Shown here piece after piece: positions 1-64,000 of a stretch of 64,000 nucleotides of DNA. A model generated the notes under the pieces. It had not been told where the DNA came from. It saw only the letters and a list, made by a program, of their open reading frames with translations, and made no database searches. The stretch's first letter is position 1; each line of letters begins with the position of its first letter. Origin of the DNA: Paraflavitalea sp. CAU 1676 (GTDB lineage: Bacteria; Bacteroidota; Bacteroidia; Chitinophagales; Chitinophagaceae); contig NZ_JARHUJ010000006.1 in the NCBI RefSeq assembly GCF_029223285.1, positions 248,001-312,000 of the forward strand. The letters run 5' to 3'. The position numbers and the translations under genes are program-made.

Positions 1-291
1 CATCAGGCACCAGGAGATGGAATAACTGCTGTCGATCACTTCGCGGTTGGTATTGGCCGGCTGGCCGATATGGAACCACTTGATCGTTTTTACAGCAGAC
101 AGCTTTTTCAAACCGGCTATCAGCTTTGCTTTGTCTTCCTTGCTATCGGGATGATTAAGCCAAAAATATACGTGGTGAATAAACTTGTGGTCGGCCATGG
201 TTGACTGATTATTTTCTGCTAATGTAATCAATCCTCCGGCAACTACGGCTTTACCGGTATTGGCGATAAACTCACGACGGGTAGTGCTCAT
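1..291 (-). CDS. Dabb-family (stress-responsive A/B barrel) protein, 3' end cut by window edge
   Basis: Reading leftwards from an ATG at 291, the frame is open to the window edge (97 codons seen). The N-terminus STTRREFI followed by a short hydrophobic stretch resembles a Tat-type or related export signal. From about residue 34 the sequence FIHHVYFWLNHPD, then FHIGQPANTNREVID and SYSISWCLM, matches the start of the Dabb ferredoxin-like fold, which forms dimeric beta barrels in small proteins of mostly unknown role. An internal Met just before that domain is an alternative start giving a cytosolic form. It lies 18 bp downstream of the amidase gene on the same strand, so the two may be co-transcribed. 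The C-terminal part is outside the window. Confidence 0.75.
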   Translation of the reverse strand, partial: MSTTRREFIANTGKAVVAGGLITLAENNQSTMADHKFIHHVYFWLNHPDSKEDKAKLIAGLKKLSAVKTIKWFHIGQPANTNREVIDSSYSISWCLM

Positions 292-309
292 ATTAGAACT
301 TTTTATTTT

Positions 310-1485
310 TTACCTCCTGTTCGCCTTCAGCCAATCCCTGATGCCTTTGTAGATCTTTTTAGCTACTGCCTTATGAAACGCAGGGTCCATGATCTTCTTC
401 TCCTCTTCTTCATTGCTCAGGAATGCGATCTCGACCAGGCAATTGGGATATTCGGTGGGACCGCTCAAGGCGAAATTGAAGTTGCCGATATTTCCGTAAT
501 TATCCAAACCCAGTTGGAGCATCCGGTCAAGAATAGCCGTGGTGAGGGGGCGGAAGCCGATATAGCGGTAGTAGGTGCTGGTGCCTTTGCTGGCAGGATT
601 ACCAGAGGAGTTGAGGTGCAGGCTGATGAGCAGGGAGGGGTCCTGTTGCCGGAGGGCAAGGGTACGGTCGGGCATGCTGATATCGACATCGGCAGTCCGT
701 GTCATATATACCTTTACTCCCTTACGGCCGAGGTAATGCTGCAAGGCTTCTGCAAACTGCAGGGTATAGGCTTTTTCTAGGCCCTTATTCATTTTACCAG
801 ATGCTCCCGTATTGCTGCCTCCATGCCCTGCATCGACGGCAATAGTGAGATTTCTGATGTTTAGCTTTCCTGGTTGCCGTTTGATGCGGATGACCAGCTT
901 TTTTCCGGCGCTGTCATAAGAAATAAAATGTCCCCAATGCTGATGGTGCTTCAATTCGATGAACACCCGCAGCACATCGTCTTCTGTTTGTTCGTACCAG
1001 GCATTCTTAATTTCTTTCAATGTTTTCAACTGGGTGATCCAATTGCTGTTGGAGGTGGCGCCGAATATATCTACTGCCAGTCGGGAAGGATTGATCTGTT
1101 GTATCGCACGGTAAGGCAGGCGCTCTTCCATAGCTATGGTGACATAATCGTGGGTATCGTTGCCGTAAGCCCGCCAGCTGCCGGTGAGGTAGTAAGGTTT
1201 ATCTTTTGTGGCTGTATCCGTCTTCACGTTACTTTTTGCGACGTAGGCGATGTGATACTTTGACAACTGCACTTTATAATCGGTACCGGCAGAATCAATC
1301 ACCTTCAACACGACATTGGTATCGAGGTAAGTCATCTTGGCGCCGCCAAGACGATCATCTCCCAGGCCGTATTCCAGGAAGGGAAGCTGGCCGGTAGTCC
1401 TTACAAAGAAGTAACGCGTGGTATCCTGAGCGCGGGATGTAGAGAACAGGAGAAAGAGAAATGAGAGTGTTGCGAATTGTTTCAT
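310..1485 (-). CDS. N-acetylmuramoyl-L-alanine amidase (Amidase_3), exported
   Basis: Predicted zinc amidase that cleaves the bond between N-acetylmuramic acid and L-Ala in peptidoglycan, acting in the periplasm during septum splitting or wall turnover. The ATG at 1485 was chosen because it begins a clean signal peptide (residues 1-20, ending SRAQ); the frame extends upstream only through an unlikely TTG start. Residues about 30-205 form an N-terminal region of unknown fold, possibly AMIN-like. The catalytic domain occupies about 210-388: DAGHGG (His221), KGLEKAY (Glu237), SLHLN (His290) and LVEIAFLSN (Glu352) supply the three zinc ligands and the catalytic Glu of the family. Length 391 aa. 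The Dabb gene follows 18 bp downstream. Confidence 0.88.
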   Translation of the reverse strand: MKQFATLSFLFLLFSTSRAQDTTRYFFVRTTGQLPFLEYGLGDDRLGGAKMTYLDTNVVLKVIDSAGTDYKVQLSKYHIAYVAKSNVKTDTATKDKPYYLTGSWRAYGNDTHDYVTIAMEERLPYRAIQQINPSRLAVDIFGATSNSNWITQLKTLKEIKNAWYEQTEDDVLRVFIELKHHQHWGHFISYDSAGKKLVIRIKRQPGKLNIRNLTIAVDAGHGGSNTGASGKMNKGLEKAYTLQFAEALQHYLGRKGVKVYMTRTADVDISMPDRTLALRQQDPSLLISLHLNSSGNPASKGTSTYYRYIGFRPLTTAILDRMLQLGLDNYGNIGNFNFALSGPTEYPNCLVEIAFLSNEEEEKKIMDPAFHKAVAKKIYKGIRDWLKANRR

Positions 1486-1591
1486 ATGGCAAAATACACA
1501 GCAATAGCATACTAAATGCAGTTGCAGCATATTGCCGGTAATGCATGAGCTTTTTGAAAATCTATGGCACTCAAGTTCCTGCATGGGCAAC

Positions 1592-1620
1592 AAAAAGGGC
1601 CGCAGTAGACACTGCCGCCC
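1592..1620 (-). terminator. Intrinsic terminator after the acyl-CoA dehydrogenase gene
   Basis: On the minus strand the arms GGGC-G-GCAGT and ACTGC-G-GCCC close over the tetraloop GTCT (two stems with one G-G mismatch), followed by TTTTTG. It lies 27 bp beyond the stop codon of the acyl-CoA dehydrogenase and separates that transcript from the amidase. Confidence 0.7.
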
Positions 1621-1647
1621 ATAGTATAGCCATGATTCTAAATATGC

Positions 1648-3441
1648 TTATAAGGGATACTTATTGTCTTTGATCAGTTTGTCGGCAATACGTCGACGGG
1701 CATCTTTCGTATTGAAAGGCTCCACTTTCGAGAATCGCTTAATGCCCAGCAACATCATGCGTTGTTCATCACCTTCGGCAAAGGCGTTGATGGCCTCGCG
1801 GCCGAATTTGTTGATGTTGTCTGCAGCATCATACAGGTAGGTGCGCATGATGTCGAGTTCCCACTGGCAGGCAGCTTCGCCTTTTCTGTCGACCAGTTTA
1901 ATGGTCCTCAGCAAGGCACTTTCGGCACAGAAGGTTTCAATAGCCATGTCGGCGATGTGCATCAGTATTTCCTGCTCGCTTTCGATCTTCATCATCAGCT
2001 TTTGCACAGCGGCGCCAGCCGTCATGAGGATGGCTTTCTTAAAGTTGGCGATGGCCTTTTTCTCTTTGGAGAATGCTTCTTCCTCGCCGCTGCCAAAATC
2101 AGGGATGCTCATCAGTTCTTTCTGTACTGCCATAGCGGGCCCCATCAGGTCGAGCCGGCCTTTCATGGCGCGCTTGAGTACCATATCTACTGTAAGGAGA
2201 CGATTGATCTCGTTGGTACCTTCATAGATACGGTTGATGCGGCTGTCACGATAGCCTTTTGATATGATGTATTCGTCGCTGTAGCCATTGCCGCCGTGTA
2301 TCTGCACGCCTTCATCAACGACAAAATCGAGCATCTCACTGCCAAATACTTTCAGGATGGCGCATTCGATCGCGTATTCTTCGGCACCGCCCAGCAGGGC
2401 TTCGTTGAATGGTTTTCCTGCAGACAGCAGCTCCTGCTCTTTGTCGTCGATCCATTTGGAGCTACGGTACAGGGCGCTTTCCGCCACCCACATTTTGATG
2501 GCCATTTCAGCCAGCTTGTGCTTGATGGCGCCAAAGGTGGCTATAGGCGTCTTAAACTGTTCGCGGGTAGTTGCGTATTGAATAGAGGTGGCAGCTGCCC
2601 GTTTTGCGCCGCCCAATGCTGCAGCACATAATTTCAGCCTGCCGATGTTCAGGATATTAAAGGCTATAATGTGGCCCTTGCCAATTTCTCCCAGTACATT
2701 CTCTACCGGTACTTTACAGTCCTGGAAATACAGCTGAACGGTAGAGGAACCTTTGATCCCCATCTTGTGTTCTTCGGCTCCCTGCGTAAATCCTTCAAAT
2801 CCTCTCTCTACGATAAAGCCGGTGAACTTATCGCCATCCACTTTAGCGAAGACAGTATATACGTCGGCAAAACCGCCATTGGTGATCCAGCATTTCTGTC
2901 CGTTCAGCAAATAATGTTTGCCATCGGCACTCAGTTTGGCGGTGGTCTTTGCACCGAGAGCATCACTGCCACTATCGGGCTCTGTAAGACCATATGCGCC
3001 TTTCCATTCGCCGGTGGCCAGCTTAGGAATGTATTTTTCTTTCTGGGCATCGGTACCGAAATACAAAATAGGCAGGGTACCAATACCGGTATGAGCAGCT
3101 ACTGCTACGGAGAAGGAGAACCCTCCGCCCAATCCTTCATTGACGAGCGTTGAGGTGATGAAGTCCTTACCAAGTCCTCCATATTGCTCGGGTATAGAAG
3201 CCCCCAGCAAACCCTGCTCACCTGCTTTCAACACCAGCGAAGGCATCAAACCGGGCTCCAGCTTATCGATGCGATCGATGACCGGCAGCACTTCGGCGTC
3301 GAGGAAGGATGCGCACATGTCTTTTACCATCTGCTGTTCCTCGTTGAAGTCTTCGGGGATAAAGGTTTCAAAAGCAGAACCTTCTTTGATCAGCCACTCG
3401 CCGCCTTTGAGGCTTGTTTTCGTTTGTGTTGCGCTGCTCAT
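1648..3441 (-). CDS. Acyl-CoA dehydrogenase, long form with C-terminal extension
   Basis: FAD-dependent acyl-CoA dehydrogenase of 597 aa that introduces the alpha-beta double bond in fatty acyl-CoAs (beta-oxidation, cytosol, electrons to ETF). The first 420 residues follow the usual order: N-terminal helical domain, beta domain with YGLTEPDSGSD and CWITNGG, and C-terminal helical domain with REQF and IHGGNGY. The catalytic base is expected at Glu407 in RIYEGTNEINR. About 170 further residues (425-597) form an extra helical region, typical of the longer very-long-chain-like family common in Bacteroidota. The MarR gene lies 80 bp upstream on the same strand and probably controls it. Chain-length preference cannot be read from the sequence. 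Confidence 0.9.
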   Translation of the reverse strand: MSSATQTKTSLKGGEWLIKEGSAFETFIPEDFNEEQQMVKDMCASFLDAEVLPVIDRIDKLEPGLMPSLVLKAGEQGLLGASIPEQYGGLGKDFITSTLVNEGLGGGFSFSVAVAAHTGIGTLPILYFGTDAQKEKYIPKLATGEWKGAYGLTEPDSGSDALGAKTTAKLSADGKHYLLNGQKCWITNGGFADVYTVFAKVDGDKFTGFIVERGFEGFTQGAEEHKMGIKGSSTVQLYFQDCKVPVENVLGEIGKGHIIAFNILNIGRLKLCAAALGGAKRAAATSIQYATTREQFKTPIATFGAIKHKLAEMAIKMWVAESALYRSSKWIDDKEQELLSAGKPFNEALLGGAEEYAIECAILKVFGSEMLDFVVDEGVQIHGGNGYSDEYIISKGYRDSRINRIYEGTNEINRLLTVDMVLKRAMKGRLDLMGPAMAVQKELMSIPDFGSGEEEAFSKEKKAIANFKKAILMTAGAAVQKLMMKIESEQEILMHIADMAIETFCAESALLRTIKLVDRKGEAACQWELDIMRTYLYDAADNINKFGREAINAFAEGDEQRMMLLGIKRFSKVEPFNTKDARRRIADKLIKDNKYPL

Positions 3442-3521
3442 AGTAAATGTTTTTAAAATGAATAGTCAATCGTTTATTATCGTTGGTGCTCCGGCCGCTT
3501 GACAGTGGTCCGGTGCCCGCT

Positions 3522-3962
3522 TTATTTCAGATTATCGTATACGATCTGCAGCACTTCTTTACAGATCTCGATCCGCTCAGGTGGCACGCCTTCCAGTGCT
3601 TCATTCAACGTTTCTTCAGCAATTTCCATGCTCTGCTCCTGCAGCTTTTGTGCCTGTCGTGTGAGGTAGATCAGGTTCATACGCCGGTCTGCATCCGACG
3701 AAACCCTTTTTACCAACTGCAGCCTTTCGAGGTTATCGACCAGGCGGGTAATGCTGGGTTTATCGCGGAAGGTGGCGTTGCACAACTCCTGCTGGCTGAT
3801 GCCGTCCTGTTTCCACAAATGATACAACACACTCCACTGCTCGATGGTTACATTGAGACCTGCACTGTTGAATTTTTTTTGCAGCCGCCTGGCAATAGCC
3901 GTCGATGCCTTACCGGTAATAAAGCTATATAGTTCGCCTCTTCTGAAATGGTTGTTTGACAT
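3522..3962 (-). CDS. MarR-family transcriptional regulator
   Basis: Winged-helix DNA-binding protein, 146 aa. The pattern is typical: N-terminal dimerization helix, a helix-turn-helix around ISQQELCNATFRDKPSITRLVDNLE, the wing SSDADRRMNLIYLT, and C-terminal dimerization helices. The ATG at 3962 is preferred to an in-frame TTG 24 bp upstream because the latter would place a perfect inverted repeat inside the coding region instead of directly in front of it. MarR proteins usually repress their own operon and release DNA on ligand binding; here the acyl-CoA dehydrogenase follows on the same strand, so a fatty-acid or acyl-CoA ligand is a reasonable guess only. Confidence 0.88.
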   Translation of the reverse strand: MSNNHFRRGELYSFITGKASTAIARRLQKKFNSAGLNVTIEQWSVLYHLWKQDGISQQELCNATFRDKPSITRLVDNLERLQLVKRVSSDADRRMNLIYLTRQAQKLQEQSMEIAEETLNEALEGVPPERIEICKEVLQIVYDNLK

Positions 3963-3982
3963 ATAGTTGTTTATACAACTAT
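3963..3982. promoter_or_regulatory. Likely MarR operator, 7-6-7 inverted repeat
   Basis: ATAGTTG and CAACTAT form a perfect 7-bp inverted repeat around the 6-bp centre TTTATA. The 20-bp element abuts the ATG of the MarR gene, the usual place and size for an autoregulatory MarR site; the core TTGT-N4-ACAA resembles operators of this family. Confidence 0.6.
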
Positions 3983-4423
3983 CCAAACTTACACAATTTC
4001 CCCGTCCCGGACAAGTTTTCTTCCGTTTATATATTGGTAAGGGAAAACCTTTATGGGGGCTTGTTCAGGCCTTTACAGCAGGGAGATTGGGGAAAATCCG
4101 CTGGCAGGAAGAATGGATACTGTGCAGCGATTGGGACGGCTGCTGCGCGCAGAAGGAATGCTTCCTTTTGAATGGACAAAGTATCGGAAAAGGGGGTGCT
4201 ATGCTGGATAGAGAATGTGAAGTGGCACACGGTTTTGAAATGGCGGGCTTTAAGCAGGGGGCATGCCCGGCGAGATCAAAATCGATATAAATCAGGGGAT
4301 TTTTGTAGGGGTTACTGGTTTCACTATGTTTTTATGATAGATTTGGTTTGCCTGCTATGCTGATCGTAACCTGCCCGCTACTCTATTAACTGAGCTATCG
4401 ACTTTACCCCCTAAACACCTTAC
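3983..4423. other. Intergenic stretch without a recognised gene
   Basis: About 440 bp between the divergent MarR and SGNH hydrolase genes. A plus-strand open frame of about 107 codons (3967-4290) starts inside the MarR operator, matches no family I recognise and has an uneven composition, so it is not called. Promoters for the two flanking genes must lie here, but I cannot place them. Confidence 0.5.
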
Positions 4424-5671
4424 ATGAAGCAACTTTGCCTCGTAGGCCTCTGCCTGTGCCTATCCCTGGCTGTATCCAGCCAGTCGATGAAAATAGTAGC
4501 GATCGGCTCTTCAACAACCAGCGGAACGGGGGCTTTCCCGTACGACAGTTCCTGGGTGGGCCGCTTTACCTATTATTATAAAACACAACTGAGCATTGCC
4601 AGTGCCGTTTACAACCTGGGCGTACCGGGCGCCACCTGCTATCGGGGTATGCCGGCAACCTATGCTCCCCCACTTAACCGGGAAGCGCCCGATGCAGCTA
4701 CCAACGTATCCAAAGCCGTACAATTGCTGGCCGGAATGCCCATTCCTTCAAACGGGATCATTATCGTAGGGTATCCATCGAATGGCTATGTAACCTATAG
4801 CATCCCGGAGATCATGCAATGCCTGCAAACTATTTACGATTCGGCCACCAGACTTGGCAACCGGTGTTTTATCACTACGAGCCAGCCGCGAACAGATGGC
4901 GGTTATAATACACCAGCCATCAAACGTAAACTGGCCGACATCAAAGACTCCATCATCCGGCGTTTTACGGCAGCCAATACGATCAATTGCTGGGATGGCC
5001 TATTCAATCCGGCCGATAGCTCTATTTTGCCCGCGTATTCAGCAGGCGACAATGTCCACTTCAACAATGCTGGTCACCGGGTATTGTTCGAGCGTATTCA
5101 GGCCATGCATGTTTTCAGTATGGTATTACCGATCAGTATCGGAAAGTTTACGGTTACGCCGCTCGATAAAGGGGTAGATCTGCAATGGACGGCCGAACAG
5201 CCAGCTGAAGCCTCTTCTTTCGAAATACAACGAAGCCAGGATGGGATACATTTTCAGTTGTTACATAGGTTGGCGGGCATGGCCAGCGCCGGGCAACACA
5301 CTTACAAATGGACGGATATAGCGCCATTACCCGGTATCAGCTATTACCGCCTGGCATTCCGTGAGGGAGATGCGCCACGTTATTCTACTACCGCCACAAG
5401 TACACGGCGCTTGCCAGCGCTTGCATGCGGCGCCATGAAGTGGCAGCGTGGAGCACGTCAAATTCAGTTACAATTGACTACCGATGCCAATCAGGTAGTG
5501 AATATCATGATCACGAATACCAACGGACAGGTGCTGCAGCGGCTGCAGCAGCCCGTGCGCTGTGGTTTAAACAACCTCAGCATTGCGCTGCCTGCATCGC
5601 CGGCAGGCATATACTATATGCGGATCTCCGGAACCAATGGTCAATCGATAACGCGCTCTTTTCTATATTGA
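4424..5671 (+). CDS. Secreted SGNH/GDSL hydrolase with type IX secretion sorting domain
   Basis: Exported esterase-like enzyme, 415 aa. Residues 1-20 are a signal peptide. SGNH block residues are visible: AIGSSTTSG (nucleophile Ser29 or Ser30), NLGVPGA (Gly65), VGYPSNGY (Asn120) and GDNVHFNNAGH (Asp209 and His212). Residues about 240-320 resemble a fibronectin-like linker (SFEIQRSQDGIHF, YKWTDIAPLPGISYYRL). The last 75 residues (VNIMITNTNGQV, LPASPAGIYYMRI) match the Por/T9SS type A C-terminal sorting domain, so the protein should pass through the type IX system and be displayed or released. Substrate unknown; carbohydrate esters such as acetyl groups on polysaccharide are plausible. Confidence 0.82.
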   Translation: MKQLCLVGLCLCLSLAVSSQSMKIVAIGSSTTSGTGAFPYDSSWVGRFTYYYKTQLSIASAVYNLGVPGATCYRGMPATYAPPLNREAPDAATNVSKAVQLLAGMPIPSNGIIIVGYPSNGYVTYSIPEIMQCLQTIYDSATRLGNRCFITTSQPRTDGGYNTPAIKRKLADIKDSIIRRFTAANTINCWDGLFNPADSSILPAYSAGDNVHFNNAGHRVLFERIQAMHVFSMVLPISIGKFTVTPLDKGVDLQWTAEQPAEASSFEIQRSQDGIHFQLLHRLAGMASAGQHTYKWTDIAPLPGISYYRLAFREGDAPRYSTTATSTRRLPALACGAMKWQRGARQIQLQLTTDANQVVNIMITNTNGQVLQRLQQPVRCGLNNLSIALPASPAGIYYMRISGTNGQSITRSFLY

Positions 5672-5725
5672 GGCTTCGATTCCATTACTTTCTTATAATG
5701 TTGTAGTTTTAGAGCGGTGTGTTCT

Positions 5726-6541
5726 ATGCAAACTGCTTTTATCAATTACAAGAGCTCGGCAATCAGCTATAGCTATGGCGGCAACGGTGAAAAACTCCTG
5801 GTGTGCCTGCATGGTTATGGTGAATCGGAAAAAAGCTTTCACTTCCTGGAGAAACATTTGCCAGACGGATACCGCATCCTGGCCATAGACCTTCCTTATC
5901 ACGGCGCCACGCAGTGGAACGAAGGTTTGCAGTTTACCATCGAAGACCTGCTGGTCATTATCGATGCTATCTGCCGTCAACATGGTGACTATACCGGCCG
6001 CTTAACCCTTGCAGGTTATAGCATGGGTGGCCGCGTTGCCCTTAGCCTTTTTCAACAGGTACCCGCGCAAACCGACAAGATCATCCTCCTGGCACCGGAT
6101 GGTTTGAAGGTCAACTTCTGGTACCGGCTGGCTACCCGCACGTATATCGGCAACCGATTGTTCCGTTTCACGATGTACCATCCACAGTGGTTCTTTCGCT
6201 TCCTGCAGGCAGGCAATAAACTGGGCCTCATCAACCAAAGCGTATTCAAGTTCACCAACTATTATATTCACGATAACCAGGTGAGAGACGATCTGTACAA
6301 ACGCTGGACCTGCATGCGGCTAATACGCCCCCGATTATCAACCATAAAACAACTGGTAACACAGCATAGGGTGCCTGTGCGTTTATTGTATGGCCGGTAC
6401 GACCGCATCATAAGATACGAACGCGGCGAAAAATTCAGAACAGGTATTGAATCTTTCTGTACGTTGCAAATAATTCCAAGCGGTCACCAGGTGTTGCATG
6501 AAAAGCATATGGCGGTGATCCTTGAATTACTGAAAACATAA
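5726..6541 (+). CDS. Alpha/beta hydrolase
   Basis: Cytosolic alpha/beta hydrolase, 271 aa from the ATG at 5726; a GTG nine bases upstream is possible but less likely. The oxyanion segment LHGYGES, the nucleophile elbow AGYSMGG (Ser99), the acid in GRYDRII (Asp226) and the histidine in PSGHQVL (His254) complete the catalytic triad. There is no signal peptide. The glycosyltransferase gene starts 24 bp after its stop, so the two are probably co-transcribed. The substrate is not evident. Confidence 0.82.
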   Translation: MQTAFINYKSSAISYSYGGNGEKLLVCLHGYGESEKSFHFLEKHLPDGYRILAIDLPYHGATQWNEGLQFTIEDLLVIIDAICRQHGDYTGRLTLAGYSMGGRVALSLFQQVPAQTDKIILLAPDGLKVNFWYRLATRTYIGNRLFRFTMYHPQWFFRFLQAGNKLGLINQSVFKFTNYYIHDNQVRDDLYKRWTCMRLIRPRLSTIKQLVTQHRVPVRLLYGRYDRIIRYERGEKFRTGIESFCTLQIIPSGHQVLHEKHMAVILELLKT

Positions 6542-6565
6542 ATCCGTTTATCTAACTGCTCATAC

Positions 6566-7726
6566 ATGCCAATATTCCTGTTAGTGTTTTTCTTATTGAT
6601 GGTGGGCTATGCGATCCTGATCAACTTTTACCACCGGGCCTGGAATCAGCTGCCCGTGTATAAAGTTGCCGACCGAAAGCCGGTTACGAATATTTCCGTT
6701 GTTGTGGCGGCACGGAATGAAGAGGACAATCTCCCTGCGTTGCTCGATTCACTGAACAGCCAGCAATATCCCAGCTCCCTCTATGAAGTGATCGTGGTGA
6801 ATGACCACTCGACCGATAATACCTGGTCGATCCTGCAGCAAGCAGCCTATCCCGAATTGAAACTAAGGCCAATTAATCTCGCCGCCTACCTCGAAGACAC
6901 CGGAACTACCAGATCGTATAAGAAAAAGGCCATTGAAACAGGTATCCGGGAAGCGCGCGGCACACTGATCGTAACGACCGATGCCGATTGCCGTTTGGGA
7001 GATCAGTGGCTGCAAACCTTTGCCTCTTTCTATGAAACCACCGAGGCGAAGTTTATTGCCGCACCGGTACGCATCGATGCGCGCCGCTCTTTACTGGGCA
7101 TCTTTCAAACCCTGGACTTCATCACCCTGCAGGGCATTACAGGCGCTTCCGTATACAAACGTTTTCACAGCATGTGCAACGGTGCCAACCTGGCCTATGA
7201 AAAAAAGGCTTTTGAGGAGGTGAATGGTTTTGAAGGCATTGATAAGATCCCTTCGGGCGATGATATGCTGCTGATGCATAAGATCTATCAAAAGTATCCG
7301 GACAAGGTCTTTTACCTCAAAGCACAGGAAGCGATCGCTTCCACAGCGCCAGCCGCCAGCTGGAAAGCGTTTTTTCACCAGCGCATCCGGTGGGCGAGCA
7401 AGGCCGATAGTTATGATGACAAACGAATATTCTGGACCCTGTTGCTGGTGTACCTGATGAATGTTTGCTTTTTGGTGGCTGCCGTGGCGGCTTTCTGGAA
7501 GAATATCTGGCTGTTCTTTTGCCTGCTCCTGCTGCTTGCCAAGGTGCTGATCGAATTTCCTTTTGTACATTCGGCCGCTATTTTCTTTGGGCAGACTTCC
7601 ATGATGAAGTATTTTCCTTTTTTACAGCCTTTGCATATTCTATACACTATTATTGCAGGATGGCTGGGAAAATTTGGAAAGTATGAATGGAAGGGAAGAG
7701 TGATCAGCAAGCAGCCTAACAATTAA
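6566..7726 (+). CDS. Membrane family 2 glycosyltransferase
   Basis: Processive-type GT2 enzyme, 386 aa. Residues 1-20 form a membrane segment; the GT-A domain covers about 40-270 with VVVAARNEE, VVNDHSTDNT, TTDADC (DxD metal site) and HQRIRWASK (the QxxRW acceptor motif). Three or so hydrophobic segments follow (about residues 290-370), the topology of enzymes transferring sugars to lipid or polysaccharide acceptors at the inner membrane. It sits between an alpha/beta hydrolase and an ABC permease on the same strand. Donor and product cannot be assigned. Confidence 0.85.
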   Translation: MPIFLLVFFLLMVGYAILINFYHRAWNQLPVYKVADRKPVTNISVVVAARNEEDNLPALLDSLNSQQYPSSLYEVIVVNDHSTDNTWSILQQAAYPELKLRPINLAAYLEDTGTTRSYKKKAIETGIREARGTLIVTTDADCRLGDQWLQTFASFYETTEAKFIAAPVRIDARRSLLGIFQTLDFITLQGITGASVYKRFHSMCNGANLAYEKKAFEEVNGFEGIDKIPSGDDMLLMHKIYQKYPDKVFYLKAQEAIASTAPAASWKAFFHQRIRWASKADSYDDKRIFWTLLLVYLMNVCFLVAAVAAFWKNIWLFFCLLLLLAKVLIEFPFVHSAAIFFGQTSMMKYFPFLQPLHILYTIIAGWLGKFGKYEWKGRVISKQPNN

Positions 7727-7740
7727 ACTTCAAATCATCG

Positions 7741-8838
7741 ATGGCAACGGCCACAACACGTAGTACCTGGCGACGCTTGAAACGCAATAAAGGAGCCTTG
7801 TTCGGCATGGTGATCATTGTGCTTGCCTTGTTTGTTGCGTTATTTGCTTATCTGCTGGCACCGGACGGTACCCCCAACGCCAACCGGATGATCGTGGAGA
7901 TTGGCGGACAGAAGCCAGGTTTCTCCCAACAGTTCCTGTTGTTGCCCAAAGAGCGCCAGGTAGAGAAAAGCGCTTTCCTGACCCGGTTGCTAACCGGCAG
8001 CGAAGACAGGTTTCAATATATTCCAATCTCCTCATACACGGAGGGCAAAGACAGCCTGATCGTGCAACAGTTCATCGATGAAGGCATCACCGAGCGTGTA
8101 GCTTTCCCATACAGCGCAACGCGCTGGAGCCAACAATCTTCCGAAGGCAATTATAGCATCGTTCATAAAACCTTTTACCTGGGTACAGATAAATACGGCA
8201 GGGATATCCTCAGCCGCCTGCTGGTAGGGGTTCGGGTAAGTTTAAGCGTTGGCCTGGTAACGGTGTTGATCTCACTCAGCATCGGCGTACTGCTGGGCGC
8301 CCTGGCGGGCTATTTCAGGGGCTGGGTGGATGACGCCATTATGTGGTTCATCAACGTGATCTGGAGCATCCCTACCCTGCTGCTCGTATTTGCCATTACC
8401 CTGATGCTGGGCAAAGGATTCTGGCAGGTGTTCATCGCCATTGGCCTTACGATGTGGGTGAGTGTGGCCCGCATTATCCGTGGCCAGGTGTTGAGTGTAC
8501 GGGAAATGGAGTATGTGGAGGCGGCACGCGCGCTGGGATACGGCCATCCGCGGATCATCGTAAAGCACGTATTGCCCAATGTAATGGGGCCGGTGATGGT
8601 GGTGGCTGCTTCGAACTTTGCTTCTGCTATTGTGATTGAAGCGGGTCTCAGCTTTTTGGGGGTAGGTGTACAGCCTCCTCAACCCAGCTGGGGGCTTATG
8701 ATCAAAGAGAACTACAACTTCATCATAACAAATAATCCAATGCTTGCGCTGGCCCCTGGCTTTGCGATCATGCTATTGGTGCTTGCCTTCAATATGCTGG
8801 GCAATGGATTGCGTGATGCGTTGCAGGTGAAGGCCTGA
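7741..8838 (+). CDS. Dpp/Opp-type ABC transporter permease (DppC-like)
   Basis: Inner-membrane permease subunit of 365 aa. It begins with the cytoplasmic segment RSTWRRLKRNKGALFG and a first membrane helix, characteristic of the OppC_N domain, then a periplasmic insert of about 105 residues (45-150) that is longer than usual, then five membrane helices. The EAA loop is visible as EAARALGYG followed by HVLPN. Dpp/Opp systems import peptides or other small solutes with a binding protein, a DppB-type partner and two ATPases. None of these partners is adjacent, so it must pair with genes elsewhere, as is frequent for orphan DppC genes in Bacteroidota. A strong terminator follows at 8903. Confidence 0.87.
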   Translation: MATATTRSTWRRLKRNKGALFGMVIIVLALFVALFAYLLAPDGTPNANRMIVEIGGQKPGFSQQFLLLPKERQVEKSAFLTRLLTGSEDRFQYIPISSYTEGKDSLIVQQFIDEGITERVAFPYSATRWSQQSSEGNYSIVHKTFYLGTDKYGRDILSRLLVGVRVSLSVGLVTVLISLSIGVLLGALAGYFRGWVDDAIMWFINVIWSIPTLLLVFAITLMLGKGFWQVFIAIGLTMWVSVARIIRGQVLSVREMEYVEAARALGYGHPRIIVKHVLPNVMGPVMVVAASNFASAIVIEAGLSFLGVGVQPPQPSWGLMIKENYNFIITNNPMLALAPGFAIMLLVLAFNMLGNGLRDALQVKA

Positions 8839-8894
8839 TACTTCCCCATTAATTATTGCGGCTCTTTAAGTGGTTAAGGCGCATGGGTATCCTC

Positions 8895-8940
8895 AAAAAA
8901 TGGAGCCCGTTGTACGGTGATACAACGGGCTCGTATATTT
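8895..8940. terminator. Bidirectional intrinsic terminator
   Basis: A perfect 12-bp stem, GAGCCCGTTGTA (8903-8914) with its complement (8921-8932), closes a 6-nt loop. A-rich sequence lies on the left (8895-8900) and T-rich on the right, so it can stop transcription from the permease gene (+) and the lipoprotein gene (-), which converge here. Confidence 0.88.
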
Positions 8941-8952
8941 TTATTGCTACAG

Positions 8953-9366
8953 TTATTTCTTGGAATAACGATATCCACCGGTCCACTTGTTGGAAGCACA
9001 GCTTTTAGAAGTAACGGTGATTGTTACTTTGGAGACGGCTCCCGATGGAGTATTCGTGATGGTAAAGTTGCTGATATTGGTCTTCACATCCGGGAGGGTT
9101 TGTGTGAAGAAGGCAGAACCACCGGCATCCGGCTCGGCTTTCACCTCGATGGAAACACCGGCAGAAGGCAGGTTGGCAGTAATATTCACCTGCAAGGGGA
9201 AGTTGGGACCAGGAGCAGCTGGCTCCGTAGTTCCATTAGCTGGGGTGGTAGTTACCTGTAAAGCTGTTTCCGAACAGGGCTTGGGATCCCCCCCTTTTCC
9301 TCCGCAGGAAGGAGAAACCAAAATGACTGACAGGGCAATCAGGTTAAGGAAAACGATTTTTTTCAT
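8953..9366 (-). CDS. Small secreted protein, probable lipoprotein
   Basis: 137 aa. The N-terminus MKKIVFLNLIALSVILV is a signal sequence ending in SPSCGGKGGDP; the Cys at residue 21 followed by Gly-rich sequence suggests lipidation, although the -3 position is not the usual Leu. The remainder is Ser/Thr/Pro-rich with beta-strand character (LQVNITANLPSAGVSIEVKAEP) and could be a small Ig-like or carbohydrate-binding-like domain. A second Cys pair (CSET near residue 32 and SKSCAS near 124) might form a disulfide. I recognise no family and infer only cell-envelope location. Confidence 0.65.
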   Translation of the reverse strand: MKKIVFLNLIALSVILVSPSCGGKGGDPKPCSETALQVTTTPANGTTEPAAPGPNFPLQVNITANLPSAGVSIEVKAEPDAGGSAFFTQTLPDVKTNISNFTITNTPSGAVSKVTITVTSKSCASNKWTGGYRYSKK

Positions 9367-9454
9367 GCTGCGATAATATTGAGTGTACTGCTCTAAAGCT
9401 AATATTAAATTGGCTTATTAGAAACATCTATTTTATTGCGCCGGGCCTGGCGCA

Positions 9455-9922
9455 TCAGGCCATCACTTGTACATTGCGGTTAAAACTCTCTTCGAGCGAA
9501 ATGAAAGTTTCGGTACGTTCGATGCCTTTGATCTTCTGCAATTCATCATGCAACACAAAACGCAATTGATTAATATCACGGCAGATGATCTCGGCAAACA
9601 TGCTATAATTGCCCGTGGTGTAATTGAGGCGGGTTATTTCGGGGATCTTCTGGAGTTCCTTGGCTACGGAATCATATAAGGAGCTCTTTTCTAAATAGAT
9701 GCCAATAAAGGCAATGACATCGTAGCCCATCTGCTTAAGGTCTACGTTTAATTTTGTACCTTTCACCACTCCAGCTTCCTGTAGCTTTTTGATCCGCACA
9801 TGGATGGTGCCTCCTGATACGAACAGCTTCTTTCCCAGATCAGCATAAGATATCTCGGCATTGTCCATCATCTCATGAATGATCTGTAGGTCGAGTTTAT
9901 CAAGATTCAATTTAGCGCCCAT
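9455..9922 (-). CDS. Lrp/AsnC-family transcriptional regulator
   Basis: 155-aa feast/famine regulator. Residues 5-65 form the winged helix-turn-helix (LDLQIIHEMMDNAEISYADLG, GTIHVRIKKL), and 70-150 the RAM/AsnC ligand-binding and oligomerization domain (GIYLEKS, LNYTTGNYSMFAEI). Such proteins respond to amino acids and act locally or globally. It is monocistronic here, and a perfect 20-bp palindrome lies 33 bp upstream of the start codon, suggesting autoregulation. The effector cannot be deduced. Confidence 0.92.
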   Translation of the reverse strand: MGAKLNLDKLDLQIIHEMMDNAEISYADLGKKLFVSGGTIHVRIKKLQEAGVVKGTKLNVDLKQMGYDVIAFIGIYLEKSSLYDSVAKELQKIPEITRLNYTTGNYSMFAEIICRDINQLRFVLHDELQKIKGIERTETFISLEESFNRNVQVMA

Positions 9923-9954
9923 TTAGCAATCGTTTTTTGTAAAAAATCAAACAT

Positions 9955-9974
9955 TTCTACAAATATTTGTAGAA
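9955..9974. promoter_or_regulatory. Perfect 20-bp palindrome upstream of the Lrp gene
   Basis: TTCTACAAATATTTGTAGAA is identical to its reverse complement. Position (33-52 bp before the start codon), AT-rich centre and length fit a binding site for an Lrp/AsnC dimer. Confidence 0.6.
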
Positions 9975-10071
9975 TATCGAAACTTTCAAAATTTTTATTG
10001 AATAATTCTCAACGAATGGCCTTCTTTCTTTAATATTGCACTGTAATCGTTCTTTAAAAGTCAGTAGATAC

Positions 10072-10235
10072 TGTGGAGTGATGGAATTTTGGCAGACATG
10101 CCCCCTTGTCTCGGGGGTGGGGGTCACAGGATAAACATAGTGTAATGCCGTCCTTCGGGATGACTGGGGTTGACCACCACAGATTGCGCTATAGCTAACT
10201 GCCCCGTGGAGGTTCGAGTCCTCCCTCTACAGCCA
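10072..10235 (+). tRNA. Abnormal tRNA-like gene: Leu-type D arm, GUC anticodon, 90-nt variable region
   Basis: A full cloverleaf can be drawn. Acceptor stem: TGTGGAG (10072-10078) pairs with CTCTACA (10225-10231), one G-U pair; discriminator G10232; encoded CCA 10233-10235. D stem: ATG/CAT (10081-10083, 10097-10099), with a loop nearly identical to bacterial tRNA-Leu (GGAATTTTGGCAGACA). Anticodon stem: five C-G pairs (10101-10105 with 10113-10117) around the loop TTGTCTC, giving anticodon GUC (Asp). T arm: GGAGG-TTCGAGT-CCTCC (10208-10224). The variable region (10118-10207) is about 90 nt, far longer than any class II tRNA; it holds a UUCG hairpin (10149-10162), and G10119-10123 can pair with C10202-10205. 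Position 37 is T instead of a purine. An intrinsic terminator follows. It may be a functional tRNA, a degenerate tRNA-Leu, or a tRNA-derived regulatory RNA. Confidence 0.7.
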
Positions 10236-10250
10236 GAGCAAGCAACACAT

Positions 10251-10289
10251 AAACCCTGTCGGATTCTTCCGGTAGGGTTTCACTTTTTT
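10251..10289 (+). terminator. Intrinsic terminator of the tRNA-like gene
   Basis: AAACCCTGTCGG and CCGGTAGGGTTT form a 12-bp stem (two G-U pairs) with the loop ATTCTT, followed by CACTTTTTT. It begins 15 nt after the encoded CCA and shows that the tRNA-like element is an independent short transcript. Confidence 0.85.
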
Positions 10290-10379
10290 AGTACCTACCT
10301 CATTTATTTTCAGCTGTTTACTATCTTCCCTCGCTGACTTTCATCCTGTCTTTTACTGCAATCTCCCACTTTTATCGCT

Positions 10380-10513
10380 TTCTAATCGTTCATGAAACTT
10401 TCTCAAACTATGTGTCAACCATGTACCAAACATGTGCCTTTCATTGGTAAACACCCCCGTTTGACACATGGTTGGTACAAGGATGAGGCCAGGTTGAGGC
10501 CAGGACTACAGCC
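10380..10513. repeat. 11-bp periodic degenerate repeat in two facing inverted arms
   Basis: From 10380 to 10445 the sequence falls into 11-bp units such as CTCAAACTATG, TGTCAACCATG and TACCAAACATG. After 13 bp a second series with the same period but inverse orientation runs from 10459 to 10513: GTTTGACACAT, GGTTGGTACAA, GGATGAGGCCA, GGTTGAGGCCA. The arms are partly complementary (ATGTGTCAA against TTGACACAT), so an imperfect hairpin is possible. No open frame follows the pattern. A similar element occurs at 29341-29481. Confidence 0.6.
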
Positions 10514-10565
10514 TGATCAGCGGGAGTTCATCAGGTATTACACCAGGTAAGACCGACGCTGAGCT

Positions 10566-10691
10566 ACAACGTCAAGGGTTTGCCTGCCTCCTGGCCAGTG
10601 GTCGGAGGAGGTCCCTCTTTCTTCACCACGCCCATCACCGGGATACTGTATACCTGCGATCACTGATTACCAATAGAGTTCCCGGGCCGGC
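10566..10691 (+). ncRNA. Possible structured leader upstream of trmB
   Basis: GGTTTGCC (10577-10584) is complementary to GGCAAACC (10689-10696), which overlaps the left arm of the terminator hairpin at 10692. AGGTCCC (10609-10615) is complementary to GGGACCT (10704-10710) in the terminator loop, and CCTCC near 10586 can pair with GGAGG near 10604. These pairings would compete with the terminator, as in an attenuator, but no known family is recognised; this is inference from base complementarity alone. Confidence 0.35.
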
Positions 10692-10733
10692 AAACCGCTG
10701 AAAGGGACCTGCTTCTTTTCAGCGGTTTTTTAT
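10692..10733 (+). terminator. Intrinsic terminator just before trmB
   Basis: AAACCGCTGAAA (10692-10703) and TTTCAGCGGTTT (10717-10728) form a perfect 12-bp stem followed by TTTATTT. It lies only 20 bp before the trmB start codon, so it either ends a short upstream transcript or attenuates trmB. Confidence 0.8.
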
Positions 10734-10753
10734 TTCGCTACTTTTGCGCCCGT

Positions 10754-11467
10754 ATGGGTCATAAAAAGTTAATTCGCTTTGCAGAGATGAGCACATTTCC
10801 AAATGTGCTGCAGTATCCCGAGAATATGCCGGGCCGATGGAAGGAGTTCTTTCACAACGACAACCCTATTGTGCTGGAACTGGCCTGTGGCAAAGGAGAA
10901 TACGCCGTAGGACTGGGTCGACTGTTCCCAGACAAGAACTTCCTGGGCGTAGACCTGAAAGGAAACCGCATTTGGGTGGGTGCTAAAAAGGCGCTTCAGG
11001 AGAATCTGACCAATGTTGGTTTTCTGCGTACACAGATTGACCAGATCGCGCAGTATTTCGCCCCCGGTGAAGTGTCGGAGATCTGGATCACTTTCCCCGA
11101 TCCACAGCTGCGTACCGGCAAGGCCAGGAAGCGCTTAACGCATCCCAAGTTTCTGCGGCTTTACCAACAATTCCTGCAGCCCGGCGGTTATATCAACCTG
11201 AAAACAGACTCTCCCAGCCTGTACCGCTTTACCAAATGGGTGATCGACCTGCATGAACTGGCGGTGAACCAGGATATGGATGATGTGTATGCCAATCCCG
11301 ACATCAGTGATACATTACGGATCAAAACACATTACGAAGGATTGGATATTGCCCAAAGCAACCGCATTCACTATTTACAATTCAGTTTGCCGGCGGCACC
11401 ATTGCCCGATAAGGATGAAGCCTTAAAAGAATTATTGCTTGAAGAAGGAACTGATAGAAGGAGTTGA
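10754..11467 (+). CDS. trmB: tRNA (guanine-N7)-methyltransferase TrmB
   Basis: SAM-dependent enzyme that makes m7G46 in the variable loop of tRNAs, 237 aa, cytosolic. The SAM-binding motif is VLELACGKGEYAVGLG (about residues 38-53), followed by FLGVDLKGNRIWVGAKKA, and the family signature EIWITFPDPQ (about 113-122). RKRLTHPKFL and INLKTDSPSLYRFT complete the conserved C-terminal half. The ATG at 10754 follows a terminator hairpin by 20 bp, so a promoter or attenuation point must be very close. The DUF5522 gene starts inside its 3' end. Confidence 0.93.
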   Translation: MGHKKLIRFAEMSTFPNVLQYPENMPGRWKEFFHNDNPIVLELACGKGEYAVGLGRLFPDKNFLGVDLKGNRIWVGAKKALQENLTNVGFLRTQIDQIAQYFAPGEVSEIWITFPDPQLRTGKARKRLTHPKFLRLYQQFLQPGGYINLKTDSPSLYRFTKWVIDLHELAVNQDMDDVYANPDISDTLRIKTHYEGLDIAQSNRIHYLQFSLPAAPLPDKDEALKELLLEEGTDRRS

Positions 11468-11636
11468 TTTCTATTATAACGAACAGGGGTATGTGGTCTT
11501 AACAGCCAAGTTTCACCTGGAACGTGGACGATGCTGCGGCAATGGCTGCCTGCATTGCCCCTATGAGTATATGAACGTACCCGAACCACGCCGTACCGAA
11601 TTGCTCAACAAAAGAAAACAGCATGGCAACCCGTAA
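11439..11636 (+). CDS. DUF5522 family small cysteine-rich protein
   Basis: 65-aa protein beginning at a TTG that overlaps the end of trmB by 29 bp in another frame; no ATG is available before the conserved core. The core VDFYYNEQGYVVLTAKFHL is followed by RCCGNGCLHCPYEY, a four-Cys cluster (CC, C, C) that probably binds a metal. This arrangement is that of DUF5522, found as a tiny protein in many Bacteroidota and in other bacteria and plants, function unknown. The downstream alkyltransferase-like gene overlaps its last 14 bases, suggesting translational coupling. Confidence 0.8.
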   Translation: MKKELIEGVDFYYNEQGYVVLTAKFHLERGRCCGNGCLHCPYEYMNVPEPRRTELLNKRKQHGNP

Positions 11637-12018
11637 GAAAGCTGCTAAACCAGCCACGGAAAAACTAGCCTCCCTCACGCCTGCGGGCCGAAAGGAGTCG
11701 TTCTTCGAACTTGTTTTTGAAGTGGCCCGTCAGATACCCAAAGGGCGTGTCACCTCCTATGGCGCCATCGCCGCCTGTCTCGGCGCCAGATCATCCTCAC
11801 GTATGGTAGGATGGGCTATGAATGGGGCAGATAAAGTAAAGCCTAAAATACCGGCGCACCGCGTCGTGAATCGCAATGGAATGCTGAGTGGCAAACATCA
11901 TTTCGCCACGCCAACCCGCATGAAAGAATTACTGGAAAAAGAAGGAATCAAAGTAAAGAAAGATACGGTAGTCAACTTCAGGGAATTGTTCTGGGATCCT
12001 TCGGAAGAATTGATCTGA
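11623..12018 (+). CDS. Alkyltransferase-like protein (MGMT fold without catalytic Cys)
   Basis: 131 aa. Residues about 25-125 match the DNA-binding domain of O6-alkylguanine-DNA alkyltransferases: FFELVFEVARQIPKGRVTSYGAIAACLG and SRMVGWAMNG. The active-site motif PCHRV reads PAHRV (IPAHRVVN), so the alkyl-accepting Cys is replaced by Ala. Proteins of this type (ATL) bind O6-alkylguanine lesions and flag them for nucleotide excision repair without repairing them directly. The N-terminal 25 residues are Lys/Ala-rich. Its ATG lies inside the DUF5522 gene. The C-terminal extension VVNFRELFWDPSEEL is shared with Bacteroidota members of the family as I remember them. Confidence 0.85.
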   Translation: MATRKKAAKPATEKLASLTPAGRKESFFELVFEVARQIPKGRVTSYGAIAACLGARSSSRMVGWAMNGADKVKPKIPAHRVVNRNGMLSGKHHFATPTRMKELLEKEGIKVKKDTVVNFRELFWDPSEELI

Positions 12019-12149
12019 TACGTCCATAACAGGTTCCTGCGTTCTATCATTGCCAAGCCAAACAGAATTAGTGAATCCGCACAACTGACCGTCCCATTCA
12101 AAAGCACCCAGACTCAACCAACCATTGGTACCCCCGCGACACCCGTCTC

Positions 12150-12620
12150 CTACTCCTTCCCTTCCAACTCATCAACCTCTTTACTGGTGAGATTTAGCAG
12201 TACAACGATATTGTCCTTACGGGGCATGAACATCAACAGCACCAATAAATGAAATGCGGCCAGGGCGAGAAACGCAAAGTTGCCCGAGAGGAAGTAACAG
12301 ATGCCGGCAAACAGGCCAGGCGCTTCAATCATCGCCCACCACATAATACAGGCTGTTCGATATTGCTGCATGCGAGCCACCCCACCCAGGGTACTATTGC
12401 GGGCCTGCAACATCTTACGTTTGAACAGCCTGAAGCCGATCAACAACACCCCAACGGAGAGCACTGCTGCCACCCCCTGAAGCGTTCTCTCGAGATTAGA
12501 GTCGGTACCAGTAAGGTGGCCCGAGCGGGATGCAATGATCAACGCTACGGTAAACAAAAACAGCCCAGCCCCAATCGCCAGGTGAATGATCTTTAAAGTC
12601 TTAAAAGCATTTTGCTGCAT
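12150..12620 (-). CDS. Uncharacterised four-helix membrane protein
   Basis: 156 aa with hydrophobic segments at about residues 9-29, 46-64, 90-107 and 113-131, and a charged C-terminus LTSKEVDELEGKE. Between helices 2 and 3 lies RLFKRKMLQARNSTLGGVARMQQYRTA. I recognise no enzymatic motif. It is the last gene of the minus-strand block that holds the DUF420 and SCO genes, 25 bp after DUF420, so it may belong with cytochrome oxidase assembly, but this rests on position only. Confidence 0.7.
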   Translation of the reverse strand: MQQNAFKTLKIIHLAIGAGLFLFTVALIIASRSGHLTGTDSNLERTLQGVAAVLSVGVLLIGFRLFKRKMLQARNSTLGGVARMQQYRTACIMWWAMIEAPGLFAGICYFLSGNFAFLALAAFHLLVLLMFMPRKDNIVVLLNLTSKEVDELEGKE

Positions 12621-12645
12621 GCCGGGAAGTTTACAGCCAATTTAA

Positions 12646-13227
12646 TCAATAATACGGACTGATCAGTAGATAGACCAATACACCGGTCACCGCCACATAG
12701 AGCCATACGGGCCAGGTAATGCGGGCCAGCTTGCGGTGTTGTGGCCATTCGGCAATGAGCCCCCTGTAGGCAGTAAACAGGATAAAGGGCAATATGATAC
12801 CAGCCAGGGGAATATGTGTAAGCAGGATAATGTAATAGAATAAACGAATTCCTCCCGCCTCCGCTTTTTCCGCATCCGTAACGAAACCGTCGTGATCAAG
12901 GTCACCAAACTTCGTATCGCCGGCAAACAGGTGATGGCAGATATACGATACGAGGAACAATATGGAAAGGATCATAGCAGCCAGCATGATCTTTTTATGC
13001 ACCAGGTAGTTTTTACGCTTTACACTGATGAGGCCCGCCACAAGTAATACGCTCACCAGCGAATTAATGGTGGCGCTGATGCCGGCAAACACATGTGGAT
13101 CGAAACCGAGGTCCACATTGACGGTGATCTTACTCAGCGATACCACGGCAGCAAATACCACTACCGACACGATGCCGATGAATACCCAGGCCTTTTTGTC
13201 ATTCTTGACTAATACGGGAGCTAACAT
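12646..13227 (-). CDS. DUF420 domain membrane protein
   Basis: 193 aa with five predicted membrane helices. The signature of DUF420 (YozB-like) is visible: conserved His residues in VHKKIM and ICHHLF and in LTHIPLA, and the segment WPVWLYVAVTGVLVYLL at the end. Between helices is FGDLDHDGFVTDAEKAE, an EF-hand-like acidic loop inserted in a periplasmic or cytoplasmic stretch. DUF420 genes regularly accompany cytochrome oxidase and SCO genes and are presumed to help oxidase maturation. It starts one base after the SCO stop codon, so the two are translated from one message. Confidence 0.85.
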   Translation of the reverse strand: MLAPVLVKNDKKAWVFIGIVSVVVFAAVVSLSKITVNVDLGFDPHVFAGISATINSLVSVLLVAGLISVKRKNYLVHKKIMLAAMILSILFLVSYICHHLFAGDTKFGDLDHDGFVTDAEKAEAGGIRLFYYIILLTHIPLAGIILPFILFTAYRGLIAEWPQHRKLARITWPVWLYVAVTGVLVYLLISPYY

Positions 13228-13228
13228 A

Positions 13229-14041
13229 CTATGATGATTTCTTGTTTTTGGGCCTGCGAACGATCCACATCAAAACCGCCACTGCCGCGATCACCACCAG
13301 GTAGATCGGCCATAAGGAAAGTAATTCGGCCAATACAGGTGATGGTTCCTTCTTGTCTTTCTCCAGCATCAGGAGCGTGAGGTCTTCGGCCAGTTTGGCG
13401 AGTGCCACGGAATCAAGACCATTGTAGTAACCCCGTATAATGCCCTGCTTGTCGATCAGCACAAACTTCTCGGTGTGGATGAAGAGAGAGTCAACCTGAC
13501 CTCCATCCTGTGCCGGCAACCTGATCTCGTTAAGGGCATAGTCATAGATCTTCTTCTTGGGGCCCGTCAGCATCGACCACACATCGTGGTTGACGCCATA
13601 ACGATCGGCATACTGCTTCAATACAGGTACGGAGTCCCGCTCCGGATCTACGCTGAACGAAAGAAACTGAACATAGGTAGTATCGATACGCTTGGTAATA
13701 TCTTTCATCTTCAGGCTTTCCTGAAGACTTTTCATGTTGCGCGTAAGGTAAGGGCAGATAGAGGGGCAGCGGGTAAAAAAGAAATCGGCAATGATCACGC
13801 GGCCGCGAAGGCTGTCCATCACCACCCGATTGCCCAGCTGGTTGGTAAACGTGTCGTTGGCCAGTTGGTACCACACCGTATCCGATACCTGCTTGCCATT
13901 GATAACGGTATCGATGGTGTACTCAGGATAGTACTTGCGGGGCATCTGTATGGCGTCACGGCTAACGGTCTTCACTACAAAATAACTGATTACCGGCAGC
14001 AGGATGGCGATACACAATCCTAAAAAAGCTTTCTGGCTCAC
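13229..14041 (-). CDS. SCO1/SenC-family copper chaperone
   Basis: Membrane-anchored thioredoxin-fold protein that delivers copper to the CuA site of cytochrome oxidase subunit II. From a GTG at 14041 it is 270 aa: membrane anchor at residues 5-25, then the periplasmic domain with FFFTRCPSICPYL (Cys92 and Cys96) and the distal His in LFIHTEKFVLID, the three copper ligands. A second hydrophobic segment near the C-terminus (SLWPIYLVVIAAVAVLMWIV) is an uncommon addition, giving two membrane anchors. The frame extends further upstream into a terminator hairpin, which is why the longer start was rejected. It lies downstream of the oxidase genes across that terminator. Confidence 0.87.
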   Translation of the reverse strand: MSQKAFLGLCIAILLPVISYFVVKTVSRDAIQMPRKYYPEYTIDTVINGKQVSDTVWYQLANDTFTNQLGNRVVMDSLRGRVIIADFFFTRCPSICPYLTRNMKSLQESLKMKDITKRIDTTYVQFLSFSVDPERDSVPVLKQYADRYGVNHDVWSMLTGPKKKIYDYALNEIRLPAQDGGQVDSLFIHTEKFVLIDKQGIIRGYYNGLDSVALAKLAEDLTLLMLEKDKKEPSPVLAELLSLWPIYLVVIAAVAVLMWIVRRPKNKKSS

Positions 14042-14112
14042 GACGTAGATTTTGCTGCGCAAAGTTACCACAGGAAACAATGCAATGCTGGTTTTACCGG
14101 AAAAGCCAGGAA

Positions 14113-14143
14113 ATAAAAAACCACCCCGCATGGCGGGGTGGTT
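14113..14143 (-). terminator. Intrinsic terminator after the cytochrome oxidase genes
   Basis: On the minus strand AACCACCCCGC and GCGGGGTGGTT form an 11-bp stem around a 3-nt loop followed by TTTTATTT. It lies 30 bp after the subunit IV stop codon and separates the ACIII/oxidase transcript from the SCO-DUF420 genes. Confidence 0.88.
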
Positions 14144-14172
14144 CAGCTATTTAACACCTTCTTAATAAAGGA

Positions 14173-14622
14173 TTAATGTACTGCTTCGGGCTTTGCTTCG
14201 GCTCCATGTTCACCATGAGCGGCTTTCTTTTCTACTGGTGTAGAAGTAGCCTCTTTGTGGTGTGGATCGTAGGTATTGCGCAGGTTCTTGTAGGAGTTAC
14301 CATCCCACAGGAAAGCAGCAATGAACCAAACGAACAGGAGGGCCGGTACTGCGATCGTCATGATCATGTTCTTGATCTCATGACGCAAGTGCATGAACTC
14401 GGCGATGATATAAAATGCTTTAGCTCCAGTAAAAATGATGTACAGGATATTGAACATCAATTTCATCGAATGGTAATGCGGTGCGATGAACATACCAATG
14501 ATCAACTCGATACAGGTGATCACCAACAGGATCCAGAACGTTCTCCAGATGGCTTTTGTATCGAAGCTGTGCTTTTCCCCGTTGCCGTGCGCTTCAGTAT
14601 GTGTGTGCTCGTGGTGTGCCAT
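14173..14622 (-). CDS. ctaF: Cytochrome c oxidase subunit IV (CtaF-like)
   Basis: 149-aa membrane protein with three helices (about residues 28-46, 55-75, 88-108) flanked by His-rich tails: MAHHEHTHTEAHGNGEKH at the N-terminus and AHGEHGAEAKPEAVH at the C-terminus. Helix sequences such as FWILLVITCIELIIGMF and FYIIAEFMHLRHEI match the prokaryotic cytochrome oxidase subunit IV family. It is the last gene of the ACIII/oxidase operon, 39 bp after ctaE, with a strong terminator behind it. The His-rich tails might bind copper or other metals. Confidence 0.85.
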   Translation of the reverse strand: MAHHEHTHTEAHGNGEKHSFDTKAIWRTFWILLVITCIELIIGMFIAPHYHSMKLMFNILYIIFTGAKAFYIIAEFMHLRHEIKNMIMTIAVPALLFVWFIAAFLWDGNSYKNLRNTYDPHHKEATSTPVEKKAAHGEHGAEAKPEAVH

Positions 14623-14661
14623 AATTATTTGTATTGCAATTAGCGTTAATCAATTCGTTGT

Positions 14662-15336
14662 TTAGAACAGGTAGAAGCAGGTGAATACGAATACCCAAAC
14701 CAGGTCTACAAAGTGCCAGTACAAACCAGCCTTCTCGATCATCAGGTAATGACCGCGACGGTCAAATACTCCCTTATAGGTCATGATGAACATGATGATG
14801 TTGATGATCACCCCGGAGAATACGTGGAAACCGTGGAATCCGGTGATGGTAAAGAAGAAGTTGGTAAAGTTGGTAGATGCTTCAGTACCGTCGGCATTCA
14901 CGAACGGATTCATACCCCACCATGCACCCTGATGGTACAAGTGAGTCCACTCCCAGGCCTGGCAACCGAGGAACGCGGCGCCACCTACGATGGTCCAACC
15001 CAGCCATTTCAATACTGATTTACGATCATTGCTATGGCCTGCTCCCACGGCAAGTACCATGGTAACCGAGCTCATGATCAGAATAAAGGTCATTACACTC
15101 ACAAATACGAGCGGCATGTGTGCGTGGCCCATTCCGGGGAATGAAGAGAACACCACGTTAGGGTCGGGCCAACCATTGCTGGAAAACCGTACCGTGCCGT
15201 AGGCGATCAGGAACGCGCCGAAGGTGAAGGCATCGCTCATCAGGAAATACCACATCATCAGCTTGCCATATTCTACGTTGAAGGGACTTCTTCCGCCACC
15301 CCACCATTTTTGATTCGCTGGTACTGCTTGTGCCAT
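14662..15336 (-). CDS. ctaE: Cytochrome c oxidase subunit III
   Basis: 224 aa, about six membrane helices. It shows heme-copper oxidase subunit III features: KLMMWYFLMSDAFTFGAFLIAY at helix 1, FTITGFHGFHVFSGVIINI with paired His, and the ending AGLYWHFVDLVWVFVFTCFYLF. Subunit III stabilises the catalytic core and its proton uptake. A second, shorter subunit III gene lies 105 bp upstream (15441-16007), so the oxidase appears to be encoded with two such polypeptides or they are alternatives. Confidence 0.9.
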   Translation of the reverse strand: MAQAVPANQKWWGGGRSPFNVEYGKLMMWYFLMSDAFTFGAFLIAYGTVRFSSNGWPDPNVVFSSFPGMGHAHMPLVFVSVMTFILIMSSVTMVLAVGAGHSNDRKSVLKWLGWTIVGGAAFLGCQAWEWTHLYHQGAWWGMNPFVNADGTEASTNFTNFFFTITGFHGFHVFSGVIINIIMFIMTYKGVFDRRGHYLMIEKAGLYWHFVDLVWVFVFTCFYLF

Positions 15337-15440
15337 GTGTTGCTATTAGTTTAAACTCAATAAAAATTTTCTACTTTATAAGCCCTGCTTCGCAGTGGCT
15401 GTTCCGTTTTAAGGCCGGCTGCCTATGCTGGTTAATCCGC

Positions 15441-16007
15441 TTAGGACTTCACCAAAAAGAAAACAAACAGGTAGATCCACAACAGGTCTACAAAGTGCCA
15501 GTAGGTACTTATTACCTCTACCGGTACGGAGTTGTAGTTCCTGATCTTCGAACTGAACGCTTTTAAGAACATGATCAGCAAAGCGATGGCGCCGCCCAGC
15601 ACGTGGAGGGCATGCAATCCGAAGATGATGTACAGGAACTGACCTGCGCCCGATCCGCCTTCCAGCTTTACACCCGATTGGAACAGCTGCTTGAAGCCGA
15701 TGATCTGCATCGCGATGAACACGACGCCTAAAACGGCCGTCAGCGTCAGCAGGCTACGGTATTGTTGCATGCTGCGTTCCTTGAATGCCTTGAGCGCGAT
15801 CTGCATCGTCAGGCTGCTGATCAGGATCACTCCCGTGGAATAATAAAAGATCTTAGGCACCACTACCGTGCTCCATCCTGGCTGCTCACCTTTCACGATA
15901 TAGGCGCTGGTTAACCCGGCAAACATCATTATGATACTGCCGATCGCAATCCACAAGGTAAACTTGTGGGGATGGATTTTTTGTGGGCTCGAACTCACGA
16001 TATTCAT
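15441..16007 (-). CDS. Second cytochrome c oxidase subunit III-family protein
   Basis: 188 aa with five predicted helices. The start HKFTLWIAIGSIIMMFAGLTSAYIV, the middle FLYIIFGLHALHVLGGAIALLI and the end VISTYWHFVDLLWIYLFVFFLVKS place it in the subunit III superfamily. It is shorter than the neighbour encoded at 14662-15336 and lacks its long loop, but both keep the WHFVDLxW terminal motif. In related genomes the pair sits in the same order, so I infer two parts of one complex instead of a redundant copy. Confidence 0.87.
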   Translation of the reverse strand: MNIVSSSPQKIHPHKFTLWIAIGSIIMMFAGLTSAYIVKGEQPGWSTVVVPKIFYYSTGVILISSLTMQIALKAFKERSMQQYRSLLTLTAVLGVVFIAMQIIGFKQLFQSGVKLEGGSGAGQFLYIIFGLHALHVLGGAIALLIMFLKAFSSKIRNYNSVPVEVISTYWHFVDLLWIYLFVFFLVKS

Positions 16008-16078
16008 TCTAAATCAGTTCTATATAATAATCTGTTTCACAAAATCCTGCACACGTACGTCAATTACTGACTTATTGT

Positions 16079-16981
16079 TTACAACTTGTCTGCCAGCAGG
16101 GCCAGTAACACGATGGGCAGGTAAATATAGCTGCTGAACATCACCCTTCTGGCTGCTTTTACTTCCATTTCGCGGTAAAGCCTCACGCTTTGCCAGGTCA
16201 TGAAAATATTGGCGGCTACTATGATCCAGAAACTGATCATTCCGCTCATGCCTATCAGGTAGGGCAATATGCCTACCGGAATAAGGACCAGCGAATAGAT
16301 GATCGACTGGACGGCTGAATATCTTCCCGGACCTTCTACGGAAGGCATTAGCTTGAAGCCGGCCTTGCTGTAGTCGTTGTGCGAAATCCAGGCGATGGCC
16401 CAGAAATGCGGGAACTGCCAAAAGAACTGGATGGCAAAAAGCACCCATCCACCGGCACTAAGGTCATCCTGCCCTGCTGCCCATCCGATGAGACATGGTA
16501 AACCACCAGGAACCGCTCCGAGGAGCACGGCGATGGCGCTTACCTTTTTCAAAGGTGTGTACATAAAAGCATAAATGAACCAGCTTACCAAGGCCACCGC
16601 AGCCGACAGGATGTTGAAGTAATAAGCCAGGATCACTACACCCGCTATGAGGGTAATGATGGCAAAGGCCCAACCTTCAGCAACACTCATTCGTCCGGAA
16701 GCAACCGGCCGTTTGGCCGTCCGCTTCATCATGGCATCGGTATCGCGTTCCACCACCTGGTTTACTGCGTTGGCGCTGCCTGTTACGAGCATACCGCCTA
16801 CGAACAACCAAATGATCATGGCCCAGTCGAATTCAACCACTTTAGGCGCCAGCAGGTAACTGATCACTGCAGAAAACACTACCATGAAGCTGAGGCTGAA
16901 CTTAATCAGCATCATATAGTCGCGTACCTTACCGGCTATTGTAAAAGAACTGGTTTGCTTCACGGTTTCCTGCTGCGTCAT
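16079..16981 (-). CDS. ctaB: Protoheme IX farnesyltransferase (heme O synthase)
   Basis: Integral membrane UbiA-family prenyltransferase that converts heme B to heme O, the precursor of heme A for this oxidase. 300 aa from ATG 16981 (MTQQETVKQ); an upstream in-frame extension to 17035 touches the ctaD stop and lacks family similarity. The first Asp-rich site is NQVVERDTDAMMKRTAKRP; the second lies near HFWAIAWISHNDYSKAGFKLM. About eight or nine membrane helices. It lies between ctaD and the first subunit III gene, as in many oxidase operons. Heme A synthase (CtaA) is not in the window. Confidence 0.92.
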   Translation of the reverse strand: MTQQETVKQTSSFTIAGKVRDYMMLIKFSLSFMVVFSAVISYLLAPKVVEFDWAMIIWLFVGGMLVTGSANAVNQVVERDTDAMMKRTAKRPVASGRMSVAEGWAFAIITLIAGVVILAYYFNILSAAVALVSWFIYAFMYTPLKKVSAIAVLLGAVPGGLPCLIGWAAGQDDLSAGGWVLFAIQFFWQFPHFWAIAWISHNDYSKAGFKLMPSVEGPGRYSAVQSIIYSLVLIPVGILPYLIGMSGMISFWIIVAANIFMTWQSVRLYREMEVKAARRVMFSSYIYLPIVLLALLADKL

Positions 16982-17034
16982 TAGAAAATATTTAGACAGT
17001 GCAGGGCCGGGTTTGCGGGCCCTGCACCGCAACA

Positions 17035-18855
17035 TTAATGATGGCTCTCATTGGGGCCGATAGGCTCCGTCTGAGGGATGAAGTCACGACCGTCTTTGCT
17101 ATAGTCATAAGCCCAACGGTGTACTTCGGGAATTTCGCCAGGCCAGTTACCGTGTCCGGGCCTGATGGGGGTAGTCCACTCGAGGGTAGTTGCACCCCAT
17201 GGGTTCGGCTTGGTTAATTTTCTACCCTTGAAGATAGAATAGAAGAAGTTGAAGATGAACAGCAACTGAACCGCGAATACGATGATCGCCACAGTAGAGA
17301 TGAACTTGTTCAGCTCAGCAAACTGCTTGAACGACTCCCAGCCGGTGTAATCGAGGTAACGGCGGGGCATACCAGCCAAACCTTCATAGTGCATTGGCCA
17401 GAAGATCAGGTAGGCGCCGGCCAGGGTTACCCAGAAGTGGATATAGGCCATAGTATTGTTCATGAAGCGACCATACATTTTGGGGAACCAGTGGTAGATA
17501 CCGGCAAACATCCCAAAGAACGCAGATACACCCATTACAATGTGGAAGTGCGCAATCACGAAATAAGTATCATGCAGGTGAATATCAAGGGTAGAGTTAC
17601 CCAGGAAGATACCTGTAAGACCACCGGAGATGAACAGGCTCACAAAACCGAGCGCGAACATCATACCAGGCGTGAACTTGATATTAGCCTTCCAGATCGT
17701 GGTCAGCCAGTTGAACACCTTGATGGCTGATGGTACAGCGATCAGCAGGGTGAGCAATACGAATACTGAACCGAGGAAGGGGTTGAGACCAGTTACGAAC
17801 ATGTGGTGCGCCCATACCAGGAAGGCCAGGATGGTGATCGCAAACATAGAACCAACCATCGCCATATAACCAAAGATCGGCTTACGGGCGTTGATAGAGA
17901 TGATCTCAGAAGCCATACCCATCGCTGGCAACAGGATGATGTATACTTCGGGGTGACCGAGGAACCAGAACAAGTGCTGGAAGAGGATGGCACTACCACC
18001 TTCGTTAGGCAGGGCTGTTTTGGTTGCGGCAATATAGATATCAGACAGGTAGAAGCTGGTTCCACCATGACGATCGAACAACAGGAGGATGAAACCCGAC
18101 AACAGTACAGGGAATGAAAGTACACCCAGTACGGCCGTGAAGAACAGGGCCCACATGGTCAAAGGCATTCTTGTCATAGACATACCCTTGGTACGCATGT
18201 TCAATACAGTAGAGATATAGTTCAAACCACCGAGCAAAGAAGATACTACGAACATGGCCATCGCTGTGATCCAGAGGTCCATCCCGGTCTTTGAACCTGG
18301 TGAAGCATCACCCAGGGCGCTCAGTGGAGGATAAGCTGTCCAGCCACCGCTGAAAGGACCAGTTTGGATAAACAAAGAAGAGATCATCACGATGCTACCA
18401 CCGAAGAAGAACCAGTAAGACAGCATGTTCATGAAGGGCGAAGCCATGTCACGTGCACCGATCTGCAGGGGAATGAGGAAGTTCGCGAAGGTACCGCTCA
18501 AACCACCGGTCAGTACGAAGAACACGAGTACAGTACCGTGCATCGTTACCAGTGCATAGTAGTTTTCAGCGCTGATCTTTCCGCCTTTGGCCCAACGGCC
18601 CAGGATATCTTCCAGCCAGGGGAAGGTTTGGTCGGGATAGCCCAATTGCAAACGGAACAGTACAGACATCAGGCCACCAATGACAGCCCATATCATACCC
18701 GTAATCAGGAACTGTTTAGCGATCATCTTGTGATCCTGGCTGAATACGTATTTGGTGATAAAGGTCTCTTTATGATGGTGTACATGATGCTCATCGTGAT
18801 GCACATCGTGCGTGGTGACTACCTCAGGATGCCCGTGCAATGCTTCGTTGCTCAT
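17035..18855 (-). CDS. ctaD: Cytochrome c oxidase subunit I (A1-type heme-copper oxidase)
   Basis: 606-aa catalytic subunit carrying heme a, heme a3 and CuB. Twelve membrane helices are evident. The motif WFLGHPEVYIILLPAMG provides a CuB His, the D-channel Glu of A1-type oxidases and the cross-linked Tyr. WAHHMF holds the two further CuB histidines, and HDTYFVIAHFHIVMG holds the heme ligands. The N-terminus (residues 1-31) is very His-rich. Proton-pumping menaquinol-linked respiration is the expected role. It is preceded by ctaC by 75 bp and followed by ctaB. Confidence 0.96.
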   Translation of the reverse strand: MSNEALHGHPEVVTTHDVHHDEHHVHHHKETFITKYVFSQDHKMIAKQFLITGMIWAVIGGLMSVLFRLQLGYPDQTFPWLEDILGRWAKGGKISAENYYALVTMHGTVLVFFVLTGGLSGTFANFLIPLQIGARDMASPFMNMLSYWFFFGGSIVMISSLFIQTGPFSGGWTAYPPLSALGDASPGSKTGMDLWITAMAMFVVSSLLGGLNYISTVLNMRTKGMSMTRMPLTMWALFFTAVLGVLSFPVLLSGFILLLFDRHGGTSFYLSDIYIAATKTALPNEGGSAILFQHLFWFLGHPEVYIILLPAMGMASEIISINARKPIFGYMAMVGSMFAITILAFLVWAHHMFVTGLNPFLGSVFVLLTLLIAVPSAIKVFNWLTTIWKANIKFTPGMMFALGFVSLFISGGLTGIFLGNSTLDIHLHDTYFVIAHFHIVMGVSAFFGMFAGIYHWFPKMYGRFMNNTMAYIHFWVTLAGAYLIFWPMHYEGLAGMPRRYLDYTGWESFKQFAELNKFISTVAIIVFAVQLLFIFNFFYSIFKGRKLTKPNPWGATTLEWTTPIRPGHGNWPGEIPEVHRWAYDYSKDGRDFIPQTEPIGPNESHH

Positions 18856-18930
18856 GATAAATTATTTATTCGATGTTAATGCTGTTTCGTTTCTTCACAA
18901 GGTCATTATTTATGACCGCTGGCTACTGTT

Positions 18931-20055
18931 TTAAGGGTGTCTTTGTGTGCTAGCTGCGCTGTCTGCTACCGGAGCGGCAGGCTGAGCAAGTGTTGCCACC
19001 GTTTCGGGGAAGGCAAGTGCATAAGCAGGCTTTTGCTTGGCTTTCCACAAAATGAACTCTTCGGGAGTAACCACCTTGATAATACCTCTCATAGCGTAGT
19101 GGCTGTTACCGCACATCTGATCGCAGGAGATCTCATACTCAAACTTGGGGTTGTTGGTGATCTTCTTCATTTCATCAGTAGTATACTGAGGCGTGAACCA
19201 CATGGTGGTAGGTGTACCGGGCACCGCATCCATCTTCAAACGGAAGTGCGACAAGCCTACGTCATGGATCACGTCACGGGAATTGATGATCAGCTTTACC
19301 GCTTTGCCCTTCACGAGGTACATAGCTGTATTGTCTACGAGATCATCAAATCCTTGCGGATCAGCTTTCAGTTTCGCTTCGCCAACAGGGTTGTTATGCC
19401 TGTCTTTCTTAATGATCGTGGTATCTCTCCAGATCAGACCCAGCTGGTTACCAGTAGCCTCGTCGATATTGCGATAGTATTTTTTACCAAACTCACCATC
19501 CTTACCTGGGTAACGATAGATCCAACCGAATTGCTTTCCGGTGATCTCTACCTGCATAGCATCGGCAGGAGCTTCACCTGTCATACGGAACCAATAGAAC
19601 AATCCGAAACCTACCAGGATACAGAGTGCGATAGCAGGTACCGTAGTCCACAGTACTTCCAATTTGTTATTGTGGGGATAGAAGAATGCCTGTCTTTTTT
19701 CGCTGTGCTGGTATTTGTAAGCAAACCAGAACAGGAGGATCTGTGTGATCAGGAACACAATGCCGGTGATGGCGATGGTGATCATCAACATCGTGTCGAT
19801 GTTCTTACCATGCTCGGAGGCAGCGGGGTAAGGCATCAGCGTCTTGGGATACAGGGCTTTGTTACACCACCATACACCAATCAGTCCCAATACCAGGAAC
19901 ACTACCATCAAAAACGCATTGATCCTGTTGTTTTGCTCGAAAGCCTTCTTCTCTCCTTTCAGCACAGATACATACTCACTGGCCTTGGCAATCTGAAACG
20001 TGATCAGAAAGCCGAGGATGAGAATCGCTAACAGAAGTATTCCAGTAGTTGTCAT
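18931..20055 (-). CDS. ctaC: Cytochrome c oxidase subunit II
   Basis: 374 aa. Three hydrophobic segments occur near residues 3-24, 45-65 and 90-112, with a fourth at about 135-155, one or two more than the canonical pair. The periplasmic CuA domain has HDVGLSHFRLKMDAVPG and YEISCDQMCGNSHYAM, giving two Cys, two His and Met ligands. There is no CxxCH, so this is an aa3 subunit II without fused cytochrome c; electrons must come from ActE or a separate carrier. The C-terminus is Ala/Pro-rich. It is placed between actF and ctaD in one operon. Confidence 0.94.
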   Translation of the reverse strand: MTTTGILLLAILILGFLITFQIAKASEYVSVLKGEKKAFEQNNRINAFLMVVFLVLGLIGVWWCNKALYPKTLMPYPAASEHGKNIDTMLMITIAITGIVFLITQILLFWFAYKYQHSEKRQAFFYPHNNKLEVLWTTVPAIALCILVGFGLFYWFRMTGEAPADAMQVEITGKQFGWIYRYPGKDGEFGKKYYRNIDEATGNQLGLIWRDTTIIKKDRHNNPVGEAKLKADPQGFDDLVDNTAMYLVKGKAVKLIINSRDVIHDVGLSHFRLKMDAVPGTPTTMWFTPQYTTDEMKKITNNPKFEYEISCDQMCGNSHYAMRGIIKVVTPEEFILWKAKQKPAYALAFPETVATLAQPAAPVADSAASTQRHP

Positions 20056-20128
20056 GATCTATCAATATATTTAATTCAGACCTATCAAAGTTTTTAAGCT
20101 ATTGAACTTTACACACGACCAGCCACGC

Positions 20129-21361
20129 TTAGGTATGGTGTATGATACTTTCTTTCGTGAACGGGTGGTTCTTCGCTACCAACGGTGTCTTGCTCATAGC
20201 ATTACCAACGCTGTTCATGATGATACCGATGAAACCGGCTGCAATACCCAGGCTGAGTACGAACATTCCCTTATTTACATGTGTAGGATCGATGCTCGCA
20301 AAGATCATCTGGTAGAAGTCGAGCCAGTGGCCGAAAATGATCACCACCGCCATAAACACCATAGAAGCATAGTTCCGTTTAGCTCCGCGACGCATCAGCA
20401 GCAGCAGCGGCGCCAGGAAGTTGATGACAAAGCTGAGCCAGAAAATACCACTATAGGGACCTGAATCATGGCCTTGTGCAGAAATACGGGACTTGAAGTA
20501 AACTGTTTCTTCAGGAATGTTCGCATACCAGATCAGCATATACTGAGAGAACCACAGGTATGTCCAGAAGATAGAGAAGGCAAACATGAATTTACCAATA
20601 TCATGCAGGTGCTCGTTGTTGGTGTATTCGAGATAACCTTTGTTCTTCATGTAGATCACGAAGAGGGCAATCAATGCCATACCCGATACGAAGGTAGAGG
20701 CGAAGGTGTACCAGCTGTACATGGTAGAATACCAGTGTGCATCGATACTCATGAGCCAGAACCAGGGCAAGGTCGACATGGTGGTAAGACCAAACCAGGC
20801 GATGAACACAGAAGCCCAAACAGTATTCTTGAAGATATACTTACGGCCTGCTTCTGCATTAGGCAGCGGGTTGTTGTCGAGTTCCTGAGAGAGGGCGCGC
20901 ATTTTACGACCCAATACGATCCACAATACAATGGTCAGTAAAGTGAATGTTATATAAAAAGGAGTGTTGAGGAACCCCTTCTTGAACTCGAGGATCTTAT
21001 CTCCATCGGGATGCTGCCAGTGATAAAAATGGGTAGGCAACAAAACGATCAGCAAGCAAACGACGGCGGTAATAATACCGATAGGCACTACTGCTGTTGA
21101 AATAGCTTCAGGAACCCTCCTGAACGACATTTGCCAGCCGCCCATAGCGAGCGTAGTAGCACAAATAAAGAACATGGAGGCATTAACTACCAGCAGGAAG
21201 AATGCACTGTTTTGCAGCAGGGCGCCCCAAAACAACTGCGGGTGTTCCCCTCTTCCATAAGCGATATATGCAATGATCACTGACAATGCACCTACTCCAA
21301 TCAAACCGGCAGACCAGGTCTTATATCGCTTGGGTATTTCGAAAAATTCTCTTGAAGCCAT
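20129..21361 (-). CDS. actF: Alternative complex III subunit ActF
   Basis: 410-aa integral membrane subunit with about ten helices, paralogous in fold to part of ActC and complex-I-like quinone modules. Features are FWGALLQNSAFFLLVVNAS, FGLTTMSTLPWFWLMSIDAHWYSTMYSWYTFAS and FWTYLWFSQYMLIWYANIPEE, all recognisable for ActF. It helps form the membrane part of the menaquinol:cytochrome c oxidoreductase. The start MASREFFEIP at 21361 was chosen over an upstream TTG. The gene lies 35 bp after actE and 73 bp before ctaC. Confidence 0.92.
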   Translation of the reverse strand: MASREFFEIPKRYKTWSAGLIGVGALSVIIAYIAYGRGEHPQLFWGALLQNSAFFLLVVNASMFFICATTLAMGGWQMSFRRVPEAISTAVVPIGIITAVVCLLIVLLPTHFYHWQHPDGDKILEFKKGFLNTPFYITFTLLTIVLWIVLGRKMRALSQELDNNPLPNAEAGRKYIFKNTVWASVFIAWFGLTTMSTLPWFWLMSIDAHWYSTMYSWYTFASTFVSGMALIALFVIYMKNKGYLEYTNNEHLHDIGKFMFAFSIFWTYLWFSQYMLIWYANIPEETVYFKSRISAQGHDSGPYSGIFWLSFVINFLAPLLLLMRRGAKRNYASMVFMAVVIIFGHWLDFYQMIFASIDPTHVNKGMFVLSLGIAAGFIGIIMNSVGNAMSKTPLVAKNHPFTKESIIHHT

Positions 21362-21396
21362 TATCAACTATTTATAAGTTCAGTATCTCGTATCAG

Positions 21397-22062
21397 TTAT
21401 TTTTTTGCGGTTGTATCAACAGCTGGTTTAGCGGCAGCAGAATCTGCAGCTGCGGGTGCAGCAGCACCACCTGCTCCGGCCTGCTTGGCTTTGATGTACT
21501 GGATCACCATCCAGCGTTGAGTAGTGCTCAGCTGTGAAGCGTAGCTACCCATTTGGCCTTTACCATAAGTTACAGAGTAGAACATTTGGCCGGCAGGCAT
21601 GTTAACATAAGTTGGGTTTCCAACCAGGTTGGCAGGTGCGGCCGCATAAGGACCTTCAGAACCGTCGGTCCTGGTGTGCAGTACACCCTTTCCGTCCAAT
21701 CCTGCGCCATGGCAGATACCACAGTTCACCAGGTACAGGCGCTCAGCTTCTTTAGACTGTGTCTCGCTCATTTTGGGCAGCGGATTGGCAACTTGCTTAG
21801 ACAGTTCGTAGTTGACCAGTTCGCCTTGTTTATCCTGTGCGATGGGGAAAGGCAGCAATTCGCCTCTCTTTACAGTTCCCGGAACGGGCATGGCATTGTA
21901 ATTAATACCTTGTGCGTGCAGGGTATCGAGAGAAGTGTAGGTTTCAATAGCACGGCTATAAGCCATATCTGGCATATAAACCTTACCGGGGCTTCTCCTT
22001 GTATCGCCGCAACTCCAGGCTACCAGGGCTACTAAAACAACTATGATTGATAATTTTTTCAT
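21397..22062 (-). CDS. actE: Alternative complex III subunit ActE, monoheme cytochrome c lipoprotein
   Basis: 221 aa. Signal peptide with lipobox ending ALVAWSC (Cys18), then a cytochrome c domain with a single heme site NCGICHGAGLDGKG (Cys114, Cys117, His118); an axial Met is likely in the MPAGQMF or GKGQMGSY segments. ActE takes electrons from the multiheme ActA and hands them to the oxidase or a soluble cytochrome. The C-terminal 35 residues are Ala-rich and probably unstructured. Spacing to actD is 19 bp. Confidence 0.93.
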   Translation of the reverse strand: MKKLSIIVVLVALVAWSCGDTRRSPGKVYMPDMAYSRAIETYTSLDTLHAQGINYNAMPVPGTVKRGELLPFPIAQDKQGELVNYELSKQVANPLPKMSETQSKEAERLYLVNCGICHGAGLDGKGVLHTRTDGSEGPYAAAPANLVGNPTYVNMPAGQMFYSVTYGKGQMGSYASQLSTTQRWMVIQYIKAKQAGAGGAAAPAAADSAAAKPAVDTTAKK

Positions 22063-22081
22063 CGTACTGAATATTCAGGGA

Positions 22082-22675
22082 TTATGCTGTAACAGTTTCC
22101 GTTTTGTCTGCAATAAGTTTTTGTTCCTTGTCATAGGTACCCAGCCACCAGCCGGTTTCGGCGTGTTGGATATTCACTTCAGTACCGCCCGCAGCAGACA
22201 GGAATGAGCTTACTTCGGCGTCATTGGTTTTGCCGTTGCACTCGATCACCATGACAAACTTGTCGTCGGTAGCCCGCAGGTGGAAGTGATGCTTCTTTAC
22301 GAAGGGGGCCAACTGGCAGAGGTAACAGAAGGTCAACACCATACCTACGGCAGCCATCAATACGGTAAACTCGAAGGTGATGGGAATCCACGCTGGTAAT
22401 GCCAGGTGGGGCTTACCACCGATGTTCAGCGGCCAATCTTTGGTAAAGATCCAGGAAATGCTGCTCAACGCGATGGTTGTACCGGTGATGCCGTACACGA
22501 AACCCGCCGTATGCAGGCTGGTATCACGCAGGCCCATGGCTGTGTCCAGACCGTGGATAGGCATTGGTGTATATACGTCGTGCAGCTTATAACCGGCTTT
22601 ACGTACTTGCTTTACTGCCTTGAACAGTACATCCTCCTCATCGAAGCAAGCCACTACAAATTTTTTAACCGCCAT
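22082..22675 (-). CDS. actD: Alternative complex III subunit ActD (DUF3341)
   Basis: 197 aa. The N-terminal cytosolic part (FVVACFDEEDVLFKAVKQVRKAGYKLHDVYTPMPIHG) is the DUF3341 signature; two membrane helices follow (about residues 68-92 and 100-125), then a C-terminal soluble domain with VIECNGKTNDAEV. In the ACIII structures ActD anchors near ActC and ActF at the cytoplasmic side with no cofactor. Position between actC and actE is the standard order. Confidence 0.92.
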   Translation of the reverse strand: MAVKKFVVACFDEEDVLFKAVKQVRKAGYKLHDVYTPMPIHGLDTAMGLRDTSLHTAGFVYGITGTTIALSSISWIFTKDWPLNIGGKPHLALPAWIPITFEFTVLMAAVGMVLTFCYLCQLAPFVKKHHFHLRATDDKFVMVIECNGKTNDAEVSSFLSAAGGTEVNIQHAETGWWLGTYDKEQKLIADKTETVTA

Positions 22676-22768
22676 ATAAGAATTTTAATATTTCTTTTAT
22701 CTCAAAATCTGATTGCTTAATACCGTACCGGTTCTTCAAACACCGGCCGGGTTATTACACGCTACCGA

Positions 22769-24217
22769 TTAGTGGTGTGCGTGTTGGGTTTCGTGGAAAT
22801 ACTCATCGGTATCTTTCGCCTCTACGGCCACAGCCTTCTGCTTGTAGCTTTCGCCCGATTTCTTCAGGATATGCTTGATCTCAGCGATCGCGATAACCGG
22901 GAAGAATTTAGAGAACAGGAAGTAACAGGTAAAGAACAAACCGAATGTACCCAGGTAGAACCCTACTTCCCAAATGGTGGGGCGATAGTAGGTAGCCCAG
23001 CTACTGGGGATATAATCACGGTAGATAGAGGTTACGATGATCACAAAACGCTCGAACCACATACCGATGTTTACGATCACAGACATGAAGAAGGTAACCA
23101 CGATATTCCTTCTCATTTTGCGGAACCAGAAGATCTGCGGAGAGATCACGTTACAACCCATCATCAGCCAGTAGCTCCAGCCGTAGGGGCTCAGCAGGTT
23201 CAACCTGTTCTGGAAGAAGGCCCAGTTTTCGTATTTATTGGCACCATACCAGGAGATGAACAGCTCGGTGAGGTAGGCGATACCTACGATTGAACCGGTC
23301 AGTACAATTACCTTGTTCATCACTTCGATGTGTTCCATGGTGATATAGTCTTCCAGTTTCAACACCTTACGTGTTACCAGCAACAGCGTCTGCACCATCG
23401 CGAATCCGGAGAAGATCGCACCCGCTACGAAGTAGGGAGGGAAGATGGTCGTGTGCCAGCCGGGAATTACGGAGGTGGCGAAGTCAAAAGATACGATCGT
23501 GTGTACAGACAATACCAGTGGCGTACTCAAACCAGCCAGTACCAGTGACAAACTTTCGTGGCGTTGCCAGTGCTTGGTAGAACCGGTCCAGCCGAAAGAA
23601 AGCACACCATACATTTTCTTTCTCCATTTCAATTTGGCACGGTCACGAATGGTAGCCAGATCAGGAATAAGACCAGAGTACCAGAACAACAGTGACACGG
23701 TAAAGTAAGTAGAGATCGCGAATACGTCCCACAACAGCGGAGAGTTGAAGTTAACCCAGAGCGGACCGCGGGTGTTGGGGTAAGGCAGTACGAAGAAGGC
23801 CATCCACACACGACCCATGTGCCAGATCGGGAACTGACCCGCACACATTACCGCAAAGATGGTCATCGCTTCCGCAGCACGGTTTACACCGGTACGCCAG
23901 CCCTGACGGAACAGTAAGAGGATCGCGGAGATCAGGGTACCGGCGTGACCGATACCTACCCACCACACGAAGTTGGTGATATCCCAACCCCATCCGATGG
24001 TTTTGTTAAGGTTCCACTGACCCACCCCGTACGTTACTTCACGATAGATGGAGTAAACACCGAACAACAACAGGATCACGGAGATGATGAAGCCGATCCA
24101 CCAGCTGCGCGTTGGCGGCGCCTCAATAGGACGTACTATATCTTCCGTTACCTGGTGATACGTCTTGGTGCCATCCACCAATGGGGCTCTTACTAACGAT
24201 TCGTACTTTGATGCCAT
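22769..24217 (-). CDS. actC: Alternative complex III subunit ActC (NrfD-like quinol-binding)
   Basis: 482-aa polytopic membrane protein of the NrfD/PsrC family with about ten helices. Diagnostic parts are VWWVGIGHAGTLISAILLLFRQGWRTGVNRAAEAMT and the HMGRVWMAFFVLPYPN segment. ActC is the site where menaquinol is oxidised and probably contributes to proton translocation. It follows actB by 87 bp. The C-terminus is His/Lys-rich. Confidence 0.94.
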   Translation of the reverse strand: MASKYESLVRAPLVDGTKTYHQVTEDIVRPIEAPPTRSWWIGFIISVILLLFGVYSIYREVTYGVGQWNLNKTIGWGWDITNFVWWVGIGHAGTLISAILLLFRQGWRTGVNRAAEAMTIFAVMCAGQFPIWHMGRVWMAFFVLPYPNTRGPLWVNFNSPLLWDVFAISTYFTVSLLFWYSGLIPDLATIRDRAKLKWRKKMYGVLSFGWTGSTKHWQRHESLSLVLAGLSTPLVLSVHTIVSFDFATSVIPGWHTTIFPPYFVAGAIFSGFAMVQTLLLVTRKVLKLEDYITMEHIEVMNKVIVLTGSIVGIAYLTELFISWYGANKYENWAFFQNRLNLLSPYGWSYWLMMGCNVISPQIFWFRKMRRNIVVTFFMSVIVNIGMWFERFVIIVTSIYRDYIPSSWATYYRPTIWEVGFYLGTFGLFFTCYFLFSKFFPVIAIAEIKHILKKSGESYKQKAVAVEAKDTDEYFHETQHAHH

Positions 24218-24304
24218 GTTTATTAGCTTTTAGCTATCAGCTTTTAGGCTTTAGCTGAAAATTTTTAGTTATTTGACCTTATCTACGCTTCAGATTCAAT
24301 TTGC

Positions 24305-27300
24305 TTAGTGATGACCGGCAGCTTCCTTCTTTTCGCCTTTAACTGCTCCGTGTGCATCAGCCAATACCGCTTCTCCGCTCAATACTCCGTGATTGCTGAT
24401 CTCATCCGTATTACGCACCTTGGCCAGGTAGTTGATGTTTGGCAACACGTGGATCGGCTCGAGTGCATGGAACAGGCGCAGCTTGTTGTGCTGACGAACC
24501 TGGCTGATCTCACTGTTCGGATTGTTGGCATTACCAAACACGATCGCGTCGGCTGCACAAGCCTGCTGACAAGCAGTCTTCACATCTTCGTCTTCCAATA
24601 CGCGACCTGCTTTCTTAGCCTTCAGCTTGCCTTCCTGTAAGCGTTGAACGCAGAAAGAACATTTTTCGATCACACCACGGCTACGTACAGTAACATCGGG
24701 GTTCAGTACCATGCGGGTGAGGTCGTCGTTCATCATCAGCACCACATCGTCCAGTTTACCTTCTTCTACCAGCGGCGCCTGGTTATTGGCGAAGCTGTCG
24801 GCGCCGGTGTAATCGGCCCAGTTGAAGCGGCGAACTTTGAACGGACAGTTGTTGGCGCAATATCTTGTACCGATACAACGGTTATACGTCATTTGGTTGA
24901 GGCCTTCAGAACTGTGGTTGGTAGCAGCCACCGGACATACGTTTTCGCAAGGCGCGTTGTCGCAATGCTGACACAGCATCGGCTGGAATACAGTCTGGAT
25001 GGACTCGGGATCATCAGGATTACCGCTGAAGTAACGGTCGATACGCAACCAGTGCATATCGTGGTAGCGCATTACCTCACGCTTACCTACCACCGGAATA
25101 TTGTTCTCAGCGTTACAAGCTACCACGCAGGCGCCGCAACCATAACAGCTGTTGAGGTCGATGCTCATACCCCACTTGATACCCGGACGGGCGTGCGTAG
25201 GATAGAGGGTACCTTCTTTTTCGTAATCGTTGATACCGCCCCAGGGTTCCAGTTCCTTGGCCCTTTCGTTATAGATAACTTTAGGATCTTCTTTGAATTC
25301 CTTGAGGGTGATCTCTTTCAATACTTCCTGACGGCCTTCGTAGCTGTTGTGCGTTTGCACCATCGCTACTTTGTAGATCTCTTCAGTTTTGCTAACCGTT
25401 ACATCGCCGGCGAACCATTCGATGGTTGAACCGTTGTAGCTCAGTAAGGGGTATGCATTTTTACCAAGAGGAGTACCGTCCATGGTCACTACCGATCTGC
25501 CGATCTCTTTCGCTCTTCCGTAACCAACCGCGATAGCGATGGTTTCGTTTTGCATACCAGGGATCACGATCACCGGCAGAGAGATTTCCTTATTACCAAC
25601 TTTTACTTTGATAACAGGCTTTTCGGGATAGATCTCGTATTTATCAGCTTCCCAGCGATCGCTCAGGTTGATTCCGTAGTCCTTGGCGAGTTTGGGAGAA
25701 ATGATCGCATAGTTGTCCCAGCTTACGCGGGTGATAGGATCGGGCATTTCCAGCAGCCAGGGGTTGTTACCTTGCTTACCGTCGCCGAGCGCTACCTTTT
25801 GGTAGATTACCAATTCAGCCTTACCTGCTTTCTTCAAGCCGTTGGCTGCAGTGATCGCCTGAGCTACTACAGCACCCGTAAATACAGGAGCAGCACCGGT
25901 ACCAGCAGCTTCGATCACACCATCCTGCAGGGCCTTCACATACAACTCAGCACTGCCGAGGCGTGAAGTCCAGTAGTTCTTGAAGTAAACATCGTAAGCA
26001 GCGGTAGCATTACCAGCCCATTTCAGGAGAGAATCCTGGAACGGCCTTGTCTGGAACAAGGGGTTGATGGTAGGCTGGATCATGCTGAACAGACCAGCTT
26101 TTGGCTCTGCGTCACCCCAGCTCTCCAGGAAGTGAGGAGCGGGCAAAATATATTTACACGCTGAGGTCGTTTCATCCTGCCTGTCGTTGAAGGAAACAGT
26201 CAGTTTAACTTTCTTAAGGGCGTTCTTGAATTTCTCTCCGTCGAAGTATTCGTACGCGGGGTTCACACCGTTGATCAGCAGGGCGCCTACGCGACCAGCT
26301 TCCATATCGGCAGTGAGGGTAGCCATTTCGCTATCCAGACCCTGGTGGGTAAGGATGGGAGCGCTCCAGCTGATGGTAGAACCATAAGCACCGATCGCTT
26401 CGTTGATGGCGTTTACAATGATCTGTACATTAGGATTGTTGCTGCCGCTAACCACCAGACCTTTACCCCTGTTGGCAGCGAGATCTTTCGCAGCTTTTTC
26501 GATACCTTCTTTCAGCTTGCCGCTAACACCGGCAGCACCCTGACCTTGCACCGCGCTCAACAGAGCAGCTGCTACCACACCTACTTCAGAAGGACGGTGG
26601 GTGAAGCGCTCGTCGGCATTGGCGCCGGTCATGCTCATCATGCTCTCGAACTGGTAGTGCTTGCTGAGGGTGATATTGTCTTCTTTGATCTTTCTCTTCG
26701 TCGTGTAACCGCGTTGGAACTCAACGGGGCTGAGCCAGGTACCTAGGAAATCGGCACCGATGCTTACCACTACATCAGCATTTTCGAACTGGTAAGAAGG
26801 GATGGCTTTAACACCATGCGTGGCTTCATTGGCCAGGATCAAACCGCTATAAGAGATGGCATCGTACTGAACATGGCGGCTACCGGGGTATTTGGCCAAA
26901 AATTCAGTGATGAGTTGTTTTGTTGTGGGAGAGGTAACAGTACCGGTCAGTACTACTACAGCAGTACCACCGAGTGCAGCCAGTGCATCGGTGATCATTT
27001 TATCGATCGACTCATAGCTGGCGGCAGCGCCGTTGGCCATGGGATGCTTGATGCGGGCTGTATCGTACAGGTCGAGTACAGAAGCCTGTACGCGGGCTGT
27101 GGTAGCACCTTTGGTGAAGGAAGAAAGAGTATTACCTTCTATTTTGATCGGACGTCCGTCGCGAACTTTGGCTATTACGGGAATGGCTTCTCCACCGCTG
27201 ATATAGGTGGTGGCATAATAATCAGCCACACCGGGGATCAGGTCCTGGGGCCTGTTTACATAAGGGATGGCCTTACGTACAGGCGTTTCACAACTGGCAG

Positions 27301-27493
27301 CTACCATCGCAGCAGCGGTGCTGAAACCAAGATATTTCAAAAAGTCTCTACGGGATGCGGAAGAATTGGCTAACCCGTTATCGTCAGCTTGTTGAGACTG
27401 TAATGGTTCGGGGAATTCATCCTTGGCCAACTGCTGATGGGCTTCACTGTTATTGAGCTCTGTAAAACTCTGCCAGTACTTTTTTTTAGCCAT
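24305..27493 (-). CDS. actB: Alternative complex III subunit ActB, molybdopterin-like plus iron-sulfur protein
   Basis: 1062 aa. Residues about 48-75 (SRRDFLKYLGFSTAAAMVAASC) contain a Tat motif and a candidate lipidation Cys. The next 650 residues resemble a molybdopterin oxidoreductase (GNTLSSFTKGATTARVQAS, VVSGSNNPNVQ) but in ACIII carry no molybdenum cofactor. The C-terminal third is a four-cluster ferredoxin: CYGCGACVVAC, CQHCDNAPCENVCP, CIGTRYCANNCP, CSFCVQRL and CQQACAADA. It passes electrons from ActC to the ActA hemes in the periplasm. It lies between actA and actC as expected. Confidence 0.94.
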   Translation of the reverse strand: MAKKKYWQSFTELNNSEAHQQLAKDEFPEPLQSQQADDNGLANSSASRRDFLKYLGFSTAAAMVAASCETPVRKAIPYVNRPQDLIPGVADYYATTYISGGEAIPVIAKVRDGRPIKIEGNTLSSFTKGATTARVQASVLDLYDTARIKHPMANGAAASYESIDKMITDALAALGGTAVVVLTGTVTSPTTKQLITEFLAKYPGSRHVQYDAISYSGLILANEATHGVKAIPSYQFENADVVVSIGADFLGTWLSPVEFQRGYTTKRKIKEDNITLSKHYQFESMMSMTGANADERFTHRPSEVGVVAAALLSAVQGQGAAGVSGKLKEGIEKAAKDLAANRGKGLVVSGSNNPNVQIIVNAINEAIGAYGSTISWSAPILTHQGLDSEMATLTADMEAGRVGALLINGVNPAYEYFDGEKFKNALKKVKLTVSFNDRQDETTSACKYILPAPHFLESWGDAEPKAGLFSMIQPTINPLFQTRPFQDSLLKWAGNATAAYDVYFKNYWTSRLGSAELYVKALQDGVIEAAGTGAAPVFTGAVVAQAITAANGLKKAGKAELVIYQKVALGDGKQGNNPWLLEMPDPITRVSWDNYAIISPKLAKDYGINLSDRWEADKYEIYPEKPVIKVKVGNKEISLPVIVIPGMQNETIAIAVGYGRAKEIGRSVVTMDGTPLGKNAYPLLSYNGSTIEWFAGDVTVSKTEEIYKVAMVQTHNSYEGRQEVLKEITLKEFKEDPKVIYNERAKELEPWGGINDYEKEGTLYPTHARPGIKWGMSIDLNSCYGCGACVVACNAENNIPVVGKREVMRYHDMHWLRIDRYFSGNPDDPESIQTVFQPMLCQHCDNAPCENVCPVAATNHSSEGLNQMTYNRCIGTRYCANNCPFKVRRFNWADYTGADSFANNQAPLVEEGKLDDVVLMMNDDLTRMVLNPDVTVRSRGVIEKCSFCVQRLQEGKLKAKKAGRVLEDEDVKTACQQACAADAIVFGNANNPNSEISQVRQHNKLRLFHALEPIHVLPNINYLAKVRNTDEISNHGVLSGEAVLADAHGAVKGEKKEAAGHH

Positions 27494-27629
27494 TTATATT
27501 AATTTGAAAAATTAGTCAATTTGAAAATTTGAAAATGCGGTCGCTGGTTGTTTTAAGTGGCGGACATCATTTCAAACGCTGATCATCCAAACTGTGCATC
27601 TCCCTTTTCAGGAGCACAGGTGCCAGTTT

Positions 27630-28892
27630 TTAATAGTGGCATTTTTGGCACTCAAGGCCTCCGATATCAGCAACAGTCACACTGTCTCTTGTACCGGCCT
27701 TGATCTCGGCGTGGTATTTCTCGTAAATGCTATAGAATTTGTTTCCTTCGCCTTTATCGTTGTTGAATTGAACTTTTGTTTCGCGGTGACAGTTCACGCA
27801 CCATCCCATGCTCAACTCGGCAGCCTGTTTTACTTCGTGCATCGCAGTGATCTCACCATGACAGGTTTGGCACTGTACTTTACCAGCATTTACGTGCTGA
27901 GAGTGGTTGAAGTAAACGTGGTCGGGCAGGCTGTGGATCTTGGTCCACTCGATGGCCTTTGTTTTACCGGAGTATTGTTTGGTCTTGGGATCGTAACCGG
28001 CAGCAGCGTAGATCTTCTGGATCTCGGCAGTACCGTTTACTTCTGTGCCGTCTTCTTTATGGATGGGAGCACCGGTGTACTCGTTGATGGTAAGGTGACA
28101 GTTCATACACACATTCACAGAAGGAATGGTGGCATGCTTGCCTTCCATGGCACTGCCGTGGCAGTACAAACAGTTGATCTGGTTGGTACCGGCGTGTACT
28201 TTGTGCGAGTAGAAGATCGGTTGCTCGGGCTGGTAGTCTTTTTGACGACCGAGGCCGATGGCGCCTTTTACTACATAGAATCCACCAACTACAAAGAGCA
28301 ATAAGGTGAGGAGGGTAATGTAGGTTTTATTGCGGTAGAAGGGAACAGGTTCGCCAGAAGGAACACCGTCCTTGTCATCAGCCAGTTTCTTCAGATTGCT
28401 GTTCACCTGCAGGAGGATGAAGGCAACAACTGCCAGGATCAGGGTCAATACACCATACAGGATGGCGCTATCGCTTTCACCCATTTTACCATCGGGAGCA
28501 GCTGTATCACCACCAGTAGGCGCGGCTGGAGCTTTGTAATCCTTGATGTACTTGAGGATGGCATCGATCTCGGGATCTGTCAGTGAGGGAAACACGCTCA
28601 TGGCTGTCTTGTTCCACCTGCTGTAGAGATCATTGAAATATTTGTCGCCCGATGCAAGAACTTTAGAGTTGTTCCTGATCCATTCGTGCAACAGCTTTTT
28701 GTCCTTTACGCGGTCTTCAATTCCTTTCAGAGCGGGTCCGGTCAGGTCTTTATCCACTTTGTGACAGGTAGCGCAATTAAGATCGAATAACGCTTTTCCA
28801 TCCTGCGCTGCAATCCTGTTTCCGAACGACAAAACAACGATCAATAATGCACTGAGAAGAGTTCTTTTGACAATTGGTCTATGGTCAATCAT
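27630..28892 (-). CDS. actA: Alternative complex III subunit ActA, multiheme cytochrome c with extra N-terminal heme domain
   Basis: 420 aa. Signal peptide (residues 1-29), then a monoheme cytochrome c domain (about 31-110) with CATCH (40-44), a membrane helix at about 145-165, a second at about 190-210, and a C-terminal pentaheme region with CLYCH, CMNCH, CQTCH, CVNCH and CQKCH. The last five motifs fit ActA of the ACIII family; the N-terminal heme domain makes six in total. ActA receives electrons from ActB and passes them to ActE. It is the first gene of the operon; a probable promoter lies just upstream. Confidence 0.93.
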   Translation of the reverse strand: MIDHRPIVKRTLLSALLIVVLSFGNRIAAQDGKALFDLNCATCHKVDKDLTGPALKGIEDRVKDKKLLHEWIRNNSKVLASGDKYFNDLYSRWNKTAMSVFPSLTDPEIDAILKYIKDYKAPAAPTGGDTAAPDGKMGESDSAILYGVLTLILAVVAFILLQVNSNLKKLADDKDGVPSGEPVPFYRNKTYITLLTLLLFVVGGFYVVKGAIGLGRQKDYQPEQPIFYSHKVHAGTNQINCLYCHGSAMEGKHATIPSVNVCMNCHLTINEYTGAPIHKEDGTEVNGTAEIQKIYAAAGYDPKTKQYSGKTKAIEWTKIHSLPDHVYFNHSQHVNAGKVQCQTCHGEITAMHEVKQAAELSMGWCVNCHRETKVQFNNDKGEGNKFYSIYEKYHAEIKAGTRDSVTVADIGGLECQKCHY

Positions 28893-28941
28893 ATCAGTTG
28901 AATATGACGAGATTATGTGGAAAAATTTCCTGAATTGGCTG

Positions 28942-28949
28942 CAAAAATA
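28942..28949 (-). promoter_or_regulatory. Possible Bacteroidota -7 element for the act/cta operon
   Basis: On the minus strand TATTTTTG fits the Bacteroidota -7 consensus TAnnTTTG. It lies 50 bp before the actA start codon. TTG-containing sequence that could serve as the -33 element occurs 14 to 22 bp further upstream, so spacing is not ideal. Confidence 0.4.
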
Positions 28950-29046
28950 AGTCAGGATTTCAACAAACTATCAACATGTTTAAAATTTTTTTAACGCAGT
29001 CTGGGCGCGGGTTTCAGCCGATTTTTAGTAACATGTTTCATTCTGT

Positions 29047-29064
29047 CATGACATTTATGTCATG
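29047..29064. promoter_or_regulatory. 18-bp palindrome between actA and the purN fusion gene
   Basis: CATGACAT and ATGTCATG form a perfect 8-bp inverted repeat with a 2-bp centre. It lies about 155 bp upstream of actA and 510 bp upstream of the divergent purN-like gene, and could be an operator for a dimeric regulator. The rest of 28893-29574 holds the repeat at 29341 and no gene that I can support. Confidence 0.45.
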
Positions 29065-29340
29065 TTTTTGTCACCCGTTTTTGGGAATCAAGTGAGGCGA
29101 ATTTTAGACGGATCGGATGCAGTAATAAGAGCATATCCAGGTTTTAGGGTTACAATCGAGTTTGCAATCCCTCTAAACGTCAGATGTCCAACCTTTTATT
29201 GTAAATGCGATCAAAATATTTCGCACAATCCATGGAAAATTGGCGCTGCTGGCTGAAACAGAAACGCGGCAACCTGTATAGGACATGAATGAATGAAGAG
29301 CATACGAGTACTTAGGAGCACTGGCATTATACCTTCAATA

Positions 29341-29481
29341 CACTACCACTTCACCACCACTTGCCTGGAACTTCACTGCCACTTGCCCGCACATTGCCGG
29401 AATATGGTATCTCTACATAGAGAGCGCAGGCAATATCCAGGCAATGTGCAGGCAATATGTAGGCAATATACAGCCAATGTG
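29341..29481. repeat. Second 11-bp periodic repeat with facing inverted arms
   Basis: Left arm, five 11-bp units (29341-29395): CACTACCACTT, CACCACCACTT, GCCTGGAACTT, CACTGCCACTT, GCCCGCACATT. After 31 bp comes the right arm, five units (29427-29481): CAGGCAATATC, CAGGCAATGTG, CAGGCAATATG, TAGGCAATATA, CAGCCAATGTG. The arms are inverse to each other (GCACATTGCC against GGCAATGTGC), so a long imperfect hairpin can form. It has the same design as the element at 10380-10513 with a different unit sequence. Confidence 0.7.
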
Positions 29482-29574
29482 AGGTAGCTTGCCTTCGCCT
29501 GTCCCGGCCAGCCGCTTCAATTTATCTGCCTGAAACTGTTTTATCTGTGGCCAAATTACCGCACTTTTGCGTGC

Positions 29575-30603
29575 ATGTTCGAAAGGCTTCAACAGAAATG
29601 GAAGGTCAACGGATGGCGCTTGCTGCTCATCCTGGTCACTTTTGCACTGGGTGGAAGCCTCTGCGGTTACCTGGGTCGACAGCTTTTAGGGCTTTTTCAA
29701 ATTGAATCGGCCGTTATCCGTGTACCTTTATATATTATATTGGTCACTATCCTGTGGCCCTTTTGTGTGATTTTGATCAGCATTCCCTTGGGTCAGTTTA
29801 CTTTTTTCCGCAGCTACCTTCAAAAAATGGGCAACAGGATGAGGGGCCGCAAGGCCGGCCTGGGCCAACCTGTCCCCGCGAGGGTAACAACGCAGGCAGG
29901 CGCGCAAATGGCGAGCCCGGCTCCACAGCAGCCTATTTCAACGCAACCAACCGCTCAAACGAATACCGTGAACCAGGAAGCAATGCCACAGTCAGTAAGC
30001 CAGGTCAGTGAACAACCATCCGTTACCCGTGTAGCCGTTTTTGCCTCCGGGGCAGGATCGAACGCGCAGAAGATCATCGATCATTTCCGCAACCACCCCT
30101 CCATCCGGATAGCGTTGATAGTTTGTAATAAACCGGGTGCCGGCGTATTGGGCATCGCCGAACGCGAGCATATTCCTGTATTGCTGATCGAAAAAGAGAC
30201 CTTTTTCCGCGGCAATGGCTATGTAGACGAACTGAAGGCCGCCGGGATCGAATTTGTGGTGCTGGCAGGATTTCTCTGGAAGGTACCAGCTTCCCTTACT
30301 GCGGCCTACCCCAACCGGATGGTGAACATCCACCCCGCCCTGTTGCCCCGTTATGGCGGCAAAGGCATGTACGGAATGCACGTGCACGAAGCCGTGATTG
30401 CCGCCGGAGAAAAAGAAAGCGGCATCACCATCCACTACGTAGACAACGTATATGATAACGGAGCCATCGTTTATCAGGCAACCTGCGCCATTGAGCCAGG
30501 CGACTCTCCTGCCGTGCTGGCCCGGAAAGTGCATGAACTTGAGCACGCCCATTACCCCCGGATCATTCAACAAGTGATTGAACATCTGCAAAATCAACGT
30601 TAA
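29575..30603 (+). CDS. purN: DUF6787 membrane anchor fused to phosphoribosylglycinamide formyltransferase (PurN)
   Basis: 342 aa. Residues 1-95 contain two membrane helices (LLLILVTFALGGSLCGYL and VPLYIILVTILWPFCVILIS) with the flanks MFERLQQKWKVNGWR and FRSYLQKMGNRM, which I recognise as the DUF6787 family, normally a separate protein. Residues about 96-150 are a Q/P/T/A-rich linker. Residues about 152-340 are a complete GAR transformylase: VFASGAGSNAQ for phosphate binding, VVLAGFLWKVP, MVNIHPALLPRYGGKGMYG (Asn and His of the active site) and IHYVDNVYDNGAIV (active-site Asp). It would convert GAR to formyl-GAR with 10-formyl-THF while tethered to the inner membrane. The reading frame is unbroken. 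No other purine gene is nearby. Confidence 0.88.
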   Translation: MFERLQQKWKVNGWRLLLILVTFALGGSLCGYLGRQLLGLFQIESAVIRVPLYIILVTILWPFCVILISIPLGQFTFFRSYLQKMGNRMRGRKAGLGQPVPARVTTQAGAQMASPAPQQPISTQPTAQTNTVNQEAMPQSVSQVSEQPSVTRVAVFASGAGSNAQKIIDHFRNHPSIRIALIVCNKPGAGVLGIAEREHIPVLLIEKETFFRGNGYVDELKAAGIEFVVLAGFLWKVPASLTAAYPNRMVNIHPALLPRYGGKGMYGMHVHEAVIAAGEKESGITIHYVDNVYDNGAIVYQATCAIEPGDSPAVLARKVHELEHAHYPRIIQQVIEHLQNQR

Positions 30604-30669
30604 ATTGAGGACCGGCAGGAAAGCTATGTCGCGATCTTGCCGTAATATCACCACCTTAACTTTACTTGT

Positions 30670-31440
30670 TTGGTACGGACGGCACTGATCATATTAACGA
30701 TAATCGTCTTTTCAGTCAATTCTCAGTCCGTACTTGGGCAGGTGAGGGTCAATGGCCGGGTGTTCGATATGTCGCAGCGGAATCCCATGCAGGCCGTGAG
30801 CGTGAACAGCAATTCGGGCGCGGGAACCATGACCGATTCGCTGGGCAGGTATACCCTGGTGGTTCCAGAAACAGACTCTATCTGGTTCTCTTACCTCGGC
30901 AAGCCGACTCCCAAATACGCCGTGCAGAACATTCGCAACCTGCAGGTTTTCGAAGTAGCCCTGCATGTAAATATTACCGAGCTGAAACAGGTGATGGTGA
31001 AGCCGCCCAACTATAAGCTCGATTCTATCCAGAACAGGCTCGATTACGCCAAAGCGTTCAATTTCGAAAAACCAGGCATCAGCGGTTCTACCCTGCCCGT
31101 TACTTCCGGTACTGCACCGGCAGGTGTAGGTCTTGACGTTAACGAGTTCATCAATATGTTCCGTTTCCGCCGAAACCGCAATATGCTGGCTTTCCAGGAA
31201 AGACTGTTGCGTGAAGAAAAAGACAAGTTCATCGACCACCGGTTTAGCCGCGCCCTGGTGATCAAACTCACGAAACTCAAAGGCCCCGACCTGGATACCT
31301 TCATGGTACGCTACCGCCCTCCTTTATATCTCGTAGAACAGGCTACGGAATACGAATTCCAGTTATACATCAAGAACTCGTACGAGAAATTCCATAAGCT
31401 GCAGCTGATCATGGGCGACCTCAGAAAGGACGACAACTAG
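30670..31440 (+). CDS. Carboxypeptidase-regulatory-like domain protein, exported
   Basis: 256 aa starting at a TTG, since no ATG precedes the signal peptide (VRTALIILTIIVFSVNSQSVLGQ). Residues about 25-105 form a CarboxypepD_reg-like beta sandwich (VRVNGRVFDMSQRNPMQAVSV, GTMTDSLGRYTLVV, DSIWFSYLG), the domain that often precedes TonB-dependent receptors; here no barrel follows. The C-terminal half (LDSIQNRLDYAKAFNF, VDEFINMFRFRRNRNM) is alpha-helical and of unknown role. Similar stand-alone proteins are common in Chitinophagaceae. Function unknown; periplasmic or outer-membrane associated. Confidence 0.75.
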   Translation: MVRTALIILTIIVFSVNSQSVLGQVRVNGRVFDMSQRNPMQAVSVNSNSGAGTMTDSLGRYTLVVPETDSIWFSYLGKPTPKYAVQNIRNLQVFEVALHVNITELKQVMVKPPNYKLDSIQNRLDYAKAFNFEKPGISGSTLPVTSGTAPAGVGLDVNEFINMFRFRRNRNMLAFQERLLREEKDKFIDHRFSRALVIKLTKLKGPDLDTFMVRYRPPLYLVEQATEYEFQLYIKNSYEKFHKLQLIMGDLRKDDN

Positions 31441-31600
31441 CTTTCGGTGCGCTTAGGTCCGCCAGGACTGAAGTCCGAAACCCCAATAGGCGTCTGCCCT
31501 CCGCCCTCCAACACAATTATACAATACAACCGGCCGCAGCGCTCCACTGGCTGCATGAACATTAATTGCTATCTTGAAGCCCTATTCAATTTACCTGCAT

Positions 31601-32893
31601 ATGAAAAAATTGATAGGGCTGGCAGGCTGTATCGTTCTATGCTGCACCGGCTTTGCCCAAACCAAAACAACCCCGGTCATCACTGCTGCTACCAACCCTG
31701 CTGCCGCAGGATTTTCGGCCGACAGGCTGCAGCGCATCGATCATTTATTGCAAACCTATGTTGACAGCGGCCGCATGAACGGCGCCGTAGCATTGGTGAT
31801 CCGCCATGGAAAGATCGCTTATTATAAAAGTGTCGGGTACGATAAGAACCCCTCCACCCCGCTACAAAAAGATGGCATCTTCCGCATCGCCTCTCAAACC
31901 AAAGCCATCACGAGCGTAGCCGTGATGATGCTGTACGAAGAAGGCAAATTCATGCTGGATGATCCCATATCCAATTACCTGCCCGAATTCCGCAAGCCTG
32001 TCGTGCTGGATAAATTCAACAAGGACGACTCCAGTTATACCACCGTTCCCGCCAAGCGCGAGATCACTATCCGCGACCTGCTGACCCATACCTCTGGTAT
32101 CGGTTATGCGCAGATCGGCTCTCCCGAAGCCAATGCCATCTATGCGAAAGCTGGTGTGGTGGGCGGTATCGGCGTAGGCAAAATATTGCTGGGTGATAAG
32201 ATGAAAGTGCTTGGCAAACTGCCCCTGTTTCACCAGCCGGGTGAAAAGTTTACTTACGGGTTGAACACCGATGTGCTGGGATACCTGGTGGAAGTGGCAT
32301 CGGGCATGCCCCTCGACCAATTTCTCCGCAAGCGGATCTTTGACCCCCTGGGCATGAAAGACACCTGGTTTTATTTACCCAAAGACAAACAGCATCGCCT
32401 GGTGATGCTATATACCGAGAACGCCGACACCAAAAAAGTAATCCCCATGCCCGAGCGGATCGGCATCAATGGCGAGTTTTCACGCGACTATCCGGCTAGC
32501 GATGGTACTTATTTCTCCGGCGGTGGCGGCCTGTCGTCGACCATTTATGATTACGCCGTCTTTTTGCAAATGCTGCTGAATGGTGGTACCTACAACGGTA
32601 AACGCATTCTCAGCCATAATTCAGTTCGCATGATGACGATGAACCAGATCGGAGATATCAGCCGCGGGGCCAATAAATTCGGCCTTGGTTTTGGCATCAC
32701 GACCGAAAAAGGAAGCGCTGTGCTACCCACCCAGGAAGGTACTTTCGAATGGGGCGGCATGTTTGCCACTACCTATTGGGTAGACCCCAAAGAAGATATG
32801 GTAGCATTGGTTTACCGCAACGTGTATCCTACGCGTTGGGGCAACCTCGGCAATCTATATAAGGTGCTGGTGTACCAGGCCATAAATGATTAA
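31601..32893 (+). CDS. Secreted serine hydrolase, beta-lactamase fold, family VIII esterase-like
   Basis: 430 aa from ATG 31601. Signal peptide MKKLIGLAGCIVLCCTGFAQ. Catalytic features: SxxK in RIASQTKAIT (nucleophile Ser, base Lys), the YxN-equivalent Tyr in KFTYGLNTDVLGYLVE, and a W-G-G motif in FEWGGMFATTYWVDP in place of KTG. The YxxxxDVLG and WGG patterns are more like family VIII carboxylesterases than beta-lactamases. A second serine hydrolase of different subtype follows 20 bp downstream. Substrate is likely an ester or amide in the periplasm; resistance activity cannot be inferred. Confidence 0.87.
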   Translation: MKKLIGLAGCIVLCCTGFAQTKTTPVITAATNPAAAGFSADRLQRIDHLLQTYVDSGRMNGAVALVIRHGKIAYYKSVGYDKNPSTPLQKDGIFRIASQTKAITSVAVMMLYEEGKFMLDDPISNYLPEFRKPVVLDKFNKDDSSYTTVPAKREITIRDLLTHTSGIGYAQIGSPEANAIYAKAGVVGGIGVGKILLGDKMKVLGKLPLFHQPGEKFTYGLNTDVLGYLVEVASGMPLDQFLRKRIFDPLGMKDTWFYLPKDKQHRLVMLYTENADTKKVIPMPERIGINGEFSRDYPASDGTYFSGGGGLSSTIYDYAVFLQMLLNGGTYNGKRILSHNSVRMMTMNQIGDISRGANKFGLGFGITTEKGSAVLPTQEGTFEWGGMFATTYWVDPKEDMVALVYRNVYPTRWGNLGNLYKVLVYQAIND

Positions 32894-32913
32894 CAACAAT
32901 TAACCCATCCCTT

Positions 32914-34458
32914 ATGCTCCCTAAGATCAATACCCCCATCAAACCATGTTTTCTGCTCATCTGTCTGCTTACAGCGGCCGGCTTGCTTGGCCAGGACAAA
33001 ACACCCGCTTTTGTACGGGACAGTCTCGACACCTATGTTGAGCGGGCCCTGAAGGACTGGCAAATACCCGGTGTTGCCGTTTGTGTTATCAAAGATGGCA
33101 GGATCGTCGTGATGAAAGGATATGGGATAAAGGAAGCAGGTACCGATAACAAGGTCGATACGAATACCCTGTTCATGATCGGCTCCAACTCCAAAGCATT
33201 TACCGGCACCGCCCTCGCCATGCTCGAGGCAGATAAGAAGCTATCCCTCGATGACAAGGTGCAGAAATGGCTGCCCGATTTCAAGCTGTACGATCCCTGG
33301 GTTGCCAAAGAAGCAACCCTGAGAGACCTGCTTTGCCATCGCCTGGGCTTTGAGACCTTCCAGGGCGATTTCATGTACTTCGACTCCGACCTTACCCTCC
33401 AACAGGTGCGGGAAAAGTTTGGCAAAGTGAAACCCGTATATAGCTTCCGCAGCAAGTGGGGTTATACCAATGCAGCTTTTCTGACGGCCGGCGAAGTGAT
33501 CCCCAAAGTAACCGGTAAAACCTGGGCGCAGTTCCTGGAAGAACGCATCTTCAAACCACTGGGCATGAACAACACCTTGGCGCTGTCTAAAGACATTGCG
33601 AGCGCCCCCAATAAAGCATCGGCCCACACCGTCGACAAGGGAGTGCTGAAAAAAATACCTTATGGCAATATCGATAATATGGCGCCCGCAGGTAGCATCA
33701 GTTCTTCCGTAAGCGATATGAGCCATTGGGTACAGGCCTTGCTGAGCGGCGGCCGTTACAATGATCAACCGGTCATAAACCCCAATGCCATTGGGCAAAC
33801 CCGCGTTCCGCAATCCATCCTTGGTAATGGAGGTCATATGTACAACAGGGCGCATTTTTCGCTGTATGGCCTGGGCTGGTTCCTGGAAGAATACAGCGGA
33901 CGGAAGTTTGTGGGACATACCGGAGGGGTGAATGGATTTGTGACCAGCGTGGCCATGCTGCCCGAAGAAGCACTGGGCATTATTGTGTTTACTAATACCG
34001 ATGCCAACAATTTTTATGAGGCGCTGCGCTACGAGATCATGGATGCTTATCTGGGCTTGCCCTACCGCAACTATAGCAATGTGTACCTGGGGTATAACAG
34101 AACCCAGGAAAAACATGCGGCCGACTGGCTGAAGAAAAAGCAGGATACCATCGCCAACCTTCCCGCCCCCTTGCTGCCGATCGCCGCTTATGCAGGCGAC
34201 TATAATCATGCTGTATATGGGAAAATGAGCATCAAGCCCGAAAACGGAAAACTGGTTGCGCGTTTTGAACACCACCATGGCCGGTTTGCAACCCTGGATC
34301 CCTTAGGAGGTAACCGTTTTCTCGCCACTTTCAACGAAGCCTTATACGGTGCTAAAGAATGGCCATTTACAATCGACAAAGGCAAGGTGAAATCGGTGAC
34401 TGTCACCGTAGCCGATTTTGTCGAGTTTACTCCTTACGAGTTTTATAAAATCAAATAA
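32914..34458 (+). CDS. Secreted serine hydrolase with DUF3471 C-terminal domain
   Basis: 514 aa. Signal sequence about residues 1-26. The beta-lactamase-fold domain (about 30-380) has all three motifs of the penicillin-binding-protein-like family: GSNSKAFT (SxxK), GYTNAAF (YxN) and VGHTGGVNGF (HTG). The last 110 residues (LLPIAAYAGDYNHAVYGKM to the end) form a lipocalin-like DUF3471 domain seen in many such hydrolases, including D-aminopeptidase-type and LACTB-like enzymes. It may hydrolyse D-amino-acid amides or peptides, given the D-aminoacylase and penicillin acylase genes nearby. Confidence 0.9.
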   Translation: MLPKINTPIKPCFLLICLLTAAGLLGQDKTPAFVRDSLDTYVERALKDWQIPGVAVCVIKDGRIVVMKGYGIKEAGTDNKVDTNTLFMIGSNSKAFTGTALAMLEADKKLSLDDKVQKWLPDFKLYDPWVAKEATLRDLLCHRLGFETFQGDFMYFDSDLTLQQVREKFGKVKPVYSFRSKWGYTNAAFLTAGEVIPKVTGKTWAQFLEERIFKPLGMNNTLALSKDIASAPNKASAHTVDKGVLKKIPYGNIDNMAPAGSISSSVSDMSHWVQALLSGGRYNDQPVINPNAIGQTRVPQSILGNGGHMYNRAHFSLYGLGWFLEEYSGRKFVGHTGGVNGFVTSVAMLPEEALGIIVFTNTDANNFYEALRYEIMDAYLGLPYRNYSNVYLGYNRTQEKHAADWLKKKQDTIANLPAPLLPIAAYAGDYNHAVYGKMSIKPENGKLVARFEHHHGRFATLDPLGGNRFLATFNEALYGAKEWPFTIDKGKVKSVTVTVADFVEFTPYEFYKIK

Positions 34459-34519
34459 CGTATAAACAGCCGCCCTTTTCATTGCGTGTCACAAATCGCA
34501 GGAATAGGTTGCAAAATGA

Positions 34520-35071
34520 ATGCATATGGATCAACTTACTTTGGGTATCGGAACACGCCTTCAGCACACTCAATATGGACCTGGTGTTATTGTGGGCATC
34601 CGTTTTGCCACTTACCTCATCTCCTTCATCAATCACGGCGTAAAAGAGATCGACAAGAATGATACTCAGCTGGATGAGATCATCCCGGAAAACGTTACTG
34701 AAGAGATAGAAACCCATTCGGATGTCGAAAAATCACTGCTCAAGATCCTGCGGCTTTGGGGAGGTATTACAGAGACTGTTCCCTTGGGCGACCGCTGGAA
34801 AGGCGGCGTAATGCTCCTGCAGCCCGCCGATAAAAGTCAGAAACCAAAGGATGTGCCGATCGAAGCGTTCTTTCATAAGATCGTGATGCTGCGCGACCGC
34901 CTGCGCGTGCTGGAGCAACAGATCAATGCCCATAAGCAGCTCAGTGACGAAGACAAGGTCAACATGCAACAATACATCACCCGTATCTATGGTTCACTTA
35001 CCACCTTCAATGTACTTTTCCGACAAAAAGAACATTGGTTTATAGGAGAGAAGGGGGCTAAGGAAGATTAA
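34520..35071 (+). CDS. Uncharacterised conserved protein with N-terminal Tudor/PcrA-like beta barrel
   Basis: 183 aa, no signal or membrane segment. The first 40 residues (LTLGIGTRLQHTQYGPGVIVGIRFATYLISFINHG) resemble the small beta-barrel seen at the C-terminus of UvrD/PcrA helicases, which mediates protein contacts, for example with RNA polymerase. The rest is alpha-helical, with a coiled-coil-like segment VMLRDRLRVLEQQINAHKQLSDEDKVNMQQY. I have no function for it; homologues appear to be limited to Bacteroidota. An in-frame ATG six bases downstream is an alternative start. Confidence 0.7.
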   Translation: MHMDQLTLGIGTRLQHTQYGPGVIVGIRFATYLISFINHGVKEIDKNDTQLDEIIPENVTEEIETHSDVEKSLLKILRLWGGITETVPLGDRWKGGVMLLQPADKSQKPKDVPIEAFFHKIVMLRDRLRVLEQQINAHKQLSDEDKVNMQQYITRIYGSLTTFNVLFRQKEHWFIGEKGAKED

Positions 35072-35408
35072 GCCGGCAAGCGTTTATCGCTTTTGCCTAC
35101 CCACGCTAATCGTTTTTACTTAATAGCATAAACTCCGTAATAAAAACATTTTCCATAAATCATAACAGCTATTATCTTTATGCTTTCATAGGATAAGGTT
35201 TAATGGTTAATGGTATTTGATTAGTGTACCCCAACTTTCCAGTTGGGGTTTTTTTATGGCTGCAAGAGGCATTGCAGCATTTTGCACGAAAGACAGCCAA
35301 CTCCACTTCATCATCACGCCCGCCCGGCACAACACCGCATACCTGCCCTGATTTTCAATTGTTTGCATTTCGTATCTTGTCTGCTCAAACCAGTTGAGCC
35401 ACCCGATC
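35072..35408. other. Intergenic region before the first penicillin acylase
   Basis: About 337 bp with a terminator at 35229-35255 and no supportable gene. The AT-rich part around 35110-35220 may hold a promoter for a short transcript ending at that terminator; sequence after 35256 presumably holds the promoter of the acylase gene. No RNA family is recognised. Confidence 0.45.
35229..35255 (+). terminator. Intrinsic terminator
   Basis: CCCCAAC (35229-35235) and GTTGGGG (35242-35248) pair around TTTCCA, followed by seven T. It lies 158 bp after the stop codon at 35071, far for that gene, so a short RNA might also end here. Confidence 0.85.
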
Positions 35409-37595
35409 ATGAAATACTACCTGCTTTTATGTTTCCTCCCAATGCATGCACTGGCCCAGACAACCACCGACGCTGTAAGCGCCTGGCAGGCGCAGGCCAA
35501 CAAAATCACCATCATCCGGGATAACTGGGGCGTTCCGCATGTTTATGGAAAGCAGGATGCAGACTGCGCCTTTGGTGTTATGTATACCCAGTGTGAAGAT
35601 AACTTCTGGCAGCTGGAAGAAACTTTTATCAGCGCACTTGGCCGGTCGGCCGAGTTGTATGGCGAAAGCAGGCTGCCGGCCGATGTATCGGTGGCTTTGT
35701 TTGAATGTGTAAAGAAGGCCAAAGCCGACTATGCCAGTGCTCCGAAGCTCATCAGGCAACTCTGCAACAGCGCCGCTGCAGGCATCAACTATTATCTGTA
35801 TAAACATCCCGATACGGAACGCAGGTTGCTGCTGCAGTATGAACCCTGGTACTTTCTGTTGCCTGGCACCGACAATCCTGCCAGTCACGGCATCAGCAAC
35901 GCAGCCGTGCGGGCTTATACCAACTCGATCATTCGCGGTGAGGCTGCGGAAGGCGAAGACGATGGCATTGCAGAAAGGGAAAATGGTTCCAACACCATGG
36001 CCATTGCTCCTGTAAAATCGGCCAGCGGCCACAGCCTGCTGCTCATCAATCCACACGTTAACTTCTTTGGTAACGGCCAGCGGTACGAATGCCACCTCAT
36101 CAGTGAGGAGGGGCTGAACGTATCGGGCTTTGCCATCTTCGGCAACTTTTATATCTGGAGTGGATTCAATGCCCATACCGGATGGGCGCACACCAATTCG
36201 GGCGTCGACTTCACCGATGTTTACCTGGAGCACTTTGATGACCCAGCGCATCCTGACCATTACCGATACGGAACCGGATATCGCGTAGCAACCAATTGGC
36301 AGGATACCCTGCTGGTTAAAACTGCTAACGGTTTGCAGGCAAGAACCATTTCGTTACAGAAAACGCATCATGGACCGGTGGTTGCAAAAAAAGATGCGCA
36401 GCTGGTCACGATCCGGAACGTGACCGCTCCTCAATCGCGCTATATAGAACAGTGCTGGAAGATGTGCCGGTCAAAGAATTTCAAGACCTTCAGGACCGCC
36501 ATGAACATGCGCACGCTCGGTTATCCCAATACGATGTACGCCGACAAAAATGGCCGCACTGCTTACTGGCATGGTAATGCGGTACCCAAAAGGTCTACAC
36601 AGTTCGACTGGCGCAATCCGGTTGATGGCAGCAACCCTGCCACCGAATGGAAGGGGCTGCACAAGCTAAAAGACATTGCCCAGGTGATCGACCCGGCTAC
36701 CGGCTGGATACAGAATTGCAACTCGACGCCTTATATGGCGGCCGGGGTAAGTAGTCCAAAACAAAGCGACTATCCTGCCTATATGGCCTATGACAAACAT
36801 ATTTTCCGTGCGGTGGAAGCGGTGAGGCTGCTGGACAGTAAGGATAAAATAAGTTTTGAAGCGTTCGGGCAACTGGTGGTGAGCAATCACCTGCCGATGA
36901 TGGCGCTATGGCTGCCACAGATACTGCATAGCTACGATAGTCTTGCACAGCTGTCAACAGATTTGCCCAACCGCCTGGGCGCCGTTGCAGATACATTAAG
37001 GCGATGGAACTACCGGTATGCCCTCAACAGCCAGGCTACCACCCTGGCGGTGATGTGGTACCTGCAATACGATGAGTGGAATAAGAGCCGGCCCGCTGGC
37101 GCCGCCGGCGACGACAATGCAGTTGACCTGCAAGGCAATCAGCTACCCATGAGCGGCGCCACCGCCGTTGAGTTGTTGGATAAGGCGGCATCAGCATTAA
37201 AAGCGAGGTTTGGTACATCGTTCATTAACTGGGGCGATATCAACCGGCTGCAGCGTGCTACCGGTTCGCCCGAAAGGTTTGACGACAACAAACCAAGCTG
37301 GCCGGTTGCAGCAGTACCAAGTCCGCTGGGCTCGCTCTTTGCGTTTGGCAACGGACAGGTACGCGGCCAGCAAAAATTCTATGGCACACGCGGCAATACT
37401 TATACAGCCATTGTTGAATTTGGACCCCGCATCAAGGCACGTTCCATCATGTACTTTGGTCAAAGCGCCAATCCAGCCTCCTCTCATTACCTCGACCAGG
37501 CTCCATTATACGTAGCAGGCAAATTCAAAGATGCCTGGTTCTATCGGGAAGACATTGAAAAACATGCAGAACGAACCTACCATCCCGGAGAGTAG
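35409..37595 (+). CDS. Penicillin acylase-family Ntn hydrolase (S45)
   Basis: 728 aa from ATG 35409. Signal peptide residues 1-17 (to HALAQ). The alpha-chain region holds VTIIRDNWGVPHVYG-like sequence (here TIIRDNWGVPHVYGK). The autocleavage site and catalytic Ser are at AERENG-SNTMAIAP (Ser194), followed by SGHSLLLINPHVNF and later conserved parts ANTMYADKNG and GWIQNCNSTP. S45 enzymes mature by removing a linker and expose the Ser as N-terminal nucleophile; they cleave amide bonds in N-acyl compounds including acyl-homoserine lactones, penicillins and lipopeptides. A paralogue lies at 40821. It ends with the same HAERTYHPGE tail as the paralogue. Confidence 0.9.
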   Translation: MKYYLLLCFLPMHALAQTTTDAVSAWQAQANKITIIRDNWGVPHVYGKQDADCAFGVMYTQCEDNFWQLEETFISALGRSAELYGESRLPADVSVALFECVKKAKADYASAPKLIRQLCNSAAAGINYYLYKHPDTERRLLLQYEPWYFLLPGTDNPASHGISNAAVRAYTNSIIRGEAAEGEDDGIAERENGSNTMAIAPVKSASGHSLLLINPHVNFFGNGQRYECHLISEEGLNVSGFAIFGNFYIWSGFNAHTGWAHTNSGVDFTDVYLEHFDDPAHPDHYRYGTGYRVATNWQDTLLVKTANGLQARTISLQKTHHGPVVAKKDAQLVTIRNVTAPQSRYIEQCWKMCRSKNFKTFRTAMNMRTLGYPNTMYADKNGRTAYWHGNAVPKRSTQFDWRNPVDGSNPATEWKGLHKLKDIAQVIDPATGWIQNCNSTPYMAAGVSSPKQSDYPAYMAYDKHIFRAVEAVRLLDSKDKISFEAFGQLVVSNHLPMMALWLPQILHSYDSLAQLSTDLPNRLGAVADTLRRWNYRYALNSQATTLAVMWYLQYDEWNKSRPAGAAGDDNAVDLQGNQLPMSGATAVELLDKAASALKARFGTSFINWGDINRLQRATGSPERFDDNKPSWPVAAVPSPLGSLFAFGNGQVRGQQKFYGTRGNTYTAIVEFGPRIKARSIMYFGQSANPASSHYLDQAPLYVAGKFKDAWFYREDIEKHAERTYHPGE

Positions 37596-37680
37596 ACAAT
37601 GACCATTTAACATTTTGCTAAGTAGAATTAATTCCACAGGCAAGCTATCCACCTATTCGAACAGTTGATGGCACGGGCTT

Positions 37681-37700
37681 TTTATACCCTATGGTATAAA
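37681..37700. promoter_or_regulatory. 8-4-8 inverted repeat directly upstream of csbD
   Basis: TTTATACC and GGTATAAA flank CTAT with perfect symmetry, ending 10 bp before the CsbD start codon. It could be an operator or a hairpin in the leader; AT-rich ends make a weak terminator unlikely. Confidence 0.5.
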
Positions 37701-37710
37701 ATTGAATAAT

Positions 37711-37899
37711 ATGGATAAGCTTGAGTTAAAAGGTACGTGGAATATACTGAAGGGCAAGGTTAAGCAAGCCTATGCCGATCTTACCGACGACGACCTGAAA
37801 TATGAAGAAGGTAAAGATGATGAATTGCTGGGCCGCCTGCAGGAGAAAACCGGTAAAACGAAAGACGACCTGATCAAATGGCTGAGGTCGCTGGGCTAA
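37711..37899 (+). CDS. CsbD-family stress protein
   Basis: 62 aa from ATG 37711 (an upstream TTG would add three residues). The sequence [53 protein letters not shown] is the CsbD fold, a four-helix bundle found in general stress regulons (sigma-B in Bacillus, YjbJ in enterics). Its molecular function is unknown. It is a single gene with a palindrome in front and a hairpin behind, unrelated by function to the hydrolases around it. Confidence 0.9.
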
Positions 37900-37927
37900 C
37901 AATTCACACTCTATATATAAATCGTGG

Positions 37928-37953
37928 AAAGGGACTTTTGTGGGTCCCTTTTC
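37928..37953. terminator. Probable terminator between csbD and the FAD oxidase gene
   Basis: AAAGGGAC (37928-37935) and GTCCCTTT (37944-37951) pair around an 8-nt loop, with T-rich sequence on the right. The flanking genes converge, so it can serve both. Confidence 0.6.
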
Positions 37954-37959
37954 GCATGT

Positions 37960-39438
37960 TTACTTGTACTGGACGTAGAACTGATTTTGAAACAGCTCCA
38001 GCGAATCGTATAATTTCTTTTTGGCGAAAAAATCGCCAGCCATTGGGTAAGCCTTAAACAACTGTTCGCGGGTGGCATGAAGCCGGTAAGGAAGGTAATA
38101 AGTGCCGCCCAGCAGCATGGCCTTATCTATTAGCGTCTGTGTCAGCGCTTTCATGGCCTGCTCACCATCGGGCGTAATAGCCTGGTTATACAACATCACA
38201 AACCCAAATACTTCCCGGTTTGCATAGCGGAGATAAGTATCTTCATCCTGCTTAACGTTCCTCAAAGTGATGTTTAACAGATCTACTTTGTGTTGTGGAA
38301 TAATGTCGCGCAGCACTTCTATGAACCGGACAACAGAATCGGTGGGAATAAAATACTCATGCAGAATATCCGTATATCCCGGTTGCGTATTCTGAAATAC
38401 TTCTACGGGTTCGTTTATCAATTGATTGCGCGAAAATGATTTGCCGTCAATCAACCGTGCACTCCATTTCTCCAACTTCCAACGCAGGTTCTTTCCATAA
38501 CCGCTGTTGGCCGACCCTCTGAACACAGCCCGGCGCAAGTCTTTAAACCCAGTTTCTTTTAATGACACCAATTCGGAAGGACTGTCGACTGTGAACACGG
38601 ATAATATGGCTTCCTGCATAAAATCCGACGGGTTAATATTCACCCTACCATAAACCATTCCTACGGGTTTTCCGCTATTGACGACCTCATTGAACTTTTT
38701 GATATAGTCTTCACTCCGGATCACGTATTGCTGTACCTTATACATCACATTGGGCACTACCCGAAGGCGCACGTCGACAATAATGCCAAACAAACCATAA
38801 CCGCCCAAAACCAGCGAAAATAGCTCCGGGTGGTTGTTTCGGTCGCAGGTGATCAACTGACCCGCAGCATTTATCAGCCGAAAAGATTCGACGGTACCGG
38901 CTATGGGAGGCGAATTGGGTTGCCAGCCATGGCAATTAACACTGATAGAACCTCCTACGGTAAAGGAATTATTCGACTGCATCACGGCAACTGATCGCCC
39001 ATTTTGATGCAGGTAAGGAATGATCTGTGCCCAACGTGCGCCCGCACCTGCCGTCAAAAGGTTGCTGGCGGTATCCAACTCCAGGTAATTGAAATTGGTC
39101 ATATCAAGTATAATTCCATCCCTGCTGATCGTGTGAGCGCCCATGGAATGCCGGGCGCCGGCGATCGATATATTTTTTCCAGTCCCCGCCGCCCGGTGTA
39201 CCAACTGCACTAATTGATCTATAGCCTCATCGCGATTTCCAGCCACCCGGATAATGGTATCGACTGGCGTTTCACTAATACGACTGGCATCGTTCGAATA
39301 ACCAGTTCTTGAATAAGGTGTGGGGGCAGGATCTTTGTACCAGTGGTACAGCACAAACGTAAAAGGGCGGGCGATAAGAAGGAGAACAACGAATAGCACC
39401 AGCAGGATAACCCGCTTCAGGGTGAGCATTCTTTTCAT
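37960..39438 (-). CDS. Membrane-anchored FAD-linked oxidase (FAD_binding_4)
   Basis: 492 aa. One N-terminal membrane helix (about residues 10-27). The PP-loop FAD domain occupies about 60-240: ISIAGARHSMGAHTISRDG, GAGARWAQIIPYLH, VGGSISVNCHGWQ, with GYGLFGIIVDVRLRV following. The C-terminal domain has features of the sugar-lactone/alditol oxidase (ALO-like) group. The GARHS motif His is where ALO-type enzymes attach FAD covalently. It probably oxidises a sugar lactone, alditol or related hydroxy compound at the membrane, feeding electrons to quinone or oxygen. An ATG nine bases downstream is an alternative start. Confidence 0.8.
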   Translation of the reverse strand: MKRMLTLKRVILLVLFVVLLLIARPFTFVLYHWYKDPAPTPYSRTGYSNDASRISETPVDTIIRVAGNRDEAIDQLVQLVHRAAGTGKNISIAGARHSMGAHTISRDGIILDMTNFNYLELDTASNLLTAGAGARWAQIIPYLHQNGRSVAVMQSNNSFTVGGSISVNCHGWQPNSPPIAGTVESFRLINAAGQLITCDRNNHPELFSLVLGGYGLFGIIVDVRLRVVPNVMYKVQQYVIRSEDYIKKFNEVVNSGKPVGMVYGRVNINPSDFMQEAILSVFTVDSPSELVSLKETGFKDLRRAVFRGSANSGYGKNLRWKLEKWSARLIDGKSFSRNQLINEPVEVFQNTQPGYTDILHEYFIPTDSVVRFIEVLRDIIPQHKVDLLNITLRNVKQDEDTYLRYANREVFGFVMLYNQAITPDGEQAMKALTQTLIDKAMLLGGTYYLPYRLHATREQLFKAYPMAGDFFAKKKLYDSLELFQNQFYVQYK

Positions 39439-39585
39439 TTGTAAGGCCGTTAATCCTTCTAATATAACGTAATTTTAGGTTGATCCATTAAACCCGAACC
39501 GGTGAGAAAATTCGTACCGATCAACACAATTACCTGCCCGCATTTGTAAAGTGTTGTTTAAATTTAAAGCTGTTATCTGCAACAC

Positions 39586-40803
39586 ATGAAAAAAACACTA
39601 CTGCTCGGTTCCATCCTGGTTTATTGCGTTTTTCTGCAAGCGCAGTCATCGCGCAAGCTCCATTTCAAATCGATACTCGTAGATACCCACAACGACATCC
39701 TCACCACTGCCATCGATGATAAATTATCATTCGATCAAAACCTGAAAGGAAAAACCCATTCGGACCTGGCGCGGTTTAAAGAAGGTGGTGTAGACGTGGA
39801 GATATTCAGCATTTGGTGCGATGGATCGTATGGCCCAGGCAAAGGGTTCAAGCGGGCCAACCAACAGATCGATACATTGTATGCCGTGATTGCCCGCAAC
39901 CCCGACAAGATAGCACTCACCACCACACCGGCCGAGCTCAAAAAGAATGTTCGACAGGGAAAGCTGGCGGCGATGATTGGTGTAGAAGGCGGCCATATGA
40001 TAGAAGACAGGCTCGACTACCTCGACAGCTTATACAAGCGCGGCGTGCGGTACATGACACTTACCTGGAACAATTCCACCTCCTGGGCTACCAGCGCTAT
40101 GGATGAAACGCCTGGTTCGCGCACACAGTTTGGCGCCGATGCCGCACCTGCAACCTCCCCGGAAAGAAAAAAAGGGTTGAATGATATGGGCAGGCAGATC
40201 GTAAAGCGCATGAACGAACTGGGTATGATGGTTGACCTGAGTCATGTGGGCGAACAAACTTTCTGGGACGCCATTCAAACCACCACCAAACCTGTAATAG
40301 TTTCTCATAGTTGTGTGCATGCTATTTGCCCCGTATTCAGAAATCTCAAAGATGAGCAGATCAAAGCAGTGGCAAAGAACGGCGGTGTGATCCACCTCAA
40401 TTTCTTTTCCGGCTTTCTTGACAGCGGTTTTGTGGCCAGGAACCAGGCTTTCAATCAGCGGCACAAGGCCGAGCGCGATTCGCTGCGCAAAACCGTGACC
40501 GATCCTTATTTCGCCGACAACTTCCTGTACCAGAAATATGATGATGAAGTGAAGAGCCTGCGGCCGCCAATGAGCTTGTTGATCGACCACCTCGACTATA
40601 TCGTAAAACTGGTGGGCGTTGATCACGTGGGGTTAGGTTCCGACTTTGATGGTATCAACTCTTCTCCGCAGCAACTGGATGATGTAACGACCTTTCCGCT
40701 GATTACGGAAGAATTGGTGAAACGTGGCTATAGCAAAAAAGCTATCCGGAAGATACTCGGTGAGAACTTTATCCGGGTGTTTAAATCAAACACTGTTCAA
40801 TAA
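39586..40803 (+). CDS. Membrane dipeptidase-type peptidase (M19)
   Basis: 405 aa with signal peptide (residues 1-19, ending LQAQ). A TIM-barrel binuclear zinc dipeptidase: ILVDTHNDILT (His-x-Asp), the bridging Glu in MIGVEGGHMI, His in VDLSHVG, His in VIVSHSCVHA and Asp in HVGLGSDFDG. M19 enzymes release amino acids from dipeptides and often accept a D-residue at the C-terminal position. It starts the run dipeptidase - penicillin acylase - D-aminoacylase, with 17 bp to the next gene, so all three are likely one operon degrading peptides or N-acyl amino acids. Confidence 0.92.
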   Translation: MKKTLLLGSILVYCVFLQAQSSRKLHFKSILVDTHNDILTTAIDDKLSFDQNLKGKTHSDLARFKEGGVDVEIFSIWCDGSYGPGKGFKRANQQIDTLYAVIARNPDKIALTTTPAELKKNVRQGKLAAMIGVEGGHMIEDRLDYLDSLYKRGVRYMTLTWNNSTSWATSAMDETPGSRTQFGADAAPATSPERKKGLNDMGRQIVKRMNELGMMVDLSHVGEQTFWDAIQTTTKPVIVSHSCVHAICPVFRNLKDEQIKAVAKNGGVIHLNFFSGFLDSGFVARNQAFNQRHKAERDSLRKTVTDPYFADNFLYQKYDDEVKSLRPPMSLLIDHLDYIVKLVGVDHVGLGSDFDGINSSPQQLDDVTTFPLITEELVKRGYSKKAIRKILGENFIRVFKSNTVQ

Positions 40804-40820
40804 ACCAGTAACTTCTGTAC

Positions 40821-43166
40821 ATGAGGCTACTACTATTATTCCTGCTGCTATCTATCGAAATAAGCGCACAACCTGTTTCGAAAGCCGAACTTGGGCGATG
40901 GGAACAGCAAGCCAAAAGTGTTACTATCATCCGGGACAACTGGGGTATTCCGCATATCTATGGCAAAACTGATGCGGATGCCGTATTCGGCTTGATGTAT
41001 GCGCAATGCGAAGACGACTTCAAACGTATTGAAAGCAACTATATAGATATACTCGGCCGTACTGCCGAGCTAAAGGGAGTAGGCAGTATATATGATGACC
41101 TCTATACCAGGCTGGTCATCGACTCGGCTGGTGCGATCAAAGATTATGCGAAAAGTCCTGCCTGGCTTAAAAAGCTCCTGCACGCCTGGGCCGATGCGAT
41201 GAACTATTACCTCTACAAACACCCGGAGGAAAAACCGGCACTACTACGGCGTTTTGAACCCTGGTATCCTTTAATGTGGACCGATGGAAGCATAGCGGCC
41301 ATCAATACAGGCGGCCTTTCGGCCAATGAACTTAAAACCTTTTATACGGTCGATCTTTCAGTGGCTGCGCGGACGTCGCGGCGGGGAGAAGAGATCAACT
41401 CCGGCTCCAATGGGCTTTCCCTTAGGCAAACGCTAGTGACGCAGTCATCGGAAGTACTCCGTTCCGGATCCGACGCGCTTGCTCTTACGCCAGCGCCGTC
41501 AGCAGAACTCCGCTCCAACCTCAACCGCTTTGCCATTGCGCCAGCGCGGACGGTGCAATCTGCTGAAGAGATCCACTCCGGATCCAACGGCTTTGCTGTC
41601 GCTCCTGCACGTACTGCATCGGGCAAGCCGCTGCTATATATCAACCCCCACGTCACCTTCTATTTCCGGCCCGAAGTGCATATGGTGAGCCTGGAAGGAT
41701 TGAATGCTTATGGTGCAGTTACCTGGGGACAATTCTTCGTGTACCAGGGGTTTAACGAACATTGTGGATGGATGCATACTTCCGGGTATGCTGATGTGGC
41801 CGACCTCTATGCCGAGCAGATCGTAAAGCAGGGAGCAGGATATTTCTATAAATACGATGGCAAACTGTTGCCGGTGCAGCAGCATACCTATACCCTTTCT
41901 TACAAGGATGGTGACAAGATGGGTCGCCAATCAATAACCACCTATGCCACTCACCATGGCCCGGTGATGAGCAAACGCGATGGCAAATGGGTCAGCGTTA
42001 AAGCCGTGAACCGCCACATCAATGGACTGATACAAGCCTGGCAACGTACCAAGAGTACCAATTTTGCCAGCTTCAAAAAGAACATGCAGCTGCTGGCCAA
42101 TGCTTCCAACAACACGGTCTATGCCGACGACCAGGGCAATATTGCATACTGGCATGGCAACTTTATACCGCGGCGTGATACACAGTTTGACTGGTCGAAA
42201 CCTGTAGACGGCAGTATCAAAGCAACGGAATGGAAAGGCCTGCACCCGTTGGATGAAACCATCCATTTGTTCAATCCGGCCAGCGGATGGATACAGAATT
42301 GTAACTCGACGCCGTTTACGTCGTCGGGCAGTAGTAGTCCGAAGAAAATCGATTACCCATCCTATATGTCAACCGAAGCGGAAAACTTCCGTGGCATCAA
42401 TGCCGTGAAGGTGATGGCGCGCGACAGCAGTTTTACCATTGATAAACTGATCGCTGCGGGCTACGATACTTACCTGGCGTTTTTTGAAGATCTGATTCCG
42501 GCCCTGGTAAAAGCTTATGCTACCATGCCCGATACGGACCCGCGCCGCAACCTGCTGATAGAAGCGATACCAACCTTGCGTAATTGGGACATGCGATCGA
42601 ATGAAAGATCAGAAGCTACTACACTAGCTATCGAGTGGGCCCAACGACTGCAGTCCCTGATCAACCGGGTAAATGCGCCCGACTTTGTGAGCCGCACCGC
42701 GCTGTTTGCGAAAACTGCTTCTGCAGAAACTTTATTGGAGTCATTTGCCGAAACAGTACGCGATCTCAATAAACGATTTGGTACCTGGGTTACTCCCTGG
42801 GGAACCATCAACCGGTACCAGCGTTTAACCGGCGCCCTGCAGGAAACTTACGACGACAGTAAGCCGAGCATTCCCTCTGGCATGGCCGCCTCTACCTGGG
42901 GTTGTTTGCCGTCGTTCGTAAGCAGAACCATGCCGGGTACCCAAAAAAGATATGGATACAATGGCAATAGCTTTATCTGCGCCGTAGAGTTTGGGAAAAC
43001 AATAAAAGCAAAATCGCTGTTAGCAGGGGGCAATAGCAGCCATTCCAACTCGCCGCATTTCAGCGACCAGGCGGAGATGTATACCAAAGGACAATTCAAG
43101 GATGTATTGTTCTACAAAGAGGATGTGTTGAAACACGCTGAGCGAACTTATCATCCGGGAGAATAA
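40821..43166 (+). CDS. Penicillin acylase-family Ntn hydrolase (S45) with repeated nucleophile region
   Basis: 781 aa, signal peptide residues 1-17. It is a paralogue of the acylase at 35409 (VTIIRDNWGIPHIYGK, GWIQNCNSTP, HAERTYHPGE tail shared). Between residues 190 and 266 the segment carrying the catalytic Ser appears about four times, where the paralogue has it once. The copy joined directly to the conserved GKPLLYINPHVTF strand is HSGSNGFAVAPARTAS, so Ser255 is the expected nucleophile; the earlier copies are SGSN (196), SGSD (217) and a diverged SNLN (232). The frame is intact and the rest of the protein normal. It should act in the periplasm on N-acyl compounds. The dipeptidase precedes it by 17 bp and the D-aminoacylase follows. 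Confidence 0.9.
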   Translation: MRLLLLFLLLSIEISAQPVSKAELGRWEQQAKSVTIIRDNWGIPHIYGKTDADAVFGLMYAQCEDDFKRIESNYIDILGRTAELKGVGSIYDDLYTRLVIDSAGAIKDYAKSPAWLKKLLHAWADAMNYYLYKHPEEKPALLRRFEPWYPLMWTDGSIAAINTGGLSANELKTFYTVDLSVAARTSRRGEEINSGSNGLSLRQTLVTQSSEVLRSGSDALALTPAPSAELRSNLNRFAIAPARTVQSAEEIHSGSNGFAVAPARTASGKPLLYINPHVTFYFRPEVHMVSLEGLNAYGAVTWGQFFVYQGFNEHCGWMHTSGYADVADLYAEQIVKQGAGYFYKYDGKLLPVQQHTYTLSYKDGDKMGRQSITTYATHHGPVMSKRDGKWVSVKAVNRHINGLIQAWQRTKSTNFASFKKNMQLLANASNNTVYADDQGNIAYWHGNFIPRRDTQFDWSKPVDGSIKATEWKGLHPLDETIHLFNPASGWIQNCNSTPFTSSGSSSPKKIDYPSYMSTEAENFRGINAVKVMARDSSFTIDKLIAAGYDTYLAFFEDLIPALVKAYATMPDTDPRRNLLIEAIPTLRNWDMRSNERSEATTLAIEWAQRLQSLINRVNAPDFVSRTALFAKTASAETLLESFAETVRDLNKRFGTWVTPWGTINRYQRLTGALQETYDDSKPSIPSGMAASTWGCLPSFVSRTMPGTQKRYGYNGNSFICAVEFGKTIKAKSLLAGGNSSHSNSPHFSDQAEMYTKGQFKDVLFYKEDVLKHAERTYHPGE
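41388..41618 (+). repeat. In-frame tandem repeat (about 4 x 54-63 bp) at the acylase cleavage site
   Basis: Four consecutive in-frame units start with GAA-GAG/GTA/CTC and contain a TCC-GGC/GGA-TCC-like core. They encode residues 190-210, 211-228, 229-248 and 249-266. Units 1, 2 and 4 keep S-G-S-N/D; units 2 to 4 keep A-(I/L/V)-x-P-A. Unit lengths of 63, 54, 60 and 54 bp and the amount of divergence indicate an old or selected expansion, not a sequencing slip. Confidence 0.8.
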
Positions 43167-43231
43167 AACTGGGCTGGCGGCATTAACCGGATCAAATGCT
43201 GCTACCCGCGACACTTATCAATACAAAGCTT

Positions 43232-44803
43232 ATGAGACTTATCTTATTCCTGATCCTTTTGATGCCTGCCGGCCTTCTGGCGCAACAAACGGCCGATATA
43301 TTGATCCGCAACGGAAAGATCATCGACGGCACCGGCAACTCCTGGTTCTATGGCGATGTGGCCATCCGCAATGGCAAGATCATTGCAGTTGGCAAACTGA
43401 CCCAGTATACCGCCCCCAAAGTGATCGACGCCAAACAGCAGATCGTAGCTCCAGGCTTCATAGACGTGCACGGCCATATCGAGGGTGGCATTTTTGATCA
43501 ACCCACTACCGAGAATTACATCTACGATGGTGTAACTACTGTTGTAACGGGCAATTGCGGGGGCTCTGCCAGCAACCTGAAACGATTCTTCTACCGGGTA
43601 GATAGTTTGCACCCTTCCATCAATGTGGCATCGCTGGTTGGGCACAATACGGTTCGCGAACAGGTGATGAAACGCGAGAACAGACTTCCAACAGCCGATG
43701 AGCAGCGTAAAATGGACAGCCTGGTAGAGCAGGCGATGAAGGAAGGAGCGGTAGGACTTTCCACCGGACTCATTTATATTCCCGGCGCTTTCGCGAACAC
43801 GGCCGAAGTGGTAAGCCTGGCAAAGGCGGCCAGCCGGCACAACGGCATTTACGCCTCGCATATACGTAATGAAGAAAACAGCGCAATTGAAGCGATCAAT
43901 GAAGCCATTCAGGTAGGCAAGGAAGCCAATATTCCTGTACAGATCTCGCATTTCAAGATCGGTGGCAGAAGCAACTGGGGCAAAAGCAATATCACGCTTG
44001 GTCTGGTTGAACAGGCCCGGAAAGAGGGCTGGGATGTTACAATCGATCAATATCCGTATACCGCCAGCAGCACCAACCTCGGCGTAAGATTGCCGGAATG
44101 GGCCCTGGCTGGCGGGCAGGACTCCGTAAAAGCCCGTCTGCACAACCCGGCCATTCGCGCGCAGATCAAAAAAGAAATGCTCGAGCAGCTGGGCCGCTAC
44201 AAATTCAAGAACTACAGCTACGCGGTAGTTGCTAACTATAGTGCCGACAGCAATTACAATGGTAAAAGCATTACAGAGATCAACAAACTGATGGGCCGTA
44301 AATCGAAGGCCAGTTATGAAGCCGAGACGATCATGGATATGATCGAAAAGGGCGGTGCACAAATGGTTTACCACAGCATGAACGAAGAGGATGTAAAGTA
44401 CATCATGAAATATCCTTTCTGCATGGCCGGAGCCGATGCCGGTGTGCCGGTACCCGGTAAGGGAATGCCCCACCCCCGCGGCTATGGAACCAATGCACGT
44501 ATACTCGGCCGCTATGTACGCGATGCGAAAGTGATTTCCATCGAGGAAGCTATACGCCGGATGACATCATTGGCCGCGCAGAAGTTTCAACTTAAAGACC
44601 GGGGATTGTTAAAAGAAGGTATGGCTGCCGACATCGTGATCTTCGATGAGCAGACAGTCAATGATAAAGCAACTTTTGAACAGCCGCATCAGTATTCAGT
44701 AGGGTTTCAATATGTGCTGGTGAACGGGCAACTGGTGGTAGAGGATGGCAAACACAACAAGAACCGCCCTGGTAAAGCCTTACTCGGCCCTGCCACTTTG
44801 TAA
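43232..44803 (+). CDS. N-acyl-D-amino-acid deacylase (D-aminoacylase family amidohydrolase)
   Basis: 523 aa from ATG 43232; signal peptide MRLILFLILLMPAGLLAQQ. Amidohydrolase-superfamily zinc enzyme: the opening DILIRNGKIIDGTGNSWFYGDVAIRNGKI beta-sandwich part, FIDVHGHIEGG (HxH ligands), VTGNCGGS (the Cys ligand typical of D-aminoacylases), GLSTGLIYIPG, YASHIRNEE, PVQISHFK (His), and a late Asp in CMAGADAGV. These enzymes remove the acyl group from N-acyl-D-amino acids; secreted homologues in Bacteroidota also act on other N-acyl or dipeptide substrates. It follows the acylase by 65 bp and probably works after it. Confidence 0.9.
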   Translation: MRLILFLILLMPAGLLAQQTADILIRNGKIIDGTGNSWFYGDVAIRNGKIIAVGKLTQYTAPKVIDAKQQIVAPGFIDVHGHIEGGIFDQPTTENYIYDGVTTVVTGNCGGSASNLKRFFYRVDSLHPSINVASLVGHNTVREQVMKRENRLPTADEQRKMDSLVEQAMKEGAVGLSTGLIYIPGAFANTAEVVSLAKAASRHNGIYASHIRNEENSAIEAINEAIQVGKEANIPVQISHFKIGGRSNWGKSNITLGLVEQARKEGWDVTIDQYPYTASSTNLGVRLPEWALAGGQDSVKARLHNPAIRAQIKKEMLEQLGRYKFKNYSYAVVANYSADSNYNGKSITEINKLMGRKSKASYEAETIMDMIEKGGAQMVYHSMNEEDVKYIMKYPFCMAGADAGVPVPGKGMPHPRGYGTNARILGRYVRDAKVISIEEAIRRMTSLAAQKFQLKDRGLLKEGMAADIVIFDEQTVNDKATFEQPHQYSVGFQYVLVNGQLVVEDGKHNKNRPGKALLGPATL

Positions 44804-44806
44804 AGG

Positions 44807-44835
44807 ATGCACACAGCGGCGCTGCGGCAGTGCAT
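44807..44835. terminator. Possible terminator between converging genes
   Basis: ATGCAC (44807-44812) and GTGCAT (44830-44835) can close over an inner GC-rich hairpin. The following T-tract is weak, so the call is tentative. Confidence 0.3.
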
Positions 44836-44842
44836 ATCCGCT

Positions 44843-46861
44843 TTAATAATTGATCAGCTTCCGGATATATTCATCCAGTCTGGATTTAGCCAGGAAGTTC
44901 TGCTCGAGCCCCGAATTGAAAGGTACGGGAGTATCGAGTGAGGCACAGCGCATCACCGGCGCATCGAGCAGGTCGAAGCAGTGCTCGCCGATCCAGGCGG
45001 CCAGCTCGCCCCCAATGCCACCCAGCAAAGTGTCTTCGTGCAGTATCAGCACCTTTCCCGTACGCGCTACCGCCTGCCTTACAGCTGCATAGTCAAGCGG
45101 CAATAAGGTGCGCAGATCCAGTATATGAAATGAAATGTAGTTGTGCGAATTGGCATATTCACTGGCCCAATGCACACCACTTCCATAAGTGATGATGGAT
45201 ATATCGACGCCCTCCTGCACTACGCGTGCCTTTCCGATCTCCACCTCATAGTAGTGGGCGGGTACAGGTCCGCTGATACTCCGGTAGAGCGCCTTGTGCT
45301 CAAAGAACATGACGGGATTGGGATCGTTGATAGCGGCGATGAGCAACCCTTTTGCATCCATGGGAGTAGAAGGGTACACTACTTTAAGCCCCGGCGTATG
45401 TGTAAACCAGGCTTCATTGCTTTGAGAGTGGAAAGGCCCCGCACCTACGCCGGCGCCCGTCGGCATGCGGATCACCACATCGGCTGGCTGACCCCAGCGG
45501 TAATGGATCTTCGCGAGGTTATTGACGATCTGGTTGAAACCAACGGTCACAAAATCGGCAAACTGCATTTCCATCATACTCTTGAAGCCTTCGAGGCTCA
45601 ATCCCAGGGCAGCGCCAATGATTGCACTCTCACAAAGCGGCGTATTGCGTATCCGTTCTTTCCCAAACTTCTCTACAAAACCCTCGGTGATCTTGAATGC
45701 TCCCCCGTATTCTGCAATGTCCTGCCCCATCAACACCAGGTTGGGATGTTGCAGCAGGGACTGTTGGAGTCCTTCTGTAATAGCATCGATAATTCGTTTC
45801 GACGGATCGGCTTCGTGTTTTTGGAGTGAAGCCGGAGTCGCGTTGTCGATCACATCAATGCCCCGGCGACTGTCGGGCGCGGCAGTGGCATAGATGTCTT
45901 TCAACTCTTCATCGGTATCGGGCGTAAACGGCGCAACATTTAATCCGATCGATAATTCTACTTCGATGTATTCTTTAATGTCTTCTTTGATCGCAGCAAT
46001 CTGCTCTTCGTCCAGCACCGCTTCGGTAAGGAGGTACTGCTCATAGTTGCGGATGGGGTCTTTCATTTCCCACACGTCGAACAGGTAGGATGGCACATAT
46101 TTGGTGCCGCTGGCCTCTTCGTGGCCACGCATGCGGAAGGTGGCGCACTCTACCAGGTAGGGCTTTTGCTTTTCCAGGCAGTAGTCGCGTACGCCTTTTA
46201 GGGTATCATAAACAGATAGAATATTGTTTCCGTCGATCCTGATGCCTTCCATGCCATAGCCCTTTGCCCGCTCTACCAGGTTTTCGCAACGGTATTGTTC
46301 CGATACAGGCGTACTCAATCCATAGCCGTTATTCTCGATGAGGAAGATGACGGGCAGGTCCCATACAGCCGCGGTATTCAGGGCTTCATGAAAATCGCCC
46401 TCGCTGGTACCACCTTCGCCGGTAAAGGCGAGTGCTACCTTTTTTTCCTGCCTTAGTTTATGCGCCAACGCTACACCATCGGCGATAGCGAGTTGAGGGC
46501 CCAGGTGAGAGATCATGCCACAAATATGGTGTTCCTGGCTACCGAAGTGAAAGCTGCGCTCACGTCCTTTGCTGTAACCTTCACGGCTTCCCTGCCATTG
46601 CATGAACAATTTGCTCAGTGCCATATGGCGCGTTGTAAATACGCCGAGGTTTCTATGCAATGGCATGATCCATTCGTCCTGCTCCAGGGCCAGCGCGGCG
46701 CCCACCGCAATGGCTTCCTGACCAATACCGCTGAACCATTTGGATATTTTGCCCTGCCGCAGGAGCACCAGCATTTTTTCTTCGATCATGCGGGGCAGCA
46801 ACAGGCTTTTATAAAAATGACCCAGCTCTTCGTTGGTCAGCTCTTTACGGTTAAACTGCAT
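44843..46861 (-). CDS. Branched-chain 2-oxoacid dehydrogenase E1, alpha and beta subunits fused
   Basis: 672 aa thiamine-diphosphate enzyme that decarboxylates branched 2-oxoacids from Val, Leu and Ile. The alpha part (about residues 10-330) has FSGIGQEAIAVG and the TPP site FTGEGGTSEGDFHEAL ending IENNGYG. After a linker, the beta part (about 350-672) begins RIIDAITEGLQQSLLQHPNLVLMGQDIAEYGG, with NTPLCESAIIGAALG and HEDTLLGGIGGELAAWI. The two subunits are separate in most bacteria; the fusion is common in Bacteroidota. E2 and E3 are not in the window. Such enzymes supply branched acyl-CoA starters for iso-fatty acids, which are abundant in this phylum. Confidence 0.92.
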   Translation of the reverse strand: MQFNRKELTNEELGHFYKSLLLPRMIEEKMLVLLRQGKISKWFSGIGQEAIAVGAALALEQDEWIMPLHRNLGVFTTRHMALSKLFMQWQGSREGYSKGRERSFHFGSQEHHICGMISHLGPQLAIADGVALAHKLRQEKKVALAFTGEGGTSEGDFHEALNTAAVWDLPVIFLIENNGYGLSTPVSEQYRCENLVERAKGYGMEGIRIDGNNILSVYDTLKGVRDYCLEKQKPYLVECATFRMRGHEEASGTKYVPSYLFDVWEMKDPIRNYEQYLLTEAVLDEEQIAAIKEDIKEYIEVELSIGLNVAPFTPDTDEELKDIYATAAPDSRRGIDVIDNATPASLQKHEADPSKRIIDAITEGLQQSLLQHPNLVLMGQDIAEYGGAFKITEGFVEKFGKERIRNTPLCESAIIGAALGLSLEGFKSMMEMQFADFVTVGFNQIVNNLAKIHYRWGQPADVVIRMPTGAGVGAGPFHSQSNEAWFTHTPGLKVVYPSTPMDAKGLLIAAINDPNPVMFFEHKALYRSISGPVPAHYYEVEIGKARVVQEGVDISIITYGSGVHWASEYANSHNYISFHILDLRTLLPLDYAAVRQAVARTGKVLILHEDTLLGGIGGELAAWIGEHCFDLLDAPVMRCASLDTPVPFNSGLEQNFLAKSRLDEYIRKLINY

Positions 46862-46911
46862 AGGCCAAATATAAACATGGAAGTTTAGCCCGGAAAGGGC
46901 GTCATCTAAAA

Positions 46912-47268
46912 TTAACGGGACTGTTCTTTATTAGATCGATCTTCTCTATACAACACGGATGTAATGATCGAAAGCAACAGGCTGAACAACAGCGCCCACC
47001 AGAATCCGTCTACCCGGAACCCTTTTACAAACTCCGCAGTGAGCAGAATGAGCGCCGCATTGATCACAAAGAGGAAGAGACCGAAAGTGAACAGGGTGAT
47101 CGGCAAGGTGAGGATGATGAATATCGGCCTGAGTATCGCATTGAGGATGGCCAATACGATGGCAAAAATGATGGCAGCCCAGAAAGAGTCGATATGTACC
47201 CCCGTGAGGATGTAGGACAACCCAAATGCAATAATGGAGGTTACAATGATGCGCATGATAAAATTCAT
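46912..47268 (-). CDS. Small membrane protein of the phage-holin (DUF360-like) family
   Basis: 118 aa with four predicted helices: IIVTSIIAFGLSYIL, FWAAIIFAIVLAILNAILRPIFIIL, LPITLFTFGLFLFVINAALILL and FWWALLFSLLLSIITSVLY. The NAILRPIFIILTLPITLFTFGLF segment is the hallmark of the mycobacterial-type 4-TM holin family, also widespread as a chromosomal gene outside prophages. No lysis genes or other phage genes surround it, so a phage role is unlikely. Function unknown. Confidence 0.85.
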   Translation of the reverse strand: MNFIMRIIVTSIIAFGLSYILTGVHIDSFWAAIIFAIVLAILNAILRPIFIILTLPITLFTFGLFLFVINAALILLTAEFVKGFRVDGFWWALLFSLLLSIITSVLYREDRSNKEQSR

Positions 47269-47348
47269 AGCGAGGATTTTAGAACCGGCATATTGCTATG
47301 CCGGTTATGCTATTGAAGTTAACGTTTATTCAGCACATCAAACTTACC

Positions 47349-48635
47349 CTAAATCACTACCAGCTCATAGAACTGCCCGGGATGCAGGTATTTATTGGAA
47401 AGTTCCTGTAATTCCTGCGCAGACACTTTCCGGATCACGTCGAGGCTGGTGTGAAAATAGTTCTCGTCGAGGTTATTCAGGATAAGACTTTTCCAGCGGC
47501 CTATTACCTGGAACGGGCCGTCCAGATCGCCGAGTATCGACCCAATCATATAATTGCGGGTCATGAGCAGCTCCTCTTCATCGACTGGTTCTTCGCGCAG
47601 CAACTCCATTTCATTGTACACTTCGGTAATAGTAGCTTCACTCACATCACGCCCAGCTTCGGTACTGATCATCCAGCCACTGTCGTGTATATGGTTCAGC
47701 AGGAAACTGTAGATCCCGTACGTGTAACCTTTATCTTCCCGGATATTGGCCATCAGCCTCGACCCGAAGAAACCTCCGAACAGGCTGTTCAACACGAGGG
47801 TTTTCTGAAAATCGGGATGGTGCCTGTTGGGGAAAGGACGGGCGATGCGGATAGCTGCCTGTACGCCCTGCGCATCATTGACCACATGGTTTTTCAGCTG
47901 GCTGGCCGGCTCCACGATGTGTTTGATGATCCTGGCCTGAGCACGGTGCGACTGCAGGGGCAGCGTACCAAAATGCTTTTCCAACTCTTCGATCAGGTTG
48001 CCGGGCAATCTACCGGCAGCAAAGATCACACACCTGCCTTGCTGGTAGTATTCTTTATAGAATGCCTTTACATCGTCCTGCACAATGGCATCGTAGTCTT
48101 CGGCATTGTTGTACTTTCCATATGGGTGGTGCTCGCCGAATAAATAAGCGTCGATCAGGCGGCCTGCCACAAACTCCGACTTCAGTAGGTTTACTTTCAG
48201 CCGTTGCTTGGCATTTTGTTTATATATAGCCATTTCCTCTTCGGGAAACACGGCATCGGTCAGCAACTCGGCCACTACCGGCAACAATTGGTCGGTATGA
48301 CGGTTGAGGCAGTGCAGCGTGATCTCGGAGGTTTCGCTATAGCAGGCGCGGTTGAGGTAAGCGCCGTGGTACTCGAAGTGTTCGTTGATATCGAAGGCCG
48401 TCCTTTTCGAGGTGCCGTTCTTCAACAGAAAATTAGTAGCGGCTGCTACAGCTTTCTTTTCTTCGTTCCAGTTGCCCGCATAGAATACCCAATTAACCAT
48501 CAGGGTATCCTCGCTGCCCATATCGACCGTGTACACTTCAATCCCATTGGAAAGTGTGTATTTTTTATAGGCCGGGAGCGCTATGGTAAAATCAACCGGT
48601 TCTTTTATCGTTGGTGCTATTGTTCTGTTCAGCAT
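47349..48635 (-). CDS. M16-family peptidase homologue lacking the zinc site
   Basis: 428 aa, no signal peptide. It has the M16 two-domain fold (YTLSNGIEVYTVDMGSEDTLMVNWVFYAG at the start; GGFFGSRLMANIREDKGYTYGIYSFL in the second half, the conserved R/Y substrate-binding part). Where active members have HxxEH it reads NFLLKNGTSKRTAFD, so zinc ligands are missing. Such inactive partners form heterodimers with an active M16 subunit, which is encoded 38 bp upstream at 48674. Together they resemble the mitochondrial processing peptidase arrangement. Confidence 0.87.
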   Translation of the reverse strand: MLNRTIAPTIKEPVDFTIALPAYKKYTLSNGIEVYTVDMGSEDTLMVNWVFYAGNWNEEKKAVAAATNFLLKNGTSKRTAFDINEHFEYHGAYLNRACYSETSEITLHCLNRHTDQLLPVVAELLTDAVFPEEEMAIYKQNAKQRLKVNLLKSEFVAGRLIDAYLFGEHHPYGKYNNAEDYDAIVQDDVKAFYKEYYQQGRCVIFAAGRLPGNLIEELEKHFGTLPLQSHRAQARIIKHIVEPASQLKNHVVNDAQGVQAAIRIARPFPNRHHPDFQKTLVLNSLFGGFFGSRLMANIREDKGYTYGIYSFLLNHIHDSGWMISTEAGRDVSEATITEVYNEMELLREEPVDEEELLMTRNYMIGSILGDLDGPFQVIGRWKSLILNNLDENYFHTSLDVIRKVSAQELQELSNKYLHPGQFYELVVI

Positions 48636-48673
48636 TGTGAATTAGGATCGCTTTTTATTTTGTTTTCCTGACC

Positions 48674-49912
48674 TCAGTTATTGCTATAGTAGCAAAGCGT
48701 GTTTGAATTGTTTACATCGAATATCTTCCGGCTGTACTGCAGGACGTCTTCGCGGGTAACGGCGAAATACTTTTCGCGGTCGGTATTGAAGAGTGCCGCA
48801 TCTCCCAGCAATTCATAGAATGCGAGGTTATTGGTGCGGGTCATAACACTCATATCCTCGAAAGCGATAGACGATTCGGTCTTGTTCTTGATCTTGGTGA
48901 GCTCCTTTTCGCTAATGCCTTCCTGCTTCAGTTTCTCCAGCTCTTCTTCCACCGCTTTTTCGGCATCTTCCATTTTAACCCCTTTTACCAGCTTGCCTTC
49001 AAAGGCTACAAGACCTTTGTCTACAGTGCCGAAATGGTAGCACTCGATGTGGCTGAATAGCTTCTTCTCTTTTACCAGCGACTGGAAAAGCCTGGAAGAA
49101 CCGCCACCTCCGAGTACTTCGGTAATGAGGTCGGCCACGTAGTAGCCATGCTCCATGCGGCTGTCCATATGCCAGCATTTGTACAAGGCATCGAGCGGCA
49201 CATCTGCCTTTACTTCCATCCGGCGGGGAGCCGCTTGCGGCAGCTCATCGGGAATGGACCGATCATATTTTTCGCCGGCGGGTATATCACCAAACCATTT
49301 TTCCACCAGTTGTTTTACCTCAGCGGTTTTCACATTGCCACCCACCACCAGGATCGCGTTGACCGGGCGATAATGCTTAAAGAAGAATTGCTTTACATCT
49401 TCAAGCGTGGCATTTTCGATATGCGATAATTCCTTGCCAATGGTCATCCACCGGTAGGGGTGGTTGGGATAAGCCATTTCCCGCAGCTTGAACCAAACAT
49501 CGCCGTAGGGCTTATTGATGTAATGCTCTTTGAACTCCTCGCACACTACTTTGCGCTGTACTTCGAGACTCTTTTCATCGAAAGCCAGCGAAAGCAGGCG
49601 GTCGCTCTCGAGCCACAGGGCCGTTTCGAGGTTTTCGGCAGGCAGCTGTACATAATAATTGGTGACGTCGTTGGTCGTGTAGGCATTGTTCTCGCCACCC
49701 GCCATCTGGAGTGGTGTTTCGAAGTCCTCGATATTTACCGAACCACCAAACATCAGGTGCTCAAACAGATGCGCAAATCCCGTTTTGTTGGGATCTTCAT
49801 CGCGCGCGCCCACATCGTACATAATATTAACTACCGCCATAGGAGTGGCAGGGTCTTCATGTACCACTACCCGCAATCCATTGGCCAATGTAAACTTCTC
49901 AAAATGTATCAT
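48674..49912 (-). CDS. M16-family zinc metallopeptidase, active subunit
   Basis: 412 aa from ATG 49912; a GTG eight codons upstream is less likely. The inverted zinc motif is visible in GFAHLFEHLMFGGS (HxxEH), and the third ligand Glu in VVCEEFKEHYINKPYGD. Conserved substrate-binding residues appear in GGGGSSRLFQSLVKE. No signal peptide, hence probably cytosolic. The following gene encodes its inactive partner. M16 peptidases degrade peptides such as cleaved signal sequences or small proteins; the natural substrate here is unknown. Confidence 0.9.
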   Translation of the reverse strand: MIHFEKFTLANGLRVVVHEDPATPMAVVNIMYDVGARDEDPNKTGFAHLFEHLMFGGSVNIEDFETPLQMAGGENNAYTTNDVTNYYVQLPAENLETALWLESDRLLSLAFDEKSLEVQRKVVCEEFKEHYINKPYGDVWFKLREMAYPNHPYRWMTIGKELSHIENATLEDVKQFFFKHYRPVNAILVVGGNVKTAEVKQLVEKWFGDIPAGEKYDRSIPDELPQAAPRRMEVKADVPLDALYKCWHMDSRMEHGYYVADLITEVLGGGGSSRLFQSLVKEKKLFSHIECYHFGTVDKGLVAFEGKLVKGVKMEDAEKAVEEELEKLKQEGISEKELTKIKNKTESSIAFEDMSVMTRTNNLAFYELLGDAALFNTDREKYFAVTREDVLQYSRKIFDVNNSNTLCYYSNN

Positions 49913-50116
49913 GGAATTTCCTTTCGTTTTGCTCACAGACCCAACTGGCGACCAACAATTTACATGCTATACAAGGTAAAGTAGGAACGCCTGTTTGCGG
50001 CTGTAAGGGGGACAGCAAATTAACGACAAGTTGGGGTATAATGTTTATTTCCGTCCAAGATTGACGAATGAGGCCTCTAACTATTTAATAGTAAGCAACT
50101 TACGGGTAGGCCGGGA

Positions 50117-51319
50117 TTATTTACCGGTGAGAATGTTCTTTACTTTAAGGGTGAGCACCAGGGGGCCGCCTTCCCGAAGTACCAGGATCTTGAGCCTTTC
50201 GCCGGGCATTTGCATCAGGTTTTTGTAGGTCTGGATATTTTTGGAGAAGTTATTCTGCACGGCTACGATGAGGTCGTCGGGTTTAAACCCAGCCTGTTCG
50301 GCCGGCGAGCCGGGCATTACATCCACTACCAATATCTCACCTTCCACGACGTACATCCCCAGGCCGGTGTAAGCATAGTCAAATACATCTTTAAAGTGCG
50401 AATTGGGCAGCATGTGGATCTCGGGCCGGTCGTAATTGATGATGAGGTTGAACCTTCTAAGCAGGTCGTTGCCAATAAGCCCGCCCAAGGCCGGGTATTG
50501 GATCACATTGTATTCATCATCAAATATATAGGTCGGGACATTCCTGAATTTGTAGGGCCCCAGTTTAACCTGCTTGACCACTCCCTGCTTCATGGGTGCT
50601 TTGCCGCCGAGGCCTTCGGCCTGGGTGGCATACCACTTGCGGCGTTTGCTGACGATGGCGCTGTCATTGACAAAATCGGAGGTCATGAGCAAGCACATGC
50701 CGGCACCGGTATCAAAATAGAAGCGGGCCGAAAGATCACGGGCATCGTTTACCTGGGCGCTGAGGATGGGTATGTATTGCAACTGTGGCTTCAGCACAAA
50801 ACCACCGCGGGGATATTTGATGGAACCTTTGGTATACACGTGGATCCGGGAGCTGTCGTAATCGACCTTTACGATATACCGGGAAAGAAAGCTGTACCCT
50901 ACGATGCCGTCTATTTTTTCGCCATAGGCGCTGGTGAGGATATCATAGTCGTTGATGTGAAAATTGAGGCTGTCGACGTCGAGGCCGGGGAGGTGCAGTG
51001 TTTGATGGTTGGCAAACCGGACCGTCATGCTACCTGCAATGCCCCGGATGGTACGGTCGCTGGGCACCGTATTGATCTTGATATTGGCGGCCGTGGCCGA
51101 ATCGAGCGAAATACCGCCGCTGCCGGTATCGAGAATAAAAGTAAGGGAGTCGGGAAACTGGCTCAGTTTGGCCCGGAGGGTGATGATGCCGCCGGTCAAC
51201 ATCCGGAACCCAAAGCTCGTAATGTGCTTAGCAGGCGCCGGAACGAACACTTCCTGCGCGGGCAGTGAAGTACAGACCAGGGTTAACAGCAGCAGTGTAG
51301 TGATGGAGCGCAATCGCAT
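50117..51319 (-). CDS. Secreted retropepsin-like aspartyl protease with PDZ domain
   Basis: 400 aa. Signal peptide residues 1-21. Two aspartic protease half-sites are present in one chain: FILDTGSGGISLDS (about residue 64) and ARFYFDTGAGMCLLMTS (about residue 204). A PDZ domain occupies roughly 310-390 (GLGMYVVEGEILVVDVMPGSPAEQAGFKPDDLIVAVQN). This combination is common in Bacteroidota as aspartyl protease family proteins of unknown substrate, probably periplasmic. It is separated by about 190 bp from divergent mqnC. Confidence 0.87.
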   Translation of the reverse strand: MRLRSITTLLLLTLVCTSLPAQEVFVPAPAKHITSFGFRMLTGGIITLRAKLSQFPDSLTFILDTGSGGISLDSATAANIKINTVPSDRTIRGIAGSMTVRFANHQTLHLPGLDVDSLNFHINDYDILTSAYGEKIDGIVGYSFLSRYIVKVDYDSSRIHVYTKGSIKYPRGGFVLKPQLQYIPILSAQVNDARDLSARFYFDTGAGMCLLMTSDFVNDSAIVSKRRKWYATQAEGLGGKAPMKQGVVKQVKLGPYKFRNVPTYIFDDEYNVIQYPALGGLIGNDLLRRFNLIINYDRPEIHMLPNSHFKDVFDYAYTGLGMYVVEGEILVVDVMPGSPAEQAGFKPDDLIVAVQNNFSKNIQTYKNLMQMPGERLKILVLREGGPLVLTLKVKNILTGK

Positions 51320-51512
51320 AGGCTATTTTACTAATTTTCCGGGGTACGCTATGGATTTGTCTGCGAATGACCGGTTTTGGTTGACGAACGACATCTACCG
51401 GTAATCCTCATTTAAGTTAGTGGATTTATAGGAAATGGCGTCTCCGCCAGAATAAAAAATAGTGGGTAGGGGCAAAACCGATCGTTTAGTACTTTTGTTG
51501 TTTAATGTTGTT

Positions 51513-52637
51513 ATGAAAACAGACGATCTCTACTCGAAAGCCCTGCAGTTTGAATTCCTGAGCATTGAGGAAGGCATGCAGTTGTTTGAAGAAGCCCCGC
51601 TTACTGAACTGATGTATGTAGCTAATGAGCTACGGAAGAAACAGGTGCCTTATAACAAGGTAACCTGGCAGATTGACCGGAATGTGAATACGACCAATGT
51701 GTGTACGGCCAACTGTAAATTCTGCAACTTCTACCGCATTCCGGGCCATGCAGAGGCCTATATCACCGATATAGAGACGTACAAAAAGAAGATCGACGAA
51801 ACCATCCGCTGGGGCGGCGATCAGCTGCTATTACAGGGCGGCCACCACCCCAAGCTCGGATTGCAGTTTTATGTGGATCTTTTCCGAGAATTGAAGAGCC
51901 TTTATCCCAACCTGAAGTTGCATACGCTTGGGCCGCCTGAGGTGGCCCATATCACCAAACTGGAAAAATCGACCCACCGGGAAGTACTGGCCGCACTGAA
52001 AGAGGCTGGTATGGACAGTTTGCCCGGCGCCGGCGCCGAGATCCTGGTAGACAGGGTGCGCAGGCTGATCTCCAAAGGTAAGTGTGGTTCGCAGGAGTGG
52101 CTCGATATCATGCATGAAGCGCATAAACTGGAGATCACCACCTCGGCCACGATGATGTTTGGGCATGTGGAGACGGTGCGTGAGCGCTTTGAACACCTGG
52201 TGAAGATCCGGGAAGTGCAGAGCCGCAAACCCGCATCAGCCAAGGGATTCCTCGCATTTATTCCCTGGACCTTCCAGGACGTAGACACCTTGCTCACCCG
52301 CATCCGTGGAGTACATAATCTTACCACGGCCGACGAATACATCCGGATGATCGCCATCAGCCGCATTATGTTGCCCAATGTGAAGAACATCCAGGCGTCC
52401 TGGCTCACGGTGGGTAAACAAACAGCCCAGATATGCCTCCATGGCGGCGCCAATGACTTTGGCAGCATCATGCTGGAAGAAAATGTGGTCAGCGCGGCAG
52501 GAGCCCCCCACCGGTTTACCTACAAAAGCATTCAACAGGCCATCAAGGAGGCCGGATTTGAACCTCAGTTACGCAACCAGCAGTACGAATTCAGGCCCTT
52601 GCCGGCGGTGATCGAAGAGCAGGTTATTGATTATTGA
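51513..52637 (+). CDS. mqnC: Cyclic dehypoxanthinyl futalosine synthase (radical SAM, MqnC)
   Basis: 374 aa from ATG 51513. Radical SAM enzyme of the futalosine route to menaquinone, converting dehypoxanthinyl futalosine to its cyclic form. The iron-sulfur/SAM motif is CTANCKFCNFYR, preceded by RNVNTTNVC, and substrate-side motifs are QGGHHPKLGL, HTLGPPEVAH, and ASWLTVGKQTAQICLHGGANDFG. The related MqnE differs around the cluster motif, so MqnC is the better call. It fits with the menaquinol-using ACIII encoded in the window. Other mqn genes are not here. Confidence 0.92.
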   Translation: MKTDDLYSKALQFEFLSIEEGMQLFEEAPLTELMYVANELRKKQVPYNKVTWQIDRNVNTTNVCTANCKFCNFYRIPGHAEAYITDIETYKKKIDETIRWGGDQLLLQGGHHPKLGLQFYVDLFRELKSLYPNLKLHTLGPPEVAHITKLEKSTHREVLAALKEAGMDSLPGAGAEILVDRVRRLISKGKCGSQEWLDIMHEAHKLEITTSATMMFGHVETVRERFEHLVKIREVQSRKPASAKGFLAFIPWTFQDVDTLLTRIRGVHNLTTADEYIRMIAISRIMLPNVKNIQASWLTVGKQTAQICLHGGANDFGSIMLEENVVSAAGAPHRFTYKSIQQAIKEAGFEPQLRNQQYEFRPLPAVIEEQVIDY

Positions 52638-52798
52638 TGGTATAAAACGGGCGTCGAAGCTGCAAACACCGTCTTTTTTGCTGATTTATATCAGTGATTT
52701 TACGGTAAATGCCTTAGATATTAAAAAAAAGCACTAGGGTATTCAATAGAAACCCTTGTTTTGCAGTTATTTGCTATTCGAATATCCCGTTAAAAACC

Positions 52799-55700
52799 AT
52801 GAAGAATCCGCGTAAGCTGGTGCGTATTGCGATCGTACTCCTCGCAACCGTGTTGTTGTTCAACTTCACGGGCTACTACCTGATCTATCTCCGTAGTCAG
52901 GAAAATGAACAATATGTGCAGGTGCATCGAATTGCCAATGAGCAGCGCATGCTAAGCCAGATCATCAGCAAGGATATCGTATTGCTAACCCGTCCCCGGC
53001 TCACCAACCAGGAGATTGTAGAGCTTCGCAAGGAGCTGCAAGCGGCAGTAGATACCTTTATTGTCAACAACGAATTTCTGAAGACAAAGGTCAATTCCCT
53101 TTCTCATGAACGCCAGTTTGAGATCCGAAAACTGCATAGTCATGCCCAGGTCCATTTCAAAGACATTATTGCCGTAAGCCGTACCGTGCTGGCCGCCGAC
53201 AGCGCGCAACTAACAGATAACCGCCATGCTTTCAGGCGGGATGTCCTACTAAAAGAAAAGAATTATAGTCCGCTCCTAAGTACCCTGTCGCACAATTACT
53301 CCGACATCATTTCGGACAAAATGGGCGAGGCTACTACTATCAATACCGGAAAGTTCATTTCGCTGATCGTAGCCTTTGTTTGCCTTGTTTTCCTGGTATT
53401 GGAGCCCCTGTTCCGCTCTAACCAGCGTAATTTCGAAGAACTGCAGCGGGCCCAAAATGAACTGCAAAAAGAGAAGACCTACTTTTCATCGATCCTCAAT
53501 TCGCAGACCAACTATGTTATCCGGGTCGATCATGATGGAAATTTTACTTATGCCAACCCCCAGTTCCTGCAAGCCTTCGGGTACGAAGAGAAGTTCCTGA
53601 TGGGAGAACCATATTATAATACCATCTACCCCAAAGACCTGTACCGCTGCCAGCAGATGGCTGAAGAGTGCTGGAAAAATCCGGGGAAAGTGAATAAGCT
53701 CCTCATCCGGAAACCCATCCAGCATACGAAGATGTTCCAATGGACCGAATGGGAGTTCATTGCACTTCAAAACGAAACCGGAACACTCGAAATGCAGGGC
53801 ATTGGCTCCAATGTGACCGACAAAGTGATGGCGGAACAACTAAAAGAAGAGGCCATCCGCACTTCATCTTACGCCATGACCTATGCCAGGATGGGCAGCT
53901 GGAAACTGGATTTCTTTTCGCAGGAGATGACGATGAGCAAGGAGTTTGCCACGCTGCTGGAGTACGATGAACAGGAAGAGCTGACCATGACCTTCGAGCA
54001 GTTCATGCACGATTATGTACTGCCCGAATACCATAACAAGGTAATCAGCGAACTCACCAACTCGATCCACAACAAGTACAACCACGATTACGAAACTAAT
54101 TTCAGCTGTCAGATCATAACCCGTAAAGGGAATATCCGCCACCTGTACATACGCGGCAAAATGGTTGATGCCACCAGTGGTTTCGGCATTGCCCAGGATA
54201 TTACCACACAAAAAGAAGCCGAGCAGGCGCTTCAGGACAGTGAGCAACAGTTCAGGCTACTGGCCGAGCATTCGGAAGACATCATTACGGTGAACAGGCT
54301 CGATGGTATACTGCTTTACGCTTCACCATCGATGGAAAAAACCCTCGGTTATGCGCCGGAAGAAGTGTTGAACCATTCGGTGCTGGACTACATACATCCC
54401 GACGACAAATATAAATTTATACCACAGGCAGGCGGACCTACGATGGAAGACCTCGAGAACATTACCCTCCGGTACCGGATGCGCACCAAAAGAGGCGACT
54501 ATGTCTGGCTGGAAAGCATCATCAAGCCGGTGCGTGAAACGGGTGAGGTAAACCGGTTGATCTGTACATCGCGTAACATTACAGAAAGAAAACAATCGGA
54601 AGTGGAACGGGAGCAGTTGCTGACCGAAGTAAAGCAGTCGGAAGAGCTATTGCGTACCGTGATCAACTCCACACCCGATTGGATCTTCATCAAAGACCTT
54701 GGTCACCGTTTCCTATTGGTGAACCAGGCTTTTGCGGACTCCATGAATAAGCCGCCGCAGGAATTTATCGGCAAGAACGATCTGGATATCGGTTTCCCCG
54801 AAGAAGTGGTGAAAGGAGATGAAGACAAGAGTATACGCGGTTTCTGGCACGATGATGAGGAAGTGGCCAAGACCGGCAACGCCAAATTCATCCAGGAAGA
54901 ACCTTCTTCCATCAATGGCAAGGCACAGGTAATGACCACTGTAAAAGTTCCTTTGCGTGATCCCGATGGGGCCGTATGGGGGGTACTGGGTTTCGCACAC
55001 AATATCACGGAGCAAAAGAAGTCGGAAGAAAGATTACTCCATAAAGACCTGCTGCTGCAGGCCATGGCCGAAGCAACCCACCAGCTGATCAGTAACAACC
55101 ACCTCGAAGAAGCGATCGGTGAGGCGATCCAGTTGCTGGGCGTGAAGCTGCAGGTAAATTCCGTGAATGTGTACAAGAACGATTATAGCTACCAGGAGAA
55201 CAAATGGTACTCGAGTCAGCTTTTACACTGGGATAGTTCGACGGGGGAACTCGTTCATAAAGACCCGGCTTACCAGCGCCTGCTGATGAATGAAGACACT
55301 TCGATCTTTAAAACACTCAAGCAGGAAGAACTGTATTGTGGCTATGTAAGGGATATTGTTGAAGAGGAAGCCAGGGCCTATTTTGAGAAGTTGGGCGTTA
55401 AATCGGTGGCGATCGTTCCCATATTCACCCTGCACCAGTTTTGGGGTATCGTAGGTTTCAGCGACCGCGAAGAGCGTGACTGGACCATTCCGGAATTCTC
55501 CATCCTGCAATCATTCGCAGCTACGCTGGCAGCCGCGATCGAACGGAAACAAATGGAGCAGGAACTGGTACTGGCGAAAGATGCTGCAGAATCGGCCAGT
55601 CAGGCTAAAAGCGAATTCATGGCCAATATGAGTCATGAGTTGCGGACACCCATGAACGGCATCATTGGTTTTACCGACCTGGTATTGACCACCGACCTGC

Positions 55701-57157
55701 AGAAGACGCAGCGCGACTACCTGCACAACGTGAAGAAATCGGCCAACGGCCTGCTCGATATCATCAATGACATTCTCGACTTCTCGAAACTGGAAGCCGG
55801 TAAACTGCAGATAGAGCATATTCCATTCAGGCTGGATGAGCTGGTAGAAGAAACAGTGGATATCCTGATGGTGAAAGCGTTTGAGAAAAATCTTGAACTG
55901 ATCTGCCATATCGATCCGGAATTGCCGGTTCAATTTGGTGGCGACCCTGTCCGCATCAGGCAGGTGTTGGTGAACCTGCTGGGCAACGCCATCAAATTCA
56001 CTCCGCAAGGCGAGATCCTTGTTTCGCTCGTGAAGGCTGGCGGCGTTTATCAAAAGAATGGAAAACCCTTCCTTGACCTCGAGCTTTCGGTGCGCGATAC
56101 CGGTATCGGCATTTCGCCTAAAAAACTGCGTAAGATCTTCGAGAGCTTTACCCAGGCAGATTCTTCTACCACCCGTAAATACGGAGGCACCGGTTTGGGC
56201 CTCACCATCTCCAAGAGCCTGGCCGAACTGATGTATGGCAACCTGACTGTGAACAGTGAGTTGGGAAGAGGAAGTACGTTCACCCTGCATATTCCGCTCG
56301 AAGTAATGAAGGAGCATACCGAGATCGCTGCTGCGCACAGACCACCATTGCGCAACGTGCTGGTGGTGGACGACAACAGCACGAACCGCTGGCTGATGCA
56401 GGAGATCTTCAAATATTTCAGTATTCCTTGCGAGATAGCAGGCAGTGGCCGCGAAGCATTGATGATCCTGGAGCGCATAAAACGCTCCGGTGAGCCGCTG
56501 GACCTTATTATTACGGATCACCACATGCCCGAAATGGACGGTATTCAACTGGTGAAAGAGCTGAACCAGCAAAATACCGGCTCTACACAGCCTACGATCC
56601 TGATGTTGTCGTCGCTGGAGAAAAACCTCTTCCAGTATGAAGCAGAAAAACTAGGCATTCGTCAGCTGCTATCCAAGCCGGTCAAGATGTATGAACTTTA
56701 TGCCATGTTGAGTGCGATGTTCATTCCGGGTCACGAGTCGAACAAACAGGACCTTTCTACCGCCAGGATCGAACACATTGCGGACGCCGCCTCTATCATG
56801 GTCGTAGAAGACGACCCCATCAATATGCTGCTGATTTCGGAAGTATTGCGGAAAATGGGTTTTGAGATCATCCGTGCCAATAATGGCAAGGAAGCGCTCG
56901 ACATTCTACCACACTACGACCCCGTACTCATATTCATGGATGTGAACATGCCCGAGATGGATGGCTACACGACCACCCGCCACATCAGGGCCATGGGAGA
57001 GCCTTATAAACACTTGCCTATCATTGCGCTTACGGCCGATGCCATGCAGGGTGACCGCGAAAAATGCCTGGCTGCCGGTATGGACGATTATATTTCCAAG
57101 CCATTCCGTATCGAGGAGATTGTAGGGGTATTGAAAAACAGGACCTTGCTGGTGTGA
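52799..57157 (+). CDS. Hybrid sensor histidine kinase with PAS, GAF and two receiver domains
   Basis: 1452 aa. Two membrane helices (about residues 10-30 and 187-207) enclose a periplasmic helical sensor resembling the type IV pilus methyl-accepting (PilJ-like) fold (NEQYVQVHRIANEQRMLSQIIS). Then PAS repeats at about 230-345, 350-470, 480-605 and 615-745, a GAF domain at about 760-920, the dimerization domain with phospho-accepting His946 in MSHELRTPMNGI, and an ATPase domain with VNLLGNAIKFTP and KYGGTGLGLTISK. Two receiver domains follow: ITDHHMPEMDG (Asp1240) and FMDVNMPEMDGY near 1382. It is monocistronic; the sensed signal is unknown. There is no attached output domain. Confidence 0.92.
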   Translation: MKNPRKLVRIAIVLLATVLLFNFTGYYLIYLRSQENEQYVQVHRIANEQRMLSQIISKDIVLLTRPRLTNQEIVELRKELQAAVDTFIVNNEFLKTKVNSLSHERQFEIRKLHSHAQVHFKDIIAVSRTVLAADSAQLTDNRHAFRRDVLLKEKNYSPLLSTLSHNYSDIISDKMGEATTINTGKFISLIVAFVCLVFLVLEPLFRSNQRNFEELQRAQNELQKEKTYFSSILNSQTNYVIRVDHDGNFTYANPQFLQAFGYEEKFLMGEPYYNTIYPKDLYRCQQMAEECWKNPGKVNKLLIRKPIQHTKMFQWTEWEFIALQNETGTLEMQGIGSNVTDKVMAEQLKEEAIRTSSYAMTYARMGSWKLDFFSQEMTMSKEFATLLEYDEQEELTMTFEQFMHDYVLPEYHNKVISELTNSIHNKYNHDYETNFSCQIITRKGNIRHLYIRGKMVDATSGFGIAQDITTQKEAEQALQDSEQQFRLLAEHSEDIITVNRLDGILLYASPSMEKTLGYAPEEVLNHSVLDYIHPDDKYKFIPQAGGPTMEDLENITLRYRMRTKRGDYVWLESIIKPVRETGEVNRLICTSRNITERKQSEVEREQLLTEVKQSEELLRTVINSTPDWIFIKDLGHRFLLVNQAFADSMNKPPQEFIGKNDLDIGFPEEVVKGDEDKSIRGFWHDDEEVAKTGNAKFIQEEPSSINGKAQVMTTVKVPLRDPDGAVWGVLGFAHNITEQKKSEERLLHKDLLLQAMAEATHQLISNNHLEEAIGEAIQLLGVKLQVNSVNVYKNDYSYQENKWYSSQLLHWDSSTGELVHKDPAYQRLLMNEDTSIFKTLKQEELYCGYVRDIVEEEARAYFEKLGVKSVAIVPIFTLHQFWGIVGFSDREERDWTIPEFSILQSFAATLAAAIERKQMEQELVLAKDAAESASQAKSEFMANMSHELRTPMNGIIGFTDLVLTTDLQKTQRDYLHNVKKSANGLLDIINDILDFSKLEAGKLQIEHIPFRLDELVEETVDILMVKAFEKNLELICHIDPELPVQFGGDPVRIRQVLVNLLGNAIKFTPQGEILVSLVKAGGVYQKNGKPFLDLELSVRDTGIGISPKKLRKIFESFTQADSSTTRKYGGTGLGLTISKSLAELMYGNLTVNSELGRGSTFTLHIPLEVMKEHTEIAAAHRPPLRNVLVVDDNSTNRWLMQEIFKYFSIPCEIAGSGREALMILERIKRSGEPLDLIITDHHMPEMDGIQLVKELNQQNTGSTQPTILMLSSLEKNLFQYEAEKLGIRQLLSKPVKMYELYAMLSAMFIPGHESNKQDLSTARIEHIADAASIMVVEDDPINMLLISEVLRKMGFEIIRANNGKEALDILPHYDPVLIFMDVNMPEMDGYTTTRHIRAMGEPYKHLPIIALTADAMQGDREKCLAAGMDDYISKPFRIEEIVGVLKNRTLLV

Positions 57158-57223
57158 TGAACAAGTGCGGGGATACAACCTTTGGGTGTATTCCTGCGTC
57201 TTCGGATAAATATCATCACTACC

Positions 57224-57514
57224 ATGAACAATACGCCCGCAAGACCTTCTTTACTAATATGTATCCTGATGGATCTTATTGGTTATGCCACCTACGCCAT
57301 TCCAGGCCTGGGTGAGCTGGGAGATATTGTATGGGCACCAGTTTCTGCTATTATATTCTACAAGCTTTTCGGAGGATGGAAGGGTGCCTTTGGCGGCCTG
57401 TTCAACTTTGTAGAAGAAATACTTCCCGGCCTCGACTTCATACCAAGCTTTACGATCATGTGGATATGGCAAAAACGGGCAGCTTTCAATAAACCTGTCG
57501 TCGGCGCCCGATAA
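57224..57514 (+). CDS. Small uncharacterised membrane protein
   Basis: 96 aa from ATG 57224. Two membrane segments (LLICILMDLIGYATYAIPGLGELGDIVWAPVSAIIFYKLFGG) and a soluble tail (FNFVEEILPGLDFIPSFTIMWIWQKRA). Conserved small proteins of this type occur in many Bacteroidota genomes; the DxxGxxTYxxPGxGExxDxxWAPxSA pattern is the recognisable part. No function is known. It lies 66 bp after the hybrid kinase gene on the same strand. Confidence 0.75.
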   Translation: MNNTPARPSLLICILMDLIGYATYAIPGLGELGDIVWAPVSAIIFYKLFGGWKGAFGGLFNFVEEILPGLDFIPSFTIMWIWQKRAAFNKPVVGAR

Positions 57515-57544
57515 TCAACACATTCATCACGACTGAGATCTTAA

Positions 57545-58237
57545 TCAGGCGATTATAAACCGGTATCCCACTCCTTTTATCGTAATGATGGCCAGGCTGT
57601 CATCATCTTTCAGGTAGCCACGTAGTTTGGTAATATAAACATCCAGGTTGCGGGAATTGAAGAAAGAATCATTACCCCATAGCATCGTGAGTATATCCTT
57701 GCGATCGATGATCTTATCCCGGTTCTCATACAACAGTTTCAGCAATTCGCTTTCGCGGAAGGAGAGTTTGCGCTCATCCTTGCCCACGATCAACGTTTGC
57801 CGGGTTAGGTGAAACTGGAATTTCCCAAGCCGCACTTCGTCGCTGTTGGGAATAACCGACCGGCTATGGAGCCGATACCGCAGCGCGTTGTCGATGCGCA
57901 CGATCAACTCTTCCATGCTGAATGGCTTGCGGATATAATCATTGGCGCCCGTAGAGAATCCTTTTACCAGGTCTTCCGTTTGGGTTTTGGCAGTCAGGAA
58001 AATGATGGGTACCTTTTCATCGATGGTCCTGATCTCACCGGCCAGCGTAAACCCGTCCTTGTTGGGCAACATCACATCGAGTACGCATACCTCGGGGTTG
58101 ATGCGTTTAAAGGTTTGTATCACATTGGCGCCATCGCTTTCCATCACCACATCAAATCCCCGGCTTTCGAGGCTTTCCTTGACGATCTTGCCAAGGAACA
58201 ATTCATCTTCTACGTACAATATCCTGGTCTTACTCAT
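57545..58237 (-). CDS. OmpR-family response regulator
   Basis: 230 aa. Receiver domain (about 1-120) with acidic pocket ILYVEDELF, phospho-acceptor in VCVLDVMLPNKDG and the Thr/Lys switch residues in IIFLTAKT and YIRKPF. The DNA-binding winged helix (about 130-228) has RESELLKLLYENRDKIIDRKDIL and FFNSRNLDVYITKLRGYLKDD. It overlaps the preceding sensor kinase gene by 4 bp and is its partner. Confidence 0.93.
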   Translation of the reverse strand: MSKTRILYVEDELFLGKIVKESLESRGFDVVMESDGANVIQTFKRINPEVCVLDVMLPNKDGFTLAGEIRTIDEKVPIIFLTAKTQTEDLVKGFSTGANDYIRKPFSMEELIVRIDNALRYRLHSRSVIPNSDEVRLGKFQFHLTRQTLIVGKDERKLSFRESELLKLLYENRDKIIDRKDILTMLWGNDSFFNSRNLDVYITKLRGYLKDDDSLAIITIKGVGYRFIIA

Positions 58238-59724
58238 GCGGGTTTAGGCAGTTTAGTCGTAAAGCGGGTTCCAATGCCCGGCTGGCTTTCTACATTGATG
58301 GCTCCTTTATGCCGGTCCATGATATAGGCTACATAACTGAGGCCGAGGCCATACCCTTTTACATTGTGGGTATCGCCGGTGGGGACGCGGAAAAACTTGT
58401 CGAATATTTTCTTCTGGTATTCATTAGAGATCCCGATACCATTATCGGTTACGTTCATTTCAATATGCTCGTCGAGAGAAACCAGGTCTACCTGGATGGT
58501 TGGATGCGCCTTGCTGTATTTGAGCGCATTGTCGAGCAGGTTGAATATTACGCTGGTGATGTGCATCCTGTCGGCATTCAATATAAAATCGTCGCCATGC
58601 ACATGGATGCTGACGCTGGCTTTGTATTTTTCAAACTGCAGGCGCATGGATGCTACCACTTCTTCTACCAGTTCTTTAAGGTCGAAGGTCTCCCCATTCA
58701 ATTCGATCTGCTGCTTCTCGAACATCGACAATTTGAGCACTTTGTCGACCAGCAGGGACAAGCGCTGCAGCTCGTTGGCCGATATATCCAGGTATTCCTC
58801 CGTTCGTTTGGGATCATGCAGCGCGTTGAAGTTGCGCAGGGCCTCAATCGCTACACTTACCGTAGCGATGGGCGTTTTAAGTTCGTGAGTGATATTACTG
58901 ATAAAGTCGTTCTTAAGCCGCGTAAGGCGACGTTGCTTTATCATGTTCCGGTACATCAACACAAAAGAAAAGATCGTAAGGCCCACCAGCAGGGCCGACA
59001 CCAGTATCTGCGATGTCAGCTTCTTCAGGACCCAGGGGATCGTATTTTCCAATTCCAGTGCAAGGGTATATGGCTTGCTGAAGCCAATGGTTACTTTATT
59101 GTCTTTGGCGATATCATCCGGAATAATCAGTTCGTCGGTGGGTTCATGTTGCTCCCGCAGGATGTAGAAAGGAATATCAAGGCCTTCCTTCTCCAGCATT
59201 TTGCCATAACGGGTCGTTGCTTCCTTTACGGTAATAGAATCCTGTAGTGAGTCGACCCCTTCCAGGAACTGGATGATCCGCTGGCCGGGGTGCATGCGGG
59301 GAATCATGTCACCCATAACCGCTGGCCGGCCCGCCACCACGTGCAGGCTATCAGTTTTTATGCGCATCGAATCGGATCGGTATGACCTGAAAGTTTTGTT
59401 GAGCGTATACACAACAGACCCCATACGCTGTTTGCGGGGAGAAGCAGAATCAATGAAGGTAACAGACTGAAAAGAGGCATTCACATCGGGCCGGCGGGAG
59501 ACCCTCATTTTAATATTATTCGTATCCAGTTTCATCCGCTCTATCTGGTACCGTTGGATGGATTCGCGGAATAATACATTCGCGCGGATATGCAGGTTTT
59601 GCAGTTCATCCCGGTAATTGTTCCGTAACCAGTATCCCTGGAATAGAACAATCGCGAGGATGGCCAATACCATCAACGCGACCGACATGGAGGAACCCGA
59701 TATTTTGGCTGACCTGGTTGACAT
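58234..59724 (-). CDS. Two-component sensor histidine kinase
   Basis: 496 aa from ATG 59724 (the frame extends upstream but without family features). Membrane helix at about 13-35, a periplasmic region of about 210 residues, a second helix near 253-275 (LVSALLVGLTIFSFVLMYR-like), then the cytoplasmic HisKA domain with SNITHELKTPIATV and the HATPase domain with FNLLDNALKYS and GYGLGLSYV. The periplasmic sensor has no recognised fold. It is co-transcribed with the OmpR regulator (4-bp overlap). Target genes unknown. Confidence 0.92.
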   Translation of the reverse strand: MSTRSAKISGSSMSVALMVLAILAIVLFQGYWLRNNYRDELQNLHIRANVLFRESIQRYQIERMKLDTNNIKMRVSRRPDVNASFQSVTFIDSASPRKQRMGSVVYTLNKTFRSYRSDSMRIKTDSLHVVAGRPAVMGDMIPRMHPGQRIIQFLEGVDSLQDSITVKEATTRYGKMLEKEGLDIPFYILREQHEPTDELIIPDDIAKDNKVTIGFSKPYTLALELENTIPWVLKKLTSQILVSALLVGLTIFSFVLMYRNMIKQRRLTRLKNDFISNITHELKTPIATVSVAIEALRNFNALHDPKRTEEYLDISANELQRLSLLVDKVLKLSMFEKQQIELNGETFDLKELVEEVVASMRLQFEKYKASVSIHVHGDDFILNADRMHITSVIFNLLDNALKYSKAHPTIQVDLVSLDEHIEMNVTDNGIGISNEYQKKIFDKFFRVPTGDTHNVKGYGLGLSYVAYIMDRHKGAINVESQPGIGTRFTTKLPKPA

Positions 59725-59853
59725 GCGATACAAATGTAGGTTTTTGACTATTTCAGCAAGGCCCGTATTAACCTTAATTAACATTAAAGCAAGGTGTGTT
59801 AACCTGCTGCCAGAACGCCACTCAGTAGCTTTGGTCATAAATCAACCAGCATT

Positions 59854-60669
59854 ATGAAAAAGATATGGATGGGTTGCCTCGCGATCTTACTGATTGCCAC
59901 TGCCCGGGCTCAGCAAACTGAAGGGAAAGTCGTTTACGAACGGACGATGGAAATGGTGATGCGTTTTCAGGGAATGGACGAACGGATTGCCCAGCAAATT
60001 CCGCGTACGCGAACCGATAAATTCGAGATCCTCTTTGCCAATGGGAAATCCCTGCGGCGCCAATTGCCGGCCGAAGAATCGGACGAGCAGGCATTTCAAA
60101 GCGCAGTGGGTGACGGGCGGCAAATGCAGGTGCGTATGATGGTGGCCGGCGCCGATGATGTAACCTTTACCGACCACCTGAATGGTACCTATATCGATCA
60201 ACGCGAGTTGGGCACCAAAAAAGTATTGGTGGGCGACACTATCCGAAAGCTCAGCTGGAAACTTACCGGAGATACCAAAACGATTCTGGGTTATGCCTGC
60301 CAGGCGGCCACTACCCAGCGGATATCTACACGGATGATGACCTCTATGTCTAACGGCGAAATGAAGCGGGAGGAAATTCAGGATACGGCCAATATTACAG
60401 CCTGGTTTACGACCTCGATACCTGCCAGTGTGAGCCCCGAATTTGCCGGTCAGCTGCCTGGATTGGTACTTGCCATCGACATCAACAATGGACGCACTGT
60501 TTACAAAGCCATAGAAGTATCGCCCAAGGTAGACGTTACCGCGGTAAAAGAGCCCAAGGAGGGCAAGCGACTTACTCCGAAAGAGTTTGCCGACGAGCGA
60601 AGCAAGCTGATGCGCGATATGCAAACAGGAGGCCCCGGAAGAGGCGCCACCATACGGTTCTCGAACTAA
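59854..60669 (+). CDS. GLPGLI family protein
   Basis: 271 aa with signal peptide MKKIWMGCLAILLIATARAQ. Features of the GLPGLI family: EGKVVYERTMEM at the start, then YACQAATTQ, ITAWFTTSIPASVSPEFAGQLPGLVLAID, where QLPGLV is the motif that names the family. The family is restricted to Bacteroidota and has no known function; location is periplasmic or extracellular. It is divergent from the sensor kinase, with 129 bp between, so it could be a target of that two-component system; this is an inference from position. Confidence 0.9.
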   Translation: MKKIWMGCLAILLIATARAQQTEGKVVYERTMEMVMRFQGMDERIAQQIPRTRTDKFEILFANGKSLRRQLPAEESDEQAFQSAVGDGRQMQVRMMVAGADDVTFTDHLNGTYIDQRELGTKKVLVGDTIRKLSWKLTGDTKTILGYACQAATTQRISTRMMTSMSNGEMKREEIQDTANITAWFTTSIPASVSPEFAGQLPGLVLAIDINNGRTVYKAIEVSPKVDVTAVKEPKEGKRLTPKEFADERSKLMRDMQTGGPGRGATIRFSN

Positions 60670-60697
60670 CGAAGGGAAAGCCATGAATACATAAACG

Positions 60698-60766
60698 GTA
60701 GCCAGGCGGTGCTATGATCCAGACACATTGGAATCATTTTACTACTGCCTGGCTACTTTGTTTTTT
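60698..60766 (+). terminator. Intrinsic terminator after the GLPGLI gene
   Basis: GTAGCCAGGC (60698-60707) and GCCTGGCTAC (60747-60756) form a 10-bp stem with a 39-nt loop that contains its own small hairpin; TTTGTTTTTT follows. Confidence 0.75.
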
Positions 60767-60799
60767 ACCGTAGACGGATAAACAGCTCCTTGCCGGCTA

Positions 60800-61042
60800 T
60801 TATGCCGGCAATTCTATTTGCCAGCGTTGGGTAATGTTGCCTTCCAGTGCGGGCTGCCTGTATTCATCGGGGGCCAGTATGGGCAGGCCGTAAATGATGG
60901 GGTATTGCCGGTTGCAATGCTGGCAGTGCAGCATCCCTTCAATGATATTGCCGTTGGTATCTTTAGCAAATACTTTGAGCGAGAGGTCGTGCTTGTCCAT
61001 GGGACAGGCGAGTTTATGAAGCAATGCAGGTTGCATAGTCAA
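60800..61042 (-). CDS. Trm112-like zinc-ribbon protein
   Basis: 80 aa. The layout LHKLACPMDKHDLSL, then LHCQHCNRQYPIIYGLPILAPDE is the Trm112 fold (one Cys retained in the first knuckle, CxxC in the second). Eukaryotic Trm112 activates several SAM methyltransferases by binding them; bacterial relatives (YcaR-like) are uncharacterised. It is the last gene of the TPP-riboswitch operon and overlaps the thiE stop region by 4 bp. A methyltransferase is the first gene of the same operon, so partnership is an attractive possibility. An internal Met at 61036 is an alternative start. Confidence 0.8.
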   Translation of the reverse strand: MTMQPALLHKLACPMDKHDLSLKVFAKDTNGNIIEGMLHCQHCNRQYPIIYGLPILAPDEYRQPALEGNITQRWQIELPA

Positions 61043-61683
61043 AGTTGTTTTAATTGTTGTAATGCCTGTTTATAGGCTTGGGTTGATTGTTGCGGATCAG
61101 CTGCTTTCATGATACCGCCTATGACTGCAACTCCATCCATGTGGGTGGCGGCCAGTGCGCTGAGGTTGTGAGGTGTGATGCCTCCCGCAAGGAAGATGGG
61201 CATACTGGTAAGGAGTCGGGCTTCCTGCACCGTTGACACCGCTACCAGCTCGCAGCTACCAGCGGAACCAGAAGGGAACATCGAACAAAAGGAAATATAG
61301 TCGAGTCCGTTGTCTATAGCCCACCGAACCTTTTGGAGGTCGTTGCCACAAGTGATACCGGCAATGAACGGCCGGGCCAATTCTTTTCGGATAACGGCCA
61401 GATCGGGCTCGTTATCGAAATGAACCCCATCAAGCCGGGTGTTCTGCAATAGTCGCCAATCTTCATTGATCAGTACGGGAATATCGTGCCCTTGAGCACA
61501 GGCACCTATCTTTTCAATGAGCGGGCGCTTCAATTGGCCGGGAAGCCAGTGGTTCCAAATTTGTATCACCTCTACACCACCCGCTATGGCCTGTTGCAAC
61601 ACCGGCATCACGATCTCTTCTCCTTTTGCGGGATCGATGACCAGGTAAATGCCGCCGGTTATTGTTCGTTTAGTTGTTTCCAT
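61039..61683 (-). CDS. thiE: Thiamine-phosphate synthase (ThiE-like)
   Basis: 214 aa TIM-barrel enzyme joining hydroxymethylpyrimidine diphosphate and thiazole phosphate to thiamine phosphate. Visible family parts: GVEVIQIWNH, DIPVLINEDWRL, DGVHFDNEPD, FIAGITCGNDLQ and GLDYISFCSMFPSGSAGSCE, with FLAGGITPHNLSALAATHMDGVAVIGGIM at the end. Some conserved residues of classical ThiE (for example the QLR(L)K and HLGQ segments) are changed to QIWNH and HFDN, so a related activity is possible. It starts within one base of the AIR-synthase-like stop codon. Confidence 0.8.
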   Translation of the reverse strand: METTKRTITGGIYLVIDPAKGEEIVMPVLQQAIAGGVEVIQIWNHWLPGQLKRPLIEKIGACAQGHDIPVLINEDWRLLQNTRLDGVHFDNEPDLAVIRKELARPFIAGITCGNDLQKVRWAIDNGLDYISFCSMFPSGSAGSCELVAVSTVQEARLLTSMPIFLAGGITPHNLSALAATHMDGVAVIGGIMKAADPQQSTQAYKQALQQLKQL

Positions 61684-62741
61684 TAGTTCCAGCCATTATT
61701 AAGGGCGTTGAAATACGCCAACCAATAGGGGTCAGTACCGGGATGCACGAGTGGATGAGTGCTTCCATGCTGGTGTATGTTAATTCCTGCTTCCCTTTCT
61801 GTGATCACCCCCACCACCGCAGCGTTGATCCCGGCCAGTTGCAGGCGATGTATCACCGGCTGGTATTGACCGGCTCTTGCTGTGATGATCATAGAGCCGG
61901 CGCCTATCGAAAACATCGGATCGATGCCAAACAACCGGCATACAGCCTGTTGTGCCGGGCCCACCGGTAATCGACTGGCTTCTATCGAGGCGCCAGTGCC
62001 GGCAGCCTTCACCATTTCGTAAATAGCTCCCAATATGCCGCCTTCGGTTACGTCGTGCATGGCGGTTACCTGCCTGTTTGTGTCATTACCAGCGGCTACC
62101 AGTCCTGCTTTGAGCGAACTGGTATTGTAAAATAGATCACAGGCCCGGTTATAATTCTCAACCCCGCATTTGTCCTTCACAAACTTCGGAAAGCTCATGG
62201 CCAGGATGGCAGTGGAAAGCATGGCGGCTTCGGCGGTTACGATGATCACATCGCCGGGTTGTGCATATTTACTGAGCAGAAAGGTATCGGCCGGGGCGAT
62301 CGATACCATCGTGCCGCCACCTGCCAGTGTTGAGTGCTGCCCCGCAGCCACGCCGGTATGGCCACCCGTGATCGATACTTTTATTTCGCTGCAATAGTTG
62401 TGTATGTGGCGCCAGTATTCTTCGAATTGTTCGGGTGTGGTGGACTCGGGCAAGTTCAGTACGAACTGGGCATACATTGGCGCCACACCGGTAGTAGCCA
62501 TATCATTGGCCATGAGATGAACCGATAGCCAGGCCGATTCCTGCAATCCGATAGATGGGATGAGGGATAGCGGATCACTGGTGAGCGCCATATCGAAGCC
62601 ATTGGGCAGGTTGATAATGGATACATCCACGCCAAACGCAGCACCTGCCTTCACTTCCGGCCGCGCTGCCCCACAAAACGGATATATGGATTGATGAAAG
62701 TAATTATCAGCGATCTTTCCGCTGCCATGAAAGTTGCTCAT
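61683..62741 (-). CDS. AIR synthase-related (PurM/ThiL/HypE-like) ATP-binding protein
   Basis: 352 aa with the PurM-superfamily two-domain layout. The N-terminal domain has ALTSDPLSLIPSIGLQESAWLSVHLMANDMATTGVAPMYAQFVLNLP (metal- and nucleotide-binding Asp-rich segments) and SITGGHTGVA; the C-terminal domain has MHDVTEGGILGAIYEMVKAAG and GIDPMFSIGAGSMIIT. Relatives include thiamine-monophosphate kinase ThiL and the hydrogenase factor HypE. Because it is in a TPP-riboswitch operon with ThiE, it may be a divergent ThiL phosphorylating TMP to TPP. No hydrogenase gene is nearby, which argues against HypE. Confidence 0.8.
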   Translation of the reverse strand: MSNFHGSGKIADNYFHQSIYPFCGAARPEVKAGAAFGVDVSIINLPNGFDMALTSDPLSLIPSIGLQESAWLSVHLMANDMATTGVAPMYAQFVLNLPESTTPEQFEEYWRHIHNYCSEIKVSITGGHTGVAAGQHSTLAGGGTMVSIAPADTFLLSKYAQPGDVIIVTAEAAMLSTAILAMSFPKFVKDKCGVENYNRACDLFYNTSSLKAGLVAAGNDTNRQVTAMHDVTEGGILGAIYEMVKAAGTGASIEASRLPVGPAQQAVCRLFGIDPMFSIGAGSMIITARAGQYQPVIHRLQLAGINAAVVGVITEREAGINIHQHGSTHPLVHPGTDPYWLAYFNALNNGWN

Positions 62742-63445
62742 CGGATATCGTTGAATTGTACATGTAAGCCAAAGAAATCACCATAGGGAACGCCCCATTT
62801 TTGTACCGGGAACCATTTTGGCAGGCCGGTGCAGGTCCATTCTATCGAATATTCCCTGCCCTTCAATGCTTCATGAATGATTGCGGTGAGCGCAGCAGGT
62901 GTATAGAAGGTGGCGGTAACGTAAAAGGGATTCTTTCCGAAGAGTTGCTGTACGCGGCGACGCACCACCTTGGGCGAGTTGCGGTTCATCATCCCAAACA
63001 CGATTCCGTACCTGCCTACCCGTGCGGCCTCACGAATCACCTTTACGGGATCCTTATAGTATTCGAAGGTGGTGATAAAGGCCAGTGCGTCGAAGGTGTG
63101 GTCTTTGAAAGGCATGTGGTGCGAATCGGCCAGCACAAGGTTGCCATCGAAAAGGTGTACACCCTGGCCCAGCATGAAAGGGGATATGTCTCCACCGGTA
63201 GCATCAATCCCGATGTTATGCCACCAGCGGGTAAAGCGGGTAGTGCCGCAACCAAACTCCAGCAACGTCTTTACGCGTGTATCTTTTTTGATCAGGCCGC
63301 CGATCACTTTCTTTTGCCATACTTCGGCGCGCTTGTAGCGCCCCTCATACCACTGTTCGTAGGTATCGGTATGTTCGCGGTTGAAGAACCACTCCTGCCG
63401 GCCCTGCCAGTTGGTGAGGTTGTTGGTGAACTGTTGTATATCCAT
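62738..63445 (-). CDS. Class I SAM-dependent methyltransferase in TPP-riboswitch operon
   Basis: 235 aa. Rossmann-like methyltransferase: SAM motif LLEFGCGTTRFTRWW (about residues 61-75), acidic strand IGIDATGGDISPFML, motif II FDALAFITTFEYYKDPVKVIREAARVG. The N-terminal extension (LTNWQGRQEWFFNREHTDTYEQWYEG) and C-terminal substrate part (YTPAALTAIIHEAL) are not specific to a known subfamily. As first gene behind a TPP riboswitch it should act in thiamine metabolism or salvage, but no such methyltransferase is part of the canonical pathway. Its stop overlaps the next start by 4 bp. Confidence 0.85.
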   Translation of the reverse strand: MDIQQFTNNLTNWQGRQEWFFNREHTDTYEQWYEGRYKRAEVWQKKVIGGLIKKDTRVKTLLEFGCGTTRFTRWWHNIGIDATGGDISPFMLGQGVHLFDGNLVLADSHHMPFKDHTFDALAFITTFEYYKDPVKVIREAARVGRYGIVFGMMNRNSPKVVRRRVQQLFGKNPFYVTATFYTPAALTAIIHEALKGREYSIEWTCTGLPKWFPVQKWGVPYGDFFGLHVQFNDIR

Positions 63446-63448
63446 ATC

Positions 63449-63498
63449 GTATAATTAAAAATCAAAAGCCACATTGCCTGTGCAGGAAATGTGGCTTT
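63449..63498 (-). terminator. Riboswitch expression platform: intrinsic terminator
   Basis: On the minus strand AAAGCCACATT (63498-63488) pairs perfectly with AATGTGGCTTT (63475-63465), 11 bp, 12-nt loop, followed by TGATTTTTAATT. It lies between the aptamer and the methyltransferase start codon, so ligand binding probably causes termination. Confidence 0.75.
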
Positions 63499-63530
63499 CT
63501 ATATACTTAATGAAATATACGTCGGGCCCA

Positions 63531-63608
63531 TTTGCATTTCCTCCGCTGGTATTAGCCAGATCAGGTTCCCGGGTATTATCTCAGCCTTGTGCAGGCACCC
63601 CGATGCAA
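63531..63608 (-). promoter_or_regulatory. TPP riboswitch (THI element)
   Basis: Read on the minus strand, the conserved thi-box segments appear in order: GGGGTGCC, GGCTGAGATAATACCC, GAACCTGATCTGG and TAATACCAGCGGAGGAAATG. P1 is TTGCAT (63608-63603) paired with ATGCAA (63537-63532). The CUGAGA and GAACCUGAUC cores bind the pyrimidine and pyrophosphate of TPP. The terminator at 63465-63498 follows, so TPP should shut off the methyltransferase/AIR-synthase-like/thiE/Trm112-like operon. Confidence 0.95.
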
Positions 63609-63673
63609 TGTGTATCTCAAAAATATTAATGTTTGCCCAACTGGCAAAATGGATTATCGGCAGCGGCTATACT

Positions 63674-64000
63674 TTATCGCATGATGCGAAAACTTCCGGG
63701 CGCGGGTGATGCAACGTCGAGGCCCATCTTGCTGAGGCTGTACGTGAAGCTCAGGAGGAAATACCTGCGCAAGGTGGTTACCCGGTTATCTTCGATATAG
63801 TTTTGGTTGCTTGTGCGGCTGATGTTCACATTCTCATTCAGCAGGTCGAAGGCAGTAAGCTTGAGCTCGCCACGGTTGAATCGGAGGAACTGCTTGCTGA
63901 TCGATGCATTCCACAAGGGAACACGCAGATTGAAACCGTCGGCCAGGCGGTTATTCAACATATACGTAAATTCGGTATTGAAGTAAAAGCTTTTGGGAAG
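63674..64000 (-). CDS. Outer-membrane beta-barrel protein, C-terminal fragment
   Basis: 108 codons up to the window edge; the gene continues beyond 64000. The sequence alternates aromatic and polar residues as in outer-membrane strands: SFYFNTEFTYMLNN, VPLWNASISKQFLRFNRGELKLTAFDLLNENVNISRTSNQNYIEDNRVTTLRRYFLLSFTYSLSKM. This pattern, notably FDLLNxNxxIxR and LxRYFLLSFTYxL, is the C-terminal end of the TonB-receptor-like outer membrane beta-barrel family of Bacteroidota. Role likely transport or surface assembly; the plug domain is not visible. Confidence 0.8.
   Translation of the reverse strand, partial: LPKSFYFNTEFTYMLNNRLADGFNLRVPLWNASISKQFLRFNRGELKLTAFDLLNENVNISRTSNQNYIEDNRVTTLRRYFLLSFTYSLSKMGLDVASPAPGSFRIMR

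Follow-up and report, generated by a model that had tools for sequence, protein, structure and literature searches.

The tRNA-like gene and its locus

The window, i.e., the whole analyzed stretch of 64,000 nucleotides from Paraflavitalea sp. CAU 1676, carries at 10072-10235 one member of an RNA family absent from Rfam, whose copies join a tRNA cloverleaf to a structured variable arm, roughly 35-130 nt in length. The parts of the gene and the neighboring features are listed in Table 1. The acceptor stem of the window copy has 7 bp (TGTGGAG/CTCTACA), and its variable arm continues beyond the conserved internal loop with a distal helix and a three-way junction. A preliminary description of this DNA had proposed a tRNA body with all stems and an independent terminator, which is borne out by the sequence and by the covariation in the family, and had pointed to a Leu-like D arm together with Asp determinants, a combination now confirmed in the sequence and across the copies. 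Two further details of that description apply to the window copy but not to the family at large: the CCA end is encoded here, but in just 23 of 207 copies, and the UUCG hairpin is present here, but is only one variant of a variable hairpin. The gene is single-copy in its own genome, as judged from blastn. ARAGORN called no tRNA in the whole window, and a search of the window RNA against Rfam returned no relevant family at the gathering score or at E<=10, nor was the RNA called by the tRNA model RF00005.

Table 1. Features of the RNA gene and its surroundings, in window coordinates.
Feature	Position	Strand	Evidence
Divergent AsnC-type regulator, 155 aa	9455..9922	-	NF008384 AsnC 162.5 bits; PDB 2cg4 124 bits
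Perfect palindrome TTCTACAAATATTTGTAGAA, possible regulator site	9955..9974	.	Modest family-wide palindrome excess
Putative -7 promoter box TAATATTG	10031..10038	+	Pattern TA..[TA]TTG in 179/214 upstream regions
BoxA-like element GTTCTTTAAA	10049..10058	+	GTTCTT in 106/214 upstream regions
tRNA-like RNA gene, nt 1 to encoded CCA	10072..10235	+	Conserved family; covariation
Acceptor stem, 5' strand (U1 G2 U3 ...)	10072..10078	+	U1, G2 in 208/208 copies
D arm: 3-bp stem ATG/CAT, G18G19, A at 20a (our own numbering)	10081..10099	+	G18G19, A20a in 208/208; stem covaries
Anticodon arm CCCCC-TTGTCTC-GGGGG, anticodon GUC, C38	10101..10117	+	U35, C36 in 207/207 readable; C38 207/208; G34 204/208
Giant variable arm, 89 nt	10118..10206	+	Covariation; internal-loop conservation
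Variable-arm basal helix	10118-10122/10202-10206	+	Covariation
Variable-arm second helix	10127-10129/10199-10201	+	Covariation
Conserved variable-arm internal loop GATAAA/CTAA	10130-10135/10195-10198	+	Loop conservation
Hairpin P1, UUCG-capped here, length-variable in relatives	10149..10162	+	
Hairpin P2 with conserved GGTTGACCAC	10165..10179	+	
T arm GGAGG-TTCGAGT-CCTCC	10208..10224	+	T54 T55 C56 A58 in 208/208
Acceptor 3' strand and G73	10225..10232	+	G73 in 208/208
Intrinsic terminator	10251..10289	+	

Two putative transcription signals precede the RNA. The first one we take to be a -7 box of the Bacteroidetes type (TAnnTTTG), the second presumably represents a boxA-like, antitermination-type element. 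The frequencies of both motifs refer to 214 upstream regions, i.e., those of 269 copies less those with the end of another copy just upstream, and compare with a mean of 38 regions in mononucleotide shuffles for the -7 pattern, whose distance to the RNA varies widely, and with 6.5 in shuffles for GTTCTT, which mostly lies near the acceptor stem. A search for 16S genes in relatives with a primer pattern gave matches in three of six genomes, and GTTCTTT is also present in the 16S leaders of two of the three relatives examined. The leaders from one relative (L317) and from another (L318 and L320) carry GTTCTTTGAAA; those of a genome of the window's own genus (L319 and L321 of G003) read GATCTTTGAAA and contain no exact GTTCTTT within 330 nt. 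Because the boxA-like signal is common to the RNA and to 16S leaders, the RNA may be expressed like a stable RNA.

Inspection by eye of the region between the RNA and trmB showed related repeat segments around TGTGTCAACCATGTACCA and TTTGACACATGGTTGGTAC (10410-10479). At the far end of the window, a TPP riboswitch scores above the gathering score (63521-63612, minus strand).

Distribution and fold of the RNA family

Absence from related genomes, which the preliminary description had named as an argument against its reading, was not observed: 83 of 147 genomes, including its own, contain a blastn match to the RNA, while 64 have none. A search with the pattern of the anticodon arm gave at least 117 stretches in named genomes. 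Among the 80 pattern matches listed, most come from Chitinophagaceae or Chitinophagales (Chitinophaga, Niastella, Flavihumibacter, Segetibacter, Terrimonas, and others), two from Saprospiraceae and two from Sphingobacteriales, the remainder being less resolved. A covariance model built from 74 long copies (R1) was applied to larger samples. Its listed matches in a phylum sample of 395 genomes fall into two score groups, the family at 86 bits or more and tRNA-sized matches at 61 bits or less, so the tally of 234 of 395 genomes includes ordinary tRNAs; these are also counted in the 137 of 198 genomes matched at E<=0.001 in an order sample. At E<=1e-18, the model matched 67 of 395 genomes of a class sample and 5 of 149 genomes of a second class, two of the latter being already known carriers. 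Two matches from the class sample are borderline (L301 and L302, 76 and 74 bits) and show an odd or gapped anticodon loop, and near-complete genomes from the same bacterial family, e.g., G035 and G255, gave no match at E<=0.001. The family is found in Chitinophagales, in other orders of its class and, rarely, in a second class of Bacteroidota, and it is not universal even within its own bacterial family.

Neighboring copies are frequent. Counting listed copies only, the 165 loci behind the two alignments described below comprise 133 with one copy, 22 with two, six with three, three with four and one with five, values that are lower bounds, as one of the alignments (A3) is a selection. From nt 1 to C74 the copies measure 108-205 nt (median 152), and short forms of about 112-126 nt are found side by side with long ones. 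One locus (L205, 850-1380, minus strand) harbors two degenerate copies downstream of an intact one, which share flanks and in which the variable arm is retained along with a portion of the T arm, other sequence standing in place of the 5' tRNA half. A mobile element was considered and ruled against by the absence of any blastn match to the window RNA (E<=1e-5) among 72,556 plasmid and 50,697 phage records. No description of this RNA was recognized among the open-licence papers searched; a description elsewhere is possible.

The cloverleaf is documented by two alignments, which were evaluated over 47 named pairs. A3 contains 74 copies aligned by sequence only, without use of the structure. The pairs are formed in 96.5% of its cells, compared to 43.8-54.2% with partners slid, and 21 of the 47 pairs change on both sides. 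A5 contains 135 distinct copies fitted to the model and therefore leans toward the structure; here 37 of the 47 pairs change on both sides, including every helix of the variable arm. The D stem and the anticodon stem hardly vary in A3 and show no changes on both sides there, so that their covariation rests on A5 (two of three and three of five pairs, respectively). The cloverleaf stems do covary, as the preliminary description had suggested to examine. It had further considered an alternative fold via a second G run at 10119-10123, which is left unsupported because the first four bases of this run sit in the basal helix of the variable arm and covary with 10202-10206. The variable arm follows a common order of basal helix, short bulge, second covarying helix and conserved internal loop. 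In the 135 copies, the GAHAAA side of this loop shows G in 97, A in 131, U/C/A in 76/26/26 and then A in 129, 121 and 117, and the four positions of the CUAA side are kept in 126, 128, 134 and 134 copies. Past the internal loop the arm is free, folding into a plain hairpin in the short forms, with the long form building a three-way junction that contains GGGUYGACCAC.

Folding of single sequences lent no support to this structure. The whole window RNA folded no better than shuffles (z = 0.10), two short relatives gave z = 0.17 and 1.19 with minimum-energy folds other than the cloverleaf, and the variable arm alone was only slightly better than shuffles (z = -1.44). Two other interpretations of the insert were discarded. 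A group I or other intron is rejected on the grounds that the insert occupies the variable region, that the covariation at its base is that of a tRNA variable arm, and that short forms coexist with long ones; a small ORF or tmRNA-like reading was dropped on inspection of the alignment by eye. We regard it as practically certain that the family is real and tRNA-folded.

The AsnC-type neighbor

The divergently oriented gene next to the RNA had been described as lrp, but its product is of the AsnC type instead, as the Lrp model reaches only 54.5 bits and the Lrp structure only 45 bits, compared to the AsnC values given in Table 1, where the best PDB match is E. coli AsnC. Note that the score with the AsnC model still lies below its curated cut-off of 227. 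Both the helix-turn-helix domain (PF13404) and the AsnC ligand-binding domain (PF01037) are recognized over cut-off. An AsnC-type gene is present in 156 of 186 RNA loci (some places being taken twice in this number) and is divergent in all 156, the gap between the two genes being 151 nt at the median and 260 nt at most. Among more distant loci, 55 of 89 show an AsnC-type gene on the opposite strand within 400 nt, and all ten regulators scanned from these 55 are best matched by AsnC, with 150-178 bits. No AsnC-type gene was seen in 30 of the 186 and 34 of the 89 loci. Some of the distant loci lacking the gene lie at contig ends, others are complete with unrelated neighbors, and because several of these contigs are not cut short, the RNA can evidently live without asnC linkage.

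The gene for trmB on the other side was rejected as a functional partner, since 55 of 147 loci contain its ORF cluster (46 ORFs within 1.5 kb), compared to 130 of 147 for the AsnC-type cluster. A strong operator motif between asnC and the RNA was likewise not called, the excess of inverted repeats being too weak: repeats with arms of at least 8 nt occur in 37 of 153 intergenic regions versus 84 of 765 Markov-resampled ones. At one locus (L202), the stretch separating the AsnC-type gene from the RNA holds an inverted repeat whose arms measure 24 bp, located 113 nt upstream of the RNA; the next longest arms among the 153 regions have 13 bp.

In E. coli, asnC and asnA are arranged divergently. 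The E. coli regulator activates asnA and acts as its own repressor, and asparagine, when present, weakens its effect on asnA (PMC8707732).

Identity marks, decoding marks and a possible role

A view on the tRNA positions in 208 distinct copies shows a large set of bases fixed in all of them: U1:A72, G2:C71, U8, G9, G12:C23, C27:G43, C28:G42, T54, T55, C56, A58, C61, C62, G73 and C74, as well as G18G19 and A20a when counted by alignment column; C31:G39 and U3:A70 are nearly fixed. In its cloverleaf with the T loop TTCRA and G18G19, the family resembles decoding tRNAs. C74 is not distinctive in this respect, as the host tRNA genes show it in 36 of 36 cases as scored (with two Ser rows shifted by one). 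Position -1 is C or U in 190 of the 208 copies and could pair with G73 to give an 8-bp stem. These invariant positions in 208 copies contradict the suggestion of the preliminary description that the gene is a decaying tRNA-Leu. A decaying tRNA-Leu or pseudogene might explain the Leu-like D arm with its similarity to the host tRNA-Leu genes, and degenerate copies do occur beside an intact one in one locus, but covariation and invariants across two classes leave this explanation with hardly any probability.

The anticodon loop shows a peculiar pattern. Position 34 is G in 204 copies, C in two, U in one and a gap in one, U35 and C36 are found in all 207 readable copies, and position 38 is C in 207 of 208 and A in the remaining one. 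Position 33 is U in 158 copies, including that of the window, which makes U still the commonest base, followed by C in 24, G in 18 and A in seven (one gap), and position 37 is U in 191, C in ten, G in five and A in one (one gap). U33 and a purine at position 37 are the bases kept by decoding tRNAs; the family as a whole does not keep them, with U33 in 158 of 208 copies and the purine in six of 208. After in silico excision of the variable arm, ARAGORN called 147 of 205 cores, comprising 144 tRNA-Asp(gtc) and three tRNA-Glu(ctc), and left 58 uncalled. Three copies from two families carry Glu-type anticodons (CUC in L240 and L241, UUC in L246), with the AsnC-type gene still divergent. The RNA is very probably non-decoding. 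A genuine decoding tRNA-Asp (or Glu) whose variable arm is merely unusual would account for the GUC anticodon and for the 144 of 205 excised cores called as tRNA-Asp, but U33 is missing in about a quarter of the copies and a purine at position 37 in nearly all, and the host already possesses an ordinary tRNA-Asp, which makes this explanation very unlikely. The reassigned decoding tRNA contemplated in the preliminary description is unlikely because U33 and the purine at 37 are not maintained; another of its proposals, a use outside of translation, is judged probable, since these bases are not kept while the Asp positions are. The same loop also bears on the idea of a trans-acting antisense sRNA, which would use the tRNA fold for stability and GUCUC as an exposed seed. 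The loop does belong to the most conserved single-stranded parts within Chitinophagaceae and the gene has its own promoter-like signals and terminator, but a contiguous seed is not kept, given T/C/G/A at position 33, G/C/T at 34 and T/C/G/A at 37, with 35 and 36 fixed and 38 nearly so, and we consider this role improbable.

Several of the positions that are kept correspond to published identity elements. According to the portions of PMC9976931 considered here, G73, G34, U35, C36 and C38 are strong aspartate determinants and G2-C71 is a minor one, G1-C72, strictly conserved among bacterial tRNA-Asp, assists AspRS in positioning the 3' end, and U1-A72 makes Asp-tRNA(Asn) a substrate of the amidotransferase, with G1-C72 and U20a acting as antideterminants. 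The family keeps the strong aspartate set and G2:C71 (208/208). Its first pair is U1:A72 instead of G1:C72 in all 208 copies; with this pair and the lack of U20a (A20a, likewise in all 208), it shows the published features of a GatCAB substrate. In a comparison with 36 host tRNAs taken from 62 matches, U1:A72 is limited to the Asn and Gln genes and one Ile gene. The main host tRNA-Asp (L159) contains G1:C72, U20a and the loop CTGTCAC, and a second one, located in a tRNA cluster, has A1:U72. The RNA thus has a Leu-like body on which an anticodon loop of the tRNA-Asp type is combined with the first acceptor pair found in tRNA-Asn.

The scan of the host genome also revealed a dense tRNA cluster with eleven tRNA matches and ten ARAGORN calls in one locus (G000:C1:319234-320312), unlike the scattered tRNA genes elsewhere and possibly derived from a phage or another element. 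A tRNA-like gene with a two-base anticodon call lies beside tRNA-Lys and tRNA-Ile (G000:C19:792234-792306), and a degenerate 96-nt tRNA match (G000:C19:790392-790487) is not called by ARAGORN.

The enzymes that could act on such an RNA are encoded in the host, which has AspRS (608 aa, bacterial-type; L322 179-2005, minus strand), AsnRS, GlnRS and GatB; among the genomes asked, GatB is present in five of five, AsnRS in six of six, and GlnRS over cut-off in five of six. With one further weak match of the AsnRS profile in the host, to a 555-aa frame, a second AspRS is conceivable. According to PMC4206432, a genome that has AsnRS, GlnRS and GatCAB can form asparagine on tRNA-Asn, and the clades in which some genera have neither asparagine synthetase include the Bacteroidetes. 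Judged from its identity positions, the RNA is likely to be recognized by AspRS, and we lean slightly toward its being charged rather than only bound. An RNA that is bound only, i.e., a decoy or titrating regulator contacting AspRS by its anticodon loop and tuning the supply of Asp-tRNA in trans as an unproductive substrate, would keep the same identity positions, and the thrS and yeast AspRS mRNA mimics bind synthetases through anticodon-like loops according to the relevant passages of PMC9976931. The conservation of U1:A72, G73 and an unbroken acceptor stem in all 208 copies is more than such a decoy would require, and this role appears rather unlikely.

The reading preferred here, with moderate confidence, is that of a free-standing, AsnC-linked, non-decoding tRNA-like RNA that is recognized and probably charged by AspRS and serves Asp/Asn homeostasis. 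The steps from transcription to charging that we infer would be as follows. The RNA would be transcribed from its own promoter-like signals opposite the AsnC-type regulator, end at its own terminator, be processed like a tRNA and be given CCA. AspRS would recognize and probably aspartylate it via G34, U35, C36, C38, G73 and G2:C71, and the failure to maintain U33 and the purine at 37, together with the sheer size of the variable arm, would keep it out of the ribosome. Its level or charging would then serve aspartate/asparagine homeostasis together with AsnC, and GatCAB may amidate the Asp-RNA to Asn-RNA, as suggested by the presence of U1:A72 and the missing U20a. The strongest point for this model is found within one loop, where 34, 35, 36 and 38 are kept while 33 and 37 drift. 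The strongest counterpoints are the loss of G1:C72, which is otherwise strictly conserved in bacterial tRNA-Asp in the cited account (PMC9976931), the bulk of the variable arm, which might clash with AspRS, invariants outside the identity set (C27:G43, C28:G42, C61, C62 and the T-loop bases), and the loci that lack asnC.

The variable arm with its GAHAAA/CUAA internal loop would hold a partner in the preferred model. The tRNA mimicry together with this separate structured arm would also fit a protein scaffold or RNA-quality-control RNA of the Y RNA (YrlA) type, in which the tRNA-like module serves only for stability or as a gate. Such a role appears still less probable than an antisense function, because no Y RNA family is among the seven Rfam matches up to E=10, no Ro60-type gene was recognized in the neighbor lists of the RNA loci, the anticodon pattern is left unexplained, and the linkage is to AsnC.

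The boldest extension of the preferred reading, which remains rather doubtful, is that GatCAB amidates the RNA, which would then act as a carrier or sensor, i.e., a dedicated RNA cofactor for asparagine. The tRNA-Asp identity of the anticodon loop together with the tRNA-Asn acceptor pair would let AspRS load Asp and GatCAB convert it to Asn; with an RNA unable to decode, this Asn would never enter proteins at Asp codons. Free Asn, or the Asn/Asp charging state of the RNA, might feed or report the asparagine supply under control of an AsnC-type regulator, whose E. coli partner gene is asparagine synthetase A, and the rare Glu-type anticodons (CUC, UUC) would represent glutamine versions. If true, there would be an RNA class keeping the marks read by a synthetase, and perhaps by an amidotransferase, and dropping those for decoding, so that charging would be separated from decoding in nature and a tRNA turned into a metabolic carrier or sensor. 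The retention of GatCAB in these Bacteroidota, which also have AsnRS and GlnRS, would be given a reason, and it would become possible to test directly for tRNA-dependent synthesis of asparagine outside translation in culturable soil bacteria. At minimum, the family adds a large RNA family that Rfam lacks.

Compared to known systems, the RNA resembles tRNA-Asp in its cloverleaf, G34 U35 C36 C38, G73 and G2:C71, and host tRNA-Asn and tRNA-Gln in U1:A72, but differs from tRNA-Asp and tRNA-Asn by the 3-bp D stem, the Leu-like D arm, the giant variable arm and the unkept U33 and purine 37. It shares the 3-bp D stem and a long variable arm with the class II tRNAs (tRNA-Leu and tRNA-Ser), the D loop being near that of host tRNA-Leu, whereas its variable arm is usually several times longer and often branched, the anticodon is of the Asp type, and G73 replaces the A73 of the five host tRNA-Leu. 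The bacterial Y RNA YrlA is another case of tRNA mimicry outside decoding, from which the RNA differs in having no Rfam match. The same kind of mimicry is known from the thrS and AspRS mRNA mimics in the portions of PMC9976931 cited above, but here it resides in a free-standing RNA gene rather than an mRNA leader. As in the E. coli asnC-asnA pair (PMC8707732, in part), an AsnC-type regulator lies beside a possibly asparagine-related target, which is here an RNA gene and not an asparagine synthetase. Finally, tRNA-dependent asparagine synthesis in Deinococcus, Thermus and Bdellovibrio, as outlined in the cited parts of PMC4206432, likewise involves genomes with AsnRS, GlnRS and GatCAB and an acceptor with U1-A72. 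In those systems, the carrier is an ordinary tRNA-Asn and AspRS is non-discriminating, whereas the role of carrier would here fall to a dedicated, non-decoding RNA that has an Asp anticodon.
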